Assembly (NCBI GenBank): GCA_001777575.1
Contig: MFEL01000006.1
Span: 1 to 40,322 of the forward strand
Direction: 5' to 3'
Source: Candidatus Doudnabacteria bacterium RIFCSPHIGHO2_01_FULL_46_24
Lineage (GTDB): Bacteria; Patescibacteriota; Doudnabacteria; UBA920; O2-02-FULL-48-8
DNA length: 40,322 nucleotides
The translations under genes and the position numbers were made by a program. The notes beneath the pieces were generated by a model. It was given only the letters and a program-made list of their open reading frames with translations, searched no databases and was not told the DNA's origin. Below are positions 1 through 40,322 of the stretch, in pieces. The first letter of the stretch is position 1; the number at the start of each line of letters is the position of its first letter.

Positions 1-333
1 GGAATCGCCGTAAATTACCGCACAAAAATTATTCAGGACATAAACCTTGAAGATAGCCGTGGCATCAGGGGTAAACAGCAGCTGCGGCTTGAAAGTCACC
101 ACTCCGCCTGTCTCGGAGACAAAGTCGTTGTTGTTGGGGCCAAACTTGAAGGCTTTGGCGCCGTCCTCCTGTGACTCGTTGTCGCCGATGTGGTTTAATT
201 CCGCCCACTGCGTATCGCAGGAGGTGGTGGGAAGAGTGACTGCGGCGGCGGCGTGATTGGGAAAAACAAAAACCGCGCCAAAGACAAGCGCGAAGGTTAA
301 AACAAAAAAAGCTTTTCTGATATCCGAAAACAT
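1..333 (-). CDS. N-terminal part of a secreted LCAT/PGAP1-like lipase paralog (truncated by left window edge)
   Basis: Reverse strand from CAT at 331-333 reads MFSDIRKAFFVLTFALVFGA..., nearly identical to the N-terminus of the lipase at 3606..6362. The track ORF 65..451 is in a different frame. Confidence 0.75.
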   Translation of the reverse strand, partial: MFSDIRKAFFVLTFALVFGAVFVFPNHAAAAVTLPTTSCDTQWAELNHIGDNESQEDGAKAFKFGPNNNDFVSETGGVVTFKPQLLFTPDATAIFKVYVLNNFCAVIYGDS

Positions 334-376
334 ATTTGCTCCCGTTATTGTAACAGATGAAAAAACGGGAGGGCAA

Positions 377-834
377 GCCCGCAGTTTCACCTCTCCTCCT
401 GCAAGGAGGAGAGGCTGGGTGAGGAGGTGGGGTTAGGCCGCAGTTTTTCAAGCTTGGTGGTCAAATCTTGAAATACTCCATCCAGGTTGTTAAGAACATC
501 CGAGTTGGCATAACGGATGATTTTATAGCCTTGCCATTCAAGATACACGGTTCTGGTTTTGTCAGATTCAATGCCTTGAACAGTAGCATGGGAATCGCCG
601 TCAATCTCAACAATTAATTTTAAAGCCGGGCAGGAGAAGTCAACAATGTATGGCCCGATGCTGTGTTGACGTCTGAACTTGAGACCTAAAACCTTTCTAT
701 CACAAACCATAGCCCAGAAGACTTTTTCTGCGGGCGTGGAGTTATGCCTTAATTCTCTGCGAAGTTTAGTTTTTACCGAAACCATAAGACTCCTCCCCTA
801 CCCCTCCTCTAAAGAGGAGGGGTGAACTGCGGGC
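377..834. repeat. Inverted hairpin-repeat pair bracketing a DUF559 gene (arms 377..426 and 790..834)
   Basis: Left arm gcccgcagtttcacctctcctcctgcaaggaggagaggctgggtgaggag; reverse complement of right arm gcccgcagttcacccctcctctttagaggaggggtaggggaggag. Confidence 0.8.
387..785 (-). CDS. DUF559 / very-short-patch-repair-like endonuclease-fold protein
   Basis: RRELRHNSTPAEKVFWAMVCDRKVLGLKFRRQHSIGPYIVDFSCPALKLIVEIDGDSH is a typical DUF559 signature; the C-terminal tail PNPTSSPSLSSLQEER is encoded by the flanking repeat. Confidence 0.85.
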   Translation of the reverse strand: MVSVKTKLRRELRHNSTPAEKVFWAMVCDRKVLGLKFRRQHSIGPYIVDFSCPALKLIVEIDGDSHATVQGIESDKTRTVYLEWQGYKIIRYANSDVLNNLDGVFQDLTTKLEKLRPNPTSSPSLSSLQEER

Positions 835-865
835 TAATTCTCTACCTTAAAATCTTACCATAACA

Positions 866-888
866 AAAACCGTCCGAGCGGTTTTTTT
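866..888 (-). terminator. Rho-independent terminator
   Basis: aaaaccgtccgagcggttttttt just downstream of the minus-strand ORF ending at 894. Confidence 0.7.
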
Positions 889-893
889 ATAAA

Positions 894-1169
894 TTATCTG
901 CTGTTTAAGCCAATTTTTCTTTCCAGCAATCCGACCCTTTTCTGCAAATCCTTGACTTCAAATTTATATGCCAAGTGGTCAAACTTAAGCAAAATTTCTT
1001 CCAGGTCTTGCTTGACCTCGGCCAGTTCTGCTTTGGTCGCCAAGTTAGCAATATCGTCTTTAGTGGCCATATTAGAAATATCAGCCCTTGTTGCCGTACT
1101 TTCGAAACCCCTGGCAATCATCCTGGCCAATTCTTCATTGCTGACTTTTTTTGAATTCGCTTTTGGCAT
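894..1169 (-). CDS. Small coiled-coil protein
   Basis: ORF of 91 aa, heptad-like: ATKDDIANLATKAELAEVKQDLEEILLKFDHLAYKFEVKDLQKRVGLLERKIG. Confidence 0.6.
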   Translation of the reverse strand: MPKANSKKVSNEELARMIARGFESTATRADISNMATKDDIANLATKAELAEVKQDLEEILLKFDHLAYKFEVKDLQKRVGLLERKIGLNSR

Positions 1170-1239
1170 TTTTAAAAATTAGATATCAACTCTCACACCG
1201 ACTTTTTCGCCAATCTCTTTGACTACTTTGGCGATGCGC

Positions 1240-1452
1240 TTAACTTTTTTCTCTTTCTGTCAGTTCTTTTGCCAGATTATCCACGCCCTCCATGACTGTT
1301 TCAAAACCCTCGTGCATATAATCCTTAATATCTTTTAAATCTTCTTTGATGGCCAAGGGTTCCAGACGCCTTTCGAATTGGGCGTCTAGGAGGTCCGCGA
1401 TCTTATCCAGGTCACCTTTCGTTAGAAGATCTGTTTTGACTATCTTTGCCAT
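1240..1452 (-). CDS. Small coiled-coil protein, probably frameshifted; C-terminus continues in another frame to 1179
   Basis: KDYMHEGFETVMEGVDNLAKELTEREK*; the alternative frame continues EKKVKRIAKVVKEIGEKVGVRVDI*, matching the C-terminal motif of paralogs at 6619 and 6777. Confidence 0.6.
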   Translation of the reverse strand: MAKIVKTDLLTKGDLDKIADLLDAQFERRLEPLAIKEDLKDIKDYMHEGFETVMEGVDNLAKELTEREKS

Positions 1453-1587
1453 AATCTCCTTTTCTCGCCGCCATTATTGGTTCAATCATCATAAACCGCC
1501 GAAAACCCTCTGTCAATCGCTGCCAACAAACAGGTTGACACATTTCCAGCGGCCGCTGTTTTTGTGCTATTTAGACCTGAGTAAAAA

Positions 1588-3099
1588 TTATAAATCATTA
1601 AAAGAGAAAATATTTGTTTCGCTCAAATGCCCCGGAGCCGTTTGGACAATCAGTTCTTTTATGCGGTCTCCGTCCAGATCTGCAAAGTAGGCTTCCCGCA
1701 GCTCCCCATCCAAGACTATCTTACGGCCGCTGGGGGTATTGATATTGGTATAGTAGAAAAATGGTTCAGGTGAATAAAACACAAACTCAATTTTTTCTAA
1801 TTCATCATCTCCATCAATATCAGTTTGTAAATAAGCGAAAGGAACTTCATATTCTCTGGCATCAAGCGGGCTTGGCGCAACAAAATTCTTATCCGCATGC
1901 AAATGTGTAATTTCTTGATTACTAAGCTTTGCGGCTTCTTTTCTGTCCGAATGCCATTCGTCGAAAGTATCTGATGTAAAAAATAACAAGCTGCCGATGG
2001 TGATAATCCAAGGCAACAACCACAAAAGCAATTTAAGAGTTTTCTCGCCTCTTTTTTCTTCCAAAACACAGCGGACAAAATCGCGGACTTGCAGCACATA
2101 ATCGCCTAAATCAAACGGTCCTTCGGTTGGCACTCTTGCCGGGCCGGCATTCCAAGCAGTGAGAATTCGAACGATGGGATTGTTGCTGGACGAATATCTC
2201 TCAATTAAATATCTAAAATAACGCAAACCACCATCAACGTTTTGCTCCGGGTTCCACGGATCTAGAATACTTCCGCCGTACTTTTGGTTTATATCAATAA
2301 TAGTTTTTTCTCCCAGCTGATAAATTCCTTTGTTGTTGGTTATTGAATGTGCAAAAGGCAACCACTTCGATTCGCAATACGCCAAATTTAAAGCTAGTTT
2401 CTCATCAATCCCTAATTCCCTGGCTTTGCTGCGGATCAGTTCAGTTATTTTTTCTCTTTCTTGGCCGCTAATTTCTATCAAAGACGAATGAATAAATCCC
2501 TTAACGTCCCTGTACAGAACTTCGTGCCATAAATCCGACAAAAAACCCTTGGGAACATTCCCCTGCACGGCCGTTTTAAGCACGACAATATCTGCTTGAT
2601 TCGAAATTGTCGTAAAAATTTTGCTGCTGTCATTTTGTTCCGCCCTCAAATTCGCCGAGTCCAGCTCCGGGGCGATGTCGGAATATAATGCTATCTTGCC
2701 GTGCGTATAATCTTGACTTAATTCTGTTTTATCGGCCTCAATAACTATTGTAAAGATGGCTACGCGTCTCCAGAAAAACATCCTTCTTTCCTGAACTTGG
2801 ATCTGATATTCAAACGTTTGAGGGAAGGGCTTAGAGCTGTCAATCTTCAGCGTCTGGCTGGTTTTGCCTCTATCGCTGAACAAAAAATCTTTTTCCGTAA
2901 CCTCTATTTGAATTGGCGTGTCTAGAAGCTGATCGGATAAAAAAATCCCGAGCTCTTTCTCAAGCTCGACAGTTGAGCCGGGCTTGATCCGCTTGTCAAC
3001 CCCAAGCGATTCGCCGAGCATTTCTATCTCCACGCGAATATCCCGGCCGACAGACTTGCCGGTGTAAGTAATGCTTTTGATTTTTAATTTGATTTCCAT
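1588..3099 (-). CDS. Lytic transglycosylase (SLT-like) domain protein with TM segment and C-terminal DxDGDxxxE repeats
   Basis: AYCESKWLPFAHSITNNKGIYQLGEKTI...ILTAWNAGP (SLT-like); KLLLWLLPWIITIGSLLFF TM; TDIDGDDELEKIEF and ADLDGDRIKELIV FG-GAP/VCBS-like motifs. Confidence 0.7.
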   Translation of the reverse strand: MEIKLKIKSITYTGKSVGRDIRVEIEMLGESLGVDKRIKPGSTVELEKELGIFLSDQLLDTPIQIEVTEKDFLFSDRGKTSQTLKIDSSKPFPQTFEYQIQVQERRMFFWRRVAIFTIVIEADKTELSQDYTHGKIALYSDIAPELDSANLRAEQNDSSKIFTTISNQADIVVLKTAVQGNVPKGFLSDLWHEVLYRDVKGFIHSSLIEISGQEREKITELIRSKARELGIDEKLALNLAYCESKWLPFAHSITNNKGIYQLGEKTIIDINQKYGGSILDPWNPEQNVDGGLRYFRYLIERYSSSNNPIVRILTAWNAGPARVPTEGPFDLGDYVLQVRDFVRCVLEEKRGEKTLKLLLWLLPWIITIGSLLFFTSDTFDEWHSDRKEAAKLSNQEITHLHADKNFVAPSPLDAREYEVPFAYLQTDIDGDDELEKIEFVFYSPEPFFYYTNINTPSGRKIVLDGELREAYFADLDGDRIKELIVQTAPGHLSETNIFSFNDL

Positions 3100-3254
3100 G
3101 TTTTTGAGCCGTTATTTATTTCCAATCTAACAATTGCCCGCGCTTCTGTCAACGCACAAAATACCGCAATCAATCCTTCAAGGTTCGACCTTGAAGTTAA
3201 AAGAAAAATTTTATCCCTCAAAAGCCGAAATTAGAAAAGGAATAACCTTCGGTA

Positions 3255-3605
3255 CTAAAATTTTACAGCCCAGATAATAATTGGAATAATAATTATCGCT
3301 AACAAACTTATAAACGCTTTCTTGTAGAATTTTTTAGATAATAGTAATCCGAAATAATATAAATAAATACTGTTCAATATAACGGATATGATAATAAAAG
3401 TCGGGTTCAAAAAATAATTTCGCAAATCAATCTCATATTGCACTTTACTGAATAAACTTACAATCCCTAATTCAGGGAAGATCAATAAAGTATAACCCAA
3501 ATTACAAAAATCAAAGATAAAAAATCCGTCACATCCGCTTTCCCATTTCCAGACTCCTAAAGCCAGTAACACGTATATTACAAAAAAAATATACTTCAGT
3601 TTCAT
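3255..3605 (-). CDS. Small multi-pass membrane protein, coupled to the upstream lipase
   Basis: Hydrophobic 116-aa ORF starting directly after the lipase stop (TAAATG). Confidence 0.6.
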   Translation of the reverse strand: MKLKYIFFVIYVLLALGVWKWESGCDGFFIFDFCNLGYTLLIFPELGIVSLFSKVQYEIDLRNYFLNPTFIIISVILNSIYLYYFGLLLSKKFYKKAFISLLAIIIIPIIIWAVKF

Positions 3606-6362
3606 TTATTCTATCCTTTCAAATGGCAAATTTAGGTCATACCAATTTGCCTTAATTATATTGTTCATTTCAAACGATTTGCTAAGCTCTTCAGAAGAAA
3701 AGCCAAATCTTTTGCCGAAGTTTATCACCCAAACTGCCCCGCTGTCGTCTCTTACTAAACTGCCGTCCGGGTGCGGGCCGTTGACTGTATAAACATAGCC
3801 GCCCAATTCATAATCGCTTATGTCCGCGGATACCAGATTGTCAAAGTTATAGCCCAACCCCTTAAAAACCTCCTCGGAAATAAAGCCATACTTTTTGCCG
3901 CCTGTCCCAACGATGTAAACTGTCCGGTTGTCTACGGAGTCCAAAACCAGCGTGCCGTCTTTCAGGCCCGTGCTGGTTCCCAAGACCTTGCCTGGATTAT
4001 ACTCAATGTTAAACTGCCGTTCATTAACCGGCTCATTGTTCCCGGCCTTGTCTACAGAATAATACTTAAAAACCACACTGCCAAATTCCTCAAGCATTAC
4101 CGGTTCCGTATAGGTCTCATAAGGCTTGCCGTTGATTGAATATTTGGTATGCAGAATGCCGGAGCCGGATTTAGAGTCTGACGCAGTCAGCTTGATTGTG
4201 ATTTCCTCATTGCCCGCGGTTTCAATAAAAGTCTGCGGCGGGACAAGATCATCAGAGCCTTCAGCCAGAGTTGAATCAGGCTTAAGTTCAATCGCATGGC
4301 CGCTCCCGCTGTAGTCAAACTTAACTTTGTTCTGATAGAGATCAACGGCTATTTTGCTTGCTTCCGTGATGGCCACGTCATTGAAAACCTGGGAAGAAGT
4401 TACCTCGCCATTGCTGATGTCAGAAATTATCAAATCAAAAACGCCTGCTGCCTCGCCTTTCGCTTGAATAGAGTAGGTATTGCTGTCATCAGTGGGGATA
4501 AATATAAACTTTATACCATCGATAATTTCATAATCAATAATGTTGAGATTATTTTCAAACCCGCCTTCAGATGTTGGGCCAGCGTGATTGTTATTCTGAT
4601 CGTAGATATGGACTTCTACCGGGCTTTTCCAGGTCAGCGATTTTCCTTTGTAGTCGCAAATGTGGGTGCCATTGCTAGTGCTAATTTCATCCAAAGCGGG
4701 CTTGTTGTTCTGTAAGATATCCAGAATCAAAGCCCGAGAACCACTTGGTAATTCGGAATGTTTAACTCCTTTAACGTAAAACTTTTTATCAGAGGCTGTA
4801 TTTACTTGCCTGGCACTCATGAACGGCACAGTTTGGTCGCCAGAAGTATAACCAATACCTGCTATGGGGCTAACAATGGAAGTAAATCGATATCCGGCCT
4901 GGGTATTTGTGCCGCAGCCTGTGATATTGTAAACATCAATGCCACTTAGATCCAATTCAGAGAGCGCTTGAGCTTCCTGGGCCTGGTCAAGGAGGTAAGT
5001 ATTAACATTTTTATTTTTGAGAAAATCCCGCGTCCAATCATAATCCAGCATGTAAGGCGTTTGCCAGCGTTCGGCTGATAAATTAATGTAACCGGTGAAC
5101 AGCTCGAAATATTTCCGGTTTGGCAGCAACTGATAAATCGATGGCATGTTCAAACTTAACTGCTTCATGGTTTCTTTATTGAGCAAGTTTAACGGAATAT
5201 CAATGTCTCCCTCTAGCAAAACTTTAGCGGCCTTGGGTGCACCAAGATGAGGTGTGCCGACAAAGATGAGTTTGTTGATCTGGTCTGAGCCTTTTTTGTT
5301 GATGTAATCTTTGACCAATAGACCACCCATGCTGTGAGCTACTATGTCTATCTTATGAAAGCCTTTTTTGTTTTTGTTGATTATTTTATCCAACAATTCG
5401 ATATTTTTATCAAAGTCCAATCTCCAATCATAAGGGAAAATAAAATAATTTTCTCCACTTATATAGTTATTATTTTTCAAGTCTGATATCAAAGCGTCAA
5501 AAATATTAACATCAAAAAAAGGTGTCGGAAAATTTATTTTTCTAATTATATCACCTGATATTACATTTTTTACCGAATTCCCTTTCTCATCCAAAGCCAG
5601 ACTATTTGTTAAAAATTTATCTTTCGCATTAAATGCAGTGCCCAACTTTCCTGGCGGCCAAACGAGTTCCCCATTCTCATAAAGCTCGCTCCCTGTTATC
5701 CCCGGGATAATCAGGATTGGCCTTAGGCCTTCCGGTTCGGGGAGGTCCTCGGGGTTTTGCTTCTTGGTTTCAAAAAAGCTTGGCGGCGGGGCGGCTCCTT
5801 CTGGCTCAGGTTCAGGAATAGGATCAGCCGCGGGATTGGCAAGACTATCCATGTCAATGAGGTACGTGTACGTATCAAAAGTACTGCCGTTGACCCCGTC
5901 CCAGACGTCAAAGCCGATAAGATAGCCGGGAAGCCAATGGATGGAACTGGATTCCTCGCTGTTAAACTGCAGCTGGTCTGTGGCTTTGGTGTAAGTGATG
6001 GTGTTGAGGCCGGCCTGGATTGCGGGCGAGGAGTCGCCATAGATTACTGCGCAGGAACTGTTGAGGACATAAACTTTGAAGATGGCCGTGGCATCAGGGG
6101 TAAACAGCAGCTGCGGCTTGAAAGTCACCACCTCGCCTGTTTCGGAGACAAAGTCGTTGTTGTTGGGGCCAAACTTGAAGGCTTTGGTGCCGTCTTCGGC
6201 CGACTCGCTGTCGCCGATGTGGTTTAATTCCGCCCACTGCGTATCGCAGGAGGTAGTGGGAAGAGTGACTGTGGCGGCGGCGTGATTGGGAAAAACAAAA
6301 ATCGCGCCAAAGACAAGCGCGAAGGTTAAAACAAAAAAAGCTTTTCTGATATCCGAAAACAT
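3606..6362 (-). CDS. Secreted LCAT/PGAP1-like alpha/beta-hydrolase (lipase) with C-terminal KYGF-type surface repeats
   Basis: RPILIIPGITGSELYENGELVWP, DIVAHSMGGLLVKDYI (GxSxG), LIFVGTPHLGAPKAAK; signal peptide at MFSDIRKAFFVLTFALVFG, so the start is probably 6362 rather than 6482. Confidence 0.85.
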   Translation of the reverse strand: MFSDIRKAFFVLTFALVFGAIFVFPNHAAATVTLPTTSCDTQWAELNHIGDSESAEDGTKAFKFGPNNNDFVSETGEVVTFKPQLLFTPDATAIFKVYVLNSSCAVIYGDSSPAIQAGLNTITYTKATDQLQFNSEESSSIHWLPGYLIGFDVWDGVNGSTFDTYTYLIDMDSLANPAADPIPEPEPEGAAPPPSFFETKKQNPEDLPEPEGLRPILIIPGITGSELYENGELVWPPGKLGTAFNAKDKFLTNSLALDEKGNSVKNVISGDIIRKINFPTPFFDVNIFDALISDLKNNNYISGENYFIFPYDWRLDFDKNIELLDKIINKNKKGFHKIDIVAHSMGGLLVKDYINKKGSDQINKLIFVGTPHLGAPKAAKVLLEGDIDIPLNLLNKETMKQLSLNMPSIYQLLPNRKYFELFTGYINLSAERWQTPYMLDYDWTRDFLKNKNVNTYLLDQAQEAQALSELDLSGIDVYNITGCGTNTQAGYRFTSIVSPIAGIGYTSGDQTVPFMSARQVNTASDKKFYVKGVKHSELPSGSRALILDILQNNKPALDEISTSNGTHICDYKGKSLTWKSPVEVHIYDQNNNHAGPTSEGGFENNLNIIDYEIIDGIKFIFIPTDDSNTYSIQAKGEAAGVFDLIISDISNGEVTSSQVFNDVAITEASKIAVDLYQNKVKFDYSGSGHAIELKPDSTLAEGSDDLVPPQTFIETAGNEEITIKLTASDSKSGSGILHTKYSINGKPYETYTEPVMLEEFGSVVFKYYSVDKAGNNEPVNERQFNIEYNPGKVLGTSTGLKDGTLVLDSVDNRTVYIVGTGGKKYGFISEEVFKGLGYNFDNLVSADISDYELGGYVYTVNGPHPDGSLVRDDSGAVWVINFGKRFGFSSEELSKSFEMNNIIKANWYDLNLPFERIE

Positions 6363-6480
6363 ATTTGCTCCCGTTATTGTAACAGGGCGGGAAGGAGAAG
6401 GACAAGGGGCTTTGAATCTAACTCCCCCGCTCGGCCTGATTCTTATGCACCCCCTTGGAACAAAGACCGTCCCATGGCCC

Positions 6481-6590
6481 ATCCCGGAATTCCGTTCGGA
6501 AGATTAGGCCGTGACGGAATATCCGGGATCTTGGAAAAGCGCTGTGCAAAGATCCCCGATTTCTCGCCTAGCCCTTGCCTCGGGGATGGG
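6481..6590. repeat. Two adjacent hairpin repeats upstream of the lipase
   Basis: atcccggaattccgt .. acggaatatccgggat (6481/6529) and gatccccg .. cggggat (6551/6587). Confidence 0.6.
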
Positions 6591-6618
6591 ACAGAGGAGC
6601 GCCTCACTGGTGCTGGAT

Positions 6619-6762
6619 TTATATCTCAACTTTCACGCCGACTTTTTCTCCGACTTCTTTAGCCCACTCTACGAGTTTCTCTAATCTTTCTTTCCGCAAA
6701 CGTCGTTCTTCAAGCCTTTCTTGATTTTTCGCCGAGAAAAAATTTGTTGATTTTAGTTCCAT
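6619..6762 (-). CDS. 47-aa coiled-coil micro-protein
   Basis: Reverse-strand ORF MELKSTNFFSAKNQERLEERRLRKERLEKLVEWAKEVGEKVGVKVEI*, shorter than the ORF-track cut-off; shares the WAKxVGxKVG tail with paralogs. Confidence 0.65.
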   Translation of the reverse strand: MELKSTNFFSAKNQERLEERRLRKERLEKLVEWAKEVGEKVGVKVEI

Positions 6763-6776
6763 AAAAATTTGATTAA

Positions 6777-7073
6777 TTATAATTTAGGCTTTAGCCCTAC
6801 TTTATCCCCAACCATTTTTGCCCAATCTTCCAATTTTTCCACTTGTTTCTTTTCGGCTAGCTGAGCAACAACATTATCCACGCCCTCCATGACTGTTTCA
6901 AAACCCTCGTACATATAATCCTTAAGATTATGCTCCATTTCCTTTAACTCAACCTTTGTGGCCAGCGGGGCCATTCGGGTATCCAAAAGCTCCCCGATCC
7001 TATCTAAATCGCTCGTAGTCAACGCGCCGCCTTTTGCTGTCTTTGTTTTCATGGCTTTTCTTTCTGCCGCCAT
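6777..7073 (-). CDS. Coiled-coil protein paralogous to 1240..1452
   Basis: LKDYMYEGFETVMEGVDNVVAQLAEKKQVEKLEDWAKMVGDKVGLKPKL; close DNA identity to 1240..1452 over the GFETVMEGVDN region. Confidence 0.7.
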   Translation of the reverse strand: MAAERKAMKTKTAKGGALTTSDLDRIGELLDTRMAPLATKVELKEMEHNLKDYMYEGFETVMEGVDNVVAQLAEKKQVEKLEDWAKMVGDKVGLKPKL

Positions 7074-7117
7074 TAAGTCTTTGTATTCTAAAACCGCAAA
7101 ATCCTTCTGTCAATTCA

Positions 7118-7146
7118 AAAACCGCCCCTGGAATGGGGCGGTTTTG
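7118..7146 (-). terminator. Rho-independent terminator of the surface-protein gene
   Basis: aaaaaccgcccctggaatggggcggtttt. Confidence 0.7.
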
Positions 7147-7164
7147 GTTGCTTTACTAGCCTAT

Positions 7165-7231
7165 CCGGTAGTGAAGTTTGATCGGCTAAAAGCCGCTTTA
7201 TCGCGAAGCGATATCAAACTTCTACTACTGG
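7165..7231. repeat. Compound palindrome abutting the surface-protein stop codon
   Basis: ccggtagtgaagtttgat .. atcaaacttctactactgg arms, with internal cggctaaaagccg and tatcgcgaagcgata hairpins. Confidence 0.6.
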
Positions 7232-7232
7232 A

Positions 7233-10200
7233 TTAGTATTGCAAGGTGTTGCCGTTGACAGGAATGTTCTTGGTATCAGTGATGATGCCGAAGATCACTT
7301 TGTCATCCCAGTTGAGGTCGCCAACTGCAGCAAGGCTGCCAGTGATGGTTTCCGTGGCTGTGGACGAGGCATTAGCACCTGTGGTATCACCCTTGACCAC
7401 AAAGGTCAGAGTGGTGCCTTGTGCAACTGTCTGACCGGCATTGCTGACCAAGCGCCCGGTGTAGGCAACTGCCGCGCTGTTGTGATTCTTAGTCAGTGCA
7501 TTGGCTGTTGAGGCACTGACGTAATCGAAGTCGATTGTCGCAGCAAGCGTCACAGCGCTTACAGTCAAGGAGGTGGCATCGTCAATAGATGAGATGACAC
7601 CGCCGGCAGAAGAAGTCAGGGCTGTTCCGGTTGCACCATAGCCTGAAATCGTAACCGTGTCGCCGATGGCAAAGCCATTGGTGGAAGTCACGTTCAAGCT
7701 GGTTGAACCGTTCGCTTCATCAGCAGTCAAGGTCGTCTGGGCTCCAAAGTAGAGCTTGCCAGAACCTGGCTGCAATGGCCGATAGTACATATCATCGTTG
7801 ACATCTACGTCATTGGCAGCAGCGAGGGCCGGAGTGAAGGTGGCAGTGGTGTTGCCGCCGGCAGAAGCCAGAGAAGTAATTCTCGGCGTGCCGGTAGCGT
7901 AAGCAGCAGCAGTATCATCATAGATCCTGACTGTTGCGCCGACTGGAATACCGTCGAATGAAGCATCGGTATCCACAAAGGTTGTGGTTGTACCGCTGGC
8001 TGCATTGGTGACAGTCACATACGCCTCAGTGGCAAGAGCGGTGTTGAGGTCAGTGCTCTTGTACAGGTTCGCATTGTTGGAACCGGTAAGCAGAGCATTG
8101 CCGCTCAAGGTCACGGCTACGGCATTGACCACCGCGTCGTACGAGCTGTTGGCAGCCACGTCGAAGCGGAAGACTTCGTCAGTGGCGGATTCCGAGTGAG
8201 CGCCGCTTGGGGAAGCGGAGTTCAGGGAAACCACAGCCCGGGTCCTATACACATCCTGGGCCGTGCCGGCCGCGGATGAGATAGTTTCGGCAATGGCCGC
8301 GCCGGACGAAGCGCCGATCACGGTCATGTCGTCAGTGGCGTGCGCGATCTCCAGCACGTGAGTGCCGCCGGAGACGGCGTTCGGATACGCGTTCACCGAG
8401 CCCTTCAAAGTCAGGGTAGTGGTGGCGTTGCGAGGCACAACCAACGGCGTGGTCAGGTTAAAGGTCGCCACACCGTCTACTCCCGCTGAAAGCGAGGAGA
8501 TAGTCGCGCCGACCTGGGTGGAGCCGTTGAACAGTTTGAGGTTGCTCAAGGATCCGCCGAATTCGTTCGGCGAGGTGGTGGAATCGGTGACTTCAATCAT
8601 GGTGATCTGGAGGTCTTCGGCAGAGCCGGCTTCCAAGTCAAACATGGCCAAAGTGACGTCGGATTCGCCCATAACCAGTTGTCCAGCCACGGGCTGGCCC
8701 GAGTTGGCTGTCACAGTCAGGGAGCCTTGCGCGGCAATCACCAGGCTGTGCAGGTTTTCCACGGTGACGTCAGAGGCATCCGCGCCGGTAACAGCGCCGG
8801 TGGCGGTGGAGGTGACGAATTCCAATCCCGGTTGAGCAGTCGCAAAACCCGCAGCGCTAGTCAGGATGTCGGCATAGAAGTCCAGGACGACCTGCTGGCC
8901 GGCCGGGACATTGATCGCCGAGCTGGGGGTGAAGACAAAGTCAGCGCCAGCCGTGCCCGAGAGCACGCCCTGGGTCTGGCCAAGCTGGGTTGAGCCCTGC
9001 ATCATCTTAAGATTCTGGAAGTTGTCGCCAATGTCAGAAGTCGCCTCATCACCGTCATCACCAACGGTGATGGAAGTGACGCTGACCGCTTCGCCGGTGC
9101 CGGCGGTGATGGTCAGGGAGCCGATTTTCACGCCCGTGGCTCCAACCACGCCGGTCGGGTTAGCGACCGTGTAGTCAGACACGGAGGTATTCTTGGCAAT
9201 GGTCAGGGCGCCGGAGGTGGCGGTGACCAAATTGCCGTCGGCTGATGCGATGGTGACTGAAGCAAGCGAGACTTGTCCGGTGGCTGCAAATCCGCCAACA
9301 GACAATCTGATGGTGGATGAAGCGGCCAGGGTGTTGCCGTCGCCGTCTTTGGTATCGGCAGTCAAGGTAAGAACCTTGGTTTTGCCGGCCGGGACGATGA
9401 AGGTGTTGCCCAATGAGAACGAAGTGTCCTCATCGGTGCCTGCTCCGACTGCGTCAGTGGCGGCATCAGTGAAGTTGCCGTCATCAGTGGCGTCAGAGTC
9501 GAAGTCAGTGGTGGTGTTGATTTGGGAGCCGTCCAACAGCAGTTTGCCGTTGTTGAGGTTCTGTTGATCTTCAGACACGACTGCTTCTACGACCAAAGTC
9601 GTAATCTTGATGTCTTCGCCGTTGGCTTTGAAGTTGAACTTGGCAAGTGTTACGTTGCTCGAGTTCAGGGTCACATTGCCGGATGGCGAGTCAGTGGCCT
9701 TGGTCACAGTCAGGGTGCCGGCATTGATGTCGGTGCCATTGCCTGTTTCAGGCTCAATGAGAGTTAGGGTGTCAGTCTGGTTTGGCTTGAGCCACACGCC
9801 GTAGTTCTTGTCCTTGACGGACACATCCGAAGATTTGCGGATGGTGAACTTGAAGGCGCGGCTTGTGCCGCCAACAATGTCAGCGTGCACCACGACAGTC
9901 TTGGTTTGGCCCGAGGCAATCACATAAGGAGAGCCGGAAAGATCAAACGTGACTTCGTTGTTGGTCATCACCTGTTGGGTGGTGCCGATCTGTGTGCCCG
10001 AAACTTTCAGCTTGACGTTCTGAATGTCGTTTTGGGCCACAGTGCCGACCAAGGTCAGATTGAGCTTGGAGACTTCGATGTCCTGATCAGCGGAGACCAG
10101 GTTGAAGCGCCAGACTTCCCGGTCAACTTCACCCGGATCAACAGTCGCCGGGAAAGTGGTGAAGCTGTTGATGGTGAGTTTGCCCAAGTCAGACACGGTG

Positions 10201-11342
10201 GCTGTGGTCATCAGATTGCCGGAAAGCGGCAAGCCGGAAACCGAAGCTCCGCCTGACAGGGAAACGTCAGTGAGGTTGAAGCCGAGAGTTTTGCCGGAGG
10301 AAGTGCCATTGGCCAGATCATACTTCACGGTGATAACGCGAGTTGAAGAGGCTGGCACGGTGAACAAACCGGCGGATGCGGTGAAGGTCGCAATACCTTC
10401 GGCGTAAGAGTTGTATTCCGCCAAGCGGGTGATTCCATCATACAGATAGATGTTGGAAACGTCCGAGTTGGAAGAAATACCGGCGCGCTTGACTTTGACC
10501 GTGGTCACCACAGCGGCGGATGAGCCGGCAGTGAAGTTAACGGCCAGGGCGCCGACTTGCGCTTGCGCGCCGTCACCCGAAGTGGTGTCGGCAATTATGG
10601 TGCCGGCAGCCGGATTGGATGAAGCGAGCGAGACGCTAAGCGAGCCTGATGCTGGAGGAGGAGTGGTGGTACCGCCGCCGGTGCAGGAAGCCCGCGCGGT
10701 CAGTACGCCTTCGTTTGCGGCAGCGAGGTCAGCAGCGTTGGCTGCGACAACCCTGGCGAATGAGAAGCCGTAGGAATTGAAGACTTCCATGGAAGGAACG
10801 CCTTTTCGTCCGGTGGCGGTCATTTGCCAGATGGTGCCTGAGTCATTGACCAAAACGCCGGAAGTGTGGCGCTCGGTGGCAGACTCAAGATTGGCACCCA
10901 TTGGGAGGTCGGCAAAGGTGTTCACGGCGGCAGTCACGACATTGGCCCAGCTGAAGCCGAGGCCGGTGTAGACCGAGCCGGAGACAAACCCTCGCTTCTG
11001 GCCATTGGCTACCAAGTAGACCAACGGATCAGAAGGACCTTTGACCAAGGTTCCGTCAGCGTAAACCATCACAGATCCCATCGCCTGGGTGTCTTCGGAG
11101 GAAGCTGCCACGACTTGGCTGAAGTTGTAACCGTGTGAGTTAAAGACTTCAGCAGTCGGGAACCCTCTCTGTTGACTACTAGAGATGAGATAGATGGTGC
11201 CGCTTGAATTGATCAAGCAGCCGTCGCTGTGCGGCGCTGCGAAAACAAAAGCAGGCAAGGCGAACAGGGAGACGCTCCACAGAAGAGTGGAGACGGCCAA
11301 ACCCGCAGCCAAGCCTTTTTTCGCAGAAGAAGATAAATTCAT
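7233..11342 (-). CDS. Large secreted surface (S-layer-like) protein with N-terminal KRGF-type repeats and tandem beta-sandwich repeats
   Basis: Signal peptide; three N-terminal modules such as GTIYLISSSQQRGFPTAEVFNSHGYNFSQVVAA; repeated units like NLKLFNGSTQVG...TPLVVPRNATTTLTLKG. Confidence 0.8.
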   Translation of the reverse strand: MNLSSSAKKGLAAGLAVSTLLWSVSLFALPAFVFAAPHSDGCLINSSGTIYLISSSQQRGFPTAEVFNSHGYNFSQVVAASSEDTQAMGSVMVYADGTLVKGPSDPLVYLVANGQKRGFVSGSVYTGLGFSWANVVTAAVNTFADLPMGANLESATERHTSGVLVNDSGTIWQMTATGRKGVPSMEVFNSYGFSFARVVAANAADLAAANEGVLTARASCTGGGTTTPPPASGSLSVSLASSNPAAGTIIADTTSGDGAQAQVGALAVNFTAGSSAAVVTTVKVKRAGISSNSDVSNIYLYDGITRLAEYNSYAEGIATFTASAGLFTVPASSTRVITVKYDLANGTSSGKTLGFNLTDVSLSGGASVSGLPLSGNLMTTATVSDLGKLTINSFTTFPATVDPGEVDREVWRFNLVSADQDIEVSKLNLTLVGTVAQNDIQNVKLKVSGTQIGTTQQVMTNNEVTFDLSGSPYVIASGQTKTVVVHADIVGGTSRAFKFTIRKSSDVSVKDKNYGVWLKPNQTDTLTLIEPETGNGTDINAGTLTVTKATDSPSGNVTLNSSNVTLAKFNFKANGEDIKITTLVVEAVVSEDQQNLNNGKLLLDGSQINTTTDFDSDATDDGNFTDAATDAVGAGTDEDTSFSLGNTFIVPAGKTKVLTLTADTKDGDGNTLAASSTIRLSVGGFAATGQVSLASVTIASADGNLVTATSGALTIAKNTSVSDYTVANPTGVVGATGVKIGSLTITAGTGEAVSVTSITVGDDGDEATSDIGDNFQNLKMMQGSTQLGQTQGVLSGTAGADFVFTPSSAINVPAGQQVVLDFYADILTSAAGFATAQPGLEFVTSTATGAVTGADASDVTVENLHSLVIAAQGSLTVTANSGQPVAGQLVMGESDVTLAMFDLEAGSAEDLQITMIEVTDSTTSPNEFGGSLSNLKLFNGSTQVGATISSLSAGVDGVATFNLTTPLVVPRNATTTLTLKGSVNAYPNAVSGGTHVLEIAHATDDMTVIGASSGAAIAETISSAAGTAQDVYRTRAVVSLNSASPSGAHSESATDEVFRFDVAANSSYDAVVNAVAVTLSGNALLTGSNNANLYKSTDLNTALATEAYVTVTNAASGTTTTFVDTDASFDGIPVGATVRIYDDTAAAYATGTPRITSLASAGGNTTATFTPALAAANDVDVNDDMYYRPLQPGSGKLYFGAQTTLTADEANGSTSLNVTSTNGFAIGDTVTISGYGATGTALTSSAGGVISSIDDATSLTVSAVTLAATIDFDYVSASTANALTKNHNSAAVAYTGRLVSNAGQTVAQGTTLTFVVKGDTTGANASSTATETITGSLAAVGDLNWDDKVIFGIITDTKNIPVNGNTLQY

Positions 11343-11490
11343 TTTAATCTCCTGTTTAGCCGGAAATCAAAAAAGAGCAGGATTAATTGTTCATATGAGA
11401 CAATCAATCTATCTTTTTTCAATCAACCGGTAAACATTTCTATTAATTTATTATGGGTATGGAACCACATTTTAAGACAAAGACCGACCC

Positions 11491-11793
11491 CCAGCCCCAG
11501 TTTTTGGTCACAATCTGCTTTTGGGTAAACGTTTCAACAGCTCGTGCTTCCCGCTTCCGTGATGTTTTAATCGTTTTTCGCGATTCATTGCATCACTCTT
11601 GTCACGGTAAGCCTCAGCGTAAATTATCATCCATTTACCGGTATTTCTTTTTGTAGAAATATTTTTCCCGGAATTATGTTCTTCTAACCTACGCTTAAGA
11701 TTGCTCGTAAACCCAAAATAGAGCTCTTTTGTGCCGCTATTCTGGATTACGTATATTACCCACATACAACTTACGACCAAAAACTGGAGCTGG
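11491..11793. repeat. 19-bp inverted repeat pair bracketing a GIY-YIG gene (arms 11491..11509 and 11775..11793)
   Basis: ccagccccagtttttggtc versus gaccaaaaactggagctgg (reverse complement ccagctccagtttttggtc): 18/19 matches. Confidence 0.8.
11508..11765 (-). CDS. GIY-YIG domain endonuclease (UPF0213-like)
   Basis: MWVIYVIQNSGTKELYFGFTSNLKRRLEEHNSG...IIYAEAYRDKSDAMNREKRLKHHGSGK; start placed at the internal Met. Confidence 0.85.
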   Translation of the reverse strand: MWVIYVIQNSGTKELYFGFTSNLKRRLEEHNSGKNISTKRNTGKWMIIYAEAYRDKSDAMNREKRLKHHGSGKHELLKRLPKSRL

Positions 11794-11980
11794 ACAGAGT
11801 CCTGCTAGATTCCATATTCCATAAGCTAAGACGGACATTTGCAAGCCAAAGTTACATCCTATCTGTTGATAACATTAAGGAATGCAAATGCTTTTCGTAT
11901 TATAAGATATTCGGCTATGGGAGTCAAATAATATTGCAAAATTGAAATAACTTCAAATATTTGATAAAATCTTCAGGCTT

Positions 11981-12054
11981 GCGGGATTTGTATAATGGCA
12001 GTACGGGACCCTTCCAAGGTCCAGGCGCGGGTTCGATTCCCGCATCCCGCTCCA
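11981..12054 (+). tRNA. tRNA-Gly (TCC), CCA encoded
   Basis: gcgggat acceptor, anticodon loop cttccaa, gcgggttcgattcccgc T arm, atcccgc t cca. Confidence 0.95.
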
Positions 12055-12083
12055 GAAAATTGATAATTGTGAATTTGATTATT

Positions 12084-12105
12084 TAAGCTGCATTTATGCA
12101 GCTTA
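12084..12105 (+). terminator. Hairpin downstream of tRNA-Gly, possible terminator
   Basis: taagctgcatttatgcagctta. Confidence 0.45.
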
Positions 12106-12148
12106 ATGTATTATCCACAGGCAATGTGATAGATATTGATAGGTAATA

Positions 12149-12748
12149 TTAGTTCAATAATTTTCCCGAAACAAACACCTCAAGTAAAGCGGCCAGAAAC
12201 AGCAATACAACCACAATCGGGAAGATGGCTGCCGCTTCAAGAAAAGACTTTTTGAGAGCTGCCTGCCTCTGCCCGGCTGCCCCTTTACTAAGCCAACTTA
12301 TCCCTAACTTCAGGCCAAAGGCCGAGGCCAGCAAAAACGCCGGAATTTCCAGGATACCGTGCGGCAAAAGTCCGGTCACAACATAGTAAAAAACATTTAG
12401 CAAATTGTCTTCATAAGCCGCGATCGCTGCCAGAACATACCCCAATATGACGCCGTTGAGTCCCACGATCAAAAAAGGCGCAATTCCAAAGAGAATGCCT
12501 AGAAACAACGCGATAGCAGTGGCAGCCGTGTTTTGGATGAATATTTGCCAAGCTAGGTTAAAATCCAAAGCCGGCTCAACTCCAAACTTCTCTTCAAACA
12601 CTTTAATGATCGCTGACAGCAAGTCCTGGTTGAGATAATAAAGCCCCATGCCCAGAAAAAAAGCAATCACCAGTCCCCAACCGGCCGCCCTAAACCACCC
12701 CCTGTTCTCCCAAAGCAAGTTCTTGTAATAATCCCAAAGCCTTTTCAT
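12149..12748 (-). CDS. Stage II sporulation protein M (SpoIIM/DUF95) family membrane protein
   Basis: NLAWQIFIQNTAATAIALFLGILFGIAPFLIVGLNGVILGYV...GLLPHGILEIPAFLLASAFGLKLG. Confidence 0.75.
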   Translation of the reverse strand: MKRLWDYYKNLLWENRGWFRAAGWGLVIAFFLGMGLYYLNQDLLSAIIKVFEEKFGVEPALDFNLAWQIFIQNTAATAIALFLGILFGIAPFLIVGLNGVILGYVLAAIAAYEDNLLNVFYYVVTGLLPHGILEIPAFLLASAFGLKLGISWLSKGAAGQRQAALKKSFLEAAAIFPIVVVLLFLAALLEVFVSGKLLN

Positions 12749-12964
12749 AAACGGCAGTATAACATATAATAGTTAGCGTTATACGTTTGACGGCAGCGCG
12801 ACTCGTATCGGCAAGCGTTTAACGTCAAGCGTTCGGAAACCGTATAACGTTGCCGTAAGACGATACGCGCAGCACTGACGAATAACGAATTCCCGGGGTG
12901 TCGTATACCGGTAGCCCCGTAGTAGAACCTTCGGTTCACTACGGGGTAAATACGCCTGGTAGGT

Positions 12965-13067
12965 AGCCTGAAATTTTTCCGGGGAGTAGTATACCGGTAG
13001 TACGTCTGCTTTGGGAGCAGATAGACCGGGTTCGATTCCCGGCTCCCCGACCAAAAAATTTCAGGCT
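12965..13067. repeat. 14-bp perfect inverted repeat flanking the internal tRNA-Pro
   Basis: agcctgaaattttt (12965..12978) and aaaaatttcaggct (13054..13067). Confidence 0.9.
12980..13053 (+). tRNA. tRNA-Pro (TGG), CCA encoded
   Basis: cggggag acceptor, anticodon stem-loop tctgc tttggga gcaga, T arm ccgggttcgattcccgg, ctccccg a cca. Confidence 0.95.
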
Positions 13068-13143
13068 GAAGAGCAGGCATGTCCCGTACCAAAGCGAAGC
13101 TTTTGGTGCGGGATAGACTGGGTTCAATTCCCAGCACCCCGAC

Positions 13144-13226
13144 CATGAACTAGTCGCGAACTAAAGTTCGCTCCAGTTCATGGCACGCCACTGGGCTTGT
13201 CAGTTGAATCGGGCGACTAGTTCATG
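13144..13226. repeat. Inverted repeat starting at the CCA end of the outer tRNA-like gene
   Basis: catgaactagtcgc (13144..13157) and gcgactagttcatg (13213..13226), with internal gcgaactaaagttcgc hairpin. Confidence 0.75.
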
Positions 13227-13268
13227 AGCCGTGTACCCGAACGTCAGCGAGTGGTTCACGGCCACCCA

Positions 13269-13298
13269 TAAAAAAACCGCCTCAGTTGGCGGCTTTTA
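13269..13298 (-). terminator. Terminator of the HU gene
   Basis: aaaaaccgcctcagttggcggctttta. Confidence 0.7.
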
Positions 13299-13344
13299 AG
13301 TATTCTCTTAAGACGTCACCTAAAAGGAGGAGCAAAACCATAGA

Positions 13345-13620
13345 CTACCTCACTGCGTCTTTCAACCCTTTCCCAGCGCGGAACTTGGGGACCTTTGTCG
13401 CGGGAATCTGAATCTTCTCTTCCGGGCGCTGGGGATTGACGCCCATGCGCGCGCTGCGATTCATGACGACAAACGAGCCAAAACCCGAAATGTTGACTTC
13501 TTGTCCGCTCTTCAAAGCTCCGGTCACCACCTCCACGAATGCCTCAAGCGCTTTTTCGGCGTCAATTTTTCCCACACCCATTTTATTTGCCAAAGATTCA
13601 ACTAATTCTTGTTTATTCAT
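13345..13620 (-). CDS. hup: HU family DNA-binding protein
   Basis: MNKQELVESLANKMGVGKIDAEKALEAFVEVVTGALKSGQEVNISGFGSFVV...NPQRPEEKIQIPATKVPKFRAGKGLKDAV. Confidence 0.95.
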   Translation of the reverse strand: MNKQELVESLANKMGVGKIDAEKALEAFVEVVTGALKSGQEVNISGFGSFVVMNRSARMGVNPQRPEEKIQIPATKVPKFRAGKGLKDAVR

Positions 13621-13738
13621 CCCGTTTAGAAGCAGGTCGCGGTTAGGCGAGACTGCTTGAGATTAATAATATATATCTTGCTTTTATCATTAGCCACAAA
13701 AAATTTATAAACTAAGCGACCGCGGCTTCTAACGGGAT
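13621..13738. repeat. Inverted-repeat element with CCCGTT(T)AGAA termini
   Basis: cccgtttagaagcaggtcgcggttag .. ctaagcgaccgcggcttctaacggg. Confidence 0.65.
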
Positions 13739-13743
13739 TCATA

Positions 13744-15624
13744 TCATTTTCTTTTCCCTAATACATAGCCAATATAACAAAAAGCCAAAGAAATCACAAT
13801 GCCGGCCATTAAGCCGCTGGCAAATGTCCAAAACTCGATCTGGCCATTGCCTGCCTCCTCGTAGTCAGCCAAAGGCTGTGCTTCGGGGTTATTTATAATA
13901 CTCTCCCCAGCCACTGCAGGAATTATCTCCTGAGTTATCTCTTGAATTTTTTCATCAGGCGCCGCGGGTTTGATTGCCGGCGGGGAAATAAATACCGCCT
14001 GGCTGGCCGCTGCGGGCTTGGCAACGATTTTTGCCGCCGCGGGCTTTGGCGCCGGAGTATTCCAAATCCAGCTGCCATCTGCCTGCTTGATAAGCACAGC
14101 TTCCTCTTTAGCGTCTTCGAAATTCACAAAATCAATCAAGACTTTGCCGGCGTTAAACAGCCGCACAGTCTCCAAGCCGGAATTATTAAACGCCACGTTG
14201 CCGGCTGGAACCGTAATCACGGCCGTTTCCCCAGGCTCCACTGTAACGCCGCTTATTTTATAGGCATTGGATCCGATCTTAGCCTGCCCGTCTCCGTCAT
14301 CCAAAATCCAGTTATTAAGCGAAACGGCGGCAGTGCCAGTGTTGATGACTTTAACCCATTCCTTGCCTGAATCAGTCCCGGCCGGATTGGGAAAAACTTC
14401 CGCAATTTTAATCTGGTGCTCGCCTAAGACGTCCACCGTGGGCGCTACCGGTCCTTCCGGCTCAAAAATATTAGCCCGGCCTTTGGTCACCTGCTTTACC
14501 CATTCAAAACTTCCGTCGGAAACCCGCGCGAACGACCGGTCTTCCAAAGCGTCATCCTCATAACCAGCCTCGGAAACCGCATGGCCATCCGGCCACAGGA
14601 GGCGGACAGTTTCGCCGCCGACATTGTTTAAGACAAACGCATCCTCGGGTAAATTCACGGCCAGATAAGACCGGCCTTTCAAAATTATTCCTTCCGGAAA
14701 AGTATAGGCTGACAAACCGATCCCGTTTGAGCCGTCTCCGTCGTCCAAAACCCAGTCCGCAAGCCAGACTTCGCCGTCGCCCGCATTGTAAATTTCCACC
14801 CATTCTTCCCCCAAATCAGACCCGTCGGGATTGGGCAGCAGCTCGGTGATGTAAACGTCGGAAGAATAAACGGAGCTCGGCGTTGGAGCCGAGGAAGCGG
14901 GAGCCGGGATATCTGAGGATGGCTCGGCTGTGCAAGCGCTGCCGCAGCTTCTGGGATGAGGAGAGGCTTGGGAAAAAAAATCCGCCAAATTATTGTCCGT
15001 GTCCTGTGATAGACGCTCCAGGCTGACCGCTTCGTTGGGATTGACAGCGGCAGTGTCTTCGATAAAAGGATTTACATGTCCCGAACCCCAAGCTAAAGCG
15101 TCAATAATATTGTCGTTTTTATCCAAAAGCGCAATGCTGTTGTCTTTGGCGATTGTCGAAGTGCTTGATTCATCGGCATTGAGCGCTGTGGCAAAACCGT
15201 CTTTGGAATTGGCCCACAAAAAATAGCCGGATGCGGGAATGGTTGTATTACTGCTTATGACCTTGACTGAGGATTCTGAACCGCTCTGCGTCCGCTTCCT
15301 CAACTTCCAGCCGCCAATGTCAACGGCTTGGCTCGTCGGGTTATAAAGTTCAATCCAGTCTTGTTCCGAACCGCCCGTACCCGCAACCCCGTCGAGTTGC
15401 ACTTGGCTGATGACCAGATGATCGGCATAACCCAAAGCAAAATTAGGGAAACCTATTATCCCTATTATCCCTATTATCCCTATCCAACCTATTCCCTTTA
15501 ATCCCCTTAAACCCTTTATCCCCCTTACTCCCATTTCTCCCCTTAGCCCCTTTTCCAAATTAAAAACCGGCCTCCACCTGCCAGTAATCTTTGTAATGAC
15601 AAGACCCAGCATATATATGTTCAC
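13744..15624 (-). CDS. Surface protein with lamin-tail domains (about three) and C-terminal TM anchor
   Basis: Repeated LLPNPDGSDLGEEWVEIYNAGDGEVWLADWVLDDGDG-type LTD motifs; C-terminal hydrophobic segment plus KRK. Confidence 0.8.
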   Translation of the reverse strand: MNIYMLGLVITKITGRWRPVFNLEKGLRGEMGVRGIKGLRGLKGIGWIGIIGIIGIIGFPNFALGYADHLVISQVQLDGVAGTGGSEQDWIELYNPTSQAVDIGGWKLRKRTQSGSESSVKVISSNTTIPASGYFLWANSKDGFATALNADESSTSTIAKDNSIALLDKNDNIIDALAWGSGHVNPFIEDTAAVNPNEAVSLERLSQDTDNNLADFFSQASPHPRSCGSACTAEPSSDIPAPASSAPTPSSVYSSDVYITELLPNPDGSDLGEEWVEIYNAGDGEVWLADWVLDDGDGSNGIGLSAYTFPEGIILKGRSYLAVNLPEDAFVLNNVGGETVRLLWPDGHAVSEAGYEDDALEDRSFARVSDGSFEWVKQVTKGRANIFEPEGPVAPTVDVLGEHQIKIAEVFPNPAGTDSGKEWVKVINTGTAAVSLNNWILDDGDGQAKIGSNAYKISGVTVEPGETAVITVPAGNVAFNNSGLETVRLFNAGKVLIDFVNFEDAKEEAVLIKQADGSWIWNTPAPKPAAAKIVAKPAAASQAVFISPPAIKPAAPDEKIQEITQEIIPAVAGESIINNPEAQPLADYEEAGNGQIEFWTFASGLMAGIVISLAFCYIGYVLGKRK

Positions 15625-15646
15625 ATATATCTTGGTAAATGTTTGG

Positions 15647-15928
15647 TTAAAATAAACCCTGGAATGTTCTCAAAAAATAGAACCAGATTATTACAACAAC
15701 AATCGAAGAAATAGAAATTGTTATCCACCTGACATTTTTTTCAGGAAAAATTTTACTTGCTTTAACAAGAATATATCCTGGTATAAGTGCGGATATTAAA
15801 ATTAGCCAAGTCAAGATATCTTTATAGTCCAGGGCATAAATATTTCCTACTTTTACATTACTCAACATTAACCAAGATAAGACAATATTAAAAATAAAAA
15901 AAACAATAATTAAATTTTTATTTTTCAT
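15647..15928 (-). CDS. Small membrane protein, translationally coupled to the upstream lipase
   Basis: 93-aa hydrophobic ORF; ATGA overlap with the lipase stop at 15925..15928. Confidence 0.6.
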   Translation of the reverse strand: MKNKNLIIVFFIFNIVLSWLMLSNVKVGNIYALDYKDILTWLILISALIPGYILVKASKIFPEKNVRWITISISSIVVVIIWFYFLRTFQGLF

Positions 15929-18636
15929 TCTAGAATCTCCCCTGGCAAACTGAGGTCATGCCAATTTGCCTTAATAATATTTTTTACATCAAACGACTTT
16001 TGTAATTGCTCAAAACTAAACCCGAATCGTTTGCCGTAGTTTAACACCCAGATGGCTCCGCTTTCATCCTCAACCAAACTGCCGTCAGGATGAGGTCCAC
16101 TTGCCGTATAAACATATCCGCCCAATTCATAATCGCTTATGTCTGCTAAAACCAGATTGCTAAATCTATATCCCAACCCCTTATAAACTTCTTCCGAAAT
16201 AAACCCATATTTCTCCCCGCCTGAGCCGATAATATAAACCGTGCGATTGTCAGCGGCATTCAAGACCAATGTTCCGTCCTTTAGTCCTGTAGATGTTCCT
16301 AAAACTTTGCCCGGATCATACGCGATTTTAAAGTCTCTGGTATTTTCCGGTTCATTATTGCCGACGTTGTCTACAGAATAATACTTTAAAACTATATTGC
16401 CAAATTCTTTAATTTCAATAGGCTCGGTATAAATTTTATAATTTTGACCATCGATTGAATACTTTGTGTACATTATACCAGAGCCTAGTTTTCCATCAGA
16501 AGCGCTGAGTTTGACCGTAATTGATTCCTCAGTTTCTAGAGTCTCAATAGAGGTCTGCGGCGGCACAACATCGTCCAACGCTTGGGTTAAGGTAGAATCT
16601 GGTGTGAGCATATTTCCATCAAGACTGGCGGTCGGCTCTGCCTGGTAAAGATCCAAAATAATCTGGCTATTTTCTGTTATTGGCACGTCATTAAAGATCA
16701 CGGAAGAAACTGCCTCGCCATTGTTTATATCGGATATTACCAAATCGAAATTGCCTAATTCTTCTCCATTTGCTTCCACGGTGTAAGTCCTGCCATCATC
16801 CGTGGGGATGAAGATAAACTTTTCGCCGTCAATAATCTCGTAATCAATGTTCAAATTATTTTCAAATGCGCCGGACTGAGTCGGGCCGGCATGATTGCGG
16901 TTTTGGTCATAGACATGCACTTCCACCGGACTTTTCCATTCCAGCTTCTTGCCTTTGTAGTCGCAGACTTTCGTGCCGTTGCTGGCATTGACTTCATCCA
17001 AAATCGGCTTCTGGCCGGTTAAAATGTCCAGGATTATTTTTCTTGCGTACTCATGGCTTGGCAATTCCGAGTGCCCGGCTTTTTTAACGTAATATTTATT
17101 CTCAAAAGGAATATTGACTTGCCTGGCGCTCATAAATGGCACAGTCTTGTCTCCCGAAGTGTAGCCAATGCCCTTTATAATGAATTCTGAATTGAACCGG
17201 TATCCGGCTTGGGTATTAGTGCCGCAGCCGGCGATGTTGTATGCATCGACGCCGGTCAGGTCGAGTTCGGAAAGCAATTGGATTTCTTGCTCTTGGTCAA
17301 GCAGAGCCCCGTTAAGGTTTCTGCTTTTGAGAAACTCTCGCGTACGGTTGTAGTCCAAAATATTTGGAGCCACCCAGGGTTCGGCGGAAAAATTTATGTA
17401 GCCGTTAAATATGTCGAAGTATTTTTGATTCGGCAAAAGCTGATAGATTGTAGGCATGTTGAGGCTCAGTTGCTTCATGGTGTTTTTGTTCAGAATATTC
17501 ATTGGGATATCAGTATCGCCTTCCAGCAATGTCTTCGCCGCTTTTGGCGCTCCTAAATGAGGAGTGCCGACAAGTATCAATTTATTGATATTTTCTGAAC
17601 CATATTGTTTGATGTAATCTTTAACCAATAGCCCACCCATACTGTGCGCAACGATGTCGATTTTATTAAAACCTTTTTTGCTTTCGGCTATTTTTTCCTT
17701 AAGTAGCTCTCTACTCTTTTTCAAATCAAGTCGCCAATCATACGGAAAAGTGAAATAATTTTCCCCATTAATATATTTTTGCTGTTCTAAATCTGATATT
17801 AATCTCTCAAAAATATCTACTGTTAAAACTTTTTGGACAATATTTCCTGGCGACACACTTTTCATTGGGTTACCTCTTTCATCTAGACCTAAACTTTCCA
17901 AAAGAAATAAATCCTTTGTATAATCTGCGATTTTCGCCTTATTTATCCAAACCAACTCTCCGTTTTCATACAACTCACTCCCCATTATCCCCGGTATAAT
18001 CAAAACCGGCCTTTTGCCTTCGGGTTCGTCGCCAGGAACATTTGGCTTGCTTTCGACAAATCTGGCTCCGCCTTCTTGAACTGGGGCAGGAACCGTGGGA
18101 TTCTGAATGTTAGTCAGGTCAACCAAATAAGTGTACGTGGTCGCTACACTGCCGCTGACGCCGTCCCAGACGTCGAAGCCGAGATACTTGGGAATTCCGT
18201 TGCTGACGGTGCTGGGCTCTTCGGTGTTGAACTTGACCTCATTGGTGTCGCGGTTGTAGGTGATGGTATTCAAACCTGCCAAGATGAAAAGCGATGAGTC
18301 GCCATACTGCGCCGTGCAGGAAGAATTGACCGCCCAGACTTTGAACACGCTGTTGGCTGTGGGAGTAAACAGGACAAACGGCTGAAAAGTCACGATATTG
18401 CCTGATTCAGAAATGAAATTGTCATTATTGGAGCCGTACTTAAATCCCTTACTGCCGTCCTCCAGCGTCTCGTCGGTGCCGATGTGATTGATGTATTGGG
18501 CGTGAAGAATGTCGGTCCACTGCGCATCGCAAGCAGTGGTCGGCACGGCCGCCTGAACGCGCCCGCAAACAAAAACAGCGCCTAACACAACCAGCGCCGC
18601 CAAAGAGACTCTTTTAATTTTTATAGCCTTTTTCAT
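15925..18636 (-). CDS. Secreted LCAT/PGAP1-like lipase paralog with C-terminal KYGF surface repeats
   Basis: RPVLIIPGIMGSELYENGELVW, DIVAHSMGGLLVKDYI, TVYIIGSGGEKYGFISEEVYKGLGYRFSNLVLADISDYELGGYVYTASGPHPDGSLV. Confidence 0.85.
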   Translation of the reverse strand: MKKAIKIKRVSLAALVVLGAVFVCGRVQAAVPTTACDAQWTDILHAQYINHIGTDETLEDGSKGFKYGSNNDNFISESGNIVTFQPFVLFTPTANSVFKVWAVNSSCTAQYGDSSLFILAGLNTITYNRDTNEVKFNTEEPSTVSNGIPKYLGFDVWDGVSGSVATTYTYLVDLTNIQNPTVPAPVQEGGARFVESKPNVPGDEPEGKRPVLIIPGIMGSELYENGELVWINKAKIADYTKDLFLLESLGLDERGNPMKSVSPGNIVQKVLTVDIFERLISDLEQQKYINGENYFTFPYDWRLDLKKSRELLKEKIAESKKGFNKIDIVAHSMGGLLVKDYIKQYGSENINKLILVGTPHLGAPKAAKTLLEGDTDIPMNILNKNTMKQLSLNMPTIYQLLPNQKYFDIFNGYINFSAEPWVAPNILDYNRTREFLKSRNLNGALLDQEQEIQLLSELDLTGVDAYNIAGCGTNTQAGYRFNSEFIIKGIGYTSGDKTVPFMSARQVNIPFENKYYVKKAGHSELPSHEYARKIILDILTGQKPILDEVNASNGTKVCDYKGKKLEWKSPVEVHVYDQNRNHAGPTQSGAFENNLNIDYEIIDGEKFIFIPTDDGRTYTVEANGEELGNFDLVISDINNGEAVSSVIFNDVPITENSQIILDLYQAEPTASLDGNMLTPDSTLTQALDDVVPPQTSIETLETEESITVKLSASDGKLGSGIMYTKYSIDGQNYKIYTEPIEIKEFGNIVLKYYSVDNVGNNEPENTRDFKIAYDPGKVLGTSTGLKDGTLVLNAADNRTVYIIGSGGEKYGFISEEVYKGLGYRFSNLVLADISDYELGGYVYTASGPHPDGSLVEDESGAIWVLNYGKRFGFSFEQLQKSFDVKNIIKANWHDLSLPGEILE

Positions 18637-18818
18637 TTCGAAAAGTTGCTCGGAGAATTAGGGTTGCAAATGTTGTGGATGTTGCAATTTTAGTTATCAA
18701 TAACCTGTTAATTATCTAATAGCTTATTAGCTATCAACTAACTTATAACTTATAAAATTGCAACGTTAGAATGCAACTGTTAGAAACCAATCATACCACA
18801 AGCAATTCCATTTTGTCA

Positions 18819-18854
18819 ATTCTATAATAATTGCGATCGCAATTATTATAGAAT
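18819..18854. promoter_or_regulatory. 36-nt perfect palindrome centred on GCGATCGC, possible operator
   Basis: attctataataattgcgatcgcaattattatagaat. Confidence 0.6.
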
Positions 18855-18880
18855 AAATTTAAGCTGCAAAATTTCAGCTG

Positions 18881-19438
18881 TCAACTTAGTAAACCAAACT
18901 TCTTCAGCAAATAACTCTCCCCCTCCAGCCTTTCGGCAACTGCCAGTTTTACAAACGGCCTGATCTCATACATTTCTTTGAGAAAATCCGTTTCATCCTC
19001 GCAGTCATAAGGCCAGACCCAGACGCTTTTTTGCATAGGCGCAAAGCCAAGCTCCTTAAGCTTTTCAACAAACACCGTTCTGTTGACTTTGTACTTCTCT
19101 GGAATATCAAACATCACCATTCGCCACTTTCGGTCCCACTTCTTTGGCCGGCTCATCTTCATGTCTTCTAACTTATATTTTAGCAATTTTGCCTTGCCGG
19201 CCTGCGTAAGCTTGATAACCGTTTTGCCGCCTTCTTGGCCAATACCGATGATCTTTTTGCTTTTTAGATAATATAAGCCTCCCGCAATCTGCCTTTTATT
19301 AAACCTGCCAGCGGGTTTATAGAATTGAGCAAAAACCTGCACAGCATTGGGAGCGGCGATGGCAACGACAATCAAAGCCGCTACGCCGAGCGCACAGATT
19401 ATAGCCTTCGCTATGTCTTGGTTTTTAACTCTTGCCAT
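18881..19438 (-). CDS. PaaX/Cas2-like-domain regulator with N-terminal TM segment and winged-helix-like region
   Basis: KWRMVMFDIPEKYKVNRTVFVEKLKELGFAPMQKSVWVWPYDCEDETDFLKEMYEI resembles the PaaX central (Cas2-like ferredoxin) domain; N-terminal IICALGVAALIVVAIAAP TM. Confidence 0.65.
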   Translation of the reverse strand: MARVKNQDIAKAIICALGVAALIVVAIAAPNAVQVFAQFYKPAGRFNKRQIAGGLYYLKSKKIIGIGQEGGKTVIKLTQAGKAKLLKYKLEDMKMSRPKKWDRKWRMVMFDIPEKYKVNRTVFVEKLKELGFAPMQKSVWVWPYDCEDETDFLKEMYEIRPFVKLAVAERLEGESYLLKKFGLLS

Positions 19439-19456
19439 TTATTTTTATTCTATTCC

Positions 19457-19472
19457 TATTGCGATCGCAATA
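19457..19472. promoter_or_regulatory. GCGATCGC-centred palindrome upstream of the PaaX-like gene
   Basis: tattgcgatcgcaata, about 19 bp upstream of the start at 19438. Confidence 0.55.
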
Positions 19473-19485
19473 TTTATAAAATAAT

Positions 19486-19962
19486 TTACTTGGACTGGTA
19501 ATTTTTATCATTTTCCGTTTCTTTGATTTCTTTTTCTTTTTCCTTCTGGGATTCGGGAAGGTTTTTGTAGAGAGTGCCGAGCACGCCGTTGACGAATTTG
19601 CCGGATGACTCGCCGCCAAAGGCTTTGCCCAGCTCAACCGCTTCATTGATGGCCACTTTAGGCGGGACTTCCTTGGCAAACATCAGCTCGTAAATTCCTA
19701 ACCGCAGAATGTTGCGATCCACTACCGTGATCTGGTCCAGCGGCCATTCGGGGGCCGTGTCTGTAATGATTTTATCGATTTCCGGCAAATTTTTCTCCAC
19801 GCCAGAAATCAGGTCAAAAATAAAAGCCGGATCATCCAATCCCGGCGCAAACTGCTTGACGTTGTGCTGTGTGATGTCCGCAAGCGGCCTAACCCGATCA
19901 TTAAAATCCCATTCATAGAGGGACTGCATCGCGATGGTTCTGGAAAGGTGCCTGTTGGCCAT
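19486..19962 (-). CDS. nusB: Transcription antitermination factor NusB
   Basis: [15 protein letters not shown]...[58 protein letters not shown]. Confidence 0.95.
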
Positions 19963-20070
19963 GAGAATTGGTAAAAGTTAAAGGGTTACGATACCCGTAT
20001 CGTGAGGCGGTTTACGTCTGACGTCTAACTCTAAACGATACCGGCTTCATTACCGTCTAACGCTACACGG

Positions 20071-20268
20071 TTAGGATTTTGCCTTAACGTTAGACTTAAT
20101 TTTAAGAACTTGCCTGCCTTTATAAAATCCGCAATTTTGGCAAACTTCGTGGGGCATTACGGGATATTTGCAATTGGCGCAAACGGAAAAGTGCGTCTTG
20201 GTTAGAAAGTCATGCGCCCGGCGCTGGTTGCGGCCCGAACGAGTCTTATGCTTCTTGGGTACTGCCAT
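20071..20268 (-). CDS. rpmF: 50S ribosomal protein L32
   Basis: MAVPKKHKTRSGRNQRRAHDFL...CANCKYPVMPHEVCQNCGFYKGRQV. Confidence 0.95.
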   Translation of the reverse strand: MAVPKKHKTRSGRNQRRAHDFLTKTHFSVCANCKYPVMPHEVCQNCGFYKGRQVLKIKSNVKAKS

Positions 20269-20343
20269 TTTTCAAAATCAAAGATTAGAAATAAAAGATT
20301 AAAGATGCCTAAAAACTTTAGCATAAAAAAAAATTCCTTGCAA

Positions 20344-20424
20344 CCCCGTCATCTGCCGACGAACAGGAGAGGTTAGCCTGAATGAGTTAACAATCAGATC
20401 AACCTTCGTCGGCAGATGACGGGG
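20344..20424. repeat. 20-bp perfect inverted repeat
   Basis: ccccgtcatctgccgacgaa (20344..20363) and ttcgtcggcagatgacgggg (20405..20424). Confidence 0.85.
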
Positions 20425-20524
20425 AGGAAACTTGGCTGAAAGCCGTTTCCTCGAATTGCTGCTCTGGTCTTGGTTTATGCCAAAGAGCAACTGCTTGCAT
20501 CCTGGCGGATGCTTACCCTCCTTA

Positions 20525-20734
20525 TTACTGCGAGAACCACCCGGCGGCGATCCTTGCCATCATCGTACTCACGATGATGATGAACACAATGCCGGCGCGA
20601 CGGTTCTCTTCGGGCGTGGTTGGCGGCTGGTCATCATCAGTCATGAGGTCCTTGAAGTCCCTCATTTTTTCGACGATGGCGTCCCACGCCCCAACGCGGG
20701 GAAAGATCACGACGAGTTTTGGTGCTCGTCCCAT
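20525..20734 (-). CDS. Tiny single-TM protein, array gene
   Basis: From internal Met: MGRAPKLVVIFPRVGAWDAIVEKMRDFKDLMTDDDQPPTTPEENRRAGIVFIIIVSTMMARIAAGWFSQ. Confidence 0.5.
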   Translation of the reverse strand: MGRAPKLVVIFPRVGAWDAIVEKMRDFKDLMTDDDQPPTTPEENRRAGIVFIIIVSTMMARIAAGWFSQ

Positions 20735-20747
20735 ACTAGCCGCCTCC

Positions 20748-20906
20748 TCAGCGGCGGGCGTGCTGCGCGCGGCGCGACAGCACGGACAGCACGACCAGGA
20801 CGGTCGCGACCGCGCCGATGACCGCGAGGTCCATGGGATGGCCGACTGGCAGGCTATCCCACCAGTCAAAGAATTGCCGAACCGCCTGACCGGCGTTTTC
20901 GAACAT
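20748..20906 (-). CDS. 52-aa single-TM micro-protein
   Basis: Reverse-strand MFENAGQAVRQFFDWWDSLPVGHPMDLAVIGAVATVLVVLSVLSRRAQHARR*; preceded by a GGGAGGGC-like SD. Confidence 0.5.
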   Translation of the reverse strand: MFENAGQAVRQFFDWWDSLPVGHPMDLAVIGAVATVLVVLSVLSRRAQHARR

Positions 20907-20915
20907 ATGCCCTCC

Positions 20916-21086
20916 CTAATGGAACCCGCCATCGCCGTACGCCCACACCTTCTCAGACTTGGGCTGACGATGGGAAAAATACCAGATCATGATCCAGACC
21001 ATTGCCACGGCGTTGAGCACGAGGCAAATGGCCAGGAACAGCGGAACCCCGACGACGAACAGAACGAACAATAGCGCTCGTCTCAT
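20916..21086 (-). CDS. Small membrane protein, array gene
   Basis: Internal start MRRALLFVLFVVGVPLFLAICLVLNAVAMVWIMIWYFSHRQP..., preceded by caaGGAGAAcgtcATG. Confidence 0.55.
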   Translation of the reverse strand: MRRALLFVLFVVGVPLFLAICLVLNAVAMVWIMIWYFSHRQPKSEKVWAYGDGGFH

Positions 21087-21248
21087 GACGTTCTCCTTGA
21101 AAAGAGCTCCAAACTTGCCCATCAATGAGTTCAGTTTAGAACTAAACTCGCAAACGGACAAGCGTTGCATCTGCCAAAATTTATCAACGTCAAATAATAA
21201 CATTTTCCGTGGACTCTTGTAAAGGCTGAGTGTTGGATCTATCAACTA

Positions 21249-21374
21249 TCACCCATCAACTATTAACTTTCTAAAATCCGCTCCTCTGCTCTTCACCATC
21301 ATACAGGAATGTATGACTGTGCAGGACGCGGTCATAACAACGATGCCGATCATCACGAGGAACAGCTTACGCAT
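21249..21374 (-). CDS. Putative 41-aa exported/lipoprotein-like micro-protein
   Basis: MRKLFLVMIGIVVMTASCTVIHSCMMVKSRGADFRKLIVDG*; purine-rich SD; overlaps hairpin element H1, so coding status is uncertain. Confidence 0.35.
   Translation of the reverse strand: MRKLFLVMIGIVVMTASCTVIHSCMMVKSRGADFRKLIVDG
21278..21325 (-). ncRNA. Hairpin element H, copy 1
   Basis: Shares the 31-nt string caccatcatacaggaatgtatgactgtgcag with copy 2. Confidence 0.45.
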
Positions 21375-21412
21375 ACTCACCTCACGCGCACTTAAGCGCA
21401 AAAAGAACTGTT

Positions 21413-21540
21413 CCTTCCACAACTCTGGGTATTTGCTTAGTGAACTCTGAAGAGCAGTTGTACTGAATTAATCTCTTGCCTGCCCGCCGAAGCTTTAGCA
21501 CAGGCGGGTTGACTTAGAAACGCCCAGAATCGTGGAAATC
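21413..21540 (-). ncRNA. Structured RNA element, copy A, containing an inserted palindrome
   Basis: Helix arms 21415..21434 and 21518..21537: minus RNA UUCCACGAUUCUGGGCGUUU / AAAUACCCAGAGUUGUGGAA, 19/20 paired including G.U. Confidence 0.7.
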
Positions 21541-21610
21541 AGCCTTCGCCGGGGCTTCGGCTGACTGGCCGCAAATTGACTGCTGATTTTCAAAGGACTA
21601 ATATTATTAC

Positions 21611-21850
21611 ATGAGTGATATAAACTTCAAACCGCTATTTGAATACTTGGATGACATGAAGGCCGAACTCAAGGCTGATATTGCTGAAGTTAAGGAATCT
21701 AATGCCCAAATACTGACGAACCTTGATGGCCTTACAAAAATGGTCAAAACTTTCCAGGAAGAACATATCATCATGCGCAAGCGTCTTGAAGTTCTGGAAG
21801 CCTGGGCCAAAAAAGTTTCGGAAAAAGTCGGCATCCCGCTGCCTTTCTAA
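21611..21850 (+). CDS. Small coiled-coil protein of the WAKxVxEKVG family
   Basis: MSDINFKPLFEYLDDMKAELKADIAEVKESNAQILTNLDGLTKMVKTFQEEHIIMRKRLEVLEAWAKKVSEKVGIPLPF; SD aaagga upstream. Confidence 0.7.
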   Translation: MSDINFKPLFEYLDDMKAELKADIAEVKESNAQILTNLDGLTKMVKTFQEEHIIMRKRLEVLEAWAKKVSEKVGIPLPF

Positions 21851-21865
21851 AAATGCTGCTTACTG

Positions 21866-21890
21866 CCCCGTCGAATGACGGGGTTTTTGT
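21866..21890 (+). terminator. Rho-independent terminator
   Basis: gccccgtcgaatgacggggtttttg. Confidence 0.7.
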
Positions 21891-21905
21891 TTGAAGGGTC
21901 ATATT

Positions 21906-21960
21906 CCGATCCTCTGAGCTCCACCATCATACAGGAATGTATGACTGTGCAGACCAGGGG
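21906..21960 (-). ncRNA. Hairpin element H, copy 2
   Basis: Minus strand CCCCUGGUCUGCACAG(UCAUACA UUCC UGUAUGA)UGGUGGAGCUCAGAGGAUCGG. Confidence 0.5.
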
Positions 21961-22065
21961 AAGGAGCAGTGTTGGCGGGCACTGCTTGCGGTCGCTCTGT
22001 AACGAGCAACCTGGTTGGAAACTTACACCACCGCCAAGCGGTCGAACTTCCTCCTTACAACACAA

Positions 22066-22368
22066 CTACCTAACCGAGTACTGATAGGGGTAGAGATCAT
22101 CCGAAACATACACGAAACGGACACCCCTTTGAGACCACGAGATCTGGGTACAGAATTGCTCACTCTGTCCCCAGTCCCGGATGGGAGTGAGACCGTGACG
22201 GAACGTGGCTTTCGCGCCGATCAGGTAGGATTCACCTTGCTTCATCCTCCCTTCTTCTAACGTCGCGATGACGTGTGTGGCCAACCTGTGGCTCATCCAC
22301 ACGTTGACGCCGAACGACAGCAACGCCGCGACGACGAAAGTGATTCTGCCGAACCTTCGGTAACTCAT
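22066..22368 (-). CDS. Small protein with N-terminal TM/signal, array gene
   Basis: MSYRRFGRITFVVAALLSFGVNVWMSHRLATHVIATLEEGRMKQGESYLIGAKATFRHGLTPIRDW...; SD aGGTGGGT before ATG. Confidence 0.55.
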   Translation of the reverse strand: MSYRRFGRITFVVAALLSFGVNVWMSHRLATHVIATLEEGRMKQGESYLIGAKATFRHGLTPIRDWGQSEQFCTQISWSQRGVRFVYVSDDLYPYQYSVR

Positions 22369-22517
22369 AACCCACCTATTCGCGCAATTTTGCTCATCAT
22401 AGAGCTCAGCGCATAAAGGACCTGTCCGCCTAAAAAACTTGTGAAAGCAGCAGCGGCCGATATTTCACCATGCGCTGCCGGCGCTTATTTCCGCTGCACC
22501 AGCGGTAGGACTGTTGC

Positions 22518-22611
22518 TTCCACAACTCTGGGTATTTGCTTAGAAACTTGTTAGAGCTACAATTACTGAATTTATCTCCTGTTTGACTTAGAAACGCCCA
22601 GAATCGTGGAA
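22518..22611 (-). ncRNA. Structured RNA element, copy B
   Basis: Arms 22518..22537 and 22592..22611, identical to copy A; interior differs. Confidence 0.7.
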
Positions 22612-22682
22612 ATCAGCCTTCGCTCCACCTTCGTCAAACTTCGGCGGACAAGCAAGCTTCGGCTGACAAGCAAATTTCTTGC

Positions 22683-22774
22683 TTCCAAAATGTTAGGCAT
22701 TCAATTGGGTAATATATTCTGCAAAACTTTTTACTAGAAAAAGTACCGCAGACAGAATGCCCAACACCCTGGAA
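22683..22774 (-). ncRNA. Structured RNA element, copy C (divergent, compensatory changes)
   Basis: Arms 22683..22702 and 22755..22774: minus RNA UUCCAGGGUGUUGGGCAUUC / GAAUGCCUAACAUUUUGGAA, 20/20 paired with four G.U. Confidence 0.7.
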
Positions 22775-22822
22775 ACAAAATTATAAATTTACTTAAATAC
22801 TTTACAGTATGTAAGTATTTAT

Positions 22823-22880
22823 CCGATCCTCTGAACTCCACTACAATACAATATAGTAATGTAGTGCAGGTCAGGAGAAG
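22823..22880 (-). ncRNA. Hairpin element H, copy 3
   Basis: Minus strand CUCCUGACCUGCACUACAUUAC...GUAUUGUAGUGGAGUUCAGAGGAUCGG: conserved flanks, different hairpin sequence. Confidence 0.5.
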
Positions 22881-22952
22881 GGGGAGCAGATAAAGCGAAT
22901 ATAAATATTATAAATCGCTGCTCCAGCCTTTGCGGCCCCAAGGGGTCGCGCG

Positions 22953-23237
22953 CTACTTCTCGTCGTAGCACGGGAATCGATCCCGCGCCTTCCACCACGG
23001 TCCCGGCGAACCGTTGAGGTTGCCCATCTTCACACGGTGCTGCGCCAGGATCTCCTGCCGCAGGCGGACCGCCGCCTCGTGGTTGTTGTCCAACAGGATC
23101 GGATCGGGGATCCGATGCCGCGAACGGGCGAATTGGACCGCGGTGCGCCGGGCGGTGAGCAGGTCATGCCCTCTACCCTCAACCGGAACCACCAGATCCG
23201 ACTGACTCCTGGATCCCACATGGAACACTGCTGTCAT
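22953..23237 (-). CDS. Small uncharacterised protein, array gene
   Basis: 94-aa ORF MTAVFHVGSRSQSDLVVPVEGRGHDLLTARRTAVQFARSRHRIPDPILLDNNHEAAVRLRQEIL...; SD AGGAGG; ATGA overlap with the upstream small ORF. Confidence 0.6.
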   Translation of the reverse strand: MTAVFHVGSRSQSDLVVPVEGRGHDLLTARRTAVQFARSRHRIPDPILLDNNHEAAVRLRQEILAQHRVKMGNLNGSPGPWWKARDRFPCYDEK

Positions 23238-23383
23238 CTTGTCCTCCTGACTGGGGTTGTGGCGACGACCGGACTTCCGAGAAAAAACCGGATCGCATCA
23301 GCCAAGCTGTTGCGAAGGCTTTCCCATCGAATCCGATCCTGTCGCCGGGGTTTGTGATTTTTGTTATTGCGGCTGTACCTCAT
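23234..23383 (-). CDS. 49-aa basic micro-protein
   Basis: MRYSRNNKNHKPRRQDRIRWESLRNSLADAIRFFLGSPVVATTPVRRTR*; SD AGGAG directly after RNA copy D; ATGA overlap with next gene. Confidence 0.5.
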   Translation of the reverse strand: MRYSRNNKNHKPRRQDRIRWESLRNSLADAIRFFLGSPVVATTPVRRTR

Positions 23384-23400
23384 CGTCAACTCCTGTATGC

Positions 23401-23491
23401 TTCCACAACTCTGGGTGCTTGCAACTTAGTTGCTAAGAGGGCAATGTTTAGTTTCCCTGCAAAACTAAGACAAACGCCCAGAGCCGTGGAA
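23401..23491 (-). ncRNA. Structured RNA element, copy D
   Basis: Arms 23401..23420 and 23472..23491: minus RNA UUCCACGGCUCUGGGCGUUU / AAGCACCCAGAGUUGUGGAA, 19/20 paired. Confidence 0.7.
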
Positions 23492-23633
23492 ACAAAATAG
23501 CTCCTTTGCAGGAGCCATGTTACGCATTATGTGATACGCGTTACGTGCCAAATCGGTCCTGAACGATTTGAGTACGATTATTGGATTTTTAAGGTTAACG
23601 GGTAAGTATATACCTTTTTGCCGCCGCTGTCAA

Positions 23634-23698
23634 CCCCGTTTAGAAATCCGATGCCAAGGCATCAGCAGTCGTCTTTGACGACTAATTTCTAACGGGGT
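23634..23698. repeat. Inverted-repeat element with CCCCGTTTAGAA termini
   Basis: ccccgtttagaaat .. atttctaacgggg, same termini as 13621..13738. Confidence 0.65.
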
Positions 23699-23771
23699 CA
23701 AGGCTTTGGCCTATATTTTGGCTAAAATTAGCCAAAAATTAGTAATTAGTAAAGAGTAATAAGAGCAAATA

Positions 23772-23798
23772 AAAACCGCAGGTCTAGCCTGCAGTTTT
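23772..23798 (-). terminator. groEL terminator
   Basis: aaaaccgcaggtctagcctgcagtttt. Confidence 0.7.
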
Positions 23799-23846
23799 CT
23801 AATGACTATTTACTATTTACTAATTACTTATTACTTATTACTAGTT

Positions 23847-25505
<1,659 letters not shown>

Positions 25506-25564
25506 TCACATATCACGTATCATGGCTCTGTTACGTGTTCCATGTTACGTGTTATGTGTCTTAA

Positions 25565-25840
25565 TTACTCAACTACGCCGAGGATGTCCTCGTCTTTGAG
25601 AAATTTATACTCGACCTCATCAATCTCGACCTCATCGCCGGCGTATTTGCCAAACAAAACCTTATCGCCGATGGCGAGGCTCAACTTCTTGACTTTTTCA
25701 CCGTCACCGACTGCAATCACTTCGCCCTGCTCTTTTTTCTCCTTTTCGGCCGTGTCCGGCAGCACAATGCCGGACTTGGTCACCTCTTCCGAGGTTAAGG
25801 GCTTGACCAGCACGCGGTCGCCCAGGGGCTTTATCTTCAT
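25565..25840 (-). CDS. groES: Co-chaperonin GroES
   Basis: [47 protein letters not shown]. Confidence 0.97.
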
Positions 25841-25858
25841 AGCTTTCTCCTTTGATTA

Positions 25859-25880
25859 AAAAATGCCTAAGGGCATTTTT
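25859..25880 (-). terminator. Hairpin terminator
   Basis: aaaatgcctaagggcattttt. Confidence 0.6.
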
Positions 25881-25889
25881 ATTTTCTAC

Positions 25890-25922
25890 TTGTCCGCCGA
25901 AGCTTTAGCGTGGGCGGAGCAC
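25890..25922. repeat. REP-like palindrome of the CCGCCGAAGCTTTAGC type
   Basis: cttgtccgccgaagctttagcgtgggcggagcac; related to 21480..21510. Confidence 0.65.
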
Positions 25923-25998
25923 TAATAATTATAATCATTCGCCCCAAGTTTTGCAAGAGTGGAAAATACCTGGGATGAGGGCGGTCCCTCTCAAGAGC

Positions 25999-26994
25999 TC
26001 ATAGAATGGACTTATCGCTTTCCAATTTTTCTGGTTTCGGGGTTTGCGAAATTACCCTGAAAAAATCATCCCGAATTTTCTGCCGCGGGTCAAGCGCGTG
26101 CAGTTTCAACATATGCTTATTGGCCACGGTCGAGGAGGTCGACCAACGGTTTTCGGGTAAATTGAAGGTATGCCGGATATGCACAAATCTCGCCAGTGGC
26201 TCAATCAAAAAAGCGGGAACGGCCAACAACAACTCCAGAAATTTTTTCAACCCGGAATTGACCAGACCGCCTAAATAAGCCCTGCGTTGAATCGGGTCGA
26301 AATTGGGAAAATAAGATTTAAGCCATGGGTTGGCGTGAATCAGGTTTTGATATGTGTCAAAACCATCAAGCGGCAAAATCGTGGCCAGCCAAAACGCAAA
26401 ATAAGGATCGTCGGGTTTGAGAAGCAGATGTTCCAGCCGGAGGTTGTATTCGCTGACATAAAACCCGAAGCAAAAACGGTTGGCAATATGCGTACGGTTT
26501 TTATAAACTCCCAGAAGCTTGAAGATCAAAATGATGATAGACCTGACGATATACAGCCGGTCTGCTTTGGTGATAACGAAAAAATCAATATCCGATTCCG
26601 CCTTGACTGAACCTATGGCTATGCTGTTGATTACGCAGACGCATTGGGTGAACGGCAGAGTTGCCAGCAATCTTTGGTATTTTCTCACCAGCTTCCATCT
26701 TTTGAGCAGATCGAGATTGTTTTGTTCGTACTGCCGCTGGTCCCAAGGTTTGAGTGCGTAGAAAGCCCCAATCGCCTCAATCGTTCCGGCTGAGGATAAG
26801 CGCCTAAGATTTTGCTCAACTTCGGCAAATTCTGCCTTGGTCTCATACAGCAATTCCCAAATCCTCCGCGAAGTTAAGGGAATTCCGTACAGACTAAAAA
26901 AAGCCAGGGTCTTTATGATGGCATCGGTTAAGCCTGCCCTGGCCTTAACCGAGATTTGCGGCATCAATTTCTTTCCATTCATCTTCATCGTCAT
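25999..26994 (-). CDS. Nucleotidyltransferase-fold protein with N-terminal winged-helix-like region
   Basis: CVINSIAIGSVKAESDIDFFVITKADRLYIVR (GSxxxxSDIDF). Confidence 0.65.
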   Translation of the reverse strand: MTMKMNGKKLMPQISVKARAGLTDAIIKTLAFFSLYGIPLTSRRIWELLYETKAEFAEVEQNLRRLSSAGTIEAIGAFYALKPWDQRQYEQNNLDLLKRWKLVRKYQRLLATLPFTQCVCVINSIAIGSVKAESDIDFFVITKADRLYIVRSIIILIFKLLGVYKNRTHIANRFCFGFYVSEYNLRLEHLLLKPDDPYFAFWLATILPLDGFDTYQNLIHANPWLKSYFPNFDPIQRRAYLGGLVNSGLKKFLELLLAVPAFLIEPLARFVHIRHTFNLPENRWSTSSTVANKHMLKLHALDPRQKIRDDFFRVISQTPKPEKLESDKSIL

Positions 26995-27289
26995 GCCATT
27001 TGTATGCTTTCAGTTTGTGGGAAAACTCCGTATCAGAGTAAGTGTACTCAGTGCGGGCGGATTTACCTGCCTGGTGCGAATAATATTCCTTCTTGCCCAA
27101 AACGACTGGCTTCGATTCGCGCGTCAGCTTGATCTTGCCGATGGGGCTTTCGAAAATCAAAACCTCAGCCACACCAAGCTTAACTGGGCCATCGGATGTT
27201 TCGCCCAAGATGTCCTCGGTTGTCTCCTCGAGAATCTTAAACTTGCGCTTAAGTTCTTCTTTCAGCCCTTCCCATTTGTCGGTTTCCAT
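26945..27289 (-). CDS. Conserved hypothetical acidic protein
   Basis: 114-aa ORF METDKWEGLKEELKRKFKILEETTEDILGET...; overlaps the next ORF start. Confidence 0.55.
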   Translation of the reverse strand: METDKWEGLKEELKRKFKILEETTEDILGETSDGPVKLGVAEVLIFESPIGKIKLTRESKPVVLGKKEYYSHQAGKSARTEYTYSDTEFSHKLKAYKWHDDEDEWKEIDAANLG

Positions 27290-27293
27290 AAAG

Positions 27294-27707
27294 TTATTTC
27301 CGCTCTTCTTCTCCCCTTGCGGGAGAAGATGTCAGCCGTTTCTGTTTAACATTAAGCCGGCTGACAGATGAGGGATTATTTAACGCATCTTTAATTTGAT
27401 TGATTACCTTCTTTTCGCTGGTCATTTCACCGTTCCAAAATCTCAAGACTGTAAAGCCTTGGGATTCGAGATATTTTGTACGGGATAAGTCGCCGCTCTT
27501 GGTCATAGGATTTCTATGCGGGCTGCCATCCAACTCGAGGACTAGCCTTTTCTCAAAGCAGCAAAAATCCACGCAATACTGATCTATCCATACTTGCCTT
27601 CTAAACTTATAACCCAGTTGCCGATCTTTAATCAGAAACCAAAGCCGTTTTTCTTCTGGTGTTTGTTTTTTTCTAAGATCTCTGGCTAAATCTTTGATTT
27701 TAACCAT
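27294..27707 (-). CDS. DUF559 / very-short-patch-repair-like endonuclease-fold protein
   Basis: KKQTPEEKRLWFLIKDRQLGYKFRRQVWIDQYCVDFCCFEKRLVLELDGSPH; tail TSSPARGEEERK encoded by the flanking repeat. Confidence 0.85.
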   Translation of the reverse strand: MVKIKDLARDLRKKQTPEEKRLWFLIKDRQLGYKFRRQVWIDQYCVDFCCFEKRLVLELDGSPHRNPMTKSGDLSRTKYLESQGFTVLRFWNGEMTSEKKVINQIKDALNNPSSVSRLNVKQKRLTSSPARGEEERK

Positions 27708-27779
27708 TATATCACCCTCATCTGTCCGAGCCTAGACTAATTCTTGTAATCGGACATCTTCTCCCGTTCAGGGAGAAGA
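27308..27779. repeat. Inverted compound-hairpin pair bracketing the second DUF559 gene (27308..27374 and 27715..27779)
   Basis: Both arms read ccctcatctgtc..(variable)..gacatcttctcccg..gggagaag when oriented alike. Confidence 0.8.
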
Positions 27780-27790
27780 TAAAATGAAAT

Positions 27791-28708
27791 CTAACGCTGT
27801 TCCTTCGGACAGAAACTCCCCGTTCGCCCGTTAAACTTGATTGACTTTATTATACTACCACACTTTTTGCATTTTTCCCCGGCCCGACCATAAACTTTAT
27901 GGAGCAACCCGTACGTGCCCCAATCTCCGCTCGGGCGGACAAAATCTCCGACTGATGAACCGTAATGTGCAGTCGCATCTTTGAGAATCTTTTTTATAGC
28001 CATGAATAATCGCCTTCGCTCTTCTCCCTTCACGCTTCGCACTCTTCTGATCGGTCTGATCTTGGCGTAATACAGGATTTCGTCCGAATAGATATTGCCG
28101 ATGCCGGCGATATTTTTTGGATCCATGAGGAACTGCTTAATCTTCGCGTTTGGTCGTTTATTGAGACTGGACAACAATTGAGCGATCGCATATCGGTTGT
28201 CTAATGGCTCCGGGCCATATTCTTGCAGTTCGCGAACCTGCGGCAATTCCTTGTCCGTCACCAGCTTGAGATACCCGAACTGGCGGTAGTCGTTATAAAA
28301 AAGCTTGGCGCCGTCCGTGAATTCGAAAATCACGTGCGTGGACTTGGCCGGCAACCGTTGTGGAGGGGCATCCTCCACATTCAAAAGTCTGATCTGCTTA
28401 TCCAGATGCTTCTTGTCCAAAAAAATCAGTTGGCCGGTCATTTTCAGATGCACTAAGATGGCAAATTTTCCGGCAAGGTCAATGATGATCATTTTGGCTC
28501 GCCTCTTTACATCCGTGATTTTCTTGCCGCGCAACGTATACGCAAACGATAACGCCACGTCATGAGCATTTTTGCGCAAATTCGAAAGCGTGCCAGGCCC
28601 CATGGCCACCATCTTGGGCAACAAGACCCGCACGGATTTGATTTTCCTGTTCTTAAGTCTCGGCCGCAGTTCTCTGACGACCGTTTCGACCTCGGGGAGT
28701 TCAGGCAT
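27791..28708 (-). CDS. mutM: Formamidopyrimidine-DNA glycosylase
   Basis: MPELPEVETVVRELRP N-terminus; C-terminal KVYGRAGEKCKKCGSIIKSIKFNGRTGSFCPKEQ zinc finger. Confidence 0.95.
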   Translation of the reverse strand: MPELPEVETVVRELRPRLKNRKIKSVRVLLPKMVAMGPGTLSNLRKNAHDVALSFAYTLRGKKITDVKRRAKMIIIDLAGKFAILVHLKMTGQLIFLDKKHLDKQIRLLNVEDAPPQRLPAKSTHVIFEFTDGAKLFYNDYRQFGYLKLVTDKELPQVRELQEYGPEPLDNRYAIAQLLSSLNKRPNAKIKQFLMDPKNIAGIGNIYSDEILYYAKIRPIRRVRSVKGEERRRLFMAIKKILKDATAHYGSSVGDFVRPSGDWGTYGLLHKVYGRAGEKCKKCGSIIKSIKFNGRTGSFCPKEQR

Positions 28709-28780
28709 ACGTGCATTATAACAAAAAATAGCCTCTTGGGCTGCTTTATGTTACGTGTTATGCGATACGTGTTACGTGAG

Positions 28781-29377
28781 TTAAATCATCAAGTCTTCCT
28801 CGACCCGCTTATAGCTGTGCAATTTTTTCTTCATGCCCCAATGCTCAATCTCGTGCTTGGCCTCTTCCGCGGTTTCGGAAGCATGAATCAAATTATGAAT
28901 CGCGCGTTTGTCCTTGTTAGCCGACGCGGCAGAGTCAACTGAATAATCTCCTCTGATTGTTCCCATCTCGGCCAACGCCGGCTGCGTGTTGCCGGCAAGC
29001 TTGCGGACCATGTCCACGGCATGCACTCCTTGCACCACCATTTTTACGACCGGGCCGGAGCTCATATAATCAATCAGCCAATTCCGCACATCGGGGCCAA
29101 TCTCTTCCGCCTTGTTCTTGCCCATTTCTTCCATGGGATCAAATCCATACTTTTCATACGTTGATAGAGTCTTATGCCCCAACCGGGTAATCCAGCCCTC
29201 ATCCTTGGGGTAGTGATTATCAATTTCCTCTCTGGTCGGCGTATACATTTCCAAGGCGATAATTTTAAGCCCCGCCTGCTCGATTCTTCTCATCACCTCA
29301 CCGACCAAGCCGCGCCTAACCCCGTCCGGCTTGATCATCACAAATGTCATTTCTTCCCTGGGATGTTGTTTGGGCAT
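28781..29377 (-). CDS. ndk: Nucleoside diphosphate kinase, longer than usual
   Basis: MTFVMIKPDGVRRGLVGEVMRRIEQAGLKI; MGTIRGDYSVDSAASANKDKRAIHNLIHASETAEEAKHEI. Confidence 0.9.
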   Translation of the reverse strand: MPKQHPREEMTFVMIKPDGVRRGLVGEVMRRIEQAGLKIIALEMYTPTREEIDNHYPKDEGWITRLGHKTLSTYEKYGFDPMEEMGKNKAEEIGPDVRNWLIDYMSSGPVVKMVVQGVHAVDMVRKLAGNTQPALAEMGTIRGDYSVDSAASANKDKRAIHNLIHASETAEEAKHEIEHWGMKKKLHSYKRVEEDLMI

Positions 29378-29393
29378 GGTTAATAGTTAAAAG

Positions 29394-30056
29394 TTAATCG
29401 TTAATAGTTATCTTAGTTATTGTGACCTGCCTCAAGGGCACTGAAACTTCGCCGGTAAACGGATTGGGCTCCACCGGCGCGCGGCCGATTTTTTCTACCA
29501 CATCCATGCCGTCTGTCACTTCCCCAAACACTGTGTATTGGCCATCAAGTTGAGCCAAAGGTTGCAACGCGATATAAAACTGGCTGCCGGATGAAGCTTT
29601 GGTCGGATTGACTTCGTCTCCCATGCGTGCCATGGCAATCGCGCCTTTGGTGTGCTTCAGCCCGATTTCCGCATCCACAGTGTAGCCTGGCCCGCCAGTG
29701 CCGTCGCCTTTGGGATCTCCGCCCTGGATGACAAAATCCTGGACAATGCGATGGAATTTCAGATTATTGTAAAAGCCTTCTTTGGCAAGCTTGATGAAAT
29801 TGGCTACAGTCTTGGGTGCGGCCTTGCCGTTTAAGGTCACGGTAAACGTGCCTTCCGAAGTTTCAATTTTGGCTACAGCTGATTCCGACACAGTTTGAGT
29901 TTCTGGGGTTTCTGGCATTTGCTGCTCCTCTTTGTTTACTGCCTGCCCCGACCCGTCAAGTATTGGGGTTTCCTGTTTACTCTGATTGTAATAATAAACG
30001 CCCAAAACCGCTCCGACAATAACCACGGCGATGATTGTTCCCAATTTACCTTTCAT
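29394..30056 (-). CDS. Membrane-anchored cyclophilin-type peptidyl-prolyl isomerase
   Basis: [42 protein letters not shown]-terminal TM. Confidence 0.92.
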
Positions 30057-30080
30057 ATCCCTTTAATTTTAGCAAAAAAA

Positions 30081-30938
30081 TCATTTTTTGTAAAGATTGA
30101 TGCCATCGGAAACGAATCTGACAGTGCCATTCTGGTCAGTGCGCAAAATTTCCGCTTTAGCTCCCTGAATCCGACCCATAGCTTCCTCGGTCGGGTGGCC
30201 GTAATTGTTTTTGCCCACCTCAATGATGGCGTAGGCGGGGCTGACGGCGGACAAAAACTCCTCTGCTGATGAAAAACGGGAGCCGTGGTGGGCGACCTTG
30301 AGGATGTCAGAGTCCAAATTGAATCCAGCCGCCGCCAGCTGCCGCTCGACCTTGTCGGTCACGTCGCCCGTGAAAAAAACCGAAGCCTTGCCAAAGCTCA
30401 ATTTACCCATGACGGATGTGTCATTGGTTTTCAATTTAGCCTCCACAATTCCCGGCGGCGGGTAATAGACGTCAAAGACCGTGGCGGAATCGAGCCAGAC
30501 CCGCTGCCCTACTTGCGCGTAAATTTTTTCGGCTTTTTCTTTTTCCAACGCTTCGGCAAATTGTTTATAGGCGGCCGTGTCCGCGCTTACCCCGGTCAGC
30601 AAAACTTTTTTGACGCGGTAGCGCTTGAGCACATCGGTAAATCCGGCGACATGATCCAAATCCGGATGGGTCAGGATCAATAAATCAATGGTCCGATCAT
30701 AAAACGGCATGACTTTTCCCAGTTCGCCCAAAACTTGGTCTGACGGTCCGCCGTCGATGACGATTTGGTTGCCCTGGAAAGTTTGAATGAATATCGAATC
30801 GCCCTGGCCCACGTCCAAAAAATCCACGTGCAGCAAAAAATCCGGCCGCGATTTGCTAAAAGCTACCCAGGCCGCCAGGTTGAGAAACAGCAGCGGCACG
30901 AGAAACCATTGAATGATTTTTGTGGTTTGAGAATTCAT
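30081..30938 (-). CDS. ComEC-type metallo-beta-lactamase domain protein
   Basis: LLHVDFLDVGQGDSIFIQTFQGNQIVIDGGPS; LTHPDLDHVAGF; VAHHGSRFSSAEEFL. Confidence 0.85.
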   Translation of the reverse strand: MNSQTTKIIQWFLVPLLFLNLAAWVAFSKSRPDFLLHVDFLDVGQGDSIFIQTFQGNQIVIDGGPSDQVLGELGKVMPFYDRTIDLLILTHPDLDHVAGFTDVLKRYRVKKVLLTGVSADTAAYKQFAEALEKEKAEKIYAQVGQRVWLDSATVFDVYYPPPGIVEAKLKTNDTSVMGKLSFGKASVFFTGDVTDKVERQLAAAGFNLDSDILKVAHHGSRFSSAEEFLSAVSPAYAIIEVGKNNYGHPTEEAMGRIQGAKAEILRTDQNGTVRFVSDGINLYKK

Positions 30939-30966
30939 GATTAATTTTTTTCCAAGCGCTTGGATC

Positions 30967-30989
30967 CTCCCCCTTAGAATAAGGGGGAG
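30967..30989. repeat. Orphan hairpin of the CTCCC..GGGAG type
   Basis: ctcccccttagaataagggggag. Confidence 0.6.
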
Positions 30990-32569
30990 TTCCTCGCGAG
31001 AAAATGCTGCCTAATCCAATTAAACATCTGTAACCTATTTAGCCATCCCAATAATAGAATATAATACGAAACCAGCATCCAGACGCCAAAGTTTTCGTAA
31101 TTGACGGACGCCAATGGAATCTGGGCGGTCCATTCCGCAATCCTGATGACGTATTCGAGCATGGCCCAGGCCGTGTAGGCAAATGGGTAAGCCAGGATGG
31201 GCCAAATCAGCGCCGCCAGGCCGGCCAAAAATCCAAACAGCATGGCCAAAGGGATCACGGGCAAAACCAAAACATTGGTCAGAGGGGCGATCAGGGACAG
31301 CCGGTCAAAGTTCAAAAGCAGCAGCGGCAGGACAGCAATCTGCGCGGCCAAGGTGGCCACCGCAAATTGCCGAAGGTATTTCCACAGCCACTTAAAGCCA
31401 GGCTCAATGCGTGGTGAGAGAAAAACCAAACCCATCAAAGCCAAGAAAGAAAGCTGAAAGCCCACGTCAAAGTGCAAAATCTTGGGATTAAGCGCGATCA
31501 TCGCAGCACCAGTAAAAGCCATGGCGTTATTGATGGCCTTGAGCCGGCCGATATTCAAAGCCAGCATGCCCAAAATGCCCATGATGGCTGCCCTGACCAC
31601 CGAAGCGCCGGCGCCGGCCATGACCACGAACAAGCCAATGGCAACCACTGACAGCGCAAATGAAATCCGGCGCTTAAACCAATAGAGCAGCAGTCCGTCG
31701 ATGAACGTGGCAATAATGGTGATGTTAAAGCCGGAAAGAGCGATGATGTGCGTAGTGCCCGTGATATTGAAATTCTTCAATAAATCCTCGGGGATGCCGC
31801 GGCGCAACCCCACCAACAGGCCGGCCAAAAAAGAATTGTGCGGCTCGGGCAGGATTTCCGAAATTTCGCGCACAAATTTCTGCTTAAAGACAAGCAGCCC
31901 GGCTTTGATTGGACTGCCTTGCCTGCTTTCGATTATTTCGATTTGGGGATAATAGACCACAGCCTCGATCCCGGACTTGGCTAAATAATTTTTGTAGGAA
32001 AATTCGCCTTTAACCTCGGCATCACGCGGCTCCTCGATTTTTTTGATGAATTTTATCCGGTCGCCGTATTGATACTCCGGAAACCTCGCCACAGTCACCA
32101 GCAGCTTGCTTTCAACTGTTTGCCCGCCAACTTGCAATTTGCCCACAGTCAAGTATGCCTTGTCGCTCCGCATATCCGGCTCCTCCACAATCGTGCCGGA
32201 AACTTCCAGGGACTGGCTGTAATATTGCGACAGATGATTTTCGTCCAGCGAAAAATAAATCCGCGCCATGCCCAAAATCAAAATAAGTCCTCCGAATCCG
32301 ATAATTTTGACTGGCCGACTCTGCCACCAAACTGTAACAGCTGCAACAAAAAAAATGGCCGCGATCGCCATGATTTCTAAATTTACATATTTCCCCAGCC
32401 ACACGCCGGCAATGAAGCTTAAGCAAAAAATGAGGAAGATTTTGGATTTGGAGAGGTGAAAATTTTTTTTAGAACTCCCTAATGAGGAAATATCCTGTTC
32501 CCATCCCCGCTGAGAACTTTGCGAGTTGAGCGGGGATCTTGCTAAGTCATTATTGGTTAATCTCATCAT
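30974..32569 (-). CDS. ComEC/Rec2 competence membrane-channel domain protein
   Basis: FLAGLLVGLRRGIPEDLLKNFNITGTTHIIALSGFNITIIA; GAGASVVRAAIMGILGMLA. Confidence 0.88.
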   Translation of the reverse strand: MMRLTNNDLARSPLNSQSSQRGWEQDISSLGSSKKNFHLSKSKIFLIFCLSFIAGVWLGKYVNLEIMAIAAIFFVAAVTVWWQSRPVKIIGFGGLILILGMARIYFSLDENHLSQYYSQSLEVSGTIVEEPDMRSDKAYLTVGKLQVGGQTVESKLLVTVARFPEYQYGDRIKFIKKIEEPRDAEVKGEFSYKNYLAKSGIEAVVYYPQIEIIESRQGSPIKAGLLVFKQKFVREISEILPEPHNSFLAGLLVGLRRGIPEDLLKNFNITGTTHIIALSGFNITIIATFIDGLLLYWFKRRISFALSVVAIGLFVVMAGAGASVVRAAIMGILGMLALNIGRLKAINNAMAFTGAAMIALNPKILHFDVGFQLSFLALMGLVFLSPRIEPGFKWLWKYLRQFAVATLAAQIAVLPLLLLNFDRLSLIAPLTNVLVLPVIPLAMLFGFLAGLAALIWPILAYPFAYTAWAMLEYVIRIAEWTAQIPLASVNYENFGVWMLVSYYILLLGWLNRLQMFNWIRQHFLARNSPLF

Positions 32570-33011
32570 AAAGATCTTTCCAAGTGGGATTATTCTTTTC
32601 GATCAATCTGATCTTCCAAGCACGGTTCCATTTTTTAAGCTGTTTTTCTCTTTTCAATGCCTCGTCCCTATCTTCAAAGATTTCATAGTGAACCAACCTA
32701 TGCACATGATATCTTTTAGTAAAACCAGCGACTAGCTCTTCTCTATGTGTATATACTCTGCCCACCAGTTCGTCAGAAAAACCTATATACAAAACTCCGT
32801 GAGGTTTACTGGCCAAAATATAGACATAATAATTCATAGCAAGATCCCCGATTTCTCTCCTGATCCTCTTGTCGGGGATGGGCGGGAGGGAGGAAAACCC
32901 TCGCCTCGGGGATGGGCGGGAGGGAGAATGCCTCGCCCTTTTCCCTATACACCCGCCTGGGGTCTCTCCCCCTCCCATCCCCGCTGAGAATTATCCGAGT
33001 TGAGCGGGGAT
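32503..33011. repeat. Direct hairpin repeats flanking a GIY-YIG gene (32503..32537, 32977..33011), with extra related hairpins at 32843..32900
   Basis: atccccgctgagaactttgcgagttgagcggggat versus atccccgctgagaattatccgagttgagcggggat: 32/35 identical. Confidence 0.8.
32550..32837 (-). CDS. GIY-YIG domain endonuclease
   Basis: MNYYVYILASKPHGVLYIGFSDELVGRVYTHREELVAGFTKRYHVHRLVHYEIFEDRDEALKREKQLKKWNRAWK; start at the internal Met, upstream residues are repeat-derived. Confidence 0.88.
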   Translation of the reverse strand: MNYYVYILASKPHGVLYIGFSDELVGRVYTHREELVAGFTKRYHVHRLVHYEIFEDRDEALKREKQLKKWNRAWKIRLIEKNNPTWKDLYDEINQ

Positions 33012-33032
33012 CTAATGGAGGGACTTTTACCC

Positions 33033-34274
33033 CTACCAAAGCATCGATTTTATTTCCGTGGCCAAATCTTCTAAATCCACCGTGACCTGTTTTTTTTCAA
33101 CTAAATTTTTGACATTGGCCTTGCGACTCTTCGCTTCATTTGGGCCGTAAATCACCGCCACCTGGATATTTTTGGCTTGCGCAAATTTGAACTGCTTATC
33201 CAGCTTGGCCGGTTCGTAATAAAATTCGCAGTCAATGTTGGCTTCGCGCAAATTGGTGCAAATATTCAGATACTCGGCAGTCAAATTTTTGTCCAAATTC
33301 ATGACCAAAACCTCGGCTGCGGTTTGGGGAGCGATCACGCCCATCTCCGAAAGCGCGGCCAGCATCCGATCCAGGCCAATGGAACAACCCACAGCGGGAA
33401 TGCTTTGCCCTTTGCCATCCTGGATCAAATTGTCATACCGCCCGCCGCCGGCAATGGAGCCAAACTCCGGCTTGTCCTTAAGTACGAATTCAAAAATCGT
33501 GCCCGTATAATAATCCAGACCACGCGCCAGATATTTATCAAACTCAATATTCGCAACACCGAAGCTTCCGAGCAATTCTTCAAACTCTTCGACAAAATTT
33601 TTACCCAGCGCATCCATGGCTGACTCATAATCTTCCATGAGCTTTTTATCAAAGCCCTCGTCTTTGAGAAGCTCTAGAACTTTTTGTTTGCCGAGCTTGT
33701 CAATTTTATCTATGGTGCGTAAAAACCCAACGGCTTGTTTTTTAGAAACCTTAAGTTTGCCTAAAACCTGATCAACCAGCCGGCGATCATTAAACCGAAC
33801 CTTAACCTCGCCAATTTCCAAAGCCTTGAACGCCGCAGCAAAAGTCGTTACCACTTCCGCATCCGCTACGATTGAATCTGAACCGACAATGTCCGCATCG
33901 CACTGCATAAATTCGCGATACCGGCCCTTTTGCGGATTTTCCGCGCGCCACACGCTGGCGATTTGATAACGCTTAAACGGCTTGGGAAGTTCGGGGTAAT
34001 TTACTACGACTCTCGACAGAGGCACAGTTAAATCGTACCGCAGTGCCACCATCCTGCCGCCCTGATCCTTGAACTTGTACATGAGTTTTTCGCCCTCATC
34101 GCCGTATTTGCCGCCCAAAAGTTCGTAGTATTCCAAAGCCGGCGTATCGAGCGGCGCAAACCCAAAACGCTCAAAGACTTCGGAAATCTTGGAGATAATT
34201 TTTTTCCGCGCCATCTGCTCCTGCGGCAAAAAGTCGCGAAAGCCCTTAAGCAGTTGCGGTAATTGTTTTGCCAT
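33033..34274 (-). CDS. hisS: Histidyl-tRNA synthetase
   Basis: LLKGFRDFLPQEQMARKKI...VALRYDLTVPLSRVVVNYPELPKPFKRYQIASVWRAENPQKGRYREFMQCDADIVG. Confidence 0.96.
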   Translation of the reverse strand: MAKQLPQLLKGFRDFLPQEQMARKKIISKISEVFERFGFAPLDTPALEYYELLGGKYGDEGEKLMYKFKDQGGRMVALRYDLTVPLSRVVVNYPELPKPFKRYQIASVWRAENPQKGRYREFMQCDADIVGSDSIVADAEVVTTFAAAFKALEIGEVKVRFNDRRLVDQVLGKLKVSKKQAVGFLRTIDKIDKLGKQKVLELLKDEGFDKKLMEDYESAMDALGKNFVEEFEELLGSFGVANIEFDKYLARGLDYYTGTIFEFVLKDKPEFGSIAGGGRYDNLIQDGKGQSIPAVGCSIGLDRMLAALSEMGVIAPQTAAEVLVMNLDKNLTAEYLNICTNLREANIDCEFYYEPAKLDKQFKFAQAKNIQVAVIYGPNEAKSRKANVKNLVEKKQVTVDLEDLATEIKSMLW

Positions 34275-34334
34275 GGCTTAATTTTAGCACAAGCTTAGAT
34301 AATAAAAAAAGACCGACGGTGGGACGCCGGTTGA

Positions 34335-34556
34335 CTAGCTGGTGGCAGCTCTGGGCCTGAACTGCGGCTGCAATGCCTCAAACATGGCATTGTGAAGCTC
34401 GCGGTAATCAGATATCGACAGAAGTTCCGCGAGAACCTGCCCATGCAGGATGTTGATGCCGCTTTCCGGGCTGGTAAAGAGCCGTGTCGCGCTCCCGTCC
34501 GGGCGGACGAAGCAGAACCGATCGCCTACGCGTTCGACTCGCCATTCTGTTGCCAT
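34335..34556 (-). CDS. Small uncharacterised protein
   Basis: 73-aa ORF MATEWRVERVGDRFCFVRPDGSATRLFTSPESGINILHGQVLAEL...; SD-like sequence upstream. Confidence 0.5.
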   Translation of the reverse strand: MATEWRVERVGDRFCFVRPDGSATRLFTSPESGINILHGQVLAELLSISDYRELHNAMFEALQPQFRPRAATS

Positions 34557-34571
34557 AATCTCCTCCTTGTC

Positions 34572-34796
34572 TCAAGCAAGCTCGATCAACTTGTGCTTGC
34601 TTTTGTTGCCGGAAATTATTCGAATAGTCGACGGGGCTATGTCAAAAAACTCGGCAATGATTTCGATCACAGCAAAGTTGGCACCCCCATGCTCGGGAAT
34701 GGCCGTAGTCCAAATCTTGTATTCGTCCAAATCCAACTCCTCCATCCTGTCTTCATGCGCGTGAGTTTGAACGTGAACCCTTATAATTTTTGACAT
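34572..34796 (-). CDS. DUF167 (UPF0235/YggU-like) protein
   Basis: MSKIIRVHVQTHAHEDRMEEL...YKIWTTAIPEHGGANFAVIEIIAEFFDIAPSTIRIISGNKSKHKLIEL. Confidence 0.75.
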   Translation of the reverse strand: MSKIIRVHVQTHAHEDRMEELDLDEYKIWTTAIPEHGGANFAVIEIIAEFFDIAPSTIRIISGNKSKHKLIELA

Positions 34797-35265
34797 AAAA
34801 CCTCACTAATTCATATGAGCCAAAAAAGATTGTTGTATAGAATAAATCACCAAGAATAGTATTTCGGAAAAACGGAATGGCGTTTATGTAAGAAGCCATA
34901 ACCCCCGCCAGGTCGTGGCTATACATGCTGGTTGAATAAAAAAAAGCAAAGTTCGTAATGAGATAAAAAATGACGGAACCCACCAGACTGCCGCCGATGA
35001 CAGTGGCTAAATTTTTCCGCTGCCTGACCCAAAGCCCGATTAGACCGATCAAAAGAAAACTGCCATACACCGTAACGCGCGACTGCCATGAATCAAAGCC
35101 GATGAAAAAATCCGAAACAACCATGGCCGCGATGGGCAAAGCCAAGGCGAATTTTTTAGGCAAATAAACTCCGCCGAACAGAGCTACAGCCCCGATCGGC
35201 GCAAAGTTGGCCGGATGCGGCAGGACTCTGAGCAGGGCCCCAATTAAAACCAGGAGATAGGCCAT
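34753..35265 (-). CDS. DUF6580-like integral membrane protein (ECF S-component-like architecture)
   Basis: LRVLPHPANFAPIGAVALFGGVYLPKKFALALPIAAMVVSDFFIGFDSW... Confidence 0.7.
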   Translation of the reverse strand: MAYLLVLIGALLRVLPHPANFAPIGAVALFGGVYLPKKFALALPIAAMVVSDFFIGFDSWQSRVTVYGSFLLIGLIGLWVRQRKNLATVIGGSLVGSVIFYLITNFAFFYSTSMYSHDLAGVMASYINAIPFFRNTILGDLFYTTIFFGSYELVRFYVKNYKGSRSNSRA

Positions 35266-35279
35266 GTTCTATTTACTAT

Positions 35280-35705
35280 TTACTTATTACTATTTACTAT
35301 TTCTAATTTCCACTCAATCACATCAGTAAATTTAGTGATATATGTTCCCGCCCCAACCTGCGCCTGCGCGCCGTTTATATAAAACGCCCAAAAGTGCGTT
35401 TGTTGATTGGGCGTTATTCCGTCAATTGAAACTACAAACTCACCGACGCCTGAAAATTCCTTGGTTTCCACATTGTGGGAAGTTTTCAAAAGTTCCAAAG
35501 CCGTCTGACCTTCCACTCCTTGGTATTTGATGATGGTGGAGGGCACCTGTTGGATCGTGCTTTGTTCCTCCAGCGACGCCTTCTGCCCATCGTTGATGGT
35601 CGGGGCTGATACCGGCTGTTTGGTCAGGGAATAAATGATGCCGAATAGCGCGATCACCACGATGACGACGAAAATCTCTAATTTTTTTGCTGTATTATTA
35701 AACAT
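35280..35705 (-). CDS. DUF4430 domain protein (transcobalamin-like C-terminal fold), TM-anchored
   Basis: TIIKYQGVEGQTALELLKTSHNVETKEFSGVGEFVVSIDGITPNQQTHFWAFYINGAQAQVGAGTYITKFTDVIEWKLE. Confidence 0.75.
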   Translation of the reverse strand: MFNNTAKKLEIFVVIVVIALFGIIYSLTKQPVSAPTINDGQKASLEEQSTIQQVPSTIIKYQGVEGQTALELLKTSHNVETKEFSGVGEFVVSIDGITPNQQTHFWAFYINGAQAQVGAGTYITKFTDVIEWKLEIVNSNK

Positions 35706-35772
35706 AGTTAAATCAAATTAATGGCCACGCTCCCCTATCTTAATTTGTTCTTCCGCAAAGGTCAATGGCGCA

Positions 35773-36303
35773 TCAATAGTCAATCCCTCTCTGGGCCAAA
35801 ATGCCTTTGTAATAAGGATGCTTAATCATTTTCATCTCGGTCACCAAATCCGCGGCATCAATCAACTTCTTAATCCACTTATGCCCGGTTAGGCACAAAT
35901 GCACGCTTTCCGGTTTGCTACGTAGCATGCTATATACATCCTCCACCGTCAGCAATTTGGATTCTACCGCGGAAATCGCCTCGTCGGCAATCACTAAATC
36001 GTATTTCTTGCTTTTCAAAGCCACTTTGACGAATTTCAAACCCGCTTTCGCCGCGGCAATATGCTCGGAAATCGGTTTGCGGTCGCCAAGAATGCCCACA
36101 AAACCACGGCCCAAAAGCTTAACCGCGACATTGGGCAGCTTTTCTAAAATTTTCCGCTCGCCGCTCGGCCAGTCGCCTTTAACAAATTGCGCATACAAAA
36201 CTTTCATGCCGGTACCCGCCGCTCGCACAGCCAGCCCCGCCGCCGCCGAGGTCTTACCCTTACCATTGCCGATGTAAATTATAGTCAAGCCTTTTTTGGT
36301 CAT
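35773..36303 (-). CDS. cobO: Cob(I)yrinic acid a,c-diamide adenosyltransferase
   Basis: GLTIIYIGNGKGKTSAAAGLAVRAAGTGMKVLYAQFVKG; DLVIADEAISAVE; VHLCLTGH. Confidence 0.9.
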   Translation of the reverse strand: MTKKGLTIIYIGNGKGKTSAAAGLAVRAAGTGMKVLYAQFVKGDWPSGERKILEKLPNVAVKLLGRGFVGILGDRKPISEHIAAAKAGLKFVKVALKSKKYDLVIADEAISAVESKLLTVEDVYSMLRSKPESVHLCLTGHKWIKKLIDAADLVTEMKMIKHPYYKGILAQRGIDY

Positions 36304-36788
36304 AAAATTAGCAGCAATTCGTCCAGACTGTGAACTATATGTGTCGGCTGGCCGATTTTCTCATCTGGCATTTCATGGGCAAACATGCCTTTTTGCAGCC
36401 AGACGCTTGGATGCCCATGCTGGTTGGCGTATTTAATGTCTCTTTTCGTGCGATCCCCGACAATTAAAATTTCTGATGGGTTTAATCCAAACCCGGAAAC
36501 AATTTGGTCAAAAATAACGGCTTTGTCGTCGCTTATTCCCTCCGTATCGGTTGACGCAACAGTTTTAACAATCTCAAAATATTTTCGCAAGGGCGATTTG
36601 GCAATCTGTTCATTGCGCTCTTGAATGGGGGCATTTGAATGCGCGCTTACAAGAGAAGCGACAGCCAGCCTATAGCCCTTGTTTTTGCAATGTTCAAGCA
36701 CTGCTTCCGCTTCAGGAAATTCTTTTTTCAAATCCGAGTCAAATAAGGTTCTTGCCCAGTCAAAAATTATTGCCTTTATTCCATCCAT
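36300..36788 (-). CDS. HAD-superfamily hydrolase
   Basis: IKAIIFDWARTLFDS; GLNPSEILIVGDRTKRDIKYANQHGHPSVWL. Confidence 0.8.
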   Translation of the reverse strand: MDGIKAIIFDWARTLFDSDLKKEFPEAEAVLEHCKNKGYRLAVASLVSAHSNAPIQERNEQIAKSPLRKYFEIVKTVASTDTEGISDDKAVIFDQIVSGFGLNPSEILIVGDRTKRDIKYANQHGHPSVWLQKGMFAHEMPDEKIGQPTHIVHSLDELLLIL

Positions 36789-36794
36789 AATGAT

Positions 36795-37544
36795 TTATTT
36801 TTTACCCGCTATCGCATAAACCTTCAAGCGTCTTTCAATTTTACCGCGTCTTTTAAGCATATTGTTATAATATTTTTCAAGAGCATCTAAAGCTATGGAT
36901 CTGAGGTGCTTAGGCACTGAATTCCAGATTGAAACTGATTGAACATATTGCATTACTCGACCGATGCTGAAAAATTCGGATTTTCGCCAATGCTTCCGCT
37001 TTATATCCTTAAATCCGTTTTTTCTAAAAATCTCGAATGGCTTATACATAGGCGAGACGAATTGGGCAATCTCTCTGCCAATAGCTTTAACAATTGTACT
37101 TCTATGCCCCATTCCCCAGTTCCGCACTCCGACTTTGCCGGACACAAAAAATATTCCACCGGGTTTCAAAATTCTCTTAATTTTGCCAACGCTATTTTTA
37201 TCAGTAAACCAGTGGAAAGCTGAAAACGCGGTAACCGCATCAAAAGTATTATCCTTGAAAGGCAATTTATTGGCTTTAGCTAAAACATATCTTTTTATCC
37301 TTGGGGCCCTATAAGCCTTTGCGGCTTTTAACATTTTAGGGTCAGGATCAACCCCAACCACATCTGAAAACTTTGCCAACTGCCGAGTGGAGATGCCGGT
37401 GCCGCAACCTAAATCCAGAATAAGCGGCCTTTCTGTTTTGATTAGACTTTTCAAAAACTTAAAAACCTTGGCCGGATAGGGCCTGCGGGCTTTTTCATAT
37501 TGCTTCACAAACTCACCAAACCGTCCTGAAGGTTTCGTATTCAT
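36795..37544 (-). CDS. Class I SAM-dependent methyltransferase
   Basis: LILDLGCGTGISTRQLAKFSDVVGVDPDPKMLKAAKA; FDAVTAFSAFHWF; RILKPGGIFFV. Confidence 0.85.
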   Translation of the reverse strand: MNTKPSGRFGEFVKQYEKARRPYPAKVFKFLKSLIKTERPLILDLGCGTGISTRQLAKFSDVVGVDPDPKMLKAAKAYRAPRIKRYVLAKANKLPFKDNTFDAVTAFSAFHWFTDKNSVGKIKRILKPGGIFFVSGKVGVRNWGMGHRSTIVKAIGREIAQFVSPMYKPFEIFRKNGFKDIKRKHWRKSEFFSIGRVMQYVQSVSIWNSVPKHLRSIALDALEKYYNNMLKRRGKIERRLKVYAIAGKK

Positions 37545-37651
37545 GTTATATCCACGTTATACATATGCATAACATTTTTTAAAAGCCCTGCCGATGAGCA
37601 GGGCCGATTCGGCGCTCAATAATCTAGCTGTGCTTGAAATCTAACTCCTCT

Positions 37652-37688
37652 GCCCCGCCATCGGCGGGGCATCTCCCCCAAGGGGGAG
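37652..37688. repeat. Orphan compound hairpin
   Basis: gccccgccatcggcggggc followed by atctcccccaagggggag, same layout as the DUF559-flanking hairpins. Confidence 0.65.
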
Positions 37689-37711
37689 AATAAATCTGAA
37701 TAAATGTGGCT

Positions 37712-40322
37712 TTAGCCACATTTGCTAAACCCGCACGATTCGCATTTCATGCAGCCTTCGATCATGTTGAGCATATTGCCGCAATCCGGGCAGGCCGGGG
37801 CGTGCCCGTTGTTCGCGATGGAAAACTTCTGCATAACCACGGCATTGCCGTTGGTTTTGATTTCCTTCGTCACGGTCTGATATATGAGTTCCTGCTGCGG
37901 TTGCTCTATTTTTATAGGTTCCACTTTAGGGACATCCCACCCATCGGAGATGGACGCCCGCTCCGACTCGTCGGAGACGAGGCGAGAGGCTCGCTCCGGC
38001 TTTGCCGGAGTGGCAAATTCAAGCTCGGTCTGCCCGCGCTTGATGTGGTTCTCCAAAACATTGGCAATGGCATCGGGTAAGGAGAGAATCCGCTCACCAT
38101 TGTGGAACACCGGATCCGGACCGCGAATCCCTTTGAGTTGCTCAATGACGTCATGGATAAAAATGCCAGAGCGCAGAGCCAGAGAAATCATGCGGCAAAT
38201 AGCCTCAGTTTGTGCTCCAAAAAATCCGCCGGCCTTGCCAAGCTGGGAAAATACTTCAAACGGCCCAAATTCGTCCTCATTGACCGTAACGTAAAGATTG
38301 CCGTATGCGGTGGCGACTTTATAGGTGCAGCCCTTCATCATGTCCGGTCGCTTGCGCGGAGAAACCATTTGCGGCTGCGGAGGCTGCGGGGCTGGCGTGG
38401 GTTGCGGTTGGGGTTGGGGCTGCGGTGTGGACGCCAAAGATGGCTCGAGCGGCGGAACAATTTGGTTTGTCGGCTCGCTAATCTTGGTTTTACCGTCAGC
38501 CGTCAAATTCTTGTTAATATTCAAAACCTGCAATTCGCGCGAGCCGTCGCGGTACACAGTGCAGCCTTTACAACCCAGCTTCCAAGCCAGAATATAGCCT
38601 TGCCAAACGTCCTCTTTGGTGGCGGTGTAAGGAAAATTGATGGTTTTGGAAATGGAATTGTCCACCCATTTCTGAAACGCGGCCTGGACGCGGATATGCG
38701 ACTCGGCTGAGATGTCCATGGACACGCGGTAAGTGTCTTTGAAATCCTGCGGCAACCCGTCGATGCCCGAGAGGCTACCTTCCAGCATGATTTTGTCCAT
38801 GAGTTCCTTGGTGTATAAGCCGCGCTCTTTTAATCCCTTCTCAAGATATTGATTGACATAGAGATATTGCTGGCGGTCCTTGTCCTGCTTTGTATAAGCC
38901 AAGGCAAAATTCGGCTCACAGCCCGAAGAGGTATCGAAGAACATGGAGATTGAGCCGGTAGGAGCTATGGTCGTGAGCATGGTGTTGCGCATGGGAATCC
39001 CAAGCTTTTTGTAAATCGAGAGATTGTAAAGCGGAAACACGCCTTTTTCTTCGGCCAAAGCTTGCGAAGTGCGGTGCGCTTCTTCCTGAATACAGCGCAT
39101 CACGTCCTCCGCCACTTTGTAGCCGGCGTCAGAGTCGTAGCGGACATTGAGCTGATAGAGCATGTCGGCAAAACCCATGACCCCTAAGCCGATGCGGCGG
39201 GAATTCTTGGCCATGTCATCCACGGCCTTCACCGGAAAATTCGAAATGTCCACGACGTTATCCAAAAATCTGGTAGCCGTTCTCGTCACAAACCGCAATT
39301 GCTCGAAATCAATGGCTCCGTTCTTAACAAAGGCTGCAAGGTTGATCGAGCCTAAATTGCAAACGTCATAATGGTGCAGGAATTGTTCCCCGCAAGGGTT
39401 GCAGGCGTCAATCTCGCCCAGTTCCGGCAGGGTGTTGGTTTTGTTGACTACGTCCAGAAACACCACACCCGGCTCACCGTTGCGCCAAGCTCCGTTAACA
39501 ATCTCGTCCATGAGTTGCCTGGCAGTGACATCCAGTTCTTCGATTTTGGTAATCAGCCCATGCTCGTCGCGGAAAATCCGCCGTGGCTTCATATTTTCGC
39601 CGTCGAACTTGCAAAGCCACGGCTCATCAGGATGGTTGACGACCGCTTCCATGAATTCGTCAGTGATGCCTATGGAAATGTTAAAGTTTCGGATGTGACC
39701 TTCGATTTTTTTGCAATGGATGAAATCCAAAATGTCCGGATGGTCAACCCGCAAGATGGCCATGTTGGCGCCGTGCCGGCCCTGCTGCTTGATCACGCCA
39801 AACGCCTGATTGTAAACTTGCAGAAACGACACCGGGCCCGATGCCATGCCCAGCGATTTTTTGACAATCGAGCCGGCGGGACGCAGATGCGTAAACGAAA
39901 AACCCAAACCTGACCCGGCTTTCTGCAACTGGGCCGCGTCCTTCAAAGTCTGAAAAATTGACTCCATGGAATCTTTAATTGGCAAAACAATGCAATTGGC
40001 CACCACGGCTGAGGGCGCCCCGGCATTGGTGATAGTGCGGCCGGCCGGGGTGAACTGCTTGTTGGCTATGATATAGAAAAAGTCTTTTTCGATCTGCTCG
40101 ATCTCGAATTGGTTCTTGCCGTATTGCTTCTCGACATCGGCCATGGCGTGGGCGATGCGGTGCAGCATCTGGTAAGGATTCTCCAAAAGCGTGCCTTCCT
40201 CATCGCGCAGCAAATACCGCTTACGCATGACCTTGAGGGCATTTTCAGAAAAATTGTTGATAATTCGCTCCTCTTCGTTTGCTTCGACCAAATGGTGCTT
40301 TTGGATAACCTCGTAATACTGC
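37712..40322 (-). CDS. nrdJ: Adenosylcobalamin-dependent ribonucleoside-diphosphate reductase (N-terminus beyond right edge)
   Basis: NACNPCGEQFLHHYDVCNLGSINLAAFV; TIAPTGSISMFFDTSSGCEPNFALAYTK; GCKGCTVYRDGSRE; C-terminal Cys cluster CPDCGNMLNMIEGCMKCESCGFSKC. The frame stays open to the window edge; the called start is TTG. Confidence 0.92.
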   Translation of the reverse strand, partial: QYYEVIQKHHLVEANEEERIINNFSENALKVMRKRYLLRDEEGTLLENPYQMLHRIAHAMADVEKQYGKNQFEIEQIEKDFFYIIANKQFTPAGRTITNAGAPSAVVANCIVLPIKDSMESIFQTLKDAAQLQKAGSGLGFSFTHLRPAGSIVKKSLGMASGPVSFLQVYNQAFGVIKQQGRHGANMAILRVDHPDILDFIHCKKIEGHIRNFNISIGITDEFMEAVVNHPDEPWLCKFDGENMKPRRIFRDEHGLITKIEELDVTARQLMDEIVNGAWRNGEPGVVFLDVVNKTNTLPELGEIDACNPCGEQFLHHYDVCNLGSINLAAFVKNGAIDFEQLRFVTRTATRFLDNVVDISNFPVKAVDDMAKNSRRIGLGVMGFADMLYQLNVRYDSDAGYKVAEDVMRCIQEEAHRTSQALAEEKGVFPLYNLSIYKKLGIPMRNTMLTTIAPTGSISMFFDTSSGCEPNFALAYTKQDKDRQQYLYVNQYLEKGLKERGLYTKELMDKIMLEGSLSGIDGLPQDFKDTYRVSMDISAESHIRVQAAFQKWVDNSISKTINFPYTATKEDVWQGYILAWKLGCKGCTVYRDGSRELQVLNINKNLTADGKTKISEPTNQIVPPLEPSLASTPQPQPQPQPTPAPQPPQPQMVSPRKRPDMMKGCTYKVATAYGNLYVTVNEDEFGPFEVFSQLGKAGGFFGAQTEAICRMISLALRSGIFIHDVIEQLKGIRGPDPVFHNGERILSLPDAIANVLENHIKRGQTELEFATPAKPERASRLVSDESERASISDGWDVPKVEPIKIEQPQQELIYQTVTKEIKTNGNAVVMQKFSIANNGHAPACPDCGNMLNMIEGCMKCESCGFSKCG

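Follow-up and report, generated by a model that had tools for sequence, protein, structure and literature searches.

A family of strand-specific hairpin elements, putatively cis-acting RNAs, in small-gene islands of Candidatus Doudnabacteria

Introduction

What kind of element is repeated between the small genes on the minus strand of a Doudnabacteria contig, on which strand does it act, and what might it do for its neighbours? The window, that is, the whole stretch of DNA analysed here, comprises 40,322 nucleotides of contig MFEL01000006.1 from Candidatus Doudnabacteria bacterium RIFCSPHIGHO2_01_FULL_46_24. An earlier note, made from sequence alone, had described four paralogous copies as structured RNAs of the minus strand, of no recognised family and located in the leaders of small genes, and this reading is supported by every check run. 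What the note overlooked is that they make up an array at a conserved locus, which has a promoter and a leader of its own.

Four Structured Elements in the Window

The four copies are confirmed on the minus strand where the note placed them, each matched by the covariance model: element D, the first in the array (23394..23498), element C (22676..22781), element B (22511..22618) and element A (21408..21544), which has a palindromic repeat inserted in its interior. Compared with dinucleotide shuffles, the minus strand folds with z scores of -3.6 (A), -4.3 (B), -9.0 (C) and -8.7 (D), and it is better for every copy than the plus strand (-2.5, -1.6, -4.4 and -5.2, respectively). The arms had been said to pair at 19/20 positions in A, B and D and at 20/20 in C. 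This holds, with a single C x A opposition in A, B and D and none in C, the most divergent of the four, and so does the claim of compensated changes within the helix, where columns 14, 16-19 and 25 vary on one or both sides and pairing is kept. Two further claims hold only in part: the closing helix is longer than the 20 bp described, and the interiors are not simply variable, a nested inner helix being retained in most copies. No further copies beyond A-D were found in the 847-kb genome.

The palindromic repeat inside element A (GCCCGCCGAAGCTTTAGC..GGCGGG, window 21482-21508) also occurs at window 25878-25917, and similar insertions interrupt elements in L034 and in other genomes.

Distribution of the Family

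The search of Patescibacteria that the earlier note had suggested yields homologues that keep the pairing, both in other genera and in other families. A first covariance model, built from the four window copies, matches the element in other genera of the family f1. A second model, built from 28 copies, has matches in 10/14 f1 genomes and in 4/4 genomes of a second family, f4, and across 380 genomes of the phylum it matches only in these two families. The total stands at 35 copies in the 10/14 f1 genomes and f4. The four f1 genomes without the element have a completeness of 82% or less, and every f1 genome of 86% or more carries it. Copy number reaches seven in one genome (G001), is one in another (G009) and lies between two and four in most others; the strong copies of each f1 genome share one locus and one strand.

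A divergent form was first met as weak matches in two Doudnabacteria loci and one genome of the family f2. A model built from three divergent copies detects one such copy each in 10/22 f2 genomes, and it cross-detects an f1 copy (E 1e-3), which links the divergent form to the f1 models. As far as searched, with the f1/f4-type model across the phylum, the family is confined to Candidatus Doudnabacteria and does not extend to Patescibacteria at large. Weak extra model matches occur in the f4 genome G020, at L044:8566-8636, where an SD-led ORF follows, and at L065:6093-6198.

The claim that the copies match no recognisable RNA family held: no Rfam 15 family matches the element at gathering scores, permissive thresholds give chance-level matches only, and the Rfam matches obtained otherwise are tRNAs and two SAM riboswitches elsewhere. 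The open literature searched contains no bearing paper on structured RNAs of Patescibacteria/Doudnabacteria or on integrons of the candidate phyla radiation. Going by these two sources the family is undescribed; the general kind of RNA is already known, and its repeated arrangement is unusual.

Architecture, Covariation and Strand

Each element consists of a single long, imperfect hairpin, about 100 bases in length. Its outer helix, P1, has the consensus TTGTTTCCAC-N-ATTCTGGG-N-NCTTA / TAAG-N-N-CCCAGAAT-N-GTGGAAGCAA and measures about 24 bp once relatives are aligned. As judged by eye, a GGG/CCC block and a CUUA/UAAG block are parted in f1 and f2 by the C x A opposition, which is replaced by a C-G pair in f4 and copy C and by a U-A pair in one f1 subtype; the opposition is present in two of the three element subtypes. 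Inward of the CUUA/UAAG block (again by eye) come a 3'-side bulge, a 4-bp GC-rich helix and an apical loop or hairpin. The inner helix of most copies is of the type AGC-AGGG / CCCU-CAAA-GC, nested and with a 3' bulge.

In the 28 f1/f4 copies, 86.7% of P1 cells are paired against 37-48% with the partners slid, double compensatory changes are found in 18/24 pairs, and double-change cells number 69 against 22.9 in shuffles. RNAalifold recovers the P1 helix unaided. The f2 form (10 copies) behaves similarly, with 89.6% of cells paired (32-53% when slid), double changes in 17/31 pairs (9.6 when shuffled) and 36 double-change cells (13.1 when shuffled). Compensatory change thus exceeds both the shuffled and the slid controls. 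These counts are uncorrected for relatedness or for paralogy within arrays, and the structures were derived from the same sequences. P1 is the most strictly kept part, since two copies that have lost the interior retain it (L034 9715-9772 and L039 9835-9893) and several tolerate a palindrome inserted within them.

A DNA inverted repeat without strand-specific selection is expected to show G-U and A-C oppositions in roughly equal numbers. On the coding strand, the P1 cells of the 28 copies contain 83 G-U against 27 A-C; the former are spread over 16 columns and 24/28 sequences, the latter over 2 columns and 3 sequences. This excess indicates that the folded coding strand is under selection. The covariance model also scores higher on the coding strand than on the opposite one.

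Two finer features were considered and rejected. Pairing of the UAGCAGGG loop with GCCCU as a pseudoknot was dropped: UUGAUU/AAUCAA covaries to UUGGUU/AACCAA in the nested helix, and the alternative partner GCCCU shows no change matching that from UUGAUU to UUGGUU (both by eye). A CsrA-type site (ANGGA), noted inside some subtypes, fails because base pairing occupies its GGA and the motif is missing from type III copies.

A Conserved Island with One Promoter

In islands with covered flanks the f1 elements are flanked by groES-groEL on one side and by rpmF-nusB on the other; the island of G007 differs on its groEL side. The f2 copies in L082 and L087 occupy this same groES-groEL to rpmF-nusB locus, and the f4 copies examined are located elsewhere. 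The window array is headed by a perfect promoter match, TTGACA-N17-TATACT (23605..23633, minus strand). The same promoter, or a version one base off, lies upstream of the first element in 9/10 f1 islands compared, and it is also present in f2 islands. Between the elements of the window array neither a further strong promoter nor a terminator was found.

The promoter is followed by a leader hairpin with the loop UUCAGGAC (23549..23570, minus strand), which can be aligned in f1 heads; its stem varies with compensation, and the loop motif CAGGA is retained in 10/10 of them. Directly 5' of element D lies a terminator-like hairpin, GGCUCCUGCAAAGGAGC, and then a U-rich stretch (23499..23517, minus strand). 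Most f1 islands have such a hairpin before the first element, with its U-run abutting that element. The UCCUG of this hairpin is complementary to the CAGGA of the leader loop, and the two motifs vary jointly, ACAGGA with UCCUGU and UUCAGGAC with GUCCUG (by eye, in few sequences). In f2 islands a longer conserved leader RNA, for which Rfam has no match, separates the promoter from the element.

The core of this f2 leader reads CAUGCUCCUGAUUUCGUUAAACCGGAUUGGGGGC...AAAGCCGUA...UUCUCCUGUAU...UACGGUUUU at L164:4723-5090 (plus strand), and the region is also found in L159, L160, L161, L162, L165 and L166. The f1 array heads resemble a short version of it. At the other end of the island, just before rpmF, a perfect 20-bp inverted repeat, CCCCGTCATCTGCCGACGAA (window 20344-20424), might mark the end of the island transcript.

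Small Genes and a Second Hairpin Family

Four small ORFs of the window array, all on the minus strand, illustrate the gene content. The first (49 aa, 23234..23383) has the Shine-Dalgarno (SD) sequence AGGAG and begins 10 nt past element D. The second (94 aa, 22953..23237) belongs to an orphan family common to L035 and L036, where it has a similar position, and the third (100 aa, 22066..22368) has a hydrophobic N-terminal stretch. The last, a lipoprotein-like ORF (41 aa, 21249..21374), overlaps hairpin E1 and would measure 50 aa if begun at a TTG in the same frame, 6 nt past element A. ORF calls were heuristic, and some will be wrong.

The ORFs of the islands are small and nearly all without a family match. 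Among 72 scanned, the best Pfam matches are those of single members to FliL, DUF3228 and zf-HC2, and the only others are one FliL in NCBIfam and one weak PHROG. Gene content turns over strongly from genus to genus, and one gene of 94-98 aa near the head is common to three islands. An SD-led start lies at most 60 nt past the element in 17/35 copies; for random positions of these islands the share is 17%. An origin of the small genes in phages or defence systems was rejected, with zero PADLOC matches and the single weak PHROG among the 72 ORFs; the element pattern was also searched for in viral contigs and has no match there.

The interval between E2 and A contains, on the strand opposite to the array, a 79-aa coiled-coil-like ORF (window 21611-21850, plus strand). 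A related stretch is antisense in the island of L034, and window 6637-6675 holds a similar fragment.

The islands also contain a second hairpin family, E. The window has three members on the minus strand, E3 (22816..22892, 35 nt upstream of element C), E2 (21899..21974) and E1 (21272..21348), and four other islands (L034, L036, L038 and L039) have six. All are on the array strand, and the family shows compensatory changes of its own. In 6/9 cases the hairpin ends 35-151 nt before the next element; one of the nine lies 355 nt before it, with an antisense gene between.

A Cis-Acting RNA and Its Putative Role

The family, the strand-specific structure, the array and the setting are shown by these results. 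The nature of the selected molecule is inferred, as there are no transcript data. The G-U asymmetry, joined by the direction of the promoter and by the SD-led starts, makes RNA the most likely nature of the folded single strand; single-stranded DNA is not formally excluded. The same asymmetry, together with the shared promoter and the SD-led starts downstream of elements, supports the claim that the minus strand is the functional one in the window. With the same reservation about transcripts, there is little doubt that these elements constitute a new cis-acting RNA family. The best reading of their place is that of a 5'-UTR/intercistronic element in an operon of small orphan genes served by one strong promoter behind groEL, transcription itself being inferred.

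In the mechanism proposed here, every element within the operon transcript would fold into an extended RNA duplex, which would be bound or cut, RNase III being the obvious candidate. The next cistron would be left with a stable 5' hairpin near its Shine-Dalgarno sequence, and the E hairpin, where present, would cap the end of the preceding one. The element may in this way shield each message, and keep it apart from the others, within an operon of quickly changing genes. The closing duplex between cistrons comprises 17-26 bp (-15 to -39 kcal/mol), and the arrangement of E as a 3' cap followed by the element as a 5' hairpin speaks for processing. RNase III is encoded in 14/14 genomes tested, which is permissive evidence only.

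Several points weigh against processing. RNase III needs no such sequence conservation as P1 shows, and the inner helix and 3' bulge exceed the needs of a plain processing site and would suit the binding of a protein or ligand. No SD-led ORF lies within 60 nt of about half of the elements. The terminator-like hairpin before the first element leaves room for the array being transcribed only under some condition. Processing by RNase III, or protection of the 5' end, is the favoured mechanism; it is inferred, cutting has not been shown, and it is somewhat less likely than not to be right. The new cis-acting family and the processing mechanism taken jointly, and loosely read, could as well prove right as wrong.

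A close parallel is found in RNase III intercistronic hairpins, for example those of the phage T7 early transcript, which are likewise long imperfect duplexes between small cistrons with a ribosome-binding site closely downstream. By contrast, the Doudnabacteria element conserves both sequence and pairing across genera and has a conserved inner helix and bulge, and its cutting is not shown.

Alternative Explanations

The main rival, which remains possible, is a regulatory leader, in which the inner helix and bulge would bind a ligand or protein and switch each small gene or the operon as a whole. It is supported by an inner architecture conserved in three subtypes, by elements just upstream of start codons, and by the attenuator-like head of the array, where the UCCUG of the terminator-like hairpin could pair with the CAGGA loop. 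However, the window array has no terminator between elements and no evident fold that would sequester an SD sequence, and two copies lack the interior, which in others is interrupted. An operon with as many as seven similar switches would be unusual, and the downstream genes have no common recognisable function. The riboswitch and leader families of Rfam 15 are similarly structured 5' leader RNAs with covariation near start codons, but none matches at gathering or permissive thresholds, and no expression platform is found within the array.

Less well supported, and unlikely, is the view that the copies are stand-alone ncRNA genes or REP/MITE-like repeats without a role for the neighbouring genes. 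The copies are indeed paralogous, and mobile-looking palindromic repeats are inserted in and near them. However, each f1 genome has its strong copies together in a single island, all on the same strand, the locus is conserved between genera, and viral contigs give no match to the pattern. REP, BIME and MITE palindromes also occur as paralogous palindromes between genes, whereas the element is limited to one locus and one strand and is conserved by descent across genera.

An integron-like cassette array, in which the hairpins would be single-strand DNA recombination sites, the promoter would act as Pc and the orphan genes would be cassettes, is very unlikely. Integron attC arrays share with the islands small same-strand orphan genes, a single promoter and imperfect palindromes with conserved ends. 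The site length (58-160 nt), the one promoter at the head and the strong gene turnover between genera also fit. However, the attC boxes RYYYAAC ... GTTRRRY occur in only 1/35 copies, and there in reversed order, so that the element has no ordered R'/R'' boxes and the attC check of the earlier note is negative. Tyrosine recombinases are absent from the carriers G001 (seven copies), G005 (a single-contig genome) and G009, serine recombinases from G001, G003, G004 and G006, and the Y1 transposase from G002, G003, G005 and G006. No tested recombinase class can serve all arrays, because G001 lacks the tyrosine and serine types, G003 the serine type and Y1, and G005 the tyrosine type and Y1; an integrase common to the carriers does not exist among them. 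The element is also single-copy in f2 genomes, selection on its structure acts on the coding strand, G-U pairs included, and the first gene and several element subtypes hold their position across genera. An attC identity is thus rejected on boxes and on recombinases. The bolder idea of a gene-capture system of the Doudnabacteria, in which orphan-gene cassettes served by a single promoter meet at structured single-strand sites of a novel, non-attC kind, used by a recombinase as yet unrecognised, is very unlikely as well.

Significance and Further Features of the Window

The elements represent a class-specific family with strong covariation, most likely of RNA, in bacteria whose RNA biology has hardly been explored. 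The element marks a conserved, promoter-driven operon of small, quickly changing orphan proteins that are often hydrophobic at the N-terminus. If the intercistronic role is true, such an operon could swap genes while its other genes stay expressed, and the element would be a sequence handle for finding and testing the proteins. In an epibiont such proteins might work on the surface or on the host cell. The leader of this operon holds a second conserved RNA with no Rfam match, which makes the locus more interesting still.

Elsewhere in the window, two pairs of segments about 6 kb apart are 92-96% alike (1-300 / 6030-6329 and 1276-1331 / 6873-6928), a pattern that may reflect a recent duplication. 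AT-rich palindromes with GCGATCGC centres form an inverted pair (18819-18874 and 19427-19482) that flanks a 185-aa ORF (18881-19438).
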